Source: Candidatus Ishikawaella capsulata Mpkobe (GTDB lineage: Bacteria > Pseudomonadota > Gammaproteobacteria > Enterobacterales > Enterobacteriaceae). From it: DNA of 64,000 bases. The stretch lies in assembly GCF_000828515.1 (NCBI RefSeq), contig NZ_AP010872.1:159001-223000 (forward strand). The letters are read 5' to 3'. The notes under the pieces were generated by a model that had not been told where the DNA came from, made no database searches, and saw only the letters and a list, made by a program, of their open reading frames with translations. Both the position numbers and the translations under genes were made by a program. Numbering within the stretch: the first letter of the stretch is position 1; each line of letters starts with the position of its first letter. Shown here in pieces: positions 1 through 64,000 of this stretch.

Positions 1-300
1 TGTACCATCTAAATCTATCATGATTTTATCAATATTTACTTGATCCTCAGCATCTTTTCCTTGAAGGGCTGTATTAATTGGGCCATTAATTATAGCGACA
101 CATTTAACTACACCTTTACCTAAAAAACGTGCTATATTATTATCTCGTAACTCTAATGCTTCACGAGACCCAGTTGAAGCACCGGAAGGCGAAGAAGCTA
201 AACCAATATAACCACCTTCTAAATGCACTTCAGCTTCAACAGTAGGGTTACCACGAGAATCAATGATTTCTCTACCAATTACTTTTATAATTTTAGACAT
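1..300 (-). CDS. eno: Enolase, N-terminal 100 residues (partial at window edge)
   Basis: Enolase interconverts 2-phosphoglycerate and phosphoenolpyruvate in glycolysis. The reverse strand from 300 reads [20 protein letters not shown], then an EAEVHLEGG segment, the [16 protein letters not shown] loop and [11 protein letters not shown]. All of these match the N-terminal capping domain of bacterial enolase closely. The ATG at 298-300 is the conserved family start. The rest of the gene, including the barrel domain and catalytic lysine, lies left of the window. It is downstream of pyrG on the same strand with a 47-bp gap, the same pairing as in E. coli (pyrG-eno), so co-transcription is likely. 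Enolase is also an RNA-degradosome component in E. coli; nothing here tests that role. Confidence 0.97.
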
Positions 301-347
301 GAGATTAACCTTTAATTAATTTAATAAAATTAATAACTTGTTATATA

Positions 348-2779
<2,432 letters not shown>

Positions 2780-2790
<11 letters not shown>

Positions 2791-2808
2791 TACCACTGAG
2801 AGTATATT
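2780..2808 (+). promoter_or_regulatory. Sigma-70 type promoter for tRNA-fMet
   Basis: TTGCAT at 2780-2785 and TATATT at 2803-2808 are separated by exactly 17 bp. They resemble the -35 and -10 consensus elements (TTGACA, TATAAT). Transcription would begin near 2815, giving a 5' leader of about 11 bases before the mature tRNA start at 2826. Hexamers like these arise often by chance in AT-rich DNA, but the optimal spacing and the position directly ahead of a stable RNA gene make this one credible. Confidence 0.55.
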
Positions 2809-2825
2809 AGTTTTTATCAATAGTT

Positions 2826-2902
<77 letters not shown>

Positions 2903-3019
2903 CTACTATTATAGCTCGCATATTACCAATGACATTTTAATATAATTATAGTCTTTTATTAAGATGTGCTCCACGCCATAAATAACCATAATAAAAATCA
3001 ATTTATTGAGGTTTTTCTT

Positions 3020-4351
3020 GTGAAAACCCGCACTACAGAACTTGTTCAAGGATTGCGTCATACTATTCCATATATTAATATTCACCATGGTAAAGTTTTT
3101 ATCATAATGCTTAATGGTGAATCAATAGAACATGAAAATTTTTCTAGTATCATACATGATATTGGGTTATTAAGTAGTTTAGGTATCCGTATTGTGATAG
3201 TATATGGTGCACGACCACAGATCAATAATAAACTCAAAGAAAATAAAATTCATTCTATCTATCATAAGTGTACACGTATAACAGACTTTAAAACATTAGA
3301 AATAATCAAGCAAGTCACTGGTAGTTTACAGTTAGATATTACAGCACGTTTATCCATGAGTCTGAATAGTACTACATGGCAGAGAACGAGAAATTGTATT
3401 AATGTTGTAAGTGGCAATTTTATTACTGCTCAACCATTAGGTATTGAAGAAGGTATTGATTACTGTCATAGTGGGCGTATTCGCAGGATTGATGAAGAAT
3501 CGATTTATTCTCATCTTGATAATCATGCTATTGTCTTAATTGGTCCTCTGGCAGGCTCTATAATAGGAGAAAGTTTTAATCTAACTTCTGAAGAAGTAGC
3601 TACTCAAATTGCCATCAAATTGCAAGCAGAAAAATTAATTGGTTTTGGCCCTTATCAAGGAGTAGTTAAGAGCAATAATGAGATTATCTCTGAGCTGTTT
3701 CCTAATGAAGTAGAGCATTATATTAATAATATACAAAATATCAACGAGTGTCTCTGTGTAAAACTTTTTTTACGTGGAGCAGTTCAAGCATGTCGCAGTG
3801 GTGTAAAACGTAGTCACATAATAAGCTATAAAGAAAATGGAGCACTTTTACAAGAAATATTTTCGCGTGAAGGTATTGGTACACAAATAGTTATGCAATC
3901 ATCTGAACAAATTTGCCGAGCTACTATAGATGATATCGGTGGGATATTACAGCTTATTCGACCATTGGAAGAACAAGGAATTTTAGTAAGAAGATCAAGA
4001 AAACAGTTAGAGAGAGAAATTGAGCAATTTCTCATCATTGTACGGGATAATTTAATAATTGGTTGTGCTGCTCTCTATCCTTTTCATAAGGAAAAAATTG
4101 GAGAATTAGCGTGTGTAGCAGTACATCCTGAATATCGTAGTTCAGAAAGGGGTGATATTTTATTGGAACGTATTATAGTTCAGGCTCGCCAAATAGGCCT
4201 GAAAAAGATATTTGTACTCACTACGCATAGCATTCATTGGTTCCAAGAGCGTGGATTTAAACCAGTCGATATAGAATCATTACCAGAAAGTAAAAAGAAG
4301 ATGTATAACTACCAAAGACGCTCTAAAGTATTAATAGCGGAATTAATATAG
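3020..4351 (+). CDS. argA: N-acetylglutamate synthase
   Basis: Catalyses the first step of arginine synthesis, acetylation of glutamate by acetyl-CoA. An N-terminal amino-acid-kinase-like domain (VVYGARPQI-type segment, then LTSEEVATQIAIKL) is followed by a C-terminal GNAT acetyltransferase domain with CVAVHPEYRSSERGDILLER, the acetyl-CoA binding loop. I chose the GTG at 3020 because a GAGG ribosome site lies at 3008-3011 and the protein then starts VKTRTTELVQGLRH and has 443 residues, exactly the E. coli length. An in-frame ATG at 2966 would add 18 unconserved residues. It ends 4 bp from the convergent recD stop. Arginine is a typical nutrient supplied by insect symbionts. Confidence 0.96.
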   Translation: MKTRTTELVQGLRHTIPYINIHHGKVFIIMLNGESIEHENFSSIIHDIGLLSSLGIRIVIVYGARPQINNKLKENKIHSIYHKCTRITDFKTLEIIKQVTGSLQLDITARLSMSLNSTTWQRTRNCINVVSGNFITAQPLGIEEGIDYCHSGRIRRIDEESIYSHLDNHAIVLIGPLAGSIIGESFNLTSEEVATQIAIKLQAEKLIGFGPYQGVVKSNNEIISELFPNEVEHYINNIQNINECLCVKLFLRGAVQACRSGVKRSHIISYKENGALLQEIFSREGIGTQIVMQSSEQICRATIDDIGGILQLIRPLEEQGILVRRSRKQLEREIEQFLIIVRDNLIIGCAALYPFHKEKIGELACVAVHPEYRSSERGDILLERIIVQARQIGLKKIFVLTTHSIHWFQERGFKPVDIESLPESKKKMYNYQRRSKVLIAELI

Positions 4352-4355
4352 ATTG

Positions 4356-6182
4356 CTAATTAATTCTATTTCTTAATCTACTATAACGATAAGTTTTATT
4401 TTTTATTGCTGATTCAAACACTGCATTATTAGTATAAATTATTAATCTCTTACAAGGACGAGTAATAGCAGTATATATTAATTCCCTTGTTAATAGAGGT
4501 ATAAATTCTCTAGGCATAACTAATGATATAGCATCAAATTCCGATCCTTGTGATTGATGTACTGTAATTGCCCAAGCGGTATCATGGAGAGGAAGACGGT
4601 TCAGTTCAACTGTTTTAATAGTTAAGTTTTTTTTTATGAAAAATGCCTGCATATCTTGATATTTATAATATAAAATAATACCAATATCACCATTGGATAA
4701 TCCTAAAGAACTATCATTGCGTGTAATTATTATTGGACGTCCTAGATAATGCTGATTATTGGAATACATAGAAATTAAATGTCTTTGTATTAATGTTTGT
4801 TCAATATAATAATTTAATCCTTGTACTCCAAAAGGTCCATCGCGTAATGGACAAATTACCTGGTGACGGATAAATGCAGAAATAATCTTTAATGGATTTT
4901 CTTGTTTATTGATTAATGTGAGGAATTCTATATAATTTTCTAAAATATCTCCCAACATTGATTGATAGTCTACAAAATCCGTTATGGTCTTTTTATTAAC
5001 ATCTTCAAAACACATATTAAAAATATGTGCTACACGTTTTATATTACCCATTTTTACTGCTTGTGCTAAACGGTTAATACCTGATTGACTATCGAATCTG
5101 TAATTAACAGATAATAAACAAATATTATCATCTATAATTTTTGCAGTTTTAGTAGCATAACTTCTAATTTTACATCCTGTTAATTGCGTTAACTGCCAAG
5201 CACGTAAAGGGCTAAAGTAATTTTTACTACGCATACACAAATCGTTCATTATACTACCTGTCTCTATAGAAGGTAACTGATTGCGATCTCCAATAAATAT
5301 CACCTGAGCATGCTCTGGAAGAGCAGCAACTAAATTAGACATCATCGACAAATCTATCATAGAAACTTCATCTAACACTAAAATGTCTAGAGGTAATTTA
5401 TTACTTATATTATAAATCATACCTTTACTTTCATACTGTGCACCTAGTAAACGGTGTAATGTAGTTGCTTCATGTGGTAATTTACATTGTTCTTCTGGAG
5501 AAATAGACAATTTATTTAATAGATGAGTTAAGCTATCAGTTAAGCGAGAAGCTGCTTTACCAGTAGGAGCAGCTAGTTTAATTCTTATAGTATTGATGTT
5601 AAGGCGAATAATTGCGATAAGTAATTTGATTACTGTAGTAGTTTTGCCAGTACCTGGACCCCCAGAAATTATTGATATTTTCTTAGTTATTGCTGTAGCA
5701 GCTGCAATTTTTTGATAAGTATGATTATTAAATAAATTATCTAGTACTAATCTTATAGTTTTGGTGTCGAAAGTATTTATATCATAGTTATTATTAAAAA
5801 AATTTGCGATAATACATTCATTTTTCCAAAACCTATGTAAGTAAATACAATTTTGACTTAGCACTAATGGTGTAGCATCTTGTCCATTGCTAATGGCATT
5901 CCAACTATTTAGATACTTCATTAAATTACTTGGTACTCCTGTTATTTGCCATAATTTTTTAGATAAATCTGAATGAGAAGTACTAAATAATTGTCCTTTA
6001 GAAAAAAATTCTAAAGGTAAACAAGTGTGACCTTCCCTGCTTTTAGCACTGACATATGCTGATAATAATAGTAAAAATGGATGTTGTTCATTAGCTAATA
6101 ATCGTGCAAAATTAACATCAAAAAAAGATAGTAATTTGTCTTCTACTGCTTGCATTAAAAGCTTATTGAACATGTCACTCAT
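4356..6182 (-). CDS. recD: RecBCD enzyme subunit RecD (5'-3' helicase)
   Basis: The fast 5'-to-3' helicase of RecBCD, which unwinds and degrades DNA at double-strand ends and controls the response to Chi. Its 608 residues equal the E. coli length. Visible helicase motifs are Walker A in SGGPGTGKTTTV (about residue 175), LAAPTGKAA, LDEVSMIDL (Walker B), FIGDRNQLPS, and the late WAITVHQSQGSEF and YTAITRPCK motifs of superfamily 1. Its ATG overlaps the recB stop by 8 bp, implying translational coupling, as in E. coli. All key motifs are intact. Confidence 0.97.
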   Translation of the reverse strand: MSDMFNKLLMQAVEDKLLSFFDVNFARLLANEQHPFLLLLSAYVSAKSREGHTCLPLEFFSKGQLFSTSHSDLSKKLWQITGVPSNLMKYLNSWNAISNGQDATPLVLSQNCIYLHRFWKNECIIANFFNNNYDINTFDTKTIRLVLDNLFNNHTYQKIAAATAITKKISIISGGPGTGKTTTVIKLLIAIIRLNINTIRIKLAAPTGKAASRLTDSLTHLLNKLSISPEEQCKLPHEATTLHRLLGAQYESKGMIYNISNKLPLDILVLDEVSMIDLSMMSNLVAALPEHAQVIFIGDRNQLPSIETGSIMNDLCMRSKNYFSPLRAWQLTQLTGCKIRSYATKTAKIIDDNICLLSVNYRFDSQSGINRLAQAVKMGNIKRVAHIFNMCFEDVNKKTITDFVDYQSMLGDILENYIEFLTLINKQENPLKIISAFIRHQVICPLRDGPFGVQGLNYYIEQTLIQRHLISMYSNNQHYLGRPIIITRNDSSLGLSNGDIGIILYYKYQDMQAFFIKKNLTIKTVELNRLPLHDTAWAITVHQSQGSEFDAISLVMPREFIPLLTRELIYTAITRPCKRLIIYTNNAVFESAIKNKTYRYSRLRNRIN

Positions 6183-9100
6183 AAATGCTCTTGTCCTCTA
6201 AAAAAAGAGAATCCAAACTATTGATAAAATCATAAGAAGGGACTGTAGTAAAAATACCACTTTTGGGAATGGTGGCTACTATTCCACGTAAAAAAAGATA
6301 AAATACTCCACCGAAATGGTATTCATATTTATAATATCTTAATCGCTGTTTTAAATAACGATGTAAAGCTAAACAATATATTTGATATTGAAGATCATAT
6401 CTGTGATCAATCATTGATTGATTAATTGTTTCTATAGTGTAATTATATTCACTATCGCCTAACCAATTTGATTTATAATCAACAATATAATATTTTCCTT
6501 TCCAGGAAAATACTAGATCTATAAATCCTTTTAACATACCTTGGATTTGTTTAAAATTAAGAGATGGAGCATACCTAGAAATAGGATCATAATGTTGTAT
6601 TAATTTATTTAAAGAAGAAGCTGTTATCTGATTTTTAATAGGAATATAAAATTCCATTTCTCTCAACATATTTTTACTTTCTAATTTGCTTAATTGTATA
6701 TCATCTACACCTAATGAAACATTTAAGATATTAAAAATCCAACTCTCCAATACACTTATCCACTTATCAGCAGAATACCCACTTTCTTGAAGACGTTTTT
6801 CTAACCATGATTGTTCTGGAAATAAATTAAATTCTAGTGAATTAAGTAAATTATGTAAAAAATTTCCAGTTTTTGATCCTTTAGGAAAATCATGAGGAGT
6901 TAGATTATCACTAATATAAAAATTCTTAATTTTATAGTTTGTTATTTCAAAATTATATCTTGTTTCGGTAATATCATTATTATTTTGATGTAGAGAAGAA
7001 TAACTATTAATATAACTAATCCTAGTTAAATCACGTGTAAAATGACGAAAATTTAATTTAGGGATATCTGCTGATGTTTTGTTTTGACATATAGTTTTAT
7101 CTACTAATACGGTATTTTCAATCACTTTAATATGCTTGTTATTTTCCATCATTTCGTAAAGATAATTTTTTAGTTTAATATCATCTGCAGTTTTACCATA
7201 TTGCAATAAAAATCCTATAGCAGTTTTGTGAAAATCCGTATTCTCTGTTTTCTTTCTTATTGTGTGATTTAAAGGTGCTATACCTACACTACAATGATAA
7301 ATCGATCGCGTTAATGCTACGTAGAGTAAGCGTAAATTTTCTGAAAGTAATTCTTTATCTCTTAATGATAAAGTTTTTTGATTAATGCTCTGATCACTAA
7401 AATCATCTATAAATTTTGAATTTATGGATAAATCTTTGTTGAAGTTAGCTGCAAAAGGTAACCAAACTAAAGGATACTGTAAACCTTTAGATTTATGTAT
7501 AGTAATAATCTGAATTAAATTATGATCGCTTTCTAAGCGTACTTGTTGATTGATATCTTGTTCATTTGGATGTTGAATTTGATTTTCTAAAAACCTCAAT
7601 ATTTTTATGGGACAGTCTAGATTTACTGATGCGATTTGTAGCAGTTCACTCAAATGCATAAAATTAATGAGGTAACGGTTTCCATTTGTTAATGTTAGTA
7701 ATGTTTCTGCTAATTTTTGTTCTTTTATTATATTTCGCAGCATAGGAAATATGCCATTTTTATACCAAATATCTCGCCATAAAATGAATTTTTCTATCAA
7801 TGAAATCCAATGTGGTGAATTTTTATTTGTTATATCTAATACAGTGGAATCAAAACCTAATAAAGATGTTGCTAAAGCGGTGCGAAAAATATTTTCTTGT
7901 TCCAGAAATAATATCCCCTGTAAAAGTAAAAGTAATTCACGTGCTGTGTGCGTATTATAGACACTATTTCTATTAGAAAAGTAGGCTGAAGGAATATTTA
8001 TAGCATTTAGTTCATTGATAATAATATCTGCTTCACTATGGTTACGTACTAATACTGTAATATCTGATGCTTTTAGCATGTGTAAGTTATTAGCCTGTCC
8101 TATAAATACTTTTCCGTTTTTTGCTCCTTCTAGTAATTGGCTAATATTTACAGCACATTGATGAGCCATATAAAATTGATAGTCAGTAACATTAGTTTTT
8201 TTTACTGGTTGTAACCAATATTTTATAGCTGGTTGTAATTCATTATTTATTTCAAAACGAAGATGTTTATTTTCTTCTGCAGATAACACAGGACGAAAAG
8301 GAATTACTGAAAATAAAAACGGACATTCTATCCTTGAAAATAATTGGTTTACACTTAAGACCATAGCTGTAGACGAACGCCAATTAGTATCTAGGGTATA
8401 ACACTTAAGTTCATTTCTAGCTAGAATATAAGTGAATATATTGGCACCTCGAAAGGAATAAATTGCTTGTTTAGGATCTCCTATTAATATCAAACCATAA
8501 TTTTTTTGATTAAAGTAAATTTTTTTAAAAATACGATACTGTAATTGATCAGTATCTTGAAATTCATCTATGAGTGCAATGGGATATTTTTGACGAATAT
8601 TATCTGCAAGTATTTCTCCATGCGGCTTATGTAATGCTTTATCCAATAGTATTAATAAATCATCAAAACTTATTACAGAACGTAACAATTTTTCTTTATA
8701 TAATGTTTTATTAATATACGTTAGTGCCTGTTTTATAAATATATCACGTATAGATAAATCTTTTTTAAGGAATTTTTCAATTGATATGAATAATGAATGA
8801 GAGAATATACTACCTTTTTTTATTTTTTTTGTGATTAATTCCTGACTAAAATATTTTAGTTCTTTTGGATATAAATAGTTTATAGTTTCTTTTTTAGCCC
8901 ATTTTGTTATTTTATTAATCCACAAAGGTAAGTATCTGCTATTATAACTTCGTTTATCTATTTTTAGATTAAAAAGAATATTTTCTATTTCTGTATAATT
9001 AGCAATCCATTGATTTTTTATTATTTTAATGTAGTTGATAGTACATATGTGATGTAATTGAATATCATTTATTTCATTATCTTTTACTTTAATATTTGGT

Positions 9101-9720
9101 ATCTTATTACGTAAATGTAGATATGGTAAAATATTTTTTAAAAGTGCATCCGGTCCATTCCATTCTTTCAAGATAATGCTAGCAATATCTTTTTTCAAAT
9201 GATAGCAATTTTTTCTCCAAAAATCTGCTGTTGCTTGCTGTAACAAAAACAAGTCATTTTCAATGAATTTACGTTCAAATAATACACATGATTCAAAAGC
9301 ATTTAAATTTAGCATACGTTGACAAAAACTATGAATAGTAAATATAGCGGCTTCGTCTATTTGCTGTTCTGCTATAAATAGCAATTTGTTAGCTTCTTCT
9401 CTATTAGGAATTTGTTTTACAAGATCGTTAAATTGGACATTGTTCTCATAGTTAAGACAGGTCATACGTAATGCATGAATATTTTTACTAATTCTATATC
9501 GCAATTCAGAAGTAGCATTATCAGTAAAAGTTACCACTAAAATTTCTGTTACCTTAAGAGGTCTATTAGGATTGCCATCCTCTCCTAATCCCAATAATAA
9601 GCGTAAATAAAGTAGGACAAGGGCAAAAGTTTTTCCTGTGCCCGCTGAAGCTTCAATTAGAGACTCTCCTTTCAATGGTAACTTCAGCAAATTTAAAGAC
9701 TTAATTTTTAAGTTATCCAT
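6175..9720 (-). CDS. recB: RecBCD enzyme subunit RecB (3'-5' helicase and nuclease)
   Basis: RecB supplies the 3'-to-5' helicase and the only nuclease active site of RecBCD, and loads RecA after Chi recognition. The 1181 residues match E. coli (1180). Walker A is EASAGTGKT (residues 23-31). Further motifs are LIDEFQDTDQLQYRIF, LIGDPKQAIYSFRGA, the IITIHKSKGLQYPLVWLP motif and LRLLYVALTR. The C-terminal nuclease domain keeps GFIDLVF and VDYKSNWLG, carrying the Asp, Asp and Lys metal-site residues. The protein is rich in Ile, Asn and Lys, reflecting AT bias. It starts 20 bp from the recC stop; ptrA, which lies between them in E. coli, is gone. Confidence 0.98.
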   Translation of the reverse strand: MDNLKIKSLNLLKLPLKGESLIEASAGTGKTFALVLLYLRLLLGLGEDGNPNRPLKVTEILVVTFTDNATSELRYRISKNIHALRMTCLNYENNVQFNDLVKQIPNREEANKLLFIAEQQIDEAAIFTIHSFCQRMLNLNAFESCVLFERKFIENDLFLLQQATADFWRKNCYHLKKDIASIILKEWNGPDALLKNILPYLHLRNKIPNIKVKDNEINDIQLHHICTINYIKIIKNQWIANYTEIENILFNLKIDKRSYNSRYLPLWINKITKWAKKETINYLYPKELKYFSQELITKKIKKGSIFSHSLFISIEKFLKKDLSIRDIFIKQALTYINKTLYKEKLLRSVISFDDLLILLDKALHKPHGEILADNIRQKYPIALIDEFQDTDQLQYRIFKKIYFNQKNYGLILIGDPKQAIYSFRGANIFTYILARNELKCYTLDTNWRSSTAMVLSVNQLFSRIECPFLFSVIPFRPVLSAEENKHLRFEINNELQPAIKYWLQPVKKTNVTDYQFYMAHQCAVNISQLLEGAKNGKVFIGQANNLHMLKASDITVLVRNHSEADIIINELNAINIPSAYFSNRNSVYNTHTARELLLLLQGILFLEQENIFRTALATSLLGFDSTVLDITNKNSPHWISLIEKFILWRDIWYKNGIFPMLRNIIKEQKLAETLLTLTNGNRYLINFMHLSELLQIASVNLDCPIKILRFLENQIQHPNEQDINQQVRLESDHNLIQIITIHKSKGLQYPLVWLPFAANFNKDLSINSKFIDDFSDQSINQKTLSLRDKELLSENLRLLYVALTRSIYHCSVGIAPLNHTIRKKTENTDFHKTAIGFLLQYGKTADDIKLKNYLYEMMENNKHIKVIENTVLVDKTICQNKTSADIPKLNFRHFTRDLTRISYINSYSSLHQNNNDITETRYNFEITNYKIKNFYISDNLTPHDFPKGSKTGNFLHNLLNSLEFNLFPEQSWLEKRLQESGYSADKWISVLESWIFNILNVSLGVDDIQLSKLESKNMLREMEFYIPIKNQITASSLNKLIQHYDPISRYAPSLNFKQIQGMLKGFIDLVFSWKGKYYIVDYKSNWLGDSEYNYTIETINQSMIDHRYDLQYQIYCLALHRYLKQRLRYYKYEYHFGGVFYLFLRGIVATIPKSGIFTTVPSYDFINSLDSLFLEDKSIYE

Positions 9721-9740
9721 TATTTATTATAGTGGAAAAA

Positions 9741-12700
9741 TTAATTTTTATATTTTTCATATTTATTTGATTGAAGTAATGGTATATACCATTTATGAGC
9801 AAAATATATAATTTCTTTTATCCTATTTTCATTAAGCGAACTCCATATTCTAAATAAATATGGATCGTTCTTTTCTCCTGGCATTTTACTGTTTCCGTGC
9901 CAAGTTTTTAATAATTTCATTTTAGCTTTGTCTTTAGTAAGATTATCTAACTTTATGCATCTAGTATTTTTGTTAAAAATAGTTGATGCCCACTCTCCTC
10001 CACTTTTATGCAATAACATCAATGGTTTATTTAACCCTAGGCAATAACCATTAATAAATTCTTGTAATTTTGAAATAGCTATCTTTTGAGGTAATGCGTC
10101 AAAATACCAAATAGTATTTTTGTCTCCGTAAATACGACTAATACCTTTTTTACCAAGAGCACAATAAATAAGATGTTCTATCCATAGCCTTAAACCATCA
10201 TTGATATTCAGTATATTAGAATTCCATCTTAATATCCCGTCATTTTGAATTTGTTTTATACAACCATTTATTAAAATATCACCAATAAATAAGTTAACAT
10301 CTAAATCTACTCTACCCCTATAATATTTCCTCACAATTTGTGCTATATATTGCATTTTTTCCAGTTGTATATTCCACAAAATCTTACCATATACACCATA
10401 TGGTAAATTCCCCGCAGTATGATATTTTTTATAAAGCAAATTAATATCTTGATTTAATATTAGAAAATTAAGTATTTGTTTCTTTATTTGATAAAGATTT
10501 ATACCTTGTAAAATAAAAGGTTCGGTATTAGGTACTTGATTATCTATTGAACAGAACTTAATACCTAACCGTCTATTAAACCAATAACGTACCGGATGAG
10601 ACCAAAACTTTAAAAGTTGATTGATATTTATTTCTTTTATATGAAATTTAGTTAAATTTTGAACAAAATTTTTCGGAGGATACCCTAAACCTTGAGCAGC
10701 ATTTAACCACTCACTAGCAAAACTATTATAACATGATGTTAATAAGAAGTTTTCTTTAGCAAAAGGAATTCTAGTGTGAAAATGAATAATTTTTTTGGTG
10801 ATATCAATAGAATTATTCTGTAACTCAGATTGTGCATGATCAGATAAATAAAAACTAGAATTAATATACTCTAGAAGTTCTTTAACAAGTTTAGAAGGAT
10901 ATTTTTTTGTATTATCATACATAGAACTTCCAATATAACTAATATACATCTTTTGCTGAGTAGATACTAACGCCTCTAAGAAAAGATAACAATCATCATC
11001 ACGTCGACTACGATCTCCTTGACGAGGTTTTTGTTGCATTAAATCAAAACTTAATGGTAGAATACTGCGCGGATATATAGAATCATTCATTCCCAGTAAA
11101 CATACTATTTTAAAAGGAACAGTACGCATAGGCATTAAACTACAAAAATTTATTTTATCTGTTAAGGAATAATTTTTTATATATTTTTGATTAATGCGCC
11201 TTTGTAAATCTTCTTGTAATAAGCTAATTGTAATATCCTTGTTATATTGTGCTAAAACTCCATATGATATAATTTCCATCCATTCTTCTTCGAGAATTAG
11301 CAAATAACGATTTATTTCTGTATTACTGATAAAAAATTGATCTATAATTTCACGACATGTTGATCTCCAATCATTTAAATTACGTGATTTTGATAGATAT
11401 TTACGCCAATAAGTTAATTTATATAACAATTCTGCCAGATTATTTACTAATTTGTATAATTTATCTCCTGATTCGTCATAAGGTAAAATTCCTTGCCAAT
11501 CGCCACTTATACTGTCTAATGCATATCCTAATAGCATGCGTTTTAATCCAAAATGCCAAGTATGTTGTCCAGTAACAGGTAATGATAACTCAGCGATATT
11601 ATCATCATCTAATCCCCATCTAATACCAGATTCTATAATACAACGACGTAATAGATGCATATCTTCTGAAGAAATAGAAAATTTTGCTGCAAATGCAGAA
11701 ACTTCTAAAAGTTTAATAATCTCTTCAGAAGTACAACGACTATAAGGCAAATTCAATAAAGTCATAAATGCTAGTATTATTGGATGGGTAGAAATAGCTC
11801 GGCGATCAGAAAGGGAAAAGGGGATATAACGTTCAGAAGGTGCGTTTGCAAATGTAGCTTGAATAAAAGGTACATAAGAATCAATATTTGTTACCATAAC
11901 GATAATATCACGTGGTTCAATTGATCTATCTTCTTCCATCGTTGTAAGTAGATAATCATGTAAAACTTCTAATTCTCGTTGAATACTATGGCAAGAATGG
12001 AATGTAATCGATGTGTCGTTGGAATTTAGTGGTCTTTGCTTCTTGATTACTTCAAGATTTAAGATATCTGCTTGTAGAGTATGCAAAAGATTATCAGGAT
12101 TAATTTCTACAAAAGCTTCTATATCATTTACCAAATCCATTTGATTAATTACACATATATTTTCTCTACCCATTTTACCCCAAGAAGCTAGTAAGGGATT
12201 TATTTTTTCTGGCTGAAAATAATTTTTAGTGTTGGATTGCTTATCTATGATATGTTTTAATTTAATATCTTCCCAATATTCACGACATGGATTTGTAAAC
12301 AGTAAATGTACATCCATATAATGTCCTAATGTTTTAAATATATGCCAATAAATTGGGGGTAATGCGGAAATACCACAGATAAATATTCTCTTGGGGAAAT
12401 TTTTAGATATTTTATTATTTTTGAGAGTTTTAATAAAAAAATCGTATAAATTAGCTCTATGCCATTTTGATTGACCAAGTTTACGTGTATATTTTACCAA
12501 GTATTTCCAAAGTATACCTTGCCATTCTTGCCTACTATGTAACCCTTCTACATTCTTTCCTTCTTCCCAAAGATTTATCCAATCAGGACGATAAATTAAA
12601 TATTGATCAAAAATATCAGCAATACGTGAACTAAGCTGAAATAGCTTAGTTTGATTACTATCATCAGTTAGGTAGTATTTCAATGATGTAAAGATATTTT

Positions 12701-13013
12701 TTGATAGTAAGTAAGGTAAAATTTTTCTTAACTTCCAAGTCATCTGACTTTTAGTAAAAGCACTTTCTTCTGGTACATCTGGTATTATTAACAAAAACAT
12801 TTCCCAAATGAATCTAGCTGGTAATATGAATTTTATATTAGCAGAAATCCCTATATCCTTAGCTAATTCTATTTGTAACCATTGTTCCATTCCCTTACTT
12901 TGTACTAATATAATTTCTGGTTCAAAAGGGTCTTTTAAAGGTTGAGAATTAATGATGTTAGCCATCAAAGTTTTTAATAAATCTAGTTGATTCGAATGAT
13001 ATACTTTGAACAT
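9741..13013 (-). CDS. recC: RecBCD enzyme subunit RecC (Chi recognition)
   Basis: RecC is the scaffold of RecBCD: it splits the strands and reads Chi with an inactivated helicase fold. The 1090 residues compare with 1122 in E. coli. The start MFKVYHSNQLDLLKTLM, the segment VQSKGMEQWLQIELA, IFGICGISALPP-like text, the PFSLSDRR segment and LLGMNDSIYPR are all RecC hallmarks. It is the first gene of a tight recC-recB-recD run on the reverse strand. Whether this bacterium still uses a Chi octamer cannot be judged from one window. No frameshift is seen despite the length and AT content, which suggests selection still maintains it. Confidence 0.96.
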   Translation of the reverse strand: MFKVYHSNQLDLLKTLMANIINSQPLKDPFEPEIILVQSKGMEQWLQIELAKDIGISANIKFILPARFIWEMFLLIIPDVPEESAFTKSQMTWKLRKILPYLLSKNIFTSLKYYLTDDSNQTKLFQLSSRIADIFDQYLIYRPDWINLWEEGKNVEGLHSRQEWQGILWKYLVKYTRKLGQSKWHRANLYDFFIKTLKNNKISKNFPKRIFICGISALPPIYWHIFKTLGHYMDVHLLFTNPCREYWEDIKLKHIIDKQSNTKNYFQPEKINPLLASWGKMGRENICVINQMDLVNDIEAFVEINPDNLLHTLQADILNLEVIKKQRPLNSNDTSITFHSCHSIQRELEVLHDYLLTTMEEDRSIEPRDIIVMVTNIDSYVPFIQATFANAPSERYIPFSLSDRRAISTHPIILAFMTLLNLPYSRCTSEEIIKLLEVSAFAAKFSISSEDMHLLRRCIIESGIRWGLDDDNIAELSLPVTGQHTWHFGLKRMLLGYALDSISGDWQGILPYDESGDKLYKLVNNLAELLYKLTYWRKYLSKSRNLNDWRSTCREIIDQFFISNTEINRYLLILEEEWMEIISYGVLAQYNKDITISLLQEDLQRRINQKYIKNYSLTDKINFCSLMPMRTVPFKIVCLLGMNDSIYPRSILPLSFDLMQQKPRQGDRSRRDDDCYLFLEALVSTQQKMYISYIGSSMYDNTKKYPSKLVKELLEYINSSFYLSDHAQSELQNNSIDITKKIIHFHTRIPFAKENFLLTSCYNSFASEWLNAAQGLGYPPKNFVQNLTKFHIKEININQLLKFWSHPVRYWFNRRLGIKFCSIDNQVPNTEPFILQGINLYQIKKQILNFLILNQDINLLYKKYHTAGNLPYGVYGKILWNIQLEKMQYIAQIVRKYYRGRVDLDVNLFIGDILINGCIKQIQNDGILRWNSNILNINDGLRLWIEHLIYCALGKKGISRIYGDKNTIWYFDALPQKIAISKLQEFINGYCLGLNKPLMLLHKSGGEWASTIFNKNTRCIKLDNLTKDKAKMKLLKTWHGNSKMPGEKNDPYLFRIWSSLNENRIKEIIYFAHKWYIPLLQSNKYEKYKN

Positions 13014-13130
13014 AGTAATATACTTTAGTACGCGTAATATTTTTATATATACAATTATAATTTATAAAGAAGGATAATATTTATTCATATTATTGTATGT
13101 AGTTAATATTTGATACTCGTATATGATTCA

Positions 13131-14243
13131 TTAATCAATGATTAAACGTAACATACGTCTCAATGGTTCAGCAGCTCCCCACAACAATTGATCTCCTACA
13201 CTGAATGCAGAAAGATATTTAGGTCCTATATTCAGCTTACGTAAACGACCAATTGGTATACTAAGACTACCACTAACTGCTACTGGCGTTAATTCCTTTG
13301 TAGTTGATCTATAGTTGTTTGGTATCACTTTAACCCATTTATTATGAGATGCCAATATTTCTTTAATATCTTCTAACGGCATATTCTTATTTAGTTTTAT
13401 AGTAAACGCCTGACTGTGACATCGTAATGAACTTACTCGGACACAAATACCATCGACAGGAATTATTTTAGAGGTTCCTAGAATTTTATTAGTCTCTACT
13501 TGACCTTTCCACTCTTCTCTACTTTGACCATTTTGCATTTCCTTATCAATCCAAGGAATTAAACTGCCTGCTAGAATTGTTCCTATATGATTTGTGGGTA
13601 ATATGTCTTTTCGTCTAGCCAAATCAGTCACATTTCGTTCAATATTTAAAATTATTGAAGCTGAATCTTGTAGTTCTGTAGAGACAGAATTGTATAGCAC
13701 ACCCATTTGCATTAATAATTCACGTATATGATTAGCCCCACCACCAGATGCTGCTTGATAGGTAGATACAGAAATCCAATCTACTAATTTTTTATTAAAA
13801 AGACCGCCTAGTGCCATGAGCATCAAACTTACTGTACAATTTCCCCCTACAAAGGTCTTAATACCTTCATCTAATCCTCGATGAATTAAGGATTGATTTA
13901 CTGGATCTAGAACAATTATAGCATCATTCATCATTCTTAAAGTAGAAGAAGCATCGATCCAATAACCCTGCCAACCAGTGTTACGAAGTGTGGAATATAC
14001 CTTTTCAGTATAATCACTCCCCTGACAAGTAATAACAATATCCATTTGCCTGAGGGAATCTATATCGTAGGCATTTTGCAATGCACCATATGATTTTCCA
14101 GAAAATTCTGGTGCAGATTGATTCAACTGAGAAGTTGAAAAAAAAACTGGATTGATATGATCAAAATCATGTTCTTCTATCATACGAGACATTAAAACTG
14201 AACCAACCATACCACGCCATCCTACTAATGCTACATTTTTCAT
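13131..14243 (-). CDS. asd: Aspartate-semialdehyde dehydrogenase
   Basis: Reduces aspartyl phosphate to aspartate semialdehyde, the branch point for lysine, threonine, methionine and diaminopimelate. The 370 residues are close to E. coli (367). The N-terminal NADP-binding motif [15 protein letters not shown] and the catalytic cysteine in [11 protein letters not shown] (near residue 135) are present, as is the HIRELL segment after YQAASGGGA. The ATG at 14241-14243 gives the family start [15 protein letters not shown]. It is divergent from yhgN, the same neighbour as in E. coli. With lysA in this window it marks retained lysine and cell-wall diaminopimelate synthesis. Confidence 0.98.
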
Positions 14244-14447
14244 TATTTTCCTATGTTATTTCTGCTAATCCAAGATATCTATTTTTAATGCCAGTTTACT
14301 GATTGCACCCCTCCCCTATACCTTGAATGGTAACTGTCTGCAATAAAATTCAGCAAAAATTGCTCATTTATCAAAATATTTATTTAAATAATTTAATTGA
14401 AATAAATATTCCTAGATATATTGTAACAATAAGGATAAACAAAATAA

Positions 14448-15038
14448 ATGAATAAAATAATTAATACTACAATATTATTATTTTTAATAATGGATCCAAT
14501 AGGAAATTTACCTGTATTTATGTCCATATTAAAAAATCTGAACAGAACACGTCAGATAATTGTTTTATGTAGAGAAATGTTCATTGCTCTAATATTGATG
14601 ATATTATTTTTATTTGGAGGAGAACATATACTATTATTACTTAATTTAAAAACGGAATCAGTATCTATAGCAGGAGGTATTATTCTTTATTTAATTGCTA
14701 TAAATATGATTTTTCCGGTATCAGATACTTCTAATATACTACTGGATAGTGAAGAACCATTCATTGTTCCATTAGCAATTCCTCTCATTGCTGGTCCTTC
14801 ACTATTAGCTACTTTGATGTTACTATCCCATCAATATACCAATCAAATGCAAAAATTAATTTATGCATTATTAGTTGCTTGGATCAGCACAGTAGTAATT
14901 TTACTACTATCAAGTTTTTTTTTACGATTACTGGGAGATAAAGGAGTAAACGCACTTGAACGTTTAATGGGTTTAGTTTTAATTATGATAGCCACTCAAA
15001 TGTTTCTTGATGGTATACGATCCTACTTAACGATATGA
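14448..15038 (+). CDS. yhgN: MarC family inner-membrane protein YhgN
   Basis: A six-helix membrane protein of the MarC/YchE family whose transport substrate is not established. The 196 residues (E. coli 197) are highly hydrophobic, with conserved MDPIGNLPVFMS near the start, EEPFIVPLAIPLIAGP in the middle and VNALERLMGLVLIMIATQMFLDGI at the C terminus. It lies divergently from asd as in E. coli and convergently with rpoH. Retention in a reduced genome suggests a useful membrane role, but its activity is unknown. The start is the ATG with a GGATAA-type site upstream; no alternative start is better. Confidence 0.95.
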   Translation: MNKIINTTILLFLIMDPIGNLPVFMSILKNLNRTRQIIVLCREMFIALILMILFLFGGEHILLLLNLKTESVSIAGGIILYLIAINMIFPVSDTSNILLDSEEPFIVPLAIPLIAGPSLLATLMLLSHQYTNQMQKLIYALLVAWISTVVILLLSSFFLRLLGDKGVNALERLMGLVLIMIATQMFLDGIRSYLTI

Positions 15039-15110
15039 ATCGTATCTATTATTATACATGTAATATAAATAAAAATCAATGTAGTTTTTAATTGGGGCGA
15101 AACGATCGCA

Positions 15111-15977
15111 TTAAAGTTTATTTGCAATAGCTATGCGAAGTTTTTTCATAGCATTCTGTTCTAGTTGTCTTACACGTTCTGCAGATACACCATAACAAGT
15201 AGCTAATTGCTGTAACGTAATTTTATTATCTGATTCAAGCCATCGAGATCGAATAATATGTTGACTACGTTGATCTAAACCTTGAATTGCATTATTTAAT
15301 TTATCTGCTGTATGTGTATCCCAATTATCTCCCTCTAAACAATCCGCAAAATCAGAAGATTTATCTTTAAGGTATAAAATTGGTGATTTACTTTTTCTAC
15401 TTTCACTGTTTTCATCATCAGGTATCATATCAAAGGTGATATCTTGAGCGGACATCCGTGATTCCATTTCTAATACATCTTTACTAGTTACTCCTAATTC
15501 TCGTGCTACCATCTCTACTTCATCTGGATTAAACCAACCTAAGCGTTGCTTAGTTTTTCTTAAATTAAAAAAAAGTTTACGTTGAGCTTTAGTAGTAGCT
15601 ACCTTTACGATACGCCAATTACGTAATACATACTCATGAATTTCTGCTTTTATCCAATATACTGCAAAAGAAACTAATCGTGCCCCAATCTCAGGATTGA
15701 AGCGCCGTACTGCTTTCATTAAGCCAATGCTTCCTTCTTGGATAATATCTGCTTGGGGTAAACCATATCCAGAATAACTACGAGCAATATGAACAACAAA
15801 CCGCAGATGAGATAAAATTAATATTTTGGCTGCATTTAAATCACCCTGATAATACAGTTGCTCGGCTAGTAGTTTTTCTTCTTCCGCTGATAACATTGGT
15901 AGAATATTAGTTGCCTTAATATAGGATTCTAAGTTACCAAGAGATATTATTGCTAAAGTTGGCATTTCTTTGGTCAT
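15111..15977 (-). CDS. rpoH: Heat-shock sigma factor RpoH (sigma-32)
   Basis: Directs RNA polymerase to heat-shock promoters. The 288 residues (E. coli 284) contain region 2 ([19 protein letters not shown], then [17 protein letters not shown] and [26 protein letters not shown]). The RpoH box [12 protein letters not shown] is characteristic of sigma-32. Region 4 is a helix-turn-helix, [27 protein letters not shown]. The start [10 protein letters not shown] is slightly longer than in E. coli. ftsE and ftsX, which normally lie between rpoH and ftsY, are missing. A likely target promoter occurs upstream of groES in this window (43798-43823). Confidence 0.97.
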
Positions 15978-16249
15978 TTATAAATCCTCATATATTTGTC
16001 AATATTTTCACTTTTTCTAAATAAAATCCACTTATGTCAATAAGTAGTATAAATCGAAATGACCTTTGCTACTTTTAGCTATTTTTACAAGCAAAAATAT
16101 TTTTTATAACATTATAGGTATATTTGAAAAGTAATTAATATCGTGCATTTAAGCAATATATTTATTCATAATTAATGATTTGATTAATAAATCATTATAA
16201 ATAAGTATAATTGTGAATTGGAAGTTACTTAATTTTATTATAGAGAAAT

Positions 16250-17182
16250 TTAAATAAGTTCTGTAGGGAATATAGCTTCAATAAAATCTTTAATTTTAAA
16301 TTCTTGTAAATCGCTGATTTTTTCACCAGTACCAATATACCTAACTGGTATTTTCAATCTATCAGATACTGTGAATATTACCCCACCTTTTGCTGTACCA
16401 TCTAATTTGGTAATTATAATACTGTTAACTCCTATTTTTTTATGAAATACATCTGCTTGCACAATAGCATTGTGCCCAGTATTTGCATCAATAGTCTGTA
16501 TTATTTCATGCGGAGCTGATGGATCTAACTTTTTTATAACACGAATAATTTTCTTTAATTCTTCCATCAAGTGACATTTATTATGCAATCTACCAGCAGT
16601 ATCTGCAATTAATATATTGATACTACGCATTTTAGCTATTTGTATAGCATTAAAAATAACAGAAGCAGGATCAGCACCTGTATGATGCGCTATTACTGGA
16701 ATATCATTGTATTTTCCTAATACCTGAAGTTGTTCAATAGCAGCTGCACGAAAAGTATCTCCAGCAGCTAAAATAACTGATTTGCCTTGCTTTTTATACT
16801 CGTATGCTAATTTACCAATGGTAGTAGTTTTTCCTGATCCGTTAACACCAATCATTAAAACAATAAAGGGTATATGATGACATATTTGTAACGGGACTGA
16901 TGATTTTTCTAAAATTGTTTGCATTTCCAATTTTAATATGTCATACAGTTCATATGCATTTTTTAATTGTCTTTTAGTAGCGTGTTTAGTAAGATTATTA
17001 ATAATACTATATGTCGTTTCTACACCTATATCAGAAATTATTAATTGTTCTTCCAGTTTTTTGAATAAATCATCATCAATGGTTTTTTCAGTGAATAGTG
17101 AAAAAAAAGTTTTATGAGTGTTCACTAAACGTTTTTTTATACGGGTAAATAAATTTTCTTTATTTGAAGAATTATTTGGCAT
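16250..17182 (-). CDS. ftsY: Signal recognition particle receptor FtsY (short form)
   Basis: Receptor GTPase that docks SRP-ribosome complexes at the membrane. The 310 residues cover the N and G domains with the GTPase motifs GVNGSGKTTTIGKLA (G1), DTFRAAAIEQL, DTAGRLHN (G3) and TKLDGTAKGG (G4), plus YIGTGEKISDLQEF near the end. The long acidic A domain of E. coli FtsY (497 residues in total) is reduced to a short basic stretch around residues 1-30, MPNNSSNKENLFTRIKKRL, which may act as the amphipathic membrane-targeting helix. It is followed divergently by rsmD as in E. coli. ftsEX are lost from the operon. Confidence 0.97.
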   Translation of the reverse strand: MPNNSSNKENLFTRIKKRLVNTHKTFFSLFTEKTIDDDLFKKLEEQLIISDIGVETTYSIINNLTKHATKRQLKNAYELYDILKLEMQTILEKSSVPLQICHHIPFIVLMIGVNGSGKTTTIGKLAYEYKKQGKSVILAAGDTFRAAAIEQLQVLGKYNDIPVIAHHTGADPASVIFNAIQIAKMRSINILIADTAGRLHNKCHLMEELKKIIRVIKKLDPSAPHEIIQTIDANTGHNAIVQADVFHKKIGVNSIIITKLDGTAKGGVIFTVSDRLKIPVRYIGTGEKISDLQEFKIKDFIEAIFPTELI

Positions 17183-17277
17183 AATACACTCAGCTATGAT
17201 TAACCATCAATTAGGTATTTTACATTTTATTTAAATTATATATAGTTTATATTAATAAAAAAGATTAAAATTGCATA

Positions 17278-17862
17278 ATGCATAAAATATTTAATAATAT
17301 TAATAACGCACCAGGAAAAATTCGTATTATTGGAGGTAAATGGAAAAGACGTAATATTTCAGTTATTAAACATAATGGATTGCGTCCTACTACTAGCATA
17401 GCCCGAGAAACTTTATTCAACTGGTTGACTAATAAAATTAATCAAGCGAGATGTCTAGATTGTTTTGCTGGTACTGGTGTTTTGGGATTGGAGTCATTAT
17501 CACGGAATGCATCACAAGTAACATTTTTAGAAATAAACCATAAAGTAGCTAAACAATTGAGGAAAAATATTAACACTTTATGCGCTACTCAAAGTGAATT
17601 AATTCAAATAAATGCTTTGAATTGGTTAAAAAAAACAGGTGAACCTTATGATATAGTTTTTATAGATCCACCATTTCATAGTGACTTATTACAAAAAACT
17701 TTTTTACTTTTAGAAAAAAATAACTGGTTATCCCAGGAAGCATTTATTTATGTTGAAACTCAATCCACTTATTATTCACTAAAAGTACCATCTGTTTGGA
17801 ATTTATATAAAGAAAAGAAGACTTCGAACATTGCTTATCGTTTATATTTTCGGCATCCATAA
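17278..17862 (+). CDS. rsmD: 16S rRNA (guanine-966-N2) methyltransferase
   Basis: SAM-dependent methyltransferase that modifies G966 of 16S rRNA in the assembled small subunit. The 194 residues are close to E. coli (198). RIIGGKWKRR and GLRPTTSIARETLFNWL form the conserved N-terminal region. LDCFAGTGVLGLESLSR is the SAM-binding motif and FIDPPFH is the catalytic (N/D)PPF motif. The ATG at 17278 places the RIIGG element at the expected distance. It is divergent from ftsY, as in E. coli. Confidence 0.95.
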   Translation: MHKIFNNINNAPGKIRIIGGKWKRRNISVIKHNGLRPTTSIARETLFNWLTNKINQARCLDCFAGTGVLGLESLSRNASQVTFLEINHKVAKQLRKNINTLCATQSELIQINALNWLKKTGEPYDIVFIDPPFHSDLLQKTFLLLEKNNWLSQEAFIYVETQSTYYSLKVPSVWNLYKEKKTSNIAYRLYFRHP

Positions 17863-17942
17863 TATATGGTTAACATATATAAAATATAACATCTAAACAT
17901 TGGCAATGTTATAGCTATATCAAATTTATCATATTAATAATA

Positions 17943-18194
17943 TTAAATATTATTATTTTTTTTTATAAAATATTTATAAGGAATTGATTGTATATCCTGC
18001 TTTATGAGAATATGTTCCATAAATATACAAAAATTTGGAATATCTCTTTTAGTAGCTGGATCATCCGCAATAACTAATAAAATTTCTCCTTTTTGCATAT
18101 CTTTTATAATTCTACGTATCATCATTATAGGTTCGGGACAACGTAATCCTAAAGAATCTAATGTATAATTGGGATGATTACAATCATTATCCAT
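17943..18194 (-). CDS. tusA: Sulfur-transfer protein TusA
   Basis: Small sulfur carrier that accepts persulfide from IscS and passes it towards 2-thiouridine synthesis at tRNA wobble positions. The 83 residues (E. coli 81) contain the signature [14 protein letters not shown] with the active cysteine, and [15 protein letters not shown]. The C terminus ends in a lysine and asparagine tail. It sits just after rsmD on the opposite strand, matching the E. coli ftsY-rsmD-tusA neighbourhood after loss of intervening genes. The other Tus relay proteins are not in this window. Confidence 0.94.
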
Positions 18195-18276
18195 ATTTTA
18201 CTCATTCTATCATTAAATTTATATTAAATATCGATTTTCTTCTATTCCTTTATAAAGTCACTTATTCTAATAAAAA

Positions 18277-19269
18277 TTATTGATCTATTTTATTAGAATA
18301 CGGTAAAGAATTGATCCTTAAGTAACTTTTTTCATCGTTCTCTACACGAAGCACACTATTTTTAAATAAATTATTATTTAATACAGCTTGTACCCATATA
18401 TTGGAATTTGCTAATTTTACACTATTTAGTACATTTCCTGTACGCCGCCAATTATTTGCCTTTTTTATTTCTAGACAATCATTACACATAGGTAAATTTG
18501 TTGCATAACCTACTAACCAGTACAAAGAAAATTTATTTGTTCCCCTGTATTTAGATTTAGCTATAATTTCTTGACCTATATAACAACCTTTTTTAAAGCT
18601 AATAGCATTTAAAGCTTGCATATTAGTTGCTTGGGGAATGAATTTTCCACTACTCGGTGCATCTATGATTGGAATACCTGCCTCTATTTCTAAAGCTAGC
18701 CACTGACTACTATTACTGGTATGAGCTCTTTTTTCTTTTAATTTTTTATATAATTTTTTAGCCATTTCATTATTAGTTACTATAATAAAACGTTCTTTAG
18801 GTTGAGTAATCCTAAGTAATATAGTATCATCCTGATTGATAACTGAGTTATTCATATCGGGTAATTTTTCAAATAATTCCGATAAAGCTTCACGTGCTTG
18901 AATACCAACTATACCAATTAATACTTTTTCATCACGAGAAGTAATAGTCACTCTAGAAAATACAGCATATTTTTTTAATTCCTCAACTTGAATATTTTTT
19001 ATATTGCTCCGTATTAGGTAATAATACTCGTGGTTATTATAAAATAATAATAAATTACTCCACATTTTACCTTTAGGATTACAATGTGCTGCAATATGCG
19101 GTTGTTTTTTATCTAAGTGAAAAATATCTAAAGTCAGCTGACTTTGAAGATATTGTTCACTATCCTCTCCTGCGATAGAAACTATAGACCAATCTTCTAG
19201 CAAAATCATAGTGAGAATTAATTCACTAGAAGGTAGAGGTAAATGTTGTGATATAGCAAAACTAAACAT
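18277..19269 (-). CDS. ygfZ: tRNA-modifying / iron-sulfur folate-binding protein YgfZ
   Basis: Folate-binding protein of the GcvT-like family that supports iron-sulfur enzymes, including the MiaB tRNA methylthiotransferase. The segment KGCYIGQEI holds the family cysteine, with AAHCNPKGKMWSNLLLF and GKFIPQATNMQALNAISF before it. I chose the ATG at 19267-19269 (about 330 residues, E. coli 326) because MFSFAISQHLPLPSSE aligns with the family and AGGAT lies just upstream. An upstream in-frame ATG at 19344 would overlap the sdhE leader and add 25 unconserved residues. It is divergent from sdhE as in E. coli. Confidence 0.95.
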   Translation of the reverse strand: MFSFAISQHLPLPSSELILTMILLEDWSIVSIAGEDSEQYLQSQLTLDIFHLDKKQPHIAAHCNPKGKMWSNLLLFYNNHEYYYLIRSNIKNIQVEELKKYAVFSRVTITSRDEKVLIGIVGIQAREALSELFEKLPDMNNSVINQDDTILLRITQPKERFIIVTNNEMAKKLYKKLKEKRAHTSNSSQWLALEIEAGIPIIDAPSSGKFIPQATNMQALNAISFKKGCYIGQEIIAKSKYRGTNKFSLYWLVGYATNLPMCNDCLEIKKANNWRRTGNVLNSVKLANSNIWVQAVLNNNLFKNSVLRVENDEKSYLRINSLPYSNKIDQ

Positions 19270-19355
19270 TATAATATCCTTAAAAAATTCAGTATTTAAT
19301 AATATTTTAATATTAAATGGGATATATATATTATGATATTGCAAAAATAAATATT

Positions 19356-19613
19356 ATGAAAAATAATGAAAAATCCCGTATTTTATGGGCGTGCCGAAGA
19401 GGTATGTTAGAATTAGATATTATTATTATGCGTTTTTTTAAAAAAAAATATGATCATATTAGTTATCATCAACAAAAATTATTTATCGAATTATTAAAAT
19501 GCGATGATATTGACCTTTTTAACTGGATTATTAATCGCCACAAACCTCAGAATATAAAACTACAACACATAATACAACTAATTCACCAAAACAATAGTTT
19601 GTATTATATATAA
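19356..19613 (+). CDS. sdhE: Succinate dehydrogenase flavinylation factor SdhE
   Basis: Small protein that promotes covalent FAD attachment to flavoproteins such as succinate dehydrogenase subunit SdhA. From the ATG at 19356 it has 85 residues (E. coli 88) with the diagnostic RGMLELDIIIMRFF (RGMxELD motif), WACRRG before it, and CDDIDLFNWIINRHKP near the end. An upstream ATG at 19317 would add 13 unconserved residues. It is divergent from ygfZ. The genes that follow in E. coli before prfB have decayed here. Confidence 0.93.
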   Translation: MKNNEKSRILWACRRGMLELDIIIMRFFKKKYDHISYHQQKLFIELLKCDDIDLFNWIINRHKPQNIKLQHIIQLIHQNNSLYYI

Positions 19614-19744
19614 ATATTTTACATAGGGTTATTTACAATAAATTACAACCAACTAATTTTATATAATTACTAATATTTTTAATTATATTACCTTTAATAA
19701 TTGAATATTCTTCAATGTTAATTTGATTACTAAAATCATAAAAA

Positions 19745-20430
19745 ATGCAAAAATGTAGATATAATATATCAATATTCAATCAATTACCTCACGATATTCC
19801 TCCATTTTTATATAGTAATCGTGGTATAGATGATTTTTCGCAACTCCAGTATAGCACTCAATATTTATTGCAATATTTTCAATTAAAAGGTATTGATAAG
19901 CTACTTAATTAGATGCATTTAAGGCTTTGGAAAAAGTAAACGGTATCAAGATATTATTAATATTAATTATATGATTTTATCATCCAGATTAGCAACATGG
20001 AATAGTATTCTTGCCTCAAGATTAAAGACCTATTTTTAACGTAGGGTAATAATTTTACTTCCTCAGGAACCTGGAACCTATCATCCTTTAAAAGGATAGG
20101 GTATTATATATATTAAATAAACATATACACGCAAATATTTTAGAAAATGTTGCATGGTCCTATGGTGAATTACCATAATCTTAATTATATATTAAATTAC
20201 AGAACAAAAATTTAATGGTAAATTAAAATTACAATAATAGTTAGTTAATGAATATTATTTCAACGTTCTAAAATTTTTTTAATATTTTGGTCTATTAATA
20301 GAAGGTATTATTGTTAATATAGATACCAATTATTGGCTAAAGAATAAAATTAATGATGTTAAATTAAATCAGTATATAAATATAAATTATGTATCAACCA
20401 ATTTTATAATAAAAATTAACTTCAATTAAT
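19745..20430 (+). pseudogene. recJ: recJ pseudogene (single-strand exonuclease), heavily decayed
   Basis: Fragments of RecJ are still readable in order. From the ATG at 19745 the frame gives LPHDIPPFLYSNRGIDDF and FQLKGIDKLLN before a TAG at 19910, matching the RecJ N terminus (LPxxLPPLLxRLYASRG). At 20293-20427 the frame gives IEGIIVNIDTNYWLKNKIND and then VKLNQYININ, matching the E. coli C-terminal segment DGIAFNVDTALWPDNGVREVQLAYKLDIN. Most of the roughly 1.7-kb gene between them is deleted or scrambled, with stops in every frame. The position directly upstream of prfB is where recJ lies in E. coli. xerD and dsbC, its usual neighbours, are absent. Confidence 0.85.
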
Positions 20431-20552
20431 TATAAAATATATTTTTCTGCTCAAATAAATACTAAATAATTTAAATGTAAATTATTTTAAAAATAAATTT
20501 ATAATAGCAATATTATTGCATATCATCTACATAATACTTAGGTACAATGGAA

Positions 20553-21650
20553 ATGTTTGAAATTAATTTAATAAAAAGTCATATAGAAAGTATTACAAAA
20601 CGTATTGATATCCTTAGGAGGTCACTTTAACTACCGTATTAAAAGTAGTAGATTGACAGAAATTAATACTGAATTAGAAAAACCCAGCATATGGAATAAT
20701 CCAGAATTAATGCAAAATTTAATTAAAGAGCGTACAGCATTAAATGTTAGTATTAATCCAATAAAACAAGTATCTACTAATTTAGAGGAGATAAATGATC
20801 TATTTCTCTTAGCTATAGAAATTAATGAAAAAAAAACTTTTACTGAAGTTATTGGCGAGTTAAATAATATAGATAAAAAAATAGCAAAAATTGAATTTTA
20901 TGCTATGTTTTGCGGGAAGGATGACAATAAAGATTGTTATATTGATTTACAATCTGGTTCAGGAGGGACAGATGCACAAGATTGGACTAATATTCTTTTG
21001 CGAATGTATCTTCGTTGGGCAATCATAAAGGGATTTAAGACAGAAGTTATTGAAAAATCTGAAGGTGAAATTGCTGGAATTAAAGCAGCTACAATTCATA
21101 TATCAGGTAATTATTCATTTGGATGGTTACGTACAGAAACTGGTGTACATCGTTTAGTACGTAAAAGTCCTTTTAATGCTGCTAAACGTCGTCATACTTC
21201 GTTTAGTTCAATCTTTGTCTATCCAGTTGTCGATGATGATACTGATATTATTATCAATCCTCTTGACCTGCGTATCGATGTATATCGTGCTTCAGGAGCA
21301 GGAGGTCAGCATGTAAATCGGACAGAATCAGCAGTGCGTATTACACATATTCCAACAGGTACTGTAACTCAATGTCAAAATGATCGTTCTCAGCATAGAA
21401 ATAAAAATCAAGCAATGAAACAAATGAAATCTAAGTTATATGAAATCCAAGCACAAAAAAAAAAATTGAAAAACAAAATTTAGAAAATAACAAATTAAAT
21501 ATTGCATGGGGTAATCAAATTCGTTCGTATGTTTTAGATGATTCTCGTATTAAAGATTTACGTACAGGCATAGAATCTCGGAATGCTCAAGCAGTGTTAG
21601 ATGGAAATATAGATGAATTTATTGAAGCTAGCTTAAAAGCAGGATTATAA
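20553..21650 (+). CDS. prfB: Peptide chain release factor 2; two frame changes needed
   Basis: RF2 ends translation at UGA and UAA. Residues 1-25 (MFEINLIKS... to RRSL) run from 20553 to a TAA at 20628-20630, where a +1 shift on CTT TAA C is expected; a perfect AGGAGG lies at 20616-20621. The second frame continues with the SPF anticodon-like motif ([11 protein letters not shown]) and the GGQ motif ([12 protein letters not shown]) to an 11-A run at 21455-21465. Here a -1 shift, or one extra A in the mRNA, is needed to enter the third segment: [30 protein letters not shown] and the end EASLKAGL. Without it a TAG follows at 21481, removing about 56 residues. With both shifts the protein has 365 residues, the E. 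coli length. An ATG two codons upstream (20547) is also possible. lysS follows after 9 bp. Confidence 0.88.
20616..20631 (+). promoter_or_regulatory. Programmed +1 frameshift site of prfB
   Basis: AGGAGG (20616-20621), three spacer bases, CTT (20625-20627), TAA (20628-20630) and C (20631) reproduce the layout of the E. coli RF2 site AGGGGG-UAU-CUU-UGA-C. The Shine-Dalgarno-like element is here a perfect anti-16S match. The stop is TAA instead of TGA. RF1 can also read UAA, so the normal feedback, in which scarce RF2 lets the ribosome shift, should be weaker. Confidence 0.9.
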
Positions 21651-21659
21651 AATAATAAT

Positions 21660-23168
21660 ATGGTTAAATATATATTTGACAAACAAGTATTAAATAATGA
21701 ATTGGAAAGTCGCCGTAAAAAACTTAATAGTTTACGTAACAAAGGTATAGCTTTTCCTAATGATTTTCGTCGTAATATCACTTCTGATAAATTACATATC
21801 GCATATTCAGAAACAGATCCAGCAGAATTAGAATCCATGGGCATTCAAGTAAGTGTTGCTGGACGTATAGTAATGAGGCGTGTTATGGGCAAAGCTTCAT
21901 TTCTTACTTTACAAGATATGGGAGGTCGTATTCAACTGTATATTTCGTGTGATTACTTACAAAAAGATAAATCTAATGAAGAATTTAAAAAATGGGATTT
22001 AGGTGATATTATTGGTGTATGTGGTAAACTATTTAAAACTAAAACAGGTGAGTTGTCAATACGTTGTACTACCTTAAAAATGTTAACTAAATCATTACGG
22101 CCTCTACCAAATAAATTTCATGGATTAATGGATAGGGAGATTTGCTATCGTCAAAGATATTTAGATCTTATATCTAATGACAAAACTCGTTATATATTTC
22201 ACTTGAGAGCAAAACTTATAGAGAAAATTCGTCATTTTATGGTAAGAAACGATTTTATAGAAGTCGAAACACCTATGATGCAACTTATTCCTGGTGGCGC
22301 CACATCTCGACCATTCGTTACACATCATAATGCCTTAAATCTTAAAATGTATATGCGTATTGCACCTGAACTTTATCTCAAAAGACTAGTAGTAGGAGGA
22401 TTAGAGCGTATTTTTGAAATTAATCGGAATTTTCGTAATGAAGGACTCTCTCCACGTCACAATCCTGAATTTACAATGATGGAACTATACATGGCTTATG
22501 CGGATTATGAAGATCTCATGAAAATGATAGAAAATTTATTATCCACATTAGCACAAGAATTGTTCGGTACTACTAAACTATCATATGGACAGTATACCTT
22601 TGATTTTATTAACAAATTCGATAAATTTACTATAAATGAAGCAATAATTAAACATAATCCAAACCTTAGGTTAGGTGATTTGGAAGATTTTGCTAAATCT
22701 TCTGCTATTGCTCGTTCACTTGGGATACAAATAGAATCACATTGGAAATTAGGTAATATTATTACTGAAATTTTTGAAAAAACAGTACAGGCTCACTTAA
22801 TTCAACCTACATTTATAACTGAATATCCAGTAGAAGTATCACCTTTAGCACGTCGTAATGATAAAAATCCAGAAATCACAGATCGTTTTGAGTTTTTTAT
22901 TGGTGGTAATGAAATTGCTAATGGTTTTTCCGAATTAAACGATATGGAAGATCAGGCACAACGTTTTTTAACAAAATATCAACAATCCGATGAACAAACC
23001 ACCCTATCATGTGATAAAGATTATTTAACCGCTTTAGAATATGGATTGCCACCTACGGCGGGATTAGGTATAGGTATTGATAGATTAGTGATGATTTTCA
23101 CCGACAGCAGTAATATTCGTGATGTAATTTTATTTCCGCTCCTCCGTCCAAATATCAACGATAATTGA
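21660..23168 (+). CDS. lysS: Lysyl-tRNA synthetase (class II)
   Basis: Charges tRNA-Lys. The 502 residues (E. coli 505) contain the N-terminal OB-fold anticodon-binding domain ([21 protein letters not shown]), then class II motif 1 (FIEVETPMM), motif 2 ([29 protein letters not shown]) and motif 3 ([12 protein letters not shown]). The ATG begins 9 bp after the prfB stop, the same arrangement as the prfB-lysS operon of E. coli, so expression probably depends on transcription through prfB. All active-site motifs are intact. Confidence 0.98.
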
Positions 23169-23343
23169 CATTAATCATATATCAAAACATATGTAGTTTC
23201 TCAGTAAATTTTTTGATTATAGAGTAGATTTATATTTACTTTAAGTGTAAACTGGATAACTAGTTTCTCTAGATATATCATATTTACGATTTATAAATAC
23301 CATTATCAATGGATTCATCATAAATGATGAAAAGAGATTTATT

Positions 23344-24615
23344 ATGCCCTGTTCAATTAATAAAAAAAATTCATTAACAGAACAAAATTTATTATCAATC
23401 GCACAGCATTATAACAGTGCATTATGGGTTTATAATGCTGATGTTATAAAAGAACGTATTTCGCAACTAAAATTATTTGACGTAATTAGATTTGCACAGA
23501 AAGCTTGTTCAAATATTCATATATTACGTTTAATGCGAAATATGGGTGTTAAAGTTGACGCTGTTTCTCTAGGAGAAATAGAACGTGCGTTAGCTGCTGG
23601 ATATAAACCTAGTTGTGATGATATTACTTTTACTGCAGATATTTTTGAGGAACCAACTTTAATTCGTGTCATAGATATGAACATACCTGTCAATGCCGGT
23701 TCAATAGATATGTTATATCAATTAGGTAAGCTTTCACCTGGGCATAAAATTTGGCTACGGGTAAATCCAGGTTTTGGATATGGAAATAACAAAAAAACTA
23801 ATACTGGAGGAGAAAATAGTAAACACGGTATATGGTATGATGATTTACCATTAGCTTTAATCGCTATTAAACGTTTTAATTTAAAATTAATAGGCCTACA
23901 TATGCATATAGGTTCCGGAGTAAATTATAATCATTTACAAACTGTATGTGATGCTATGGTTAATCAAGTTATAAAATTTGGTCAGGATTTACAAGCAATT
24001 TCGGCCGGAGGAGGTTTGTCTATACCTTATAGATGCGATGAAAAATCTATAGATACTAAACATTATTTCGGGTTATGGAACACAGCAAGGGAACGTATTG
24101 TCAATTATCTAGGCCATCATATAAAATTAGAGATTGAACCTGGCAGATTTTTAGTTGCCGAATCTGGTGTGCTATTATGTCAAATACGTGCAATAAAAAA
24201 AATGGGTAATCGTCATTTTATTTTAGTAAACGCTGGATTCAGTGATTTAATGCGTCCAGCTATGTATGGCAGTTATCATGCTATTTCATTAATAGCTGGA
24301 GATAAGAGAATTATAAATCAGAACAAAACAATAGATACTTTAGTAGCTGGACCATTATGTGAATCTGGAGATATTTTTACTCAATTAGAAGGAGGAACAA
24401 TAGCAGTGCGTTCTTTGCCAGTAGCTGCACAAGTAGGGGATTATATAATAATTCACGATACTGGTGCATATGGGGCCTCAATGTCATCTAATTATAATAG
24501 TCGCCCATTAATACCAGAAGTAATGTTTGAGACAGGCATACCTCGTGAAATAAGACGATCTCAAACTATTCAGGAATTATTATCATTAGAAGAACTACCT
24601 ATTTTATCAAAATAA
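23344..24615 (+). CDS. lysA: Diaminopimelate decarboxylase
   Basis: PLP enzyme that makes L-lysine from meso-diaminopimelate. The 423 residues (E. coli 420) carry the PLP lysine in RFAQKACSNIHILRL, the HMHIGSGV strand and GGGLSIPY that bind phosphate, EPGRFLVAESG, and the substrate cysteine region GPLCESGDIF. DTGAYGASMSSNYNSRP ends the barrel region. A single gene with its own upstream space of about 175 bp; LysR, the usual divergent activator, is not present. It points to lysine supply for a host. Confidence 0.97.
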   Translation: MPCSINKKNSLTEQNLLSIAQHYNSALWVYNADVIKERISQLKLFDVIRFAQKACSNIHILRLMRNMGVKVDAVSLGEIERALAAGYKPSCDDITFTADIFEEPTLIRVIDMNIPVNAGSIDMLYQLGKLSPGHKIWLRVNPGFGYGNNKKTNTGGENSKHGIWYDDLPLALIAIKRFNLKLIGLHMHIGSGVNYNHLQTVCDAMVNQVIKFGQDLQAISAGGGLSIPYRCDEKSIDTKHYFGLWNTARERIVNYLGHHIKLEIEPGRFLVAESGVLLCQIRAIKKMGNRHFILVNAGFSDLMRPAMYGSYHAISLIAGDKRIINQNKTIDTLVAGPLCESGDIFTQLEGGTIAVRSLPVAAQVGDYIIIHDTGAYGASMSSNYNSRPLIPEVMFETGIPREIRRSQTIQELLSLEELPILSK

Positions 24616-25049
24616 AGTTATTAATTTAACATTTTTTCTTTTTATAAAAAAAAAGCAATTTCATTTGCTTCTAGTTCTTTAATGACAGCTGAAGTTTTCA
24701 TTACCTACCAGGTAATTAATAGTATCTTATCTACTAATTCTAATTCCGCTTCCCCACAAATATTTAGATATTTTTGCATTAGAAAATATAAATAAGTAAG
24801 TTAGGAAAATGTTTGGTTTTAGAGCTATATCATCTACATTTTTATCATCATAATACATGACAAACTACGTACTGACTATGAGAACATTATAAGCAATTAC
24901 CATATTTCATTAAGAGTTATCTCCGTCCGATAACAACAAGTAATGATTATTGATAAATAACCAGTTATAAATCTGGCATTCACTAGAAAAGTATACTTAA
25001 AATCACAAGCATAACCTACCACTGTAACTTGCTGCATATTTTATAATGT
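24616..25049. other. Non-coding gap after lysA, no gene recognised
   Basis: About 430 bases between lysA and the 6S RNA candidate. Stops occur in all frames. A weak AAGCAA / TTGCTT inverted repeat lies about 40 bp after the lysA stop and could help end transcription, but it has no following T-run. Eroded zapA or ygfB would be expected here by E. coli synteny; I could not match any fragment to them. Confidence 0.5.
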
Positions 25050-25260
25050 ATTTCTTGTCTGTAAATATTCGCATGTTATGTCCCCAAGGTCGTTCATGGT
25101 AAAGCACGATAAATAGCTACTTTTTATGGGGTTTCTTATGCTAATATCAGTCCAAACGATATTTTGGATAATTGATAACGTTCACGATTAAATATTATCT
25201 ATTATTATGAGTTTTTGTTGTAATAAAATATAATGCTTGCGGTTTATTAAATATCGTATG
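25050..25260 (+). ncRNA. ssrS: Probable 6S RNA, degenerate
   Basis: In E. coli ssrS lies directly upstream of fau, and that is the position here. The 5' part, ATTTCTTGTCTG then TTCGCATG and GTCCCC (from 25050), tracks the E. coli start ATTTCTCTGAGATGTTCGCA and its later GTCCCC. Further matches are GGTTTCTTATGCT, CAGTCC, AACG-TTCAC, and near the 3' end GCTTGCGG (25235-25242) against GCCTGCGG. CGCA in the 5' arm can pair with TGCG in the 3' arm, as the closing stem requires. A TATAAT -10 element lies at 25042-25047. The central bubble cannot be folded reliably by hand. The length of about 210 exceeds the usual 184, and both ends are approximate. Confidence 0.5.
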
Positions 25261-25461
25261 ATAAAAAATATAGTTTTTCTATTGGGATATTCTTGGTGAC
25301 AATCAGCCTATATATAAAATGATGGATAATCCAATATGCTAGCTATTTTAGTTAATGGTAATAACAGTAAAAATTACTATTGATTTGAGAGTAATATTTA
25401 TTACATATGTCTCATGTTTTAGATTCAAAATAATTTGATCTTCAATTTATATGGAATTTTT

Positions 25462-26052
25462 ATGTCTGATTCTTATTTATCTAATCGTAATAGTATTCGT
25501 CAAAAAATGCGCTCTCTACGAAATAGCATAAATGCTAAACAACAACAAAAAATAACAAAATTATTAATTAAAAAATTGGTTAGTTATTTACCTATTATAC
25601 AGGCAAAAAAAATAGCTATTTTTTTATCAATCGATGGTGAACCCAATACAAAACCACTGATCAAAGTTCTATTAGAAGAAAATAAGCAAATTTTTTTACC
25701 AGTAATAAAGTCTTATGTAGAGAACGATTTAATTTTTATCAATTATACACCTAAAACACCTTTAATTTTAAACACATTTGGTATTTTAGAACCTATTATA
25801 AATAAAGATAACATACTAAACTTAAGTGATCTAGATGTAATGTTAGTTCCTTTAGTTGCATTTGATCGTAAAGGACAACGTTTAGGTATGGGCAGAGGTT
25901 ATTATGATCGTACTTTACAAAATTGGCAGAAATACAATTTTCTACCAATTGGAATTGCTCATGATTTTCAGTTAGTAGAAAAATTACCTACAGCCAAATG
26001 GGATATTCCATTGCCAATTATAATTACACCTTCACATATTTGGCAATGGTAA
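25462..26052 (+). CDS. fau: 5-formyltetrahydrofolate cyclo-ligase
   Basis: Converts 5-formyl-THF to 5,10-methenyl-THF with ATP, recycling a folate by-product. From the ATG at 25462 (GGAA upstream) it has 196 residues: NSIRQKMRSLR at the N terminus, IAIFLSIDGEPNT in the middle, and the family signature VAFDRKGQRLGMGRGYYDRTL. A TTG at 25435 in the same frame is possible but adds unconserved residues. The E. coli protein is shorter at the N terminus. serA, which follows in E. coli, is gone; rpiA now lies convergently 50 bp away. Confidence 0.93.
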   Translation: MSDSYLSNRNSIRQKMRSLRNSINAKQQQKITKLLIKKLVSYLPIIQAKKIAIFLSIDGEPNTKPLIKVLLEENKQIFLPVIKSYVENDLIFINYTPKTPLILNTFGILEPIINKDNILNLSDLDVMLVPLVAFDRKGQRLGMGRGYYDRTLQNWQKYNFLPIGIAHDFQLVEKLPTAKWDIPLPIIITPSHIWQW

Positions 26053-26102
26053 AATAAATTTTGTACAACAATACAAATATACAAAAGTTTACGTTTAATA
26101 TG

Positions 26103-26762
26103 CTATTTTATAATAGTTTTTATACCTTTATTAGTACCAATTAGAGCAATGTCGGCACTACGTTCAGCAAATAAGCCTACAGTAACTACTCCAGGTAAAC
26201 AGTTAATTTTTTTTTCCAATGCAATTGGATCAACAATACGTAAGTTATGTACATCAAGAATAATATTTCCGTTATCTGTTATTACATTTTGCCGGTATTC
26301 TGGCATACCACCTATTTTTACTAATTCACGTGCAATGAATGCACGTGCCATCGGAATAACTTCTATAGGTAATGGAAAACGACCTAGTATGTCAACTTGT
26401 TTAGATTCATCTACAATGCAAATAAATTTTTTTGCTATAGAAGCTATTATTTTTTCACGTGTAAGAGCAGCTCCTCCTCCTTTAATCATTTGCATATAAG
26501 GATTAATTTCATCCGCACCATCTATGTAAATATCTAAAAAATTTATTTCAGCTAAATCAAATATTGGAATGTTTAATTTTCTTAATTTATTTGACGAGTC
26601 ATCCGAACTGGATACTACTCCTTCAATTTGATGTTTTATGGTACCTAGTGCATTTATAAAATGTTCAGTGGTCGAACCAGTACCAACTCCCACTAAAGTT
26701 CCTAATTTAACGTATTTAAGCGCGGCCCATCCTACCATTTTTTTGAGTTGATCTTTAGTCAT
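26103..26762 (-). CDS. rpiA: Ribose-5-phosphate isomerase A
   Basis: Interconverts ribose 5-phosphate and ribulose 5-phosphate in the non-oxidative pentose phosphate pathway. The 219 residues equal the E. coli length. [13 protein letters not shown] is the phosphate-binding loop. [25 protein letters not shown] holds the catalytic Asp and Lys residues, and [10 protein letters not shown] follows. Together with transketolase in this window it supplies ribose phosphate for nucleotide and histidine synthesis. Confidence 0.97.
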
Positions 26763-26959
26763 ATTATGTTAACATCCTGATAGTACTAAATTTAATAGCA
26801 TAAAAAATGGATTTAAATTAAGTTAAAAGTTAACACCTACAAGCACTTTTATTTGATTGTAGATCATAATTAAATTTTCTGATTTATAAATAAATAAGAT
26901 TTATACAATCTTATATAAGATAATTAGCTAAAATTATAAGTTTGGTCATTAATTAGATA

Positions 26960-28039
26960 CTAAAGCACGTTAGTAGCATTAAGTACTTTGAATGCTTCTT
27001 GCAATCTTAGTATCATAGATTTTTGTGAATAACGTATCCATACCCTTGGATCGTAATATTTTTTGTTTGGAAAATCTTCTCCTTCCGGATTACCCAGCTG
27101 ACTCTGTAAATATTCTTTATTTTTTTTATAATATTTCAATATACCATTCCAAGTGGCCCATTGAGTATCTGTGTCAATATTCATTTTTACCACTCCATAG
27201 CTAATAGCACTTCTAATATCTGATATGGATGAACCAGAACCACCATGAAAAACAAAATTTATTACATTATAATTAAAATTATATTTTTGACGTATGTATT
27301 CTTGCGATCTTTTTAAAATATCTGGAGTAAGTTTTACTTTTCCAGGTTTATACACTCCATGAACATTACCAAAAGAAGCAGCTATTAAGAATAAGTCACT
27401 TATCTTAATTAATTGATGATAAGCATAATCTACATCTTCAGGTTGAGTATACAAAGCAGAAGGATGATATTTAGTATTATCAACGCAATCTTCTTCTCCA
27501 CCAGTGATACCTAATTCTATTTCTAATAAAATATTTATTTTTGACATGCGTTTTAGATATTTAGCACATATATCTATATTCTCTTCTAGACTTTCTGTAG
27601 ACAAGTCTATCATATGTGAACTAAATAAGGGTTTCTTACTTTTTTTAAAGTATTCTTCATTTATTTCTAATAAACCATCAATCCATGGTAATAATTTTTT
27701 TGCACAATGATCAGTATGCAAAATAACTGGTATTCCATAATGTTTAGCCATTACATGAACATGTTGTGCTCCAGATACCGCACCATAAATAGCGGCTTCC
27801 TGTGATTTATCTGTTTTAAATCCTTTACCAGCAATAAATTTGGCACCTCCATTAGAAAATTGTATAATAATAGGTGCTTGCATTCTTGCAGCTGCTTCTA
27901 AAGCAGCATTTATTGAGTCAGTACCAATGCAATTTATAGCAGGAATAGCAAATTTATTTCTCTTTGCTATATCAAAAATTTTTTTTACATCTTCACCATA
28001 AACAACTCCAGGTTTTACAAAATCAAGAATTTTATGCAT
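26960..28039 (-). CDS. fbaA: Fructose-bisphosphate aldolase, class II
   Basis: Zinc-dependent aldolase that splits fructose 1,6-bisphosphate. Exactly 359 residues, as in E. coli. VILHTDHCAKKLLPW holds the zinc His and catalytic Asp, LEIELGITGGEEDCVDN is the class II loop, and FGNVHGVY and FVFHGGSGSS supply further zinc and phosphate ligands. It is downstream of pgk on the same strand (85 bp). In E. coli the order is epd-pgk-fbaA; epd has been lost here. Confidence 0.98.
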   Translation of the reverse strand: MHKILDFVKPGVVYGEDVKKIFDIAKRNKFAIPAINCIGTDSINAALEAAARMQAPIIIQFSNGGAKFIAGKGFKTDKSQEAAIYGAVSGAQHVHVMAKHYGIPVILHTDHCAKKLLPWIDGLLEINEEYFKKSKKPLFSSHMIDLSTESLEENIDICAKYLKRMSKINILLEIELGITGGEEDCVDNTKYHPSALYTQPEDVDYAYHQLIKISDLFLIAASFGNVHGVYKPGKVKLTPDILKRSQEYIRQKYNFNYNVINFVFHGGSGSSISDIRSAISYGVVKMNIDTDTQWATWNGILKYYKKNKEYLQSQLGNPEGEDFPNKKYYDPRVWIRYSQKSMILRLQEAFKVLNATNVL

Positions 28040-28124
28040 TATTCCACCTTAAATTTTATTAATTTATTATAATATAACTAAATAAAATTTATATTGTGCT
28101 TAAATATTTATTAGGCTACTTTTT

Positions 28125-29291
28125 CTATGCTGATGCAGCACGTTCTTCTAACATAAGGACAGCAGGTAAAGTTTTACCTTCTATAAAATTTAAAAAAGCT
28201 CCTCCTCCAGTAGAAATATAAGAAATTTTATCTTCTACTCCGAACTTTTCAATAGCAGCTATTGTATCTCCTCCACCTGCTACGGAGAACGCTAAACTAC
28301 TAGCAACATAATTGGCAACAGCTTCTGTTCCTTTACCAAAATTAATAAATTCAAATACCCCTACGGGACCATTCCATAAAATAGTTTTAGCTTTCAAAAG
28401 CATTTGGGACATCAATTGGATTGTTTCATCACCGAAATCCATGATTTCATCATCTTCTTCTAAATCAGAAACTTTTTTTATAGTTGCCTGAGCAGTTTCA
28501 GAAAATTCTTTGCCTACACGAGAATCAATGGGAATAAAAATATTGAATTCATCACGTAGTTTTTTAGCAGACTCTACAAAACCAGGTTCGTAGAGTGATT
28601 TACCTATGCTATTTTCTATAGCAATAAAAGTATTTGCAATACCTCCTCCTACAATCACAGTATCTGCGATTTTTACTAATGATTGCAAAACATCAAATTT
28701 AGTAGACACCTTTGAACCACCCACTATAGCTACCAAAGGACGATATGGATTACTCATAACTTTTTTCAAAGCATTTAATTCTGACAATAGCAGAGGTCCT
28801 GCACATACAATAGGTGCAAATTTAATTACACCGTGTGTAGATGCTTGTAGACGATGTGCGGTAGCAAATGCATCCATTACAAATATATCACATAGGGCTG
28901 CATAATTTTGTGCTAACAATTCATCGTTTTTTTTCTCTCCTTTATTGAATCTAACATTTTCTAGAATAAATAATTCACCCATATTTACTTGCAGACCGTG
29001 TAAATAGTCTTTTACTAAACTAACTTTAGTATTTGTAAATGTTTTTTTAAGATAGTTGACAATAGGCAGTAAGGAACAATCTTCACTATATTCACCTTCA
29101 ATTGGACGACCTAGATGAGAAGCTACTATTACTCCAGCACCTTGTTTCAAAGCTAATTTTATAGTTGGCAAAGCTGAACGAATTCTTGCATCGGATATTA
29201 TTTTACCTTCTTTTATAGGTACATTGAAATCTGTACGGATTAGTACACGTTTACCGGTAAGATCAAGATCAGTCATCTTAATTACAGACAT
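28125..29291 (-). CDS. pgk: Phosphoglycerate kinase
   Basis: Transfers phosphate between 1,3-bisphosphoglycerate and ADP in glycolysis. The 388 residues (E. coli 387) include [11 protein letters not shown] at the N terminus, [46 protein letters not shown] and the C-terminal [15 protein letters not shown] followed by STGGGAFL. The ATG is at 29289-29291. It probably forms an operon with fbaA. epd, normally upstream, is missing and a non-coding gap lies in its place. Confidence 0.98.
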
Positions 29292-29840
29292 AAAAAACTC
29301 TCTAATGAATTTTAATAAAATTTAGATATAAGAGACAATATATCTACTTATAATTGCTAATACTAATAGTGATATCTTATGTATGTAAATATTTTTATCA
29401 GACACTTTAAATCTACTAGTATTAGAGATACCTCTAATTACCCCGATAATCTCACAAAGTTTTATTACTGTATGTATTACGAATAACGAATAGTATTCTA
29501 TAATGATACATTATACTGTATTAAAAATACAAAATTAAATTTTATAAAGACATATATGCTTTATAAAATAATAGATACAATACTTTTATTGGAAGTAGAG
29601 GTTGGTGTAGTATTCACATTATAATGAGTATTTATAGGTTTACCTGAAGAACAAAATTTTTTTATTTTTGCACTAGTTTTAGCAAATGGAATTTTTATTG
29701 GATATATTTGACCTTGAAACTTTTTTCGATATATAATTCTTATTGATCAGATTAAATCTGCTTGATGGTATGGCATCATATCATTAACTCTAATGTTAAA
29801 TTATCTCACATTATTACATATAACAATCAATGCATTGACT
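29292..29840. other. Non-coding gap between pgk and tktA
   Basis: About 550 bases lacking a gene. In E. coli, epd and several sugar genes occupy this interval. The only long open stretch is a reverse-strand frame of about 59 codons (roughly 29561-29740) that has no start codon and contains QIYPIKIPFAKTSAKIKKF. I do not recognise it. It could be a remnant or chance. The pgk promoter probably lies in the left part. Confidence 0.5.
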
Positions 29841-31832
29841 TTACAAAAATGATTTAGCTATATTAATTATATGATTGACTGTAAAACCAAATTTTTCAAA
29901 TAGTTTGTCAGAAGGAGCTGATTCACCAAAGCTAGTCATACCAATAATAGCACCATGTAAACCAGTATATTTAAACCAGTAATCGCTGCTGCTTGCTTCA
30001 ATAGCTATACGTGATACCACTGATGATGGTAATACGGACTCACGATATATTTCATCTTGTTTGTCAAATACATCAGTAGAAGGCAGAGAAACAACACGAA
30101 CTTTATAATTTTCCTGATAAAGCTTTTGCCAAACAGATACAGCTAATGAGACTTCTGATCCAGTGGCAATTAAAATTAACTTTGGCTTTCCATCGCAATC
30201 TTTCAATATATAACCACCACGCGATATGTTGCTTATTTGACTAGAATTACGTTTCTGTTGTATTAGATTTTGACGTGATAAAATAAGTGAAGTTGGACCA
30301 TCTAAGCGTTCAATTGCAAATTTCCAAGCTACTGCAGATTCTACTTGATCACAAGGTCTCCATGTACTCATATTAGGTGTATGGCGTAAATTAGCTAATT
30401 GTTCAACAGGTTGATGTGTAGGACCATCTTCTCCTAAACCTATAGAATCATGAGTATATATCATTATATGACGTATTTTCATTAATGCTGCCATGCGTAC
30501 TGCATTACGTGCATACTCTGAGAACACTAAAAATGTTGCAGTATATGGTAAAAAGCCAGTATGTAAAGCAATACCATTTGCTATGGCTGTCATGCCAAAT
30601 TCACGCACACCATAATGAATATAATTACCACTTTTGTCTAGATTAATAGGTTTTGATCCAGACCACATTGTAAGATTACTAGGTGCTAAATCAGCTGATC
30701 CTCCTAAATATTCTGGTAATATTGGTCCAAAAGCTTCAATAATATTTTGAGATGCTTTACGGGTAGCTATATTAGCTGGTTTTTCATGTAATTTATTTAT
30801 AATACTTTCTGATATTTTATGCCAATTATTAGGTAATTGACTGTTAATTCTACGTTTAAATTCTTTAGCTAGTTTGGGATATTTTCGTTCGTAGTCAAGG
30901 ATTTTTTTGTCCCATTGACTTTCCTGTTGTTGTCCTCGTTTCTTTGCATTCCATTTTTCATAAATTTCTTCTGGAATAAAAAAAGGAGGATATTTCCAAT
31001 TGAGTTCCTTCCTGGTTAAAATAATTTCTTCTTCTCCTAAAGGTGAACCATGAGAATCGTGTGTGCCAGATTTATTCGGAGAACCGAATCCAATAACAGT
31101 TTTGCAAATAAGCAAAGATGGTTTATCAATATTTCTTCTAGCTTCTTCAATAGCATTCTTAATAGAAAAAACTTCATGACCATTAATATTATTTACTACA
31201 TGCCAACCATAAGATTCAAAACGTTTGGCAGTATCCTCAGTGAACCAACCTTTCATTTCACCATCAATAGATATACCATTATAATCATAAAATACAATTA
31301 ACTTATGTAAGTTTAATGTACCTGCAAGAGAACAAACTTCATGAGAAATACCTTCCATCATACATCCATCTCCCACAAAAGCATAAGTATAATGATTTAC
31401 TATATCATATCCCGGACGGTTAAACTGTGCAGCTAATGTTCGTTCAGCAATAGCAAAACCCACGGCATTAGCTATACCTTGTCCTAAAGGACCAGTAGTA
31501 GTTTCAATTCCGTCGGTATAACCATATTCTGGATGTCCTGGAGTATGAGAATGCCACTGTCTAAAGTTTTGTAAATCACCTATAGATAAATTATATCCCG
31601 TAAGATGTAAGAGACTATAAAGTAACATTGAACTGTGTCCATTAGAAAGAACAAATCTGTCACGATCAGGCCATTTTGGATTCACAGGATTATGTTTTAA
31701 ATAATCTCGCCATAATACTTCTGCAATGTCTGCCATACCCATGGGAGCACCAGGATGTCCGGATTGAGCTTTTTGAATGGCATCTATACTTAAGATACGA
31801 ATAGCGTTAGCAATATCCTGACGAGAATGCAT
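29841..31832 (-). CDS. tktA: Transketolase
   Basis: Thiamine-diphosphate enzyme that moves two-carbon units between sugar phosphates and feeds erythrose 4-phosphate to aromatic synthesis. The 663 residues equal the E. coli length. It begins [20 protein letters not shown], with [16 protein letters not shown] next. The ThDP motif is [13 protein letters not shown] ... [26 protein letters not shown] and [15 protein letters not shown] are conserved pyrimidine-domain motifs, and the C-terminal domain has TGSEVSLAV. It is separated from pgk and fbaA by an eroded gap but keeps their orientation. Confidence 0.98.
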
Positions 31833-32111
31833 ATTCTACTCCATATTATATATAATGGTTTTATTTAATGAATGTTAATAGGTAAATTATGATATATACC
31901 CGATAGAGTATATCGTCACAGATCATTTGAAAGTTATTTAGATATTATTTAAAATAGAGCAATATCTATAATTTAAAATTACGACTAGTACTTTATGATA
32001 GATAGTTATATAAAGTAGTAATAGTTCTCTTAAAAAGAACTATTACTTTAAATAATATTGTTTATCATGGTAGTGAACTTCATGGAACTAATAACATTAA
32101 AATAACAAAAA

Positions 32112-33188
<1,077 letters not shown>

Positions 33189-33206
33189 TTAGTAAACTTT
33201 ACCGTA

Positions 33207-33467
33207 TTAACCTTCATTTACTACAATGCTGACTTGTTTACGTTTTAATCCTTTTGTTTCGAACTTAACCTTCCCATCTACAACAGCAAATAATGTATGA
33301 TCACGCCCACACATTACATTATCACCAGCATGAAATTTCGTTCCTCGCTGACGTACGATAATACTACCAGCAAGAACTTTTTCACCTCCAAAATGCTTAA
33401 TACCTAAACGTTTAGATTTAGAATCACGACCATTTCTGGTGGAACCACCAGCTTTTTTATGTGCCAT
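33207..33467 (-). CDS. rpmA: 50S ribosomal protein L27
   Basis: L27 reaches into the peptidyl-transferase centre of the 50S subunit. The 86 residues (E. coli 85) begin [20 protein letters not shown], the diagnostic start, and continue with [24 protein letters not shown]. Starting at AHKKAGG directly, it has no N-terminal extension needing cleavage, as in other gammaproteobacteria. It is 27 bp downstream of rplU on the same strand and is followed by obgE. Confidence 0.98.
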
Positions 33468-33494
33468 TTGTTATCTTCCTTTATTATTTTAATA

Positions 33495-33806
33495 TTAAAT
33501 AATTATACTACAGATCTTTACATCAGTAAACCATTGACGGTGACCTTGTTGTTTTTTATAGTGCTTACGACGACGAAACTTAATGATTTTGATCTTTTCT
33601 TTACGTCCATGAGCAATTATTTCTCCATTAATTACACTACCAGATATTATAGGTGTTCCTATATTTATATCTTTATCATTACTTACAAGTAATATTTTAT
33701 TAAATGATATTTTATCACCTACTGGAAGATTGATTTTTTCTAAACGAATAGCTTGACCTTCACTTACTATATATTGTTTACCACCATTTTCAAAAATTGC
33801 GTACAT
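33495..33806 (-). CDS. rplU: 50S ribosomal protein L21
   Basis: Structural protein of the large subunit. Starting at the ATG at 33806 (GGAG upstream) it has 103 residues, the E. coli length, with MYAIFENGGKQYIVSEGQ at the start and KIIKFRRRKHYKKQQGHRQ near the C terminus. The in-frame ATG at 33824 would add six residues not found in the family and has no ribosome site. It is first in the rplU-rpmA-obgE operon. ispB, normally divergent upstream, is missing, so murA is now adjacent. Confidence 0.97.
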   Translation of the reverse strand: MYAIFENGGKQYIVSEGQAIRLEKINLPVGDKISFNKILLVSNDKDINIGTPIISGSVINGEIIAHGRKEKIKIIKFRRRKHYKKQQGHRQWFTDVKICSIII

Positions 33807-33845
33807 ATAAAACTCCAATAACACTTATTTAAGTTTCAGCATAAA

Positions 33846-35117
<1,272 letters not shown>

Positions 35118-35159
35118 TTATACCATTTAAAGACTATATATTGGAGTATATTTTTAAAC

Positions 35160-35411
35160 TTATCTATTTATTTCACAGTATTTTACCCATTCACTAGGAG
35201 TATAAGTCCTAATAGAAACGGCATGTATTTTTTTATTTAAAATAAAAGATACCAAAGGTTTATAAATAATTTGTTGTTTTTCAAGAGAAGTTAAATTTTT
35301 GAATTTCTCATCAACGGCGATTATTTCAAAATGATTATTTTCTCCACTAACATACACTTCTTGTAAATTTAATTCACTGATTAATAATGATTTGATTTCA
35401 CTGTTTGTCAT
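35160..35411 (-). CDS. ibaG: BolA family iron-sulfur/acid-stress protein IbaG
   Basis: A BolA-family protein that binds monothiol glutaredoxin and helps iron-sulfur trafficking; it is linked to acid stress in E. coli. From the ATG at 35411 it has 83 residues. EVYVSGENNHFEIIAV, then KQQIIYKPLVSFI and HAVSIRTYTPSEW, match E. coli YrbA/IbaG. An in-frame ATG at 35441 is possible but adds unconserved residues. It lies upstream of murA as in E. coli. The mla and lpt genes that normally precede it are not here. Confidence 0.92.
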   Translation of the reverse strand: MTNSEIKSLLISELNLQEVYVSGENNHFEIIAVDEKFKNLTSLEKQQIIYKPLVSFILNKKIHAVSIRTYTPSEWVKYCEINR

Positions 35412-36019
35412 GGTTTGTAATCTTTTAGAGATGTAATACAACTAAATATCCAAAATTGAAATATCTTCTATATTTGAAGATAAATTATCTTTGTATCTTT
35501 ACTAATAAAGAAAATTCTCTATTTAACATTATTAATGAGCATTGATCTAATTAAGATTATGGTGAAATTTCTTTTCAAGAAGATATAACTATACTTAATA
35601 GAGCATTAAGTATATTACTTAGTATTTTTTTATTTTATAAAATATGTTAACTGAACATTGTGTTTTTTATGCTATTTATTATATATATTAATAAAAAGAA
35701 TATATATTGCACTTATGCAACCTATTGATGTTCTATCATATAGAAGTAGCTTTTATACGCAGAAACACAAAAATATTTTACTAATTTAGTAATAACTAAA
35801 TTTATATCTCTTGAAGAGATTTAAAATTACTATTTCACCATATCAAATAGCCTATGATCCTCATATACTGTTTACTGATGATAAAAAAATTCACTTTCAT
35901 TCTTTATAGATTCTCTATTATTTTACACCGTGCAGACTTTTCTGCTCTCAAAGGAAGTATTTATATAGTAGATTCTATTAATATCTAATACTAACTAATG
36001 AATATTTATTATTCACTAA
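35412..36019. other. Non-coding gap between ibaG and sspB
   Basis: About 600 bases, AT-rich, with stops in all frames. In E. coli this interval spans tens of kilobases (mla, lpt, rpoN, arcB and others), so it marks a very large ancestral deletion. I see no recognisable remnant, RNA gene or strong hairpin. Confidence 0.5.
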
Positions 36020-36475
36020 TTATTTAATTATACGCAAAAAAGGTCGCTTCTTTTTTGGTACATCTAATTTTTTATTTGCAACAATTTTTCTATCATCAAT
36101 TGATATTCCAGGTTGTTTAATTTTTGTTAATTGTGCAATTTTTTCAGAGGAAAAATTGGATTCAAATATTGTACATAAACTATTTTCGCTTGCATAAATA
36201 GCTATTATTGCTGCTATAGGTACTTTTATTTGACGTATAATTCCTTTTAATTTTGTATTAAAACAAATTTCATTATTTCCTAATATTAAATTATTAACTG
36301 CTACTGGAGAAATATTTAATATAATTTTTCCATCTGTAATATATTCATTTGGTACTGTAACACCAGGTAATTTAGTATTCACTAAAATATATGGAGTTAA
36401 TAGATTATCTATTAACCAGCTATAAAATGCACGAAGTAAATAAGGACGATATGATTTTAGTTTTGATGTTTCCAT
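36020..36475 (-). CDS. sspB: ClpXP protease specificity-enhancing factor SspB
   Basis: Adaptor that binds ssrA-tagged peptides and delivers them to ClpXP. The 151 residues (E. coli 165) begin with a folded tag-binding domain (YRPYLLRAFYSWLIDN, LNISPVAVNNLILG, then AIIAIYASE). The C-terminal linker is shortened, but the last residues RPFLRIIK keep the ClpX-binding LRVVK-like tail. sspA, its operon partner in E. coli, is absent: only 115 bp separate it from rpsI. Keeping the adaptor suggests that tagging of stalled peptides by tmRNA still works here. Confidence 0.94.
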   Translation of the reverse strand: METSKLKSYRPYLLRAFYSWLIDNLLTPYILVNTKLPGVTVPNEYITDGKIILNISPVAVNNLILGNNEICFNTKLKGIIRQIKVPIAAIIAIYASENSLCTIFESNFSSEKIAQLTKIKQPGISIDDRKIVANKKLDVPKKKRPFLRIIK

Positions 36476-36590
36476 AAATTTAGTTCCGATATTTGTCTTA
36501 TATAAAATAATATTTAAATAAATACGACTGGATCAGATTAATATAGTATCAATCTTCTAACCACTAGAAATATATTTATTAAAATGAGAA

Positions 36591-36986
36591 TTACCGCTTA
36601 GAAAATTGAGGACGGCAACGTGATTTACGTAATCCTACTTTTTTACGTTCCACTTCACGTGCATCTCTAGTAATATAACCTGCATTACGTAGTTTATTTC
36701 TAAAAGAATCATCATATTCTACTAAAGCCCTAGAAATTCCATGGCGAATAGCACCAGCTTGTCCAGAAATACCTCCACCCTTAACGGTAATATATAAATC
36801 CAATTTATCAGTCATTTTGAGTAATTCTAAAGGTTGCAGCACTATCATACAAGAAGTTTTACGACTAAAATACTGTTCTAACGGTTGACTATTAATGCAT
36901 ATTTTACCGTTTCCTCTCCTGATAAAGATACGAGCCGAAGAACTTTTACGACGACCAGTACCATAATATTTTTGATCTTCAATCAT
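36591..36986 (-). CDS. rpsI: 30S ribosomal protein S9
   Basis: Small-subunit protein whose C-terminal tail touches P-site tRNA. The 131 residues (E. coli 130) carry [18 protein letters not shown] at the N terminus, [21 protein letters not shown] in the middle, and end [12 protein letters not shown], the conserved basic tail with the terminal Lys-Arg. It is 18 bp after rplM on the same strand, the universal L13-S9 pairing. Confidence 0.98.
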
Positions 36987-37004
36987 TCTTCTTATTCCCT
37001 ATAG

Positions 37005-37433
37005 TTAAATATCTAAAAATTGAGGTTTTTGTGCTACATGATTATGATCTTGTCCGGCGTAAACTTTTAATTTACGCAACATAGAACGTCCCAGTGGTCC
37101 ATTAGGCAACATTCCTTTAACCGCTATTTCTATTATTCTTGTAGGACAAGAATTAAGCATTTCTTTAAAACTTTTCTTTTTTATACCCCCAACATATCCA
37201 GTATGATAATAGTAAAATTTATTTGTATATTTGTTTCCAGTTAACGCTATTTTACCTGCATTAATAACAATTATAAAGTCGCCAACATCAACATGAGGAG
37301 TATATTCTACTTTATGTTTTCCACGCAGATGATGAGCTAATTTAGTAGCTAAACGACCTAATATTTTATCTGTAGCATCCACTAGATGCCATTCACGCTT
37401 TATTGTTTCTATTTTGGCTACAAAAGTTTTCAT
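37005..37433 (-). CDS. rplM: 50S ribosomal protein L13
   Basis: Early-assembling large-subunit protein. Exactly 142 residues, as in E. coli, with [20 protein letters not shown] at the start, [18 protein letters not shown] next, and [25 protein letters not shown] near the end. It is cotranscribed with rpsI. In E. coli L13 represses its own operon through a leader structure; I could not confirm such a leader upstream here. Confidence 0.98.
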
Positions 37434-37611
37434 CCAGATATACCTTATGGTGTATTAGTTAAATAGTTATTTTTGAAAATCAATAATTACTCGTCTATTT
37501 ATTAGTTATGCTTAACTTATTTAGTAGATTTTATTAAAACATATTTTGCATGCAAGGATATACTGTTTAAAATGTACTTATATTTTATAATATGTATAGC
37601 TGTTTTTATAA

Positions 37612-38742
37612 TTATGTTTCAGGTAAATGAGGTAAATTAATATATTTTGTACTTTGCATTTCTTGTAATTTTGAAAAACAACGCTGGTATGCAAAATTTG
37701 TATACTCATTTTTATATATATCAGATAATGCAGTTTCTGCTGAAGCAATTAATTTGACATGACGATCATAAAATTCATCAATTAACATAATAAATCTTTG
37801 CATTTGATTTATTAATTCACAAATTCTAGCTGGTAAATTAAACAGAAATACACTATGAAAACAATTTGCAATTTCTATATAATCATCTCTACTCCTTTCT
37901 TCTCCACAAATTACTGCAAATTCTATTGCTAAGACTCTATTAGCTGCCCCTAAAGTTTGTATTATACGATGATTAACTTTTAATTTGATTGGTTCTATAT
38001 ATAATTGACCTGAAATCATATTAAACATATTAAGCATAGCTTTGTTAGTAGCTTCATTTAAAGGACAATACCACACATTTGCTAGTCTTGAATAACATAA
38101 ACGATAATCAATATTGGAACCTATATTAACAATATCACAGTGTGATTTTATTTGTTCAATAGCCGGAATAAATATATCACGTCGCAAACCATTTCTATAT
38201 AATTCATCCGGATGAAAGTTAGACGTGGCAATTAAAATAATTCCTCTGGAAAACATAGCTTGTAATAAAGAGCCTAATAATATAGCATCAGCAATATCAG
38301 ACACAAAAAATTCATCAAAACAGAGAATATCGATATTTTTCTTAAAACTATCAGCTAAACCTAATAATGGGTCTATTAGCTTATCTCTATAAGCAAGTTC
38401 TTGATGAATACGTAACATAAAGCGATTAAAATGTAGTCTTAATTTGCGTTTAGTAATTAGAGAGTCAAAAAATAAATCCATTAACCATGTTTTTCCACGT
38501 CCTACTCCTCCCCATATATATATACCATTTATTTTAGGAACATACACTGGTTTTTTTAATAACCCACTAAATAAGTAGTTAAATAGTCCTTTTTTTGAGG
38601 AAGATATTACTCCAGGATATTCTAAAAGGTTTTGTTGTAGCTTATGAAGCTTGACAATCAAATTGTATTGCATAATATCTGGTTTGTAATTTTTACGTAA
38701 AAGGATTTCTTTATATTGGGATAATAAAGAAGATGTATTCAT
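37612..38742 (-). CDS. zapE: Cell-division ATPase ZapE (AFG1 family)
   Basis: AFG1-like AAA+ ATPase that modulates the FtsZ ring. The 376 residues (E. coli 375) include Walker A in IWGGVGRGKTWLMDLFF (about residue 80), the HFNRFMLRIHQEL segment, Walker B in CFDEFFVSDIADAILL, and LIATSNFHPDELYRNGLRRDIFIPAIE. It keeps its ancestral position upstream of rplM-rpsI on the same strand. On its other side E. coli has zapG, degQ, degS and mdh; here the next gene is epmA, and mdh lies about 25 kb away. Confidence 0.96.
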   Translation of the reverse strand: MNTSSLLSQYKEILLRKNYKPDIMQYNLIVKLHKLQQNLLEYPGVISSSKKGLFNYLFSGLLKKPVYVPKINGIYIWGGVGRGKTWLMDLFFDSLITKRKLRLHFNRFMLRIHQELAYRDKLIDPLLGLADSFKKNIDILCFDEFFVSDIADAILLGSLLQAMFSRGIILIATSNFHPDELYRNGLRRDIFIPAIEQIKSHCDIVNIGSNIDYRLCYSRLANVWYCPLNEATNKAMLNMFNMISGQLYIEPIKLKVNHRIIQTLGAANRVLAIEFAVICGEERSRDDYIEIANCFHSVFLFNLPARICELINQMQRFIMLIDEFYDRHVKLIASAETALSDIYKNEYTNFAYQRCFSKLQEMQSTKYINLPHLPET

Positions 38743-38872
38743 TTAAAAAATTACCTAAATATTTAGTAATATATTATTATATGAATGAGTCATAATATTG
38801 AAGATTTCAATACCATTCTGTAGTTATATGATAACAATCAATGTGTCATTTATATTTTTTAAACAATCATAC

Positions 38873-39850
38873 CTAACAACGATCAAAAGGAAATGCAATA
38901 ACTTCACTTAATGTATTAGCTTGTAAAGCTACCATAATTAATCTATCAATTCCTATTGCTACACCAGTACAATCTGGCATGCCGTGCGAAAGAGCTTGTA
39001 GTAGATAATTGTCTAGTAAATATTGTGGCATGTTATGTAGTTTACGGTAAATATTATCTTGTTCAAAACGTTTTTTTTGCTCTGTAGCGTCAGTGAGTTC
39101 ACAGAAACCATTTGCTAGTTCTACACCTTTATAATATGCTTCAAAACGTTCTGATACTAGTGGATTACTTTTACTGATTTTAGCTAATCCTGCTTGACCA
39201 GAAGGAAAGTGATATATAAAAACAGGTTTCTTTTGTCCTATTTGGGGCTCTATACCCAACATAAACAATATTTGAAGAAGTGTATCATAAGAACAATCGG
39301 CATCAATTAGTTCAGTAGCATTAAAATTTTTTGCAATATTAAGCAATTGGTTTTTATTTGCTTCAAATGGATTAATATTGAGATACATAAGAAAAGCTTC
39401 TTCATAAGATAAAGATTCTGTACTTTTGCACATTAATATTTTTTTAAACAATTGGCTTACTTCATTAATCATTAAATACATATCATAACCAGGACGATAC
39501 CATTCTAGTATAGTAAATTCAGGATTATGATTAGAACCTAATTCTTGATTACGAAAGCTATGACATATTTGATAAATAGAACCAATCCCAGAAGCAAGTA
39601 GACGTTTCATATGATATTCAGGACTAGTAATCATCCATAAATTGACTTTTTGTAATTTATCTGAGGTTGTAAAATATGTTTGAAATGGCACTAAATTAAT
39701 ATCAGTTATTGTATATCGGCTCATATATGGTGTTTCTACTTCTAAAACATTACGATCAGCAAAAAAATTACGTATTAAGGAAATAATATTAGCTCTTTTT
39801 TGTAAATTCCTAGTAGATGCACTTGGTTTCCACATTAATGGTATCTTCAT
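38873..39850 (-). CDS. epmA: EF-P--(R)-beta-lysine ligase
   Basis: A lysyl-tRNA-synthetase paralogue that attaches beta-lysine to Lys34 of EF-P. Exactly 325 residues, as in E. coli. It has class II motifs (FFADRNVLEVETPYMS, YQICHSFRNQELGSNHNPEFTILEWYR, GVAIGIDRLIMVAL) but lacks the anticodon-binding OB domain, which separates it from lysS. It is next to efp and epmB, so enzyme, substrate and aminomutase lie together. Confidence 0.96.
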   Translation of the reverse strand: MKIPLMWKPSASTRNLQKRANIISLIRNFFADRNVLEVETPYMSRYTITDINLVPFQTYFTTSDKLQKVNLWMITSPEYHMKRLLASGIGSIYQICHSFRNQELGSNHNPEFTILEWYRPGYDMYLMINEVSQLFKKILMCKSTESLSYEEAFLMYLNINPFEANKNQLLNIAKNFNATELIDADCSYDTLLQILFMLGIEPQIGQKKPVFIYHFPSGQAGLAKISKSNPLVSERFEAYYKGVELANGFCELTDATEQKKRFEQDNIYRKLHNMPQYLLDNYLLQALSHGMPDCTGVAIGIDRLIMVALQANTLSEVIAFPFDRC

Positions 39851-39991
39851 AATATGATTTTAGCTTATTATAATTTAGAATAATTGTACAATCAATTTAA
39901 TAAGGAGATAAGCATACATCTGTAAAAAGAGATATTATCTATTAATTTTTAATAAAATAGACATAAATTAAATTGACTAACAGTCAGTAAA

Positions 39992-40561
39992 CTATAATTT
40001 AACCCGTGATACATATTCTCCTGAACGAGTATCAACACGAATAACTTCATTTACTTGCACAAATAATGGTACTTTAACTATAGCTCCTGTTTCTAATATT
40101 GCAAGTTTATTTACAGAAGCTGCAGTATCACCCTTTATACCAGGATCTGTATTTATCACTTTGGATATAATGAAATTGGGGGGTTGTACTACTATTACTT
40201 TATCATTCCACAACGTAACTACACATTCAGCATTAGGTTGTAGCCATTTATGGATATTTTCGAGTATTTTGCTCTCTATTTGATAAAATTCAAATGTTTC
40301 AGGATGCATAAAATAAAAAAATCTAGCATCTTTATATGAATAATTTAAAATAATCTCTATAACATTAGCTTTCTCAAACAAATCAGTAGATTTAAAAGTT
40401 TTTTCTATGCGTGTACCTGTCAGCAAGCGACGCATTTTTACCCTTGTAAAAGCTTGACCTTTTCCTGGTTTGACAAATTCACTTGATTCTATTACATATG
40501 GTTCATTGTAATACAAAATTTTAATTCCATTACGTAAATGACTGCTAGAATAAGTTGTCAT
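39992..40561 (-). CDS. efp: Translation elongation factor P
   Basis: Relieves ribosome stalling at runs of proline. The 189 residues (E. coli 188) keep the modification loop [10 protein letters not shown] with Lys34 at exactly the expected position, then [17 protein letters not shown] and the C-terminal [12 protein letters not shown]. The genes for the lysyl ligase (epmA) and the 2,3-aminomutase (epmB) flank it, so beta-lysylation is probably active. Its start is 26 bp from the divergent epmB start. Confidence 0.97.
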
Positions 40562-40587
40562 ATAATTTCTCTAAAAATGAATATCAC

Positions 40588-41607
40588 ATGGCAAATAGTA
40601 TAACTTTAAAATCTAAAAAAAGAGAATCATGGTTATATCAACTTACTGATGTAGTAACTGAATTAAAAGAGTTATTAACTATTTTATCTTTAGAACATCT
40701 AGAAAAAGAAATATTATCTAAGAATAATTTGATTTATTCTTTTTCTTTAAAAGTACCACGTTCATTTATTAAAAGAATGAAAATAGGTGATGCGAAAGAT
40801 CCATTACTTTTACAAGTACTCTATAATCAAATGGAATTTATTAATACTTCTGATTATAGAACTGATCCTTTAGATGAACATGATACTCCAATTCCTGGAT
40901 TATTACATAAACATCAAAATCGCGTTTTATTAATAATAAAGAATTCTTGTGCCATTCATTGCCGATATTGTTTCCGGCGTCATTTTCCTTATAAACATCA
41001 TCCAGGTAATAAAAAAACTTGGGAGGGTGCATTAAATTATATCACTTTGCACAATGAGTTAGATGAAGTTATTTTTTCTGGTGGAGATCCTTTAATGGCT
41101 AAAGATCATGAGTTAGATTGGATAATTAGTAAGCTAGAAAAAATTACACATTTAAAAAGATTACGTATACATACAAGACTGCCAGTAGTTATTCCATCGC
41201 GGATTACACAAAAATTATGTCAAAGAATATATCAATCAAGATTAAAAATTTTATTTGTTACGCATATAAATCATGTACAAGAAATTAATTCAGCATTACG
41301 TCATAGCATGCATATGTTAAAGTGTTCTGGAGTTACTTTATTAAATCAGAGTGTGTTGCTACGTAATGTCAATAATGATCCTACAACACTAGCAAAATTG
41401 AGCAACGGTTTATTTGATGCTGGGATTTTACCATATTATATTCATTTACTTGATAAAGTATCCGGCGTATCACATTTCTTGGTAAGAGATGATGAAGCTT
41501 GTATTATATTACGCAAGTTGATGACTATGGTATCAGGATATATGGTACCTAGATTAATAAGAACAATTCCCAAAAAACCATATAAGATACATATTAACCT
41601 AGAATAA
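40588..41607 (+). CDS. epmB: EF-P lysine 2,3-aminomutase (radical SAM)
   Basis: Radical-SAM, PLP-dependent enzyme that makes (R)-beta-lysine for EF-P modification. From the ATG at 40588 it has 339 residues (E. coli 342), starting MANSITLKSKKRESWLYQL. The iron-sulfur cluster motif CAIHCRYC (CxxxCxxC) is intact, followed by FRRHFPY, and EVIFSGGDPLMAKDHELDW is the SAM-binding GGD region. LLNQSVLLRNVN and LPYYIHLLDKVSG are family segments. An in-frame ATG at 40555 would overlap the efp start codon. It is divergent from efp, as in E. coli. Confidence 0.96.
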   Translation: MANSITLKSKKRESWLYQLTDVVTELKELLTILSLEHLEKEILSKNNLIYSFSLKVPRSFIKRMKIGDAKDPLLLQVLYNQMEFINTSDYRTDPLDEHDTPIPGLLHKHQNRVLLIIKNSCAIHCRYCFRRHFPYKHHPGNKKTWEGALNYITLHNELDEVIFSGGDPLMAKDHELDWIISKLEKITHLKRLRIHTRLPVVIPSRITQKLCQRIYQSRLKILFVTHINHVQEINSALRHSMHMLKCSGVTLLNQSVLLRNVNNDPTTLAKLSNGLFDAGILPYYIHLLDKVSGVSHFLVRDDEACIILRKLMTMVSGYMVPRLIRTIPKKPYKIHINLE

Positions 41608-41650
41608 ATTTTGGTGCCATAGTAAACAATTGTATATTACAGTTTAACTA

Positions 41651-41685
41651 CCCCTCCTGTATTTACTACACGATAATAGGAGGGG
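41651..41685. terminator. GC-rich hairpin between convergent epmB and groEL
   Basis: CCCCTCCT (41651-41658) and AGGAGGGG (41678-41685) form a perfect 8-bp GC-rich stem around a 19-base loop in otherwise AT-rich DNA, between the stop codons of the convergent genes epmB (41607) and groEL (41723). No uninterrupted T-run follows on either strand, so it may work as a 3' end stabiliser or a weak two-way terminator rather than a textbook intrinsic one. Confidence 0.5.
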
Positions 41686-41722
41686 ATTGACATAGTTATA
41701 ATATTAAGACGACAGAAAAATA

Positions 41723-43390
<1,668 letters not shown>

Positions 43391-43409
43391 TTAAGTGAAT
43401 TACTGTTAA

Positions 43410-43703
43410 TTATTTTTCTACAATAGCCAAAATATCACTTTCGGAGATGATTAAAACTTCTTCATTGTCTATCTTCTCAGTTTTGGCATTATAACCTTCA
43501 TTAAAGATAACTATATCTCCAATTTTCACATCTAATTGTTTTATTTCACCATTTTCCAGAATACGACCCTTGCCTACAGCTAGTATTTCACCACGAGTTG
43601 ACTTGCCAGCTGCAGAACCCGTTAAAACAATACCGCCCGTAGATTTAGATTCTACTTCTTTGCGTTTAACGATAACACGATCATGTAATGGACGGATTTT
43701 CAT
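43410..43703 (-). CDS. groES: Co-chaperonin GroES (Hsp10)
   Basis: Lid of the GroEL chamber. From the ATG at 43703 it has 97 residues, the E. coli length, starting [18 protein letters not shown] and with the mobile loop [20 protein letters not shown]. The ribosome site AAGGAG lies close upstream; an in-frame ATG at 43742 would add 13 unconserved residues. It is first in the groES-groEL operon, with a probable sigma-32 promoter about 95-120 bp upstream of its start codon. Confidence 0.98.
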
Positions 43704-43797
43704 TGAATAATTCTCCTTTACTTTCTTAAGAAGTCTAATCATTTATTTTCAGTCGAACACCTAAATATTAGTATTTACCATCTTTACTGTGAAAAAG

Positions 43798-43823
43798 ATA
43801 TGGTCATATTTCTATATTTCAAG
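43798..43823 (-). promoter_or_regulatory. Probable sigma-32 heat-shock promoter of groESL
   Basis: Read on the reverse strand, CTTGAA (43823-43818) is an exact sigma-32 -35 core, followed after 12 bp by GACCATAT (43805-43798), which matches six of eight positions of CCCCATNT. The layout resembles the E. coli groE promoter. Transcription would start near 43790, leaving a leader of about 85 bases before groES. Sigma-32 itself (rpoH) is encoded in this window. Confidence 0.6.
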
Positions 43824-44044
43824 CCTAAATGTGAATATTTAAAATAATTTTTATACTATATATGTATCAATATATAATTATATACTACAAAAAAATAACT
43901 TCTAATAAATGAATTATCACATAAAATATTGTTTTATAGAATCACTTCTATTGGCAAAAATGATAAAACTATAAAACAAGTTAATTAATAGAAGATATAT
44001 TATCAATTGAGGTAAATACTAAATAATATTAGGATTAGTTAACA
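43824..44044. other. Intergenic stretch between groES promoter and cysQ
   Basis: With the groES leader this forms a gap of about 340 bases between groES and cysQ. It is AT-rich, holds no gene, and joins two genes that lie far apart in the E. coli 94-96 minute region (groES and cysQ), so it probably contains an old rearrangement junction. No repeat or mobile-element scar is seen. Confidence 0.5.
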
Positions 44045-44824
44045 TTATGCCAAATTTACAAAATGATCTTTATCTAGTATATAAGAAGATACTATAAAAT
44101 AGGTGTTCAGAGTGGATTTATTGGGTAGATAGTTCAAAGTATTACCTTTATAATCACATACTTGAGCTCCTGCTGCTATTGCTATAGCATGACCTGCTGC
44201 AGTGTCCCAAATATTGGTTGGACCATAACGCGGATATAATTGTGCTTTTCCTTCAGCTATCAGACAAAACTTTAATGATGACCCAACTATCATTTTACGA
44301 TGTTCACCTAATTTTTTTAAAAAATTAGTTAGTGATTCATTATATTTTAAATGTGAACGACTTATTAAGACTAGCGGTGGATAATTATTAACGACACAAA
44401 GTTTAATTTTTTGCTTGTTAACTTCTTTCCAAGCTTTTTTTTCATGGGCAAAATACAATAAATCTAAAACTGGAGCATAAACTACACCTATTACTGGATT
44501 TCCATTTTTAATTAAAGCAATATTTACTGTAAAATCACCATGACCATCAATGAATTCTTTTGTGCCATCTAGTGGATCAACCAACCAATAATATTGCCAT
44601 CTTTCACGAATTGACCAATCAGATGGTTCTTCTTCAGATAAAATAGGCACTTCAGGTGTGATATATTTCAAACCTTGCACAATAATATGATGAGCTATCA
44701 TATCAGCGTTCGTTACAGGAGAGTAATCACTCTTAACTTGAATTTGCTGATCATCCAAATTATTATAAACTTTCATAATAGCATGACCAGCTTTACGTGC
44801 TAACTGAATTATTTTTCTTAACAT
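44045..44824 (-). CDS. cysQ: 3'(2'),5'-bisphosphate nucleotidase CysQ
   Basis: Hydrolyses 3'-phosphoadenosine 5'-phosphate (PAP), a by-product of sulfate assimilation and of acyl-carrier-protein synthesis that inhibits exoribonucleases. The 259 residues (E. coli 246) contain the inositol-monophosphatase-family motifs: LSEEEPSD (metal Glu), WLVDPLDGTKEFI (metal Asp) and WDTAAGHAIAIAAGA. Orn in this window is a known target of PAP inhibition. Its start is the ATG at 44822-44824. Confidence 0.95.
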   Translation of the reverse strand: MLRKIIQLARKAGHAIMKVYNNLDDQQIQVKSDYSPVTNADMIAHHIIVQGLKYITPEVPILSEEEPSDWSIRERWQYYWLVDPLDGTKEFIDGHGDFTVNIALIKNGNPVIGVVYAPVLDLLYFAHEKKAWKEVNKQKIKLCVVNNYPPLVLISRSHLKYNESLTNFLKKLGEHRKMIVGSSLKFCLIAEGKAQLYPRYGPTNIWDTAAGHAIAIAAGAQVCDYKGNTLNYLPNKSTLNTYFIVSSYILDKDHFVNLA

Positions 44825-44909
44825 AACTTTCGTTACTCGTATAAAATTAACTCAATATTGGATATATTGGTCTATAATCCTCTAATATTGCGATAATTCC
44901 ACCTATTAT

Positions 44910-45359
44910 TTATTCAGCAAGGATATTTAATATTATTTTTACTGATAACTCATTATGTAGTTTAATATATACTGTATGTGTTCCTGTAGTACGTAAAACT
45001 CCTTTTGGTAAAATGATTTCTTTTTTGTAAACTATTACTCCGGATCTCTGTAAACACTCAGAAATTTCACGAGCACCAATAGAACCAAATAATTTTCCTG
45101 TACTAGTAGTCTTAGATAAAATCTTAATGGTACCTAAATAAGCAATTTTTTGTGCTCTTAATTTAGCGTTTTCTAACTCTCGTGCTGCTTTAGATACAGC
45201 CTCATCTCGAAGTTGTTCAAAGTATTTAATATTTTGCTGAGTAGCCCGAACAGCTTTACCTTGCGGAATCAAAAAATTCCGAGCATAACCTGCTTTAATA
45301 GTTACTTTATCTCCTACACCACCTAATTTTGCTACTTTATCTAGTAATATAACTTGCAT
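44910..45359 (-). CDS. rplI: 50S ribosomal protein L9
   Basis: Elongated large-subunit protein with two domains joined by a long helix. Exactly 149 residues, as in E. coli: MQVILLDKVAKLGGVGDKV and VKAGYARNFLIPQGKA-type text (here IKAGYARNFLIPQGKAVRAT) in the N domain, a charged connecting helix around residues 40-75, and KLFGSIGAREI in the C domain. Last gene of the rpsF-rpsR-rplI operon; priB, usually between rpsF and rpsR, is missing. Confidence 0.98.
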   Translation of the reverse strand: MQVILLDKVAKLGGVGDKVTIKAGYARNFLIPQGKAVRATQQNIKYFEQLRDEAVSKAARELENAKLRAQKIAYLGTIKILSKTTSTGKLFGSIGAREISECLQRSGVIVYKKEIILPKGVLRTTGTHTVYIKLHNELSVKIILNILAE

Positions 45360-45391
45360 TATATTATCCTTTTAATTGCTAAATTGTAGAA

Positions 45392-45619
45392 TCATAAATG
45401 ACGATCACTATACGGCAATAAAGAAAGATAACGAGCTCGTTTTATACACCGAGATAGCTGCCGTTGATATTTTGCTCTAGTTCCGGTAATACGACTAGGT
45501 ACAATTTTACCACTTTCAGTAATGTAATTTTTTAATAGCGCAATATCTTTGTAATCTATTTCTTTAATACCTTCAACGGTGAAACGACAAATTTTACGAC
45601 GACGAATATAACGTGCCAT
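45392..45619 (-). CDS. rpsR: 30S ribosomal protein S18
   Basis: Small-subunit protein that pairs with S6. From the ATG at 45619 (GGAG upstream) it has 75 residues, the E. coli length, with [20 protein letters not shown] at the start and [20 protein letters not shown], then [20 protein letters not shown]. An in-frame ATG at 45634 would add five residues without a ribosome site. It lies between rpsF and rplI. Confidence 0.98.
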
Positions 45620-45871
45620 TTTGCTAATCTCCACAATCTGTTGTGTAATACGTTTAGTATAAAATACTATTTAATTTATTGTATATACAGATTATTGTTG
45701 ATAAATATGAGCAAAAGTATATATGTAGCATACTTTATTTACACACAAAAATTGATTATATAAAAATTTTTTAAATGCAAATCATCATGAGCATTTTTTT
45801 AGTATTGATTATACTATTCACAATAGTATGATATGTTTATATCAATTAATTTTTATTCATATCTTTTATTT

Positions 45872-46240
45872 TCAACTATTAACCGTTAATTCAGTAATCA
45901 CTGATTTATCACAATTTTCCTCTTTTGATCTGAACATCGGAGATGACACAGTTATAGCTTTTTTTATACGTATAATCATACTGCGTATAATGGCATCATT
46001 AAAACGAAACCCAATCTCTAATTCCTCTATAACTTTTTTTGATGTTTCTATATTAAGAAGAACATAATGTGCTTTATGCAATTTATTAATTTTATAAGCT
46101 AATTGACGTCTACCCCAATCTTCTAAACGATGTACTTTTCCATCATATTTAGTAATAATATCGGTATATCTATCTATCATATTTGATACCTGATCACTTT
46201 GATCAGGATGGATCATTAAAACTATTTCATAGTGATGCAC
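45872..46240 (-). CDS. rpsF: 30S ribosomal protein S6
   Basis: Small-subunit protein that binds S18 and is a target of RimK glutamylation in E. coli. The 122 residues contain [46 protein letters not shown] and [14 protein letters not shown]. The acidic C-terminal tail, where RimK adds glutamates in E. coli, is short and replaced by a Ser/Val-rich end without a Glu-Glu terminus, so tail modification is unlikely here. A strong AAGGAG lies upstream. The 230-bp gap to rpsR is where priB would be. Confidence 0.97.
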
Positions 46241-46438
46241 AGGTTTGCTCCTTATGGATTATGCAGCTACTATATATCATATATATTTACATATAAAATT
46301 ATAGAAGCAAGGAACATATATTAATATATATCATGTAATAATATACCTAAAAAATATAAAAATCAAGGATACATTTTATTAGCTATTTTTAATATTAAAC
46401 ATTGTAAATGAATATTTTAAATAATTAGAAAAAATTTT

Positions 46439-47203
46439 TTATTCAAAATTATTTTGACGTACGATCTCAAAAAGACAAACTGCCGTTGCAGCTGAAACAT
46501 TAAGAGAATTAATATTACCAAAATTTGGAATACTAATTAATTCATCACATTGATCAATAGTTAAGCGGCGCATACCTTTACTTTCATTACCTACAACAAG
46601 TGCTACAGCACCATTAATTTTACTTTTATAAAGTATATTATTTACGGATATATCAGCTCCTAATATCCAAATATTATGTTTTTTAAGTAATTGCATGGTC
46701 CTTACTAAATTAGTAACCTGAATTAAAGGGGTACTTTCTGCGGCACCGCATGCAACTTTTTTCGCTGTAGCATTCAATGGAGCACATCTGTTCTTAGGAA
46801 TAATAACTATATGTACTCCAGCTATATTAGCACTACGTAAACAAGCGCCTAAATTATGTGGATCTGTTATGTTATCTAGAATGAGAAGAAATGGTTTAGT
46901 TATCTTTAAAAGCATTTGGGGTAAATCCTCTTCTCTAGGAAGAGGATTTGATTTAATGAATGCAATGATTCCCTGATGAACTACTCGCCCCACCTTCTTA
47001 TCTAACCACTGACGAGTAGTAAAATTAATGCTTACATTATCATATTTTTTTAATTTATCAATAAGTAAATTGAATCTATTAGTATTTCCTTTTGAAATAA
47101 ATATTTTTTGTAAACGTTTGTGATCTTTTTCTAAAAGAGCTTGTATAGGATGAATACCAAAAATTACTTCACACATTTGGTTAGTATTGTGATTTATTTG
47201 CAT
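46439..47203 (-). CDS. rlmB: 23S rRNA (guanosine-2251-2'-O) methyltransferase
   Basis: SpoU/TrmH-family methyltransferase acting on G2251 in the P loop of 23S rRNA. The 254 residues (E. coli 243) include EVIFGIHPIQALLE, LILDNITDPHNLGACLRSANIAGV (motif 1), VVGNESKGMRRL (motif 2) and IPNFGNINSLNVSAATAVCLFE (motif 3), the knotted SAM-binding fold. An extra start segment MQINHNTNQM precedes the conserved part, so the true start could be a few codons downstream. Its ATG overlaps the rnr stop by 10 bp. Confidence 0.95.
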   Translation of the reverse strand: MQINHNTNQMCEVIFGIHPIQALLEKDHKRLQKIFISKGNTNRFNLLIDKLKKYDNVSINFTTRQWLDKKVGRVVHQGIIAFIKSNPLPREEDLPQMLLKITKPFLLILDNITDPHNLGACLRSANIAGVHIVIIPKNRCAPLNATAKKVACGAAESTPLIQVTNLVRTMQLLKKHNIWILGADISVNNILYKSKINGAVALVVGNESKGMRRLTIDQCDELISIPNFGNINSLNVSAATAVCLFEIVRQNNFE

Positions 47204-49473
47204 TGATTATATTGGTTTAATTTATGATTCTGCTTGAATAGTAATGCATTTTTATTATTGGAGATTTTTTTAGTTTTAATACATAAATTATTAACTTGAG
47301 ATGCTAAAATAAAAAGAATTTTACGTTCTTCGATATGTACTGATTTTACTATAACTTTTACATGATCTCCCATACTATATGTTTTACTTCCTGAATTACT
47401 AACTAAACTTTGTTCTAGTGGATCAAAATAATAATCTTTTTTCAGAGTTGAAAGATGTACTAAACCATCTATAAACAAATTATTTAAGCGAACAAAAAAA
47501 CCCATTCCCTGAACATTAGATATTACTCCATTAAAAATATGGCCTATATGCTTTTGCATAAAATCACATTTTAACCAATCTATTACATCTCTCGTAGCTT
47601 CATCAGCACGCCTTTCAGTCATGGAGCAATGTTTGCCTAATTGTAATATTTGCGTGATTTCATAGTAATATGCTCCGGAATTTATATTGTTTGATTTTGC
47701 TTTATTGCTAATATTAAGTAAATACTTAATAATCCTATGCAAAATCAAATCAGGATAACGTCTAATAGGTGAAGTAAAATGTGTATAAGATGTTAAAGCT
47801 AAGCCAAAATGCCCTCTATTTTCTGCATCATATACAGCTTGCTTCATAGACCGCAATAGTATACTTTGTAACATTTCTTCATCTGGTCGATTATTAATAA
47901 ATTGTAGTAGTTCAGTATAATTTATAGGTTTTGGCTTAGAACCTCCAGATAATCTTAATCCAAGTTTATTCAAAACTGTACGAAAAGTAGCTACCCTCTC
48001 CTCACTGGGACTATCATGATCCCTAAAAAGCATAGGTTTGTTATTTTTTTCTACAAAATCAGCTGTAGCAACATTAGCTAATATCATACATTCTTCAACT
48101 AATTTTTGGGCTTCATTATATTCAATACATTCTATTCTCTGAATTCTATGATCATGAGTAAAAATAAATTTAGGTTCTTCACTCTTAAAAAAAATCCCAC
48201 CGCGGGTTTTTCTTTCTTTTTCTAGTAATTTAGAAATAGCATACAATGCTTTTAAATGTTTAATGAATTGTAAATGCACTAATAAAGGCTTTTTTTTTCC
48301 TTGTAAAATATCGGATACTTCATTATATGTAAATCTTGCATGTGAATTTATCACTGCTTCGTAATGGTGATAATTAATGAGCTTGCCATTTTGTGATATA
48401 CTCATTTCACAAACTAAACATAAGCGATCCACATGTGGATTTAAAGAACATAAGTCGTTTGATAAAATTTCTGGTAACATTGGTATAACTTGCATGGGAA
48501 AATAAACGGAAGTTCCTCTTTTTTGAGCTTCTTTATCAATAGGTGTATTGGCATGCACGTAGTGACTTACATCCGCTATAGCGACCCATAAATACCATCT
48601 ACCGTCAGCTTTTTTACAATAAAGAGCATCATCAAAATCATGAGCATCATCGCCATCAATAGTAACGAAAGGTAATTTGCGAAGATCAATACGTCCTTGC
48701 TTATCTCTATCTAACAGATTTTTGTCAAAAGATAATACTTGTTCTTTTACTTCCGCGGACCAAATATATGGAATTTCATGCATGCGTAAAGCCATATCTA
48801 CTGCTAGATTACTATTCATATGATCGCCTAGAATTTCTATTATTCTTCCCATGGCATTAATATTTTTATATGGACGTTTGATTAATTCCACTACTACCAT
48901 AAAGCCTGTAGAAACATTCATCGAATATTCTATAGGAATTAAAATATCAAAATTTATTCTACTATCTCCGGGTACTACAAAACCGGTTCCAGATATAATA
49001 AAATAACGCCCAATAATCTTATTCTTCCTAGGTTGTATGACACGTATTACTCGTGCTTCATAACGACCTTTACGAGAACTATTAGTTAATTGTTTGGCAA
49101 TAATAACATCACCTTGAATACATTTTTTCATTTGTTCTACTGAAAGATAGAAATCATATTTACTACCTTCTACTTTTAAAAAACCATATCCGTCTTTATG
49201 TCCAATAACTTGGCCTTTGATTAAATTAGGTGTATCTATTACACTGTAATAGTGTCGACTATTACTAACTAACTGGCCATCTATTTCCATAGCATACAAA
49301 AGACTATATAATGCTTCTAGTTTATCTTTTTGATGAATATCAAATTTTTTAGCTAAGTCATATCCTCTAGCTGGTTTTCTGCGTTTCTTTAAATAATTAA
49401 TGATCAAGTCCCTGGTCGGAAGAATATTTCCATATTTTCTAAATTCTATTTTCTGAAAGGAATCTTTTAACAT
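47194..49473 (-). CDS. rnr: Ribonuclease R (3'-5' exoribonuclease)
   Basis: RNB-family exoribonuclease that degrades structured RNA, including rRNA and mRNA in trans-translation. The 759 residues (E. coli 813) have cold-shock domains at the start (VIGHKDGYGFLKVEG), the RNB catalytic core with VTIDGDDAHDFDDALYC (metal Asp cluster) and AHFGLALTSYTHFTSPIRRYPDLILHR-type text, and an S1 domain near the end (FNGVISNVQGMGFFVRL). The long Lys-rich C-terminal tail of E. coli, used for helicase activity and tmRNA-dependent decay, is mostly lost. It overlaps rlmB by 10 bp. Confidence 0.97.
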   Translation of the reverse strand: MLKDSFQKIEFRKYGNILPTRDLIINYLKKRRKPARGYDLAKKFDIHQKDKLEALYSLLYAMEIDGQLVSNSRHYYSVIDTPNLIKGQVIGHKDGYGFLKVEGSKYDFYLSVEQMKKCIQGDVIIAKQLTNSSRKGRYEARVIRVIQPRKNKIIGRYFIISGTGFVVPGDSRINFDILIPIEYSMNVSTGFMVVVELIKRPYKNINAMGRIIEILGDHMNSNLAVDMALRMHEIPYIWSAEVKEQVLSFDKNLLDRDKQGRIDLRKLPFVTIDGDDAHDFDDALYCKKADGRWYLWVAIADVSHYVHANTPIDKEAQKRGTSVYFPMQVIPMLPEILSNDLCSLNPHVDRLCLVCEMSISQNGKLINYHHYEAVINSHARFTYNEVSDILQGKKKPLLVHLQFIKHLKALYAISKLLEKERKTRGGIFFKSEEPKFIFTHDHRIQRIECIEYNEAQKLVEECMILANVATADFVEKNNKPMLFRDHDSPSEERVATFRTVLNKLGLRLSGGSKPKPINYTELLQFINNRPDEEMLQSILLRSMKQAVYDAENRGHFGLALTSYTHFTSPIRRYPDLILHRIIKYLLNISNKAKSNNINSGAYYYEITQILQLGKHCSMTERRADEATRDVIDWLKCDFMQKHIGHIFNGVISNVQGMGFFVRLNNLFIDGLVHLSTLKKDYYFDPLEQSLVSNSGSKTYSMGDHVKVIVKSVHIEERKILFILASQVNNLCIKTKKISNNKNALLFKQNHKLNQYNQCK

Positions 49474-49634
49474 AAATTATTTCCGATATCATTTATACTC
49501 TTAAAACTTATATAAAATATGATACTATATCCTCTTCATTTTTTATAAAATTACATATAAATATCAGTGATAAAAAAATATATGTTAATATAATTTTATA
49601 ACTAATTTTAATCAAGTTAAAATTGGCACAACCT

Positions 49635-49664
49635 GTTCAGGTTAGCTAATAATCTAACCTGAAC
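49635..49664 (-). terminator. Hairpin downstream of purA
   Basis: GTTCAGGTTAG (49635-49645) and CTAACCTGAAC (49654-49664) form a perfect 11-bp stem with an 8-base loop. Read on the reverse strand, it starts 7 bp after the purA stop codon (49671) and is followed about ten bases later by a short T-run (TTTT), so it is probably the intrinsic terminator of purA, before the rnr leader begins. It is one of the most stable hairpins in the non-coding DNA of the window. Confidence 0.65.
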
Positions 49665-49670
49665 ATATAT

Positions 49671-50984
<1,314 letters not shown>

Positions 50985-51227
50985 TTAAAAAGAAATTTTA
51001 CCATTGATATTGTAGACTTACAGGAATTTAAAGAAAATATTTAAATATTTCATGTTTTACAATTAATTACATTATTATTCTTAATATGCCTTCATTAGTC
51101 TATTTATTATTACGATTTACTGAACATAAATTTCATTTTATGAAAGTAAAAGTGGTATATCTTTTGAAGAAATAAAAATTTTTAAAATAATTAATAAAAT
51201 AGCATTTATTTGCTCCAATAATAAAAA

Positions 51228-52508
51228 TTAAACAATAAAACTATTTAAATATGGTTCTTTTTTACAAAGACGTTTCCAATCTACTATTGGAATATTAATA
51301 TTTAATATTATACTGCCATCAGGTTCATTCCATTCTTTTTGTATTACTTTTAATTTATATAAATTGCTACGTAATTTACCAGAATTAGCCGGTAAAAGAA
51401 GTGTACACTGCTTCATCTCTCTAGCTAATATTTCAGAAATAGCTGTTAATAATAATGGTATACCATGACCTGTATGGGCTGAAATCCATACTCTAACCGG
51501 TATATTTTCCTCATTACGATCTATACGTGGTTCAAAATATTCTAATTTATCTATTTTATTCATTATTATGAGTGTAGTAATTTCTTTTTTCTTAATATTT
51601 TCTAATACACTATTAACTGATTTAATATTTTCATTAATACGAATGTTTGTAGCATCAACAACATGTAATAATAAATTTGCATGACTTATTTCTTGTAAAG
51701 TTGCTTGAAATGCTGCTACTAAATTATAGGGCAAATGACTAATGAAACCAATAGTATCAGCTAGAATAACTTCACCTACATTTGCTATGTATAGACGACG
51801 TAATGTCATATCTAAAGTAGCAAAAAATTGATCAGCTGTGTAAACATTGGCAGAAGTTATATTATTGAATAAAGTCGATTTTCCAGCATTGGTATATCCT
51901 ATTAAGGATATAGTATTTATGTTAGCTTTAGAACGTGCATGTCTTCCTTGTTCACGTTGTTTTTTTATACTTTGAAGACGCCAATTAATTTGTCTAATTC
52001 GCTTACGTAATAAACGACGATCAGTTTCTAATTGTGTTTCACCTGGTCCACCACGAAGACCAATTCCCCCTTTTTGACGTTCTAGATGCGTCCATCCACA
52101 AACCAAACGTGTTGCAATATGACGCAGTTGAGCTAGTTCTACCTGTAATTTACTTTCATAAGTTTTAGCTCGTTTAGCAAAAATATTTAAAATTATACCT
52201 GTGCGATCCACCACACAACATTTAAATAATCTCTGTAAATTACGTTCTTGACTAGGTGTTAAAATATGATTAAATATAACGCTAGATGCTCTATTAGCTT
52301 GTACTAAATCTGCTATTTCAAGAGCTTTTCCTTCTCCAACTAAATATTTTGGGTTTAAAGTTTTGCATTTACTGATTACGGTATAAACAACTTTCATATC
52401 AGCAGAGAATACAAGTTTTTTGAATTCTTGTAGATATTCTATATCTTTTTCTGGAAAACATATAATATGTACTAATATGGCATATTCGCCTATATCATAG
52501 TAAATCAA
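51228..52508 (-). CDS. hflX: Ribosome-associated GTPase HflX
   Basis: GTPase that binds the 50S subunit and can rescue or split stalled 70S ribosomes after stress. The 426 residues equal the E. coli length. Domain signature: KYLVGEGKALEIADLV and CVVDRTGIILNIFA, then the GTPase domain LIGYTNAGKSTLFN (G1), FFATLDMTLRR, ILADTIGFISHLP (G3) and MNKIDKL (G4). The conserved loop reads GGIGLRGGPGETQLETD, one glycine more than the family's GLRGPGETQLE. Its E. coli neighbours hfq (upstream) and hflK and hflC (downstream) are deleted; only 52 bp separate it from miaA. Confidence 0.97.
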   Translation of the reverse strand: MIYYDIGEYAILVHIICFPEKDIEYLQEFKKLVFSADMKVVYTVISKCKTLNPKYLVGEGKALEIADLVQANRASSVIFNHILTPSQERNLQRLFKCCVVDRTGIILNIFAKRAKTYESKLQVELAQLRHIATRLVCGWTHLERQKGGIGLRGGPGETQLETDRRLLRKRIRQINWRLQSIKKQREQGRHARSKANINTISLIGYTNAGKSTLFNNITSANVYTADQFFATLDMTLRRLYIANVGEVILADTIGFISHLPYNLVAAFQATLQEISHANLLLHVVDATNIRINENIKSVNSVLENIKKKEITTLIIMNKIDKLEYFEPRIDRNEENIPVRVWISAHTGHGIPLLLTAISEILAREMKQCTLLLPANSGKLRSNLYKLKVIQKEWNEPDGSIILNINIPIVDWKRLCKKEPYLNSFIV

Positions 52509-52560
52509 GCTATATTTCCTTTGTGAAAATAATAAAGTATATTTTTTATTAGTTAATAAC

Positions 52561-53517
52561 TTAAGTATATGATTTTTTTACAATTTGGACAATAGTAGTA
52601 TAACTATTATTAATATTATCAATATCTAAAAAACAAACATCTTTCCAAGTACGTAACCAAGTTAGTTGACGTTTAGCAAATTGTCTAGTAGCACATACGC
52701 TTTTATAAATCATATTTTCGTAATTAATTTCTCCTTTAAAATAAGACCACATTTGACGATAACCGATACAACGCATAGAAGGCATTTGTTCATTTAAATC
52801 TTTCCTTTCAAATAAAAGGCGTGCTTCTGATTCAAATCCCAATGCTAACATTTCTTCAAATCGAGATAAAATTCTTTGGTGTAATAATAGTCTACTTATT
52901 GGTACAAGTGCAAATTGATGAATTTTGTAAGGTAATTTTTCATTAGGTTCTTTAGTTAGTTCTGTCCAAGTTTTACCAGAAATTAAAAATATTTCTAGGG
53001 CTCTTGATATTCTTTGAGTGTCTTTGGGATGAATACGATTAGCTGATATAGGATCTATATTTATCAACTTGTTATATAATGCTGATAAGCCTTTTTTCTT
53101 CACCATTTCTTTTAAATCCTGACGTATTTCAGAATTAGCGAATGGCAATGAAGATAATCCTTGTAATAACGATTTAAAGTACAGCATTGTTCCTCCGACT
53201 AGCAAAGGTATACGATTTTTTTGCAATATGTCCGATATTTCTTGTATAGCATCTCTATAAAATTCTGCTACTGAATAAGTTTCATTTGCATCACGAATAT
53301 CTAATAAACGATGAGGACATATTTCTAGCTCTTTAAGCGTAGGTTTTGCTGTACCTATATTCATTCCTCGATAAATTAAAGCAGAATCTACACTAATAAT
53401 ATCAACCGGAAGTTTTTGGTGTAACATCATTGCCAGTTTTGTTTTACCAGATGCCGTTGGTCCCATTAAGAAGATTATGTTTTGGTGTGGTATTGATTCT
53501 TTTTTAAAAATTTTCAT
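52561..53517 (-). CDS. miaA: tRNA dimethylallyltransferase
   Basis: Adds the isopentenyl group to A37 of tRNAs that read UNN codons. The 318 residues (E. coli 316) contain the Walker A motif LMGPTASGKTKLA (residues 17-29), DIISVDSALIYRGMNIGTAKP, LLDIRDANETYSVAEFYRDA and LVGGTMLYFKSLLQGL, and GYRQMWSYF with TRQFAKRQLTWLR near the end. Its start overlaps the mutL stop by 14 bp, as in the mutL-miaA-hfq-hflX superoperon of E. coli, which here lacks hfq. Confidence 0.97.
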   Translation of the reverse strand: MKIFKKESIPHQNIIFLMGPTASGKTKLAMMLHQKLPVDIISVDSALIYRGMNIGTAKPTLKELEICPHRLLDIRDANETYSVAEFYRDAIQEISDILQKNRIPLLVGGTMLYFKSLLQGLSSLPFANSEIRQDLKEMVKKKGLSALYNKLINIDPISANRIHPKDTQRISRALEIFLISGKTWTELTKEPNEKLPYKIHQFALVPISRLLLHQRILSRFEEMLALGFESEARLLFERKDLNEQMPSMRCIGYRQMWSYFKGEINYENMIYKSVCATRQFAKRQLTWLRTWKDVCFLDIDNINNSYTTIVQIVKKSYT

Positions 53518-55273
53518 TTTGTAATTTTTTCAAAATTTTTTCGATATTTATTATCTGTAACAAACTAGCGGGTGGAGATTCAATAACATTTGGACAGTAT
53601 TTTTCTAATTCTATTAGTAACAGTAGTGCTTGTTGTTCTTTCCATTCTGAAGGAGTATCATTTTTTAAATATTCAACAATAAATTGAATTAAGTTATTGA
53701 TTGAAAGAATTTTATTATCATTTTCACAAAAATAATTTAATAATGCTGCTATTAATACTTGTATTTTTTTTGTTTTTAATATCATAGGAACTGATAGTAT
53801 AATTAAGGTATTTGACTCAAAGTTACATGTAATTCCTATTTTTAATAATAGTTCAAAATGTTTTTTAATTATTTGTAATTTTAATGGATTCAGTGTGATT
53901 CGACTAGGAATAAGAAGAGGTTGTGATTTTAATTTATCTTTAATTGATTGAAGGTGTTGCTGTATAAGTATTACATTTGCTACAGGAAGTGACAATAACA
54001 TTAAATTATTTGATTTTTCTATTAAGGCAAAGCTAAAACTAATAATTTTTAGTATATTGCCAAATTTTGATTTATATATTGTAGGTAATGATTGAGATAA
54101 ATCAGTAGAAATTTCTGTAGGTATAATAGGTATATTTTTATTATCTTCATAATCTAAAAAATTATGACACTTAGCATATTCATGATTTCCATATTGACGA
54201 TATGTATTTATTTCTTTTATATTATCATGATTGATAAGGGATTTAGTAGATGCAAAATAGGATTTTTCTATATTTTTAGAATATATAGCAGTAATTAAAC
54301 TTTCATAAATAAAATCATGCACTAAACGTGATTGATAAAATCGTATTTCCTTTTTAGAGGGACACACATTTATATCAATTTGATCCAAATCTATCTTCAA
54401 GAAGAGTATATAGGCAAATGGTTGGTTTACTCCAAAAATTGTTTGAACCACTTGACGGATAGCATTATTAATTAATCTATTATACACAATACGATGGTTC
54501 ACATAAAAATATTGTACACTAGATGTTTTATAAGCAAAATTAGGGTTAATAAACCAACCATTTAAGTATATATTATTCTTATGATTATTAATCGGTATAG
54601 CATGATTTATAAAATTATAACCCAGAATATTTGATAAACGTTTTTCTGATGTAAGATTTTTATTATTTATATGATATTGACGTTTAATTTGACCATTATG
54701 AGTCAGCGATATTCCTACCTTAAAATATGCTAATGATATTTGTCTAACTATTTCATCAATAACTGTAAACTCTGTTCTGGCTGTACGTAGAAATTTTTTT
54801 CTTGCCGGTGTATTGTAAAATAAATCTATAACTTCTACCGTAGTCCCACAAGGATGTGCTGCAGGTTTTAAGTTAATGATTTCTACATCACCCTTTTCAG
54901 CATATAATTGCCAACCATTATTTTGTTTGGCAGTGCGTGAAGTTACAGTAATTCTAGATACTGAACTAATACTAGCAAGTGCTTCACCACGAAATCCTAA
55001 TGTATTAATTGTAGTAAGATCATCTAGTGAGGTTATTTTGCTAGTAGCATAACTAGTAAGTACTAACTTTAAGTCGCTTTTAGAAATTCCACAAGCATTA
55101 TCCAAAACACGTATGCATTTTATTCCTCCCAATTCAATATCTATGCAAATACGCGTAGCACCAGCATCTAAACTATTTTCTATAAGTTCTTTTACTACTG
55201 ATGCAGGACGTTCTACTATTTGACCTGCAGCAATTTGTTTTATCACATATGAGGGTAATATATGTATTGACAT
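53504..55273 (-). CDS. mutL: DNA mismatch repair protein MutL
   Basis: GHKL ATPase that links mismatch recognition (MutS) to strand cutting (MutH). The 589 residues (E. coli 615) have the GHKL motifs: VVKELIENSLDAGATRI (motif I), DNACGI (motif II), TYATSKI-type text (here TSYATSKITSLDDL), LGFRGEALASISSV (motif III) and GTTVEVIDLFYNTPARKKFLR. The central linker is rich in Asn and Lys, and the C-terminal dimerisation domain is divergent but full length. It lies between amiB and miaA as in E. coli. Confidence 0.97.
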   Translation of the reverse strand: MSIHILPSYVIKQIAAGQIVERPASVVKELIENSLDAGATRICIDIELGGIKCIRVLDNACGISKSDLKLVLTSYATSKITSLDDLTTINTLGFRGEALASISSVSRITVTSRTAKQNNGWQLYAEKGDVEIINLKPAAHPCGTTVEVIDLFYNTPARKKFLRTARTEFTVIDEIVRQISLAYFKVGISLTHNGQIKRQYHINNKNLTSEKRLSNILGYNFINHAIPINNHKNNIYLNGWFINPNFAYKTSSVQYFYVNHRIVYNRLINNAIRQVVQTIFGVNQPFAYILFLKIDLDQIDINVCPSKKEIRFYQSRLVHDFIYESLITAIYSKNIEKSYFASTKSLINHDNIKEINTYRQYGNHEYAKCHNFLDYEDNKNIPIIPTEISTDLSQSLPTIYKSKFGNILKIISFSFALIEKSNNLMLLSLPVANVILIQQHLQSIKDKLKSQPLLIPSRITLNPLKLQIIKKHFELLLKIGITCNFESNTLIILSVPMILKTKKIQVLIAALLNYFCENDNKILSINNLIQFIVEYLKNDTPSEWKEQQALLLLIELEKYCPNVIESPPASLLQIINIEKILKKLQNENF

Positions 55274-55370
55274 ACTACATTATTAAAGCCTTTAAGGCTA
55301 GTTAATTTAACAATTACTAAATCATAAAATAATTTTTATACAGAACAATAAATGTAAATATTATAAATAT

Positions 55371-56822
55371 TTATTTTTTATTACTAGTTATTGTTAAAAA
55401 ATTTCCTACAGAGATTGTGTTGCTATTTAAGTGATTTAGATCAGATAATAGTGGCGTACTAACACCATATTTTTTAGAAATACTATACAATGTATCACCT
55501 TCTTTTACAAGATACTTCATATCTTCAACTACATATTCTTTATTATGGTTAATAGATGCATTGTTTGTATGTAAACTTAATAACTTTGTTGTAGTTGATA
55601 TTTCTGGATATGAATTTTTGCAAAAGTAATTAACCATACCGTGATAAATTGATTCAGCTAATTGGTTTTGATAAGCATCCGTAGACAATAGAGATGCTTC
55701 TGATGTATAGCTTAAAAAGCCTGTTTCTATAATAACACTAGGAATATCTGGAGAACATAATACGCTGAAACCAGCTCTTTGTGTAGTTTTTTTATCTAGT
55801 TTAAGTACGTTATCCAATATTTTCATTTCTTTAAAGTAGGTTATTTTGTACAAGTCTTTCAATTTTTTTAATATTTTTATTGATACTGCCATACTAATGT
55901 GATTCCAATAGTGATATTCTACATCTAAAATGACTTTCCTTAATATATCATCCATTTTACAATTGAATACAGGACCTATCTCAGCTAATGATTGTAAATT
56001 TTGTGGATGACTTCCTACCCAATTATTGATTTCTGTGATAAAACGATCATGTGATAATATCCATGTTGATGCTCCATGGATTAAGGGATTATGAATTGAA
56101 TTTGCGTGAATAGATATCAGTATATTAGCATGTCTTTGCCTAGCGATATCCTTTCTCTGGTCCAAATGAACCCTTTCATCTTTGTCGCGAATTAAAAAAC
56201 AATCAAACATTGGGTTATTATTTAATAATTTTTGGAGTTTACATGCAATTTTAAAATTAATTGTTTTTTCATACAATCCATTTTGTCCAATAGCTCCAGG
56301 ATCGCCACCACCATGTCCAGGATCAAGAGCTATCGTAATTTTTTTATCAATATTTGTTTTACATAAAAAATTATTTTTTTTCAGAAGATCATCATATGAT
56401 GTTTGATCATCATCATATATTGGATCTGGCATAGTTTTTGCTACATTCAAGATTATATTTTTTTTGCTATTAGTTATCTTTTTTGAAACTGTTACTTTTG
56501 TATTATATGGGAATTCAAAAATTAGTTTATTCTTATAATGATCAGAATCATCATTAAAATATTGAATACTTTTAATATAATTATCTTTATTGAAATTCAA
56601 TTCAAATATTTTGGATACATCAATATTATTGATATTCAATATTAATTCTTTATTATAATTACGAAATACATAAGTGTAATCAGGATTTTTATTAAATCTT
56701 AATATAATTCTCGCGTCAGTGGAAGTATTTACCACTTGAATATGACAAGGATCAGCGGCACACGTTAAACCTGTAAGTAAATAAATTAATCCTATATATT
56801 TGTAAGATATACGTAATATCAT
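55371..56822 (-). CDS. amiB: N-acetylmuramoyl-L-alanine amidase AmiB
   Basis: Periplasmic zinc amidase that splits septal peptidoglycan during cell separation. The 483 residues start with a signal-like stretch (YIGLIYLLTGLTCAADP), then an AMIN domain (about 20-140), the amidase_3 domain with IALDPGHGGGDPGAIG (zinc His), ILISIHANSIHNP and SVIIETGFLSY (catalytic Glu), and a C-terminal LysM domain (YLVKEGDTLYSISKKYGVST). It is upstream of mutL as in E. coli. tsaE (yjeE), normally just before it, is missing: only 162 bp separate it from nnr. Confidence 0.96.
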   Translation of the reverse strand: MILRISYKYIGLIYLLTGLTCAADPCHIQVVNTSTDARIILRFNKNPDYTYVFRNYNKELILNINNIDVSKIFELNFNKDNYIKSIQYFNDDSDHYKNKLIFEFPYNTKVTVSKKITNSKKNIILNVAKTMPDPIYDDDQTSYDDLLKKNNFLCKTNIDKKITIALDPGHGGGDPGAIGQNGLYEKTINFKIACKLQKLLNNNPMFDCFLIRDKDERVHLDQRKDIARQRHANILISIHANSIHNPLIHGASTWILSHDRFITEINNWVGSHPQNLQSLAEIGPVFNCKMDDILRKVILDVEYHYWNHISMAVSIKILKKLKDLYKITYFKEMKILDNVLKLDKKTTQRAGFSVLCSPDIPSVIIETGFLSYTSEASLLSTDAYQNQLAESIYHGMVNYFCKNSYPEISTTTKLLSLHTNNASINHNKEYVVEDMKYLVKEGDTLYSISKKYGVSTPLLSDLNHLNSNTISVGNFLTITSNKK

Positions 56823-56984
56823 AGATATATCCTTGATATAATACTTATTGACACTATGATAGTTTTATCATGTGAAATATAAAAATTCTTTAATTATCCA
56901 TTATAGTAAATATGATAGTAGTTCCCATCTTATGAAGACTTACTCTTAATAAGATAAAATTGTAAGAAAATTCTATACTTATTA

Positions 56985-58487
56985 TTAATTAATAATCTCT
57001 GGATTCAATAATTTCCTGATATATTTAAATAGATCTGTTGCTATCATACAACGCATACCATGATTTAAAGCTATTGCATCGGCAGCAGCACCATGAACCA
57101 AACATCCCAGACGAGCTGCATCAAATAAAGAATAATTTTGTCCTATTAATGATATTATTATACCACTGAGTAGATCACCCATACCAGCAGAGGCCATTCC
57201 AGCATTTCCTACGTCAATAAATGAAATATTACCTACTTCATTAACAACAATGGTTCCCGCACCTTTCAATACTACTACACCACCATAAATATTAACTAAT
57301 TTTTTTGCTGCATGTACACGATCATTTTCAACTTCTTGCACTGTTATTTCGAGTAAACGAGCTGCTTCTATAGGATGAGGTGTAATAACACGGTTATTAC
57401 ACTTGTTTTTATTACTAGCTAGAACATTAAGTGCATCTGCGTCCCAAAGCATAGGTTTACAGATTTTTTTTACCTCAGAAACTACATGCTTACTAATATT
57501 TCTAGTTCCTAATCCTGGGCCAATAGCAACAACATGGGCCCAATTTAATTTTTGTAGCAGCAATTTATTAGTAAGTTCTTGAACAATTAGTTCAGGACGT
57601 GCTGTTATAATAGGACTAATATTTTCTTTATGTGTTAAAACTTTTACAATCCCGGATCCACTACGCAAAGCAGCTTCTGCAGTCATACGTATAGCTCCAC
57701 CAAATCCTTTATCGCCACCGATGACTAAAACTTTTCCATGATTTCCTTTGTGACTACTAGGTATTCGTGTTTTTAAAAATTTTTTTATAGAACTAGAATC
57801 TAAACGTTCCATTGATGTTTTTTGATTAAAAATATAATTTTCTAAACCTAGTGCACTAAAATGTAATTTACCTATATAATCCCTTGCCTTACCAGTGATT
57901 TGTCCGGGTTTAAGAGCAATAAGACTCATAGTATGATTAGCATGTATGACCTCTCCTAGAGGTGCTCCAGTAGCTGCATTTAACCCAGATGGCATATCTA
58001 TTGAAAATTTTTGTGCATGATGTAAATTAGCTCGCTGTATTAATAAAGCACAAGATTTATCAGGTTTACGATTTATACCATAACCAAATAATGCATCAAC
58101 AATTAAATCTATTTTATCAGGCCATTCGGCATTTACATTATAAATTTTATTTCCTGTATCAATCCAATCTTGACGAGATTTATTAGTTTCTGTATGATCC
58201 GTTATCAAATGTTGATTATTTGTACTACTAATAACTGTTACGTTAATACTAGCTAAATATGCTAAACGAGCTACAACATATCCATCACCTCCATTATTAC
58301 CCGGTCCCACTAATATTAACCAATGTTTAGTTTTAGGCCAAATACTGCATATTTTTTTATATACAGCTAATCCCGCCCGTTGCATAAGATCATAAGAGGT
58401 TATATTATTCTTTTTAGAAGCAATTTTTTCTAACTCCTTTAAATTGCTACTTGGCCATACAGAATATGGTAAAATATCTTTATTCAT
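56985..58487 (-). CDS. nnr: Bifunctional NAD(P)HX epimerase / dehydratase
   Basis: Repairs damaged hydrated NAD(P)H. The N-terminal epimerase domain (about 1-220) has LVGPGNNGGDGYVVARL, and the C-terminal ADP/ATP-dependent dehydratase domain (about 230-500) has KGNHGKVLVIGGDKGFGGA, the KPMLWDADALNVLA catalytic region, VVLKGAGTIV and GNAGMASAGMGDLLSGII. The 500 residues compare with 515 in E. coli. It keeps its place between orn / tRNA-Gly and amiB; queG and tsaE, its E. coli neighbours, are gone. Confidence 0.96.
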   Translation of the reverse strand: MNKDILPYSVWPSSNLKELEKIASKKNNITSYDLMQRAGLAVYKKICSIWPKTKHWLILVGPGNNGGDGYVVARLAYLASINVTVISSTNNQHLITDHTETNKSRQDWIDTGNKIYNVNAEWPDKIDLIVDALFGYGINRKPDKSCALLIQRANLHHAQKFSIDMPSGLNAATGAPLGEVIHANHTMSLIALKPGQITGKARDYIGKLHFSALGLENYIFNQKTSMERLDSSSIKKFLKTRIPSSHKGNHGKVLVIGGDKGFGGAIRMTAEAALRSGSGIVKVLTHKENISPIITARPELIVQELTNKLLLQKLNWAHVVAIGPGLGTRNISKHVVSEVKKICKPMLWDADALNVLASNKNKCNNRVITPHPIEAARLLEITVQEVENDRVHAAKKLVNIYGGVVVLKGAGTIVVNEVGNISFIDVGNAGMASAGMGDLLSGIIISLIGQNYSLFDAARLGCLVHGAAADAIALNHGMRCMIATDLFKYIRKLLNPEIIN

Positions 58488-58676
58488 TATTAATAGTTCA
58501 ACTAGTGGAAGACTATTCTGATGTATTGTACGTCTTAAACATTTACTAAATACATCAGTTCAATAATTTGTCTTCCGATAAAATCATATGTTTGATATAA
58601 AAGATTATTTTATAAATCAAGCTTAATTAAAATACTAAATACTTTTAGTTCTAGTAATATTATCTGCTACAATAGT

Positions 58677-58752
<76 letters not shown>

Positions 58753-58846
58753 CAATTATATAATTAAATTAACTGTAACAGTACTGAATCTAGTATTAGA
58801 TTACATTTATTTATTTATGCAAGAGTTAACATTCATTAAATATACA

Positions 58847-59380
58847 TTATAGTTTTAAAAAATGTTTACGATAACAAGCGAGTTCTGCTACTGATTGACG
58901 AATATCTATCATTGCTTGATGTGTATTTGATTTTTTTACTTTTTGCAAAAGTTTTGGTTGCCATAAACGAGCTAATTCTTTTAAAGTACTAACGTCTAAG
59001 TAACGATAATGAAAATATTTTTCTAACTTAGGCATATACTTAAAAAGAAATCGTCTATCTTGAGCTACACTATTTCCGCACATAGGAGAAACATTTGCGG
59101 GTACCCATTCTTTTAAAAAATTAATGGTTGCTAATTCAGCAGAATTATAATCATATATACTAATATTTACACGGTCTAGTAATTTACTATTATTATGAGT
59201 TACTAAATTCCAGTTATCCATTGATATTAAATGACTATCAGGCTGATATATTGCTATATTTGGGCCTTCTGCTATGATATTTAAGTTAATATCAGTAATT
59301 AATGTTGCAATTTCAATAATATGGTGTTTTTCTGGATCTAGTCCAGTCATTTCCAAATCTATCCAAATTAAATTGTTCAT
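58847..59380 (-). CDS. orn: Oligoribonuclease
   Basis: Dimeric DEDDh exonuclease that degrades very short RNAs to mononucleotides and is essential in E. coli. The 177 residues (E. coli 181) contain [22 protein letters not shown] (Exo I DED), [18 protein letters not shown] (Exo II) and the Exo III region [19 protein letters not shown]. The ATG at 59378-59380 gives the family start. Beyond it, rsgA and psd, which follow in E. coli, are missing. Confidence 0.97.
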
Positions 59381-59892
59381 TTTATATGAAATTGTTGTAT
59401 GGTAATATACATATATCTCTTTATATAATATACATTATGTTTGATATATACAATATATATACCAGCATATCATTAATGGTATTTATAATATATTTATTGA
59501 ACTAGTAATTTAATATAAAATATACAGAAAATCATATTAAATGATTATATATATAAATTTAATCATTTAATACCCATTATGTATATTTAGTCAATATTCT
59601 CAATATGAGAATAATCAAATCTGAAAGTACATATTCTATATTTATTTCCAATAAATTAATCATTGTATCTATCTAAGTAATCATATTTAATGATTATCAA
59701 TCATTATAAATGAACAATAACATTTATTTTAGATCAAAAATAATGAAAATTAATTTATATATTTATTCATATAGAATATATATCATAATATTTAATTATG
59801 AATCCATATTCATGGACAAACAGTAAGTTAATGCTATTTTATTCTAATTATTTTGATTTAATTAATATTAGATAATTCAGGATTTTTTTCTC
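59381..59892. other. Non-coding gap between orn and mscM
   Basis: About 510 bases of extreme AT content between divergent genes. In E. coli rsgA and psd lie here; no remnant of either could be read. Short inverted repeats of the AATCATTTAAT / ATTAAATGATT kind occur around 59560-59700. Promoters of both flanking genes must lie here, but in sequence this AT-rich hexamer matches are not meaningful. Confidence 0.5.
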
Positions 59893-62800
59893 GTGCGTGC
59901 AATTTTATTATTGCTACTATTTTTTTTGATGAATGTCTTTCCTGCAATTGCAAATAATATTATACCGTATACAATTAATATACCTAATCTTATTAATCAG
60001 CCGAAAACAAAAGAAATAAAAAAACAGTTATCAAAAGATTGTCAAAGAAAAATTCTTAAATCTATTCATAACCGTCACATTTCTTTAGAACCACTTCAAT
60101 ATTATAAGGATAACATAGAATATATTTCTAACCTAGTGAAAACATCACAAAAAACACTAGCCGATATAAAAAACAATAAAATACACATACATCAAGTTAA
60201 TCTTGATAACATAAAATCCATAAAAAAAGAAATTTTATTTATTGAAAATCAAATATCCAAAGAAAGATTCTTCTTACAAAAAGAATACAATTGCATTAAA
60301 GAACTTAATACTTTTATTAAAAAATGTCAAAAATATATAACCTTATTAGAACCACTCATAAATGATAATAACACATCTATAAATAATATCACTTCTGAAT
60401 CTAATATTTTAGAGAAAAAAAATATTTATAATAAAATTGCAAAAAATAAAGCAAAAATCAATAAATTATATACGGGACAATTATCCGCTTCTCTCTTTAA
60501 AAAATTAGTATATATATATATACTAATTCACCAACATAAAACCACACAGCTTGAAAATTATTTATTAACTTTGAAAAATAATATTGCTCAATATGACTTT
60601 AAAATTAATTTAACATATACAAACGAAAAGATAAAAAATCTTAAAGTAATTCCGTTTATTGTAGAATATCAACGCAGAATAAACCAGGGTTTATTAGCTG
60701 AATTAAGTCAACAAATTCACTTTTTAAAATTAACAGTTTTTAAACAGAATATTATTTCTACTTACATATTAAAAATACGTGAAGTTCTTTCTATATTGGA
60801 AGATGAATCCCAATGGACAGGGGATGATACAGATACTTTATCTATTGATATGCGTTCCAAATTAACAGAAATCATACAAAAACCTGAAATAAATAATATT
60901 AATAACTTAATAAAAAAAATAAGAATCAAATGCATTTTCTGCGAAGAATTAACTTATAATAAAACAATTTTAACAAAATTGATATTTAATCTTCTTAATA
61001 AGTCGCAAATAGATGTTTTAGTTAATCTGACAAATGTACAAAAGGAAATGCTTAATTCTTTGATTACTAGATATAAGAAAACCTTGTTTGAACTCCTCAA
61101 AATGAGATATTACGCTTTTAAGTTCAGAGAGTCTGTTAATGAGACAAAAAATGTAGAGCCTAATTTTTTTTGGATGCCAGATATTAATTCTATTGGTATT
61201 GATGATTTAAATATTATAAATGAGATTTTCCATAGCATATTAAATAATAAATGTAGAAACATTTGTACCATTATATTAGTTATATTTCATAATATAGATA
61301 ATATCTTTTTAATATTAATTAACTTATTATTATATTTTTTAAATAAATGTTTACAAGGTAATTATAAAAAAATTTTAGAAAAAAATTCTAGTAAAGTTGG
61401 CAAAGTTACTCAAGATAAATTTTATATTACTATTAATACAGCATTATATTCTATGATAAACGCATTACCCATACCAATATATTGGTTAACCTTAGGATAT
61501 ATATTGCAAAATACTTGGCCATGGTTAACACTGATTGCAGTGGGACAAGGTATTATTGCTACAGTTCCACTCCTCATAGTATCAATGATAATCATTTCAT
61601 TTTCTAGTATTCATGGAATATTTATATCACATTTTAAGTGGCCTCAAACAAATGTATTACATATAAAACGGTGTTATTCAATAACTATTAGTATTATAGT
61701 GCCACTTATTGCTCTGTTAATAGGTTTTAATAACTCAAATCAACAAATGGCATCTTCATTAGGTAGATTATGTTTTATATTTATCTGTATAGCCATGAGT
61801 TTGATTGCTTTTTTCTTAAAAAGGGAACAGATTCCTCTTTATCTTAATAGACATGGTCTCATAAATTATCCCATAAATAATATGTTATGGAATATCATGA
61901 TTATCCTTCCTCAGATAGCGTCTTATACTGCATGTATGGGATATTTTTCCACGGCGCAAGCAATTTTAATTAGACTGGAAACTTCTGTAGCAATTTGGCT
62001 TTTATTATTGGTAATATACTATATTATTCGTCGCTGGATGTTAATTAAATGTCGTCGTATTGCCTTTGATAGAGCTCGCCAACGTCGTGCTGATATATTA
62101 GCTACTCGTGCTCGTAACGAAGAAGACAAAGAACTTAATCTCCAAAATTTAGATACTCTAGAAATCGAAGAACCAGTTATTAATATTGATATCATCAGTG
62201 CTCAATCATTGCGTTTAGTACGTTCTTTTTTAAAATTAATAGCTATTATTTCGGTAATAGGATTATGGTCTGAAATTCATTCTGCTTTTGATTTTTTAGG
62301 AAAGATTCACTTATGGGATACTACTAGGATAATACAAGGTATTGAGAATATTCATTCTATTACTCTTGGAGCAGTAATGCTTTCTATAGTTGTTTTTGTT
62401 ATTACTACGCAAATAGTACGTGACTTTCCTGCGTTATTAGAAATAGCAGTATTGCAAAATATAAAATTAACACCAGGAACGAGTTATGCTATTACTACTA
62501 TAACTAAATATTTTTTAATGATAATTGGAAATTGCATTAGTTTTTCACTTCTTGGTATAGATTGGTCAAAACTCCAGTGGTTGATAGCAGCTCTAGGAGT
62601 AGGTTTAGGATTTGGTCTGCAAGAAATTTTTGCCAATTTTATTTCTGGATTAATTATTTTATTTGAAAAACCAATTAGAATTGGGGATACTGTAACTATA
62701 CGTAACTTAACAGGAAGTATTACCCATATTAATATTCGTGCTACTACAATTAGGGATTGGGATCGTAAAGAAATTATAGTTCCAAATAAAGCATTTATTA

Positions 62801-63132
62801 CTGAGCAATTTGTAAACTGGTCTCTTTCGGATTCTGTTACCAGAATAGTTGTTAGTATTACAGCATCTACAGAAATAAATAGTGAAAAAGTTACAAGAAT
62901 ACTCAAACAAGCTGCTCAACGTTGTAATTACGTTTTATCAAGTCCTACTCCTGAAGTTTACCTAGTAGATTTACAACAGGGTATTCAAATTTTTGAATTA
63001 CGCATATATGCTGCTGAAATGAAACATCGTATGCCATTACGTCATGAACTTCATCAAAGTATTCTGCAGTGTTTTAAAGAAAACGGAATTGAAATTCCAT
63101 TTCCTTCTTTTCAAGTAAGAATAAAAAACTAG
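59893..63132 (+). CDS. mscM: Miniconductance mechanosensitive channel MscM
   Basis: MscS-family channel that protects against osmotic shock. The 1079 residues (E. coli 1107) begin with a signal peptide (MRAILLLLLFFLMNVFPAIA), then a large periplasmic coiled-coil-rich region (about 25-450, very rich in Lys, Asn and Ile), several membrane segments (about 450-900), and the C-terminal MscS core: QWLIAALGVGLGFGLQEIFANFISGLIILFEKP-type text with GDTVTIRN and TTIRDWDRKEIIVPNKAFI. It ends EIPFPSFQVRIKN, cut short of the E. coli tail. Its last 37 bases are copy 1 of a 77-bp tandem repeat. mdh follows convergently. Confidence 0.96.
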   Translation: MRAILLLLLFFLMNVFPAIANNIIPYTINIPNLINQPKTKEIKKQLSKDCQRKILKSIHNRHISLEPLQYYKDNIEYISNLVKTSQKTLADIKNNKIHIHQVNLDNIKSIKKEILFIENQISKERFFLQKEYNCIKELNTFIKKCQKYITLLEPLINDNNTSINNITSESNILEKKNIYNKIAKNKAKINKLYTGQLSASLFKKLVYIYILIHQHKTTQLENYLLTLKNNIAQYDFKINLTYTNEKIKNLKVIPFIVEYQRRINQGLLAELSQQIHFLKLTVFKQNIISTYILKIREVLSILEDESQWTGDDTDTLSIDMRSKLTEIIQKPEINNINNLIKKIRIKCIFCEELTYNKTILTKLIFNLLNKSQIDVLVNLTNVQKEMLNSLITRYKKTLFELLKMRYYAFKFRESVNETKNVEPNFFWMPDINSIGIDDLNIINEIFHSILNNKCRNICTIILVIFHNIDNIFLILINLLLYFLNKCLQGNYKKILEKNSSKVGKVTQDKFYITINTALYSMINALPIPIYWLTLGYILQNTWPWLTLIAVGQGIIATVPLLIVSMIIISFSSIHGIFISHFKWPQTNVLHIKRCYSITISIIVPLIALLIGFNNSNQQMASSLGRLCFIFICIAMSLIAFFLKREQIPLYLNRHGLINYPINNMLWNIMIILPQIASYTACMGYFSTAQAILIRLETSVAIWLLLLVIYYIIRRWMLIKCRRIAFDRARQRRADILATRARNEEDKELNLQNLDTLEIEEPVINIDIISAQSLRLVRSFLKLIAIISVIGLWSEIHSAFDFLGKIHLWDTTRIIQGIENIHSITLGAVMLSIVVFVITTQIVRDFPALLEIAVLQNIKLTPGTSYAITTITKYFLMIIGNCISFSLLGIDWSKLQWLIAALGVGLGFGLQEIFANFISGLIILFEKPIRIGDTVTIRNLTGSITHINIRATTIRDWDRKEIIVPNKAFITEQFVNWSLSDSVTRIVVSITASTEINSEKVTRILKQAAQRCNYVLSSPTPEVYLVDLQQGIQIFELRIYAAEMKHRMPLRHELHQSILQCFKENGIEIPFPSFQVRIKN

Positions 63133-63711
63133 TCATAGTATATAAATATACCGTTTATTTATCCTAACGTACTCCATTTCCTTCTTTTCAAGTAAGAATA
63201 AAAAACTAGTCATAGTATATAAATATACCGTTTATTTATCCTAACGTACTCCATTTCCTTCTTTTCAAGTAAGAATAAAAAACTAGTCATAGTATATAAA
63301 TATACCGTTTATTTATCCTAACGTACTCCATTTCCTTCTTTTCAAGTAAGAATAAAAAACTAGTCATAGTATATAAATATACCGTTTATTTATCCTAACG
63401 TACTCCATTTCCTTCTTTTCAAGTAAGAATAAAAAACTAGTCATAGTATATAAATATACCGTTTATTTATCCTAACGTACTCCATTTCCTTCTTTTCAAG
63501 TAAGAATAAAAAACTAGTCATAGTATATAAATATACCGTTTATTTATCCTAACGTACTCCATTTCCTTCTTTTCAAGTAAGAATAAAAAACTAGTCATAG
63601 TATATAAATATACCGTTTATTTATCCTAACGTACTCCATTTCCTTCTTTTCAAGTAAGAATAAAAAACTAGTCATAGTATATAAATATACCGTTTATTTA
63701 TCCTAACGTAC
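63096..63711. repeat. Eight perfect tandem copies of a 77-bp unit
   Basis: The unit begins TCCATTTCCTTCTTTTCAAG, continues through AATAAAAAACTAGTCATAG and ends CCTAACGTAC. Copies start at 63096, 63173, 63250, 63327, 63404, 63481, 63558 and 63635, all 77 bp apart and, as far as I can read, identical. The first copy includes the last codons and TAG stop of mscM, so copies 2-8 each carry a duplicate of the 3' end of that gene. The unit is not a multiple of three. It is not a CRISPR array, as no variable spacers exist. Read on the reverse strand, each copy has an ATG with a GAAGGAA in front and a short 13-codon frame, probably meaningless. Confidence 0.97.
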
Positions 63712-63726
63712 ATATACGCAATATTA

Positions 63727-64000
63727 TCAATTTCTAGTTCTATTGACATATTTTTCTCCTTTAGAGATATCAATAGGTAAAATATTCACTATTTCTCCTA
63801 ATATTTGTTGTTCGAACAGACTTATATTACCAATACCTTGAAATGATTTTATACCATTTTTTCCTAACAATACTGGTTGAGAAAAAAAGCGACAATATCC
63901 GGTATTACCTTCTACATAAGCATATTCATAAATATTAGATTGACCACTAAGAGCATATAATAAGGAAAGAGTAAAACGTGATGCTGCATAAGCCATAGCA
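63727..64000 (-). CDS. mdh: Malate dehydrogenase, C-terminal part (partial at window edge)
   Basis: NAD-dependent TCA-cycle enzyme that oxidises malate to oxaloacetate. The visible 90 residues include MAYAASRFTLSLLYALSG, AYVEGNTGYCRFFSQPVLLG and GKNGIKSFQGIG, then IGNISLFEQQ and a C terminus PIDISKGEKYVN, which match the C-terminal third of E. coli Mdh. The NAD-binding and catalytic parts lie beyond the right edge. The stop TGA is at 63729-63727. It has an extra RTRN tail after the conserved KYVN. mdh lies close to zapE in E. coli but about 25 kb away here. Confidence 0.95.
   Translation of the reverse strand, partial: AMAYAASRFTLSLLYALSGQSNIYEYAYVEGNTGYCRFFSQPVLLGKNGIKSFQGIGNISLFEQQILGEIVNILPIDISKGEKYVNRTRN

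Follow-up and report, generated by a model that had tools for sequence, protein, structure and literature searches.

The prfB gene of Candidatus Ishikawaella capsulata, which encodes release factor RF2, is broken in frame at a run of exactly 11 A at positions 21455–21465 of the window (the whole 64,000-nucleotide stretch of DNA analyzed; positions given without a contig refer to it, and the prfB, lysS and recJ features described below lie on its + strand). The A11 frame break is a true oddity of the sequence. Its most likely explanation is a real one-base contraction of the homopolymer in a gene that still works through RNA-polymerase slippage on A11, a reading to which we give a probability of about one half; it would add a striking and unusual gene to a type of rescue that is already known.

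The prfB leader reading frame (20547–20630) starts at ATG 20547 or ATG 20553 and stops at TAA 20628–20630, within a programmed +1 site (20616–20631). The main RF2 frame (20629–21483), which carries the GGQ motif, matches E. coli RF2 from residue 26, passes through the A11 tract with the zero-frame codons CAA AAA AAA AAA TTG and is ended by TAG 21481–21483, 16 bases past the tract. The −1 frame (21465–21650) picks up RF2 sequence at ATT 21465 and runs for 61 residues, its C-terminal end reading SLKAGL, to TAA 21648–21650; the match of this C-terminal piece to RF2 has an E value of about 4e-26. When the two pieces are aligned with E. coli RF2 (PDB 1gqe), the first covers residues 26–306, its final two matched residues lying just beyond the break, and the second covers residues 306–365, with its first residue, I, falling on 305. 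The pieces abut with 0 residues missing, so that the lesion amounts to one base of frame, and the solved E. coli structure spans both of them. The family model TIGR00020 breaks in the same way, at 5–298 and then 290–353. An earlier note on this DNA had claimed the poly(A)11 with a TAG 16 bases on, the resumption of RF2 homology in the next frame up to 21650, and a protein of 365 residues with 12 A; all of this is borne out, the joined product being 365 residues when counted from ATG 20553 (ATG 20547 adds two). Besides A11, the programmed +1 site is the only interruption of prfB.

By the preferred reading, one base would have been lost from a mutation-prone tract of conserved codons (Q-K-K-N/K), and RNA polymerase would slip on the resulting A11 such that part of the transcripts gain one A. 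The extra A would restore the frame and, after the ribosomal +1 shift at the early stop, allow synthesis of a full-length RF2 of about 365 residues, while unslipped transcripts would give a product with the last 61 residues replaced by LKNKI. We infer three things here: that living cells do carry the shortened tract, that slippage is frequent enough to be useful, and that it is transcriptional. What is observed at prfB has the form of a slippage-rescued poly(A) break, namely a frame break that coincides exactly with an A/T tract of at least 9 bases and is the sole lesion besides the programmed +1 site, with conserved sequence on both sides. The earlier note had proposed rescue by slippage; the candidate mechanisms it named are the right ones, and slippage at prfB itself is a step that we, too, only infer.

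The precedents come from other insect symbionts. Slippage at poly(A) tracts yields 12–50% corrected transcripts in an aphid and an ant symbiont (PMC5009743), and the homopolymer frame breaks of Blochmannia, which in Blochmannia vafer lie in dnaG, dnaX and pth (PMC3017870), are treated as slippage-rescued (PMC3017870; PMC4389277). Transcription insertions in Buchnera occur in homopolymers in 151 of 157 cases and are mostly of a single base (PMC5574713); this is the direction that prfB needs, and we therefore count it for slippage. Insertion is likewise reported to predominate at A11 in lacZ and at A10 in Buchnera (PMC6260861). Against slippage, PMC5574713 reports no transcription error that restored a frame, E. 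coli RNA polymerase prefers poly(T) over poly(A) (PMC6260861), and deletion predominated in an in vitro A11 case with E. coli polymerase (cited in PMC6260861). The Ishikawaella break resembles those of Buchnera and Blochmannia (PMC3017870; PMC4389277; PMC5009743) in lying in an AT-rich, reduced insect symbiont genome and in being a single-base break in a long A tract with the rest of the gene intact, and those breaks include genes essential in E. coli (dnaG, dnaX and pth). It differs from them in being known from the DNA sequence of one genome, in affecting RF2, a gene that already needs a programmed ribosomal shift, and in belonging to an extracellular gut symbiont of a stinkbug. Among the papers listed in the literature searches, which did not extend to the Ishikawaella genome paper, none was seen to describe a broken prfB frame in Ishikawaella, and PMC4389277 names prfB only for a contig overlapping prfB.

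The alternative that survives best, a serious possibility though not a probable one, is that the reference sequence is wrong at this point, through assembly, sequencing or cloning, or has caught a minority allele, with most cells in frame and making RF2 normally. A single-base discrepancy in a long homopolymer is a classic error, and PMC6403173 warns of errors of this sort. The behavior of the other long runs in the genome argues against it. The 754,729 bp assembly (2 contigs, of which the chromosome has 745,590 bp) contains 21 A/T runs at least 10 bases long, including 3 runs of 11 and none longer; the search pattern matched 24 times, each 11-base run accounting for two of the matches. With the 64-kb window as training sequence, Markov models of orders 1, 2 and 3 (6 runs each) give an expectation of about 42–78 runs of 10 or more and 17–29 of 11 or more, and since the observed numbers fall below this, long A/T runs are depleted. 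With 3 runs of 11 against 17–29 expected, and with an RF2 match as strong as the one beyond the tract, the A11 break is not a matter of chance. Across the whole genome, runs of 10 or more are 2–4 times and runs of 11 or more 5–10 times rarer than the Markov expectation.

Only prfB, among the 21 runs of 10 or more, sits at a frame break. The other 20 runs are all enclosed by a stop-free frame at least 60 residues long. Family matches cross 18 of these 20 without a change of frame; in nuoB and in a gene for a D-Ala-D-Ala carboxypeptidase, the matched stretch shares the frame of the run and begins just after it. The remaining two A11 runs, in sufS and era, were considered as further frame breaks and rejected, as both genes have full family matches in one frame. 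The window has 9 other runs of at least 9 bases; 8 are enclosed by a frame of 60 residues or longer, and the ninth falls outside any such frame. That 20 other long runs, two of them A11, lie within one frame indicates that the assembly is generally right on tract lengths, and this speaks against an error at prfB. So does the frequency of breakage, since 1 broken run in 21 is of the order seen in Blochmannia, where 4–8 broken genes stand against 114–153 poly(A) tracts of at least 9 bases in coding sequence (PMC3017870; the thresholds differ). At the run in bamA (C1 around 244390) the family match begins from model position 74, which is residue 34, after a signal-peptide-like start; this looks like a shortened N-terminus from which much of the first POTRA region is gone, and not like a break at the run.

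Comparison with other genomes also bears on the reference-error explanation. The comparison set consisted of 80 small-genome relatives, 59 larger-genome loci (from 58 genomes) and 40 further genomes; the small genomes were chosen by eye, not at random (those of 1.5 Mb or less among those listed, plus four of 1.6–2.0 Mb). The prfB C-terminus is in one frame at 110 of 110 other small-genome loci (80 + 30) and at 59 of 59 larger-genome loci. The 40 further genomes gave 31 matches above the cut-off, all reaching 352–353 in one frame, and 30 of these 31 loci were examined for intactness; the other 9 genomes have weaker, partial or no RF2-like matches. The distance from GGQ to the stop is 114–128 residues in the 80 small genomes, 116 in all 59 larger-genome loci and 60 in Ishikawaella. 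That 0 of 110 other small-genome loci are broken counts in favor of a reference error; because the break is unique in this sample, nothing shows its long-term maintenance, and this counts against rescue. The closest relative of Ishikawaella is Benitsuchiphilus according to PMC7218078. In the genomes searched, the genus is represented by this genome only; of two scans of genome contigs, one turned up no close relative and the other no in-frame version of the Ishikawaella tract.

The site itself is a hot spot, because an A run of 10–15 covers both K codons, in frame, in 15 of the 80 small-genome relatives (17 of 80 by a looser count that accepts any A run in a 30-base stretch). The A11 tract encodes the conserved Q-K-K-N/K of RF2 (CAA AAA AAA AAN), and in AT-rich genomes CAA AAA AAA AAT is already an A10. 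The fourth residue in Ishikawaella would be K, followed by I, which extends the A run further.

It is unlikely that the frame is recovered, instead of or beside polymerase slippage, by ribosomal −1 frameshifting on A_AAA_AAA through tRNA-Lys slippage. The earlier note had suggested −1 shifting on the A run, and the slippery element is indeed present: the zero-frame CAA AAA AAA AAA contains an in-phase A_AAA_AAA, which is among the heptamers implicated in ribosomal shifting (PMC3711429). However, there is no Shine-Dalgarno-like motif near the tract, and a downstream RNA structure as stimulator is ruled out (z = 0.78; a longer piece including the tract has z = −0.66), whereas the dnaX signal has both stimulators (PMC3711429). 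An A run as slip site is common to dnaX and prfB, and dnaX-type recoding is transcriptional in Thermus-like genes (A runs up to 10) and ribosomal in E. coli, with A_AAA_AAG; prfB differs in that its A11 lacks both the SD-like motif and the hairpin and in that its truncated product has no evident use.

Several observations bear on whether prfB is still under selection. Over its C-terminal 60 residues the Ishikawaella protein shares 80% identity with the larger-genome consensus (59 loci), against 76% predicted by a regression on the first 280 columns over the 80 small genomes, and the residual for Ishikawaella is above that of 67 of the 80 small-genome relatives. None of the 12 invariant and none of the 19 nearly invariant columns is lost. 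The part beyond the break is at least as conserved as expected, and this absence of relaxation would also be expected under the reference-error explanation, where nothing is broken. Just upstream lies a relic of the neighboring gene, which from gene order we take to be recJ, with stops and changing frames (20202–20446; tblastn E 1.2e-8 for 20202–20417 and 0.002 for 20378–20446) and weaker pieces back to 19912 (E 0.025 or worse). Thus, unused sequence at this locus does decay.

RF2 is also needed. UGA stops are read by RF2 only and not by RF1, and lysS (21660–23168, which has a full family match and ends in TGA), rpsF, rpsR and murE all end in UGA, so RF2 is required for them. A second, weaker release-factor match, presumably prfA, lies at G000:C1:490445-491488 and is open over 383 residues. 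Translated with table 11, long reading frames stay open, and UGA is therefore not widely read as a residue. Taken with the conservation of the C-terminus and the in-frame position of the other long runs, the UGA stops in essential genes favor a prfB gene that is under selection.

A recent true loss, in which either RF2 function is collapsing in this strain or the organism is giving up UGA, with too little time so far for the gene to decay, is somewhat less probable still than ribosomal shifting. A recent break would leave equal conservation of the C-terminus, and UGA is a minor stop, ending 6 of the 50 reading frames of at least 80 residues in the window (lysS, rpsR and rpsF among them) and 1 of 18 genes from other loci (murE). 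Of the six TGA-ended window frames, five have a second in-frame TAA or TAG within 10 codons; however, about half would have such a backup by chance, on a rough base-composition estimate, and rpsR has none within 10 codons. The TGA ends of lysS, rpsF, rpsR and murE, the inability of RF1 to read UGA and the rarity, at most, of UGA as a residue codon all stand against a loss. A split RF2, with the C-terminal piece started separately and assembling with the truncated protein, is extremely improbable: both pieces are individually conserved, but they align without interruption and without a linker at the break, and a separate start is ruled out because no ATG, GTG or TTG lies in frame before 21594 (the first start-like codon being ATT 21465).

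Rescue by polymerase slippage at A11 would act on a gene that is already recoded. The programmed +1 site of prfB is normally built, with AGGAGG at 20616–20621, TCA, CTT at 20625–20627, TAA at 20628–20630 and C at 20631, a layout as in PMC12421855 (SD-like AGGRGG, 3-nt spacer, CTT, an RF2-readable stop and C), with TAA instead of TGA. Almost all bacteria have TGA at this position, and TAA occupies it in 1.4% of 8,164 motif-bearing genomes (PMC12421855). In our set TAA is found in 9 of the 22 motif-bearing small genomes (of 80) versus 0 of 42 motif-bearing larger-genome loci (of 59), as counted with a simple pattern, a miss of which does not prove the site absent; TAA at the prfB +1 site may thus be a tendency among AT-rich symbionts. 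RF2 could also be initiated, independently of the programmed shift, at a TTG at 20605 in the +1 frame (20605–21483), which would alter and shorten its N-terminus.

The likeness of Ishikawaella prfB to the programmed +1 frameshift of RF2 autoregulation lies in the full AGGAGG-TCA-CTT-stop-C layout at 20616–20631, and the A11 break is a second, separate event that has none of its elements. The earlier note had spoken of two recoding events that cancel; its frame arithmetic (+1 then −1) is right, but the two are different in kind, one a regulated prfB site and the other a homopolymer lesion. At the +1 site, less RF2 leads to more +1 shifting. We suggest, tentatively and as less likely than slippage rescue as such, that Ishikawaella RF2 is doubly recoded, each functional copy needing both a polymerase-inserted A and a ribosomal +1 shift, with the feedback buffering the lesion. 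If so, the gene would tolerate a slippage-dependent break unusually well, since a shortage of RF2 would raise +1 shifting. A toy model with an assumed basal shifting of 40% illustrates the size of the effect: with 30% corrected transcripts, RF2 would stand at about 45% of its normal level and not at 30%. The TAA at the +1 site means that RF1 can weaken the RF2 feedback, and in the same model, again at an assumed 40% basal shifting, about 37% of normal RF2 would be left if RF1 does half of the termination at TAA.

If the break is real, the cell relies for an essential translation factor on two frame changes that run in opposite directions and differ in mechanism; a feedback loop may explain the survival of a lesion in a gene that ends translation, and slippage rescue would be extended both to a release factor and to a symbiont living extracellularly in the gut. 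If it is an artefact, a wrong base is flagged in a reference genome used in comparative symbiont work.

Two further observations concern other genes and genomes. Ishikawaella polA (C1:736836-739575) is split into a 301-residue and a 621-residue frame that differ in frame, a split that may separate the 5′–3′ exonuclease from the polymerase part; the junction has no A/T run of 8 bases or longer, which rules out a poly(A) cause. This gene is listed as "Frameshift" in PMC6403173, which says of such cases that real and technical ones are indistinguishable. Finally, four genomes of about 300 kb from one genus (G117, G227, G300 and G361) have RF1-like matches with one in-frame TGA each, and G300 has a further RF2-like match with three in-frame TGA, the other three having no second match; these genomes point to possible UGA reassignment and RF2 loss among Enterobacteriaceae symbionts.
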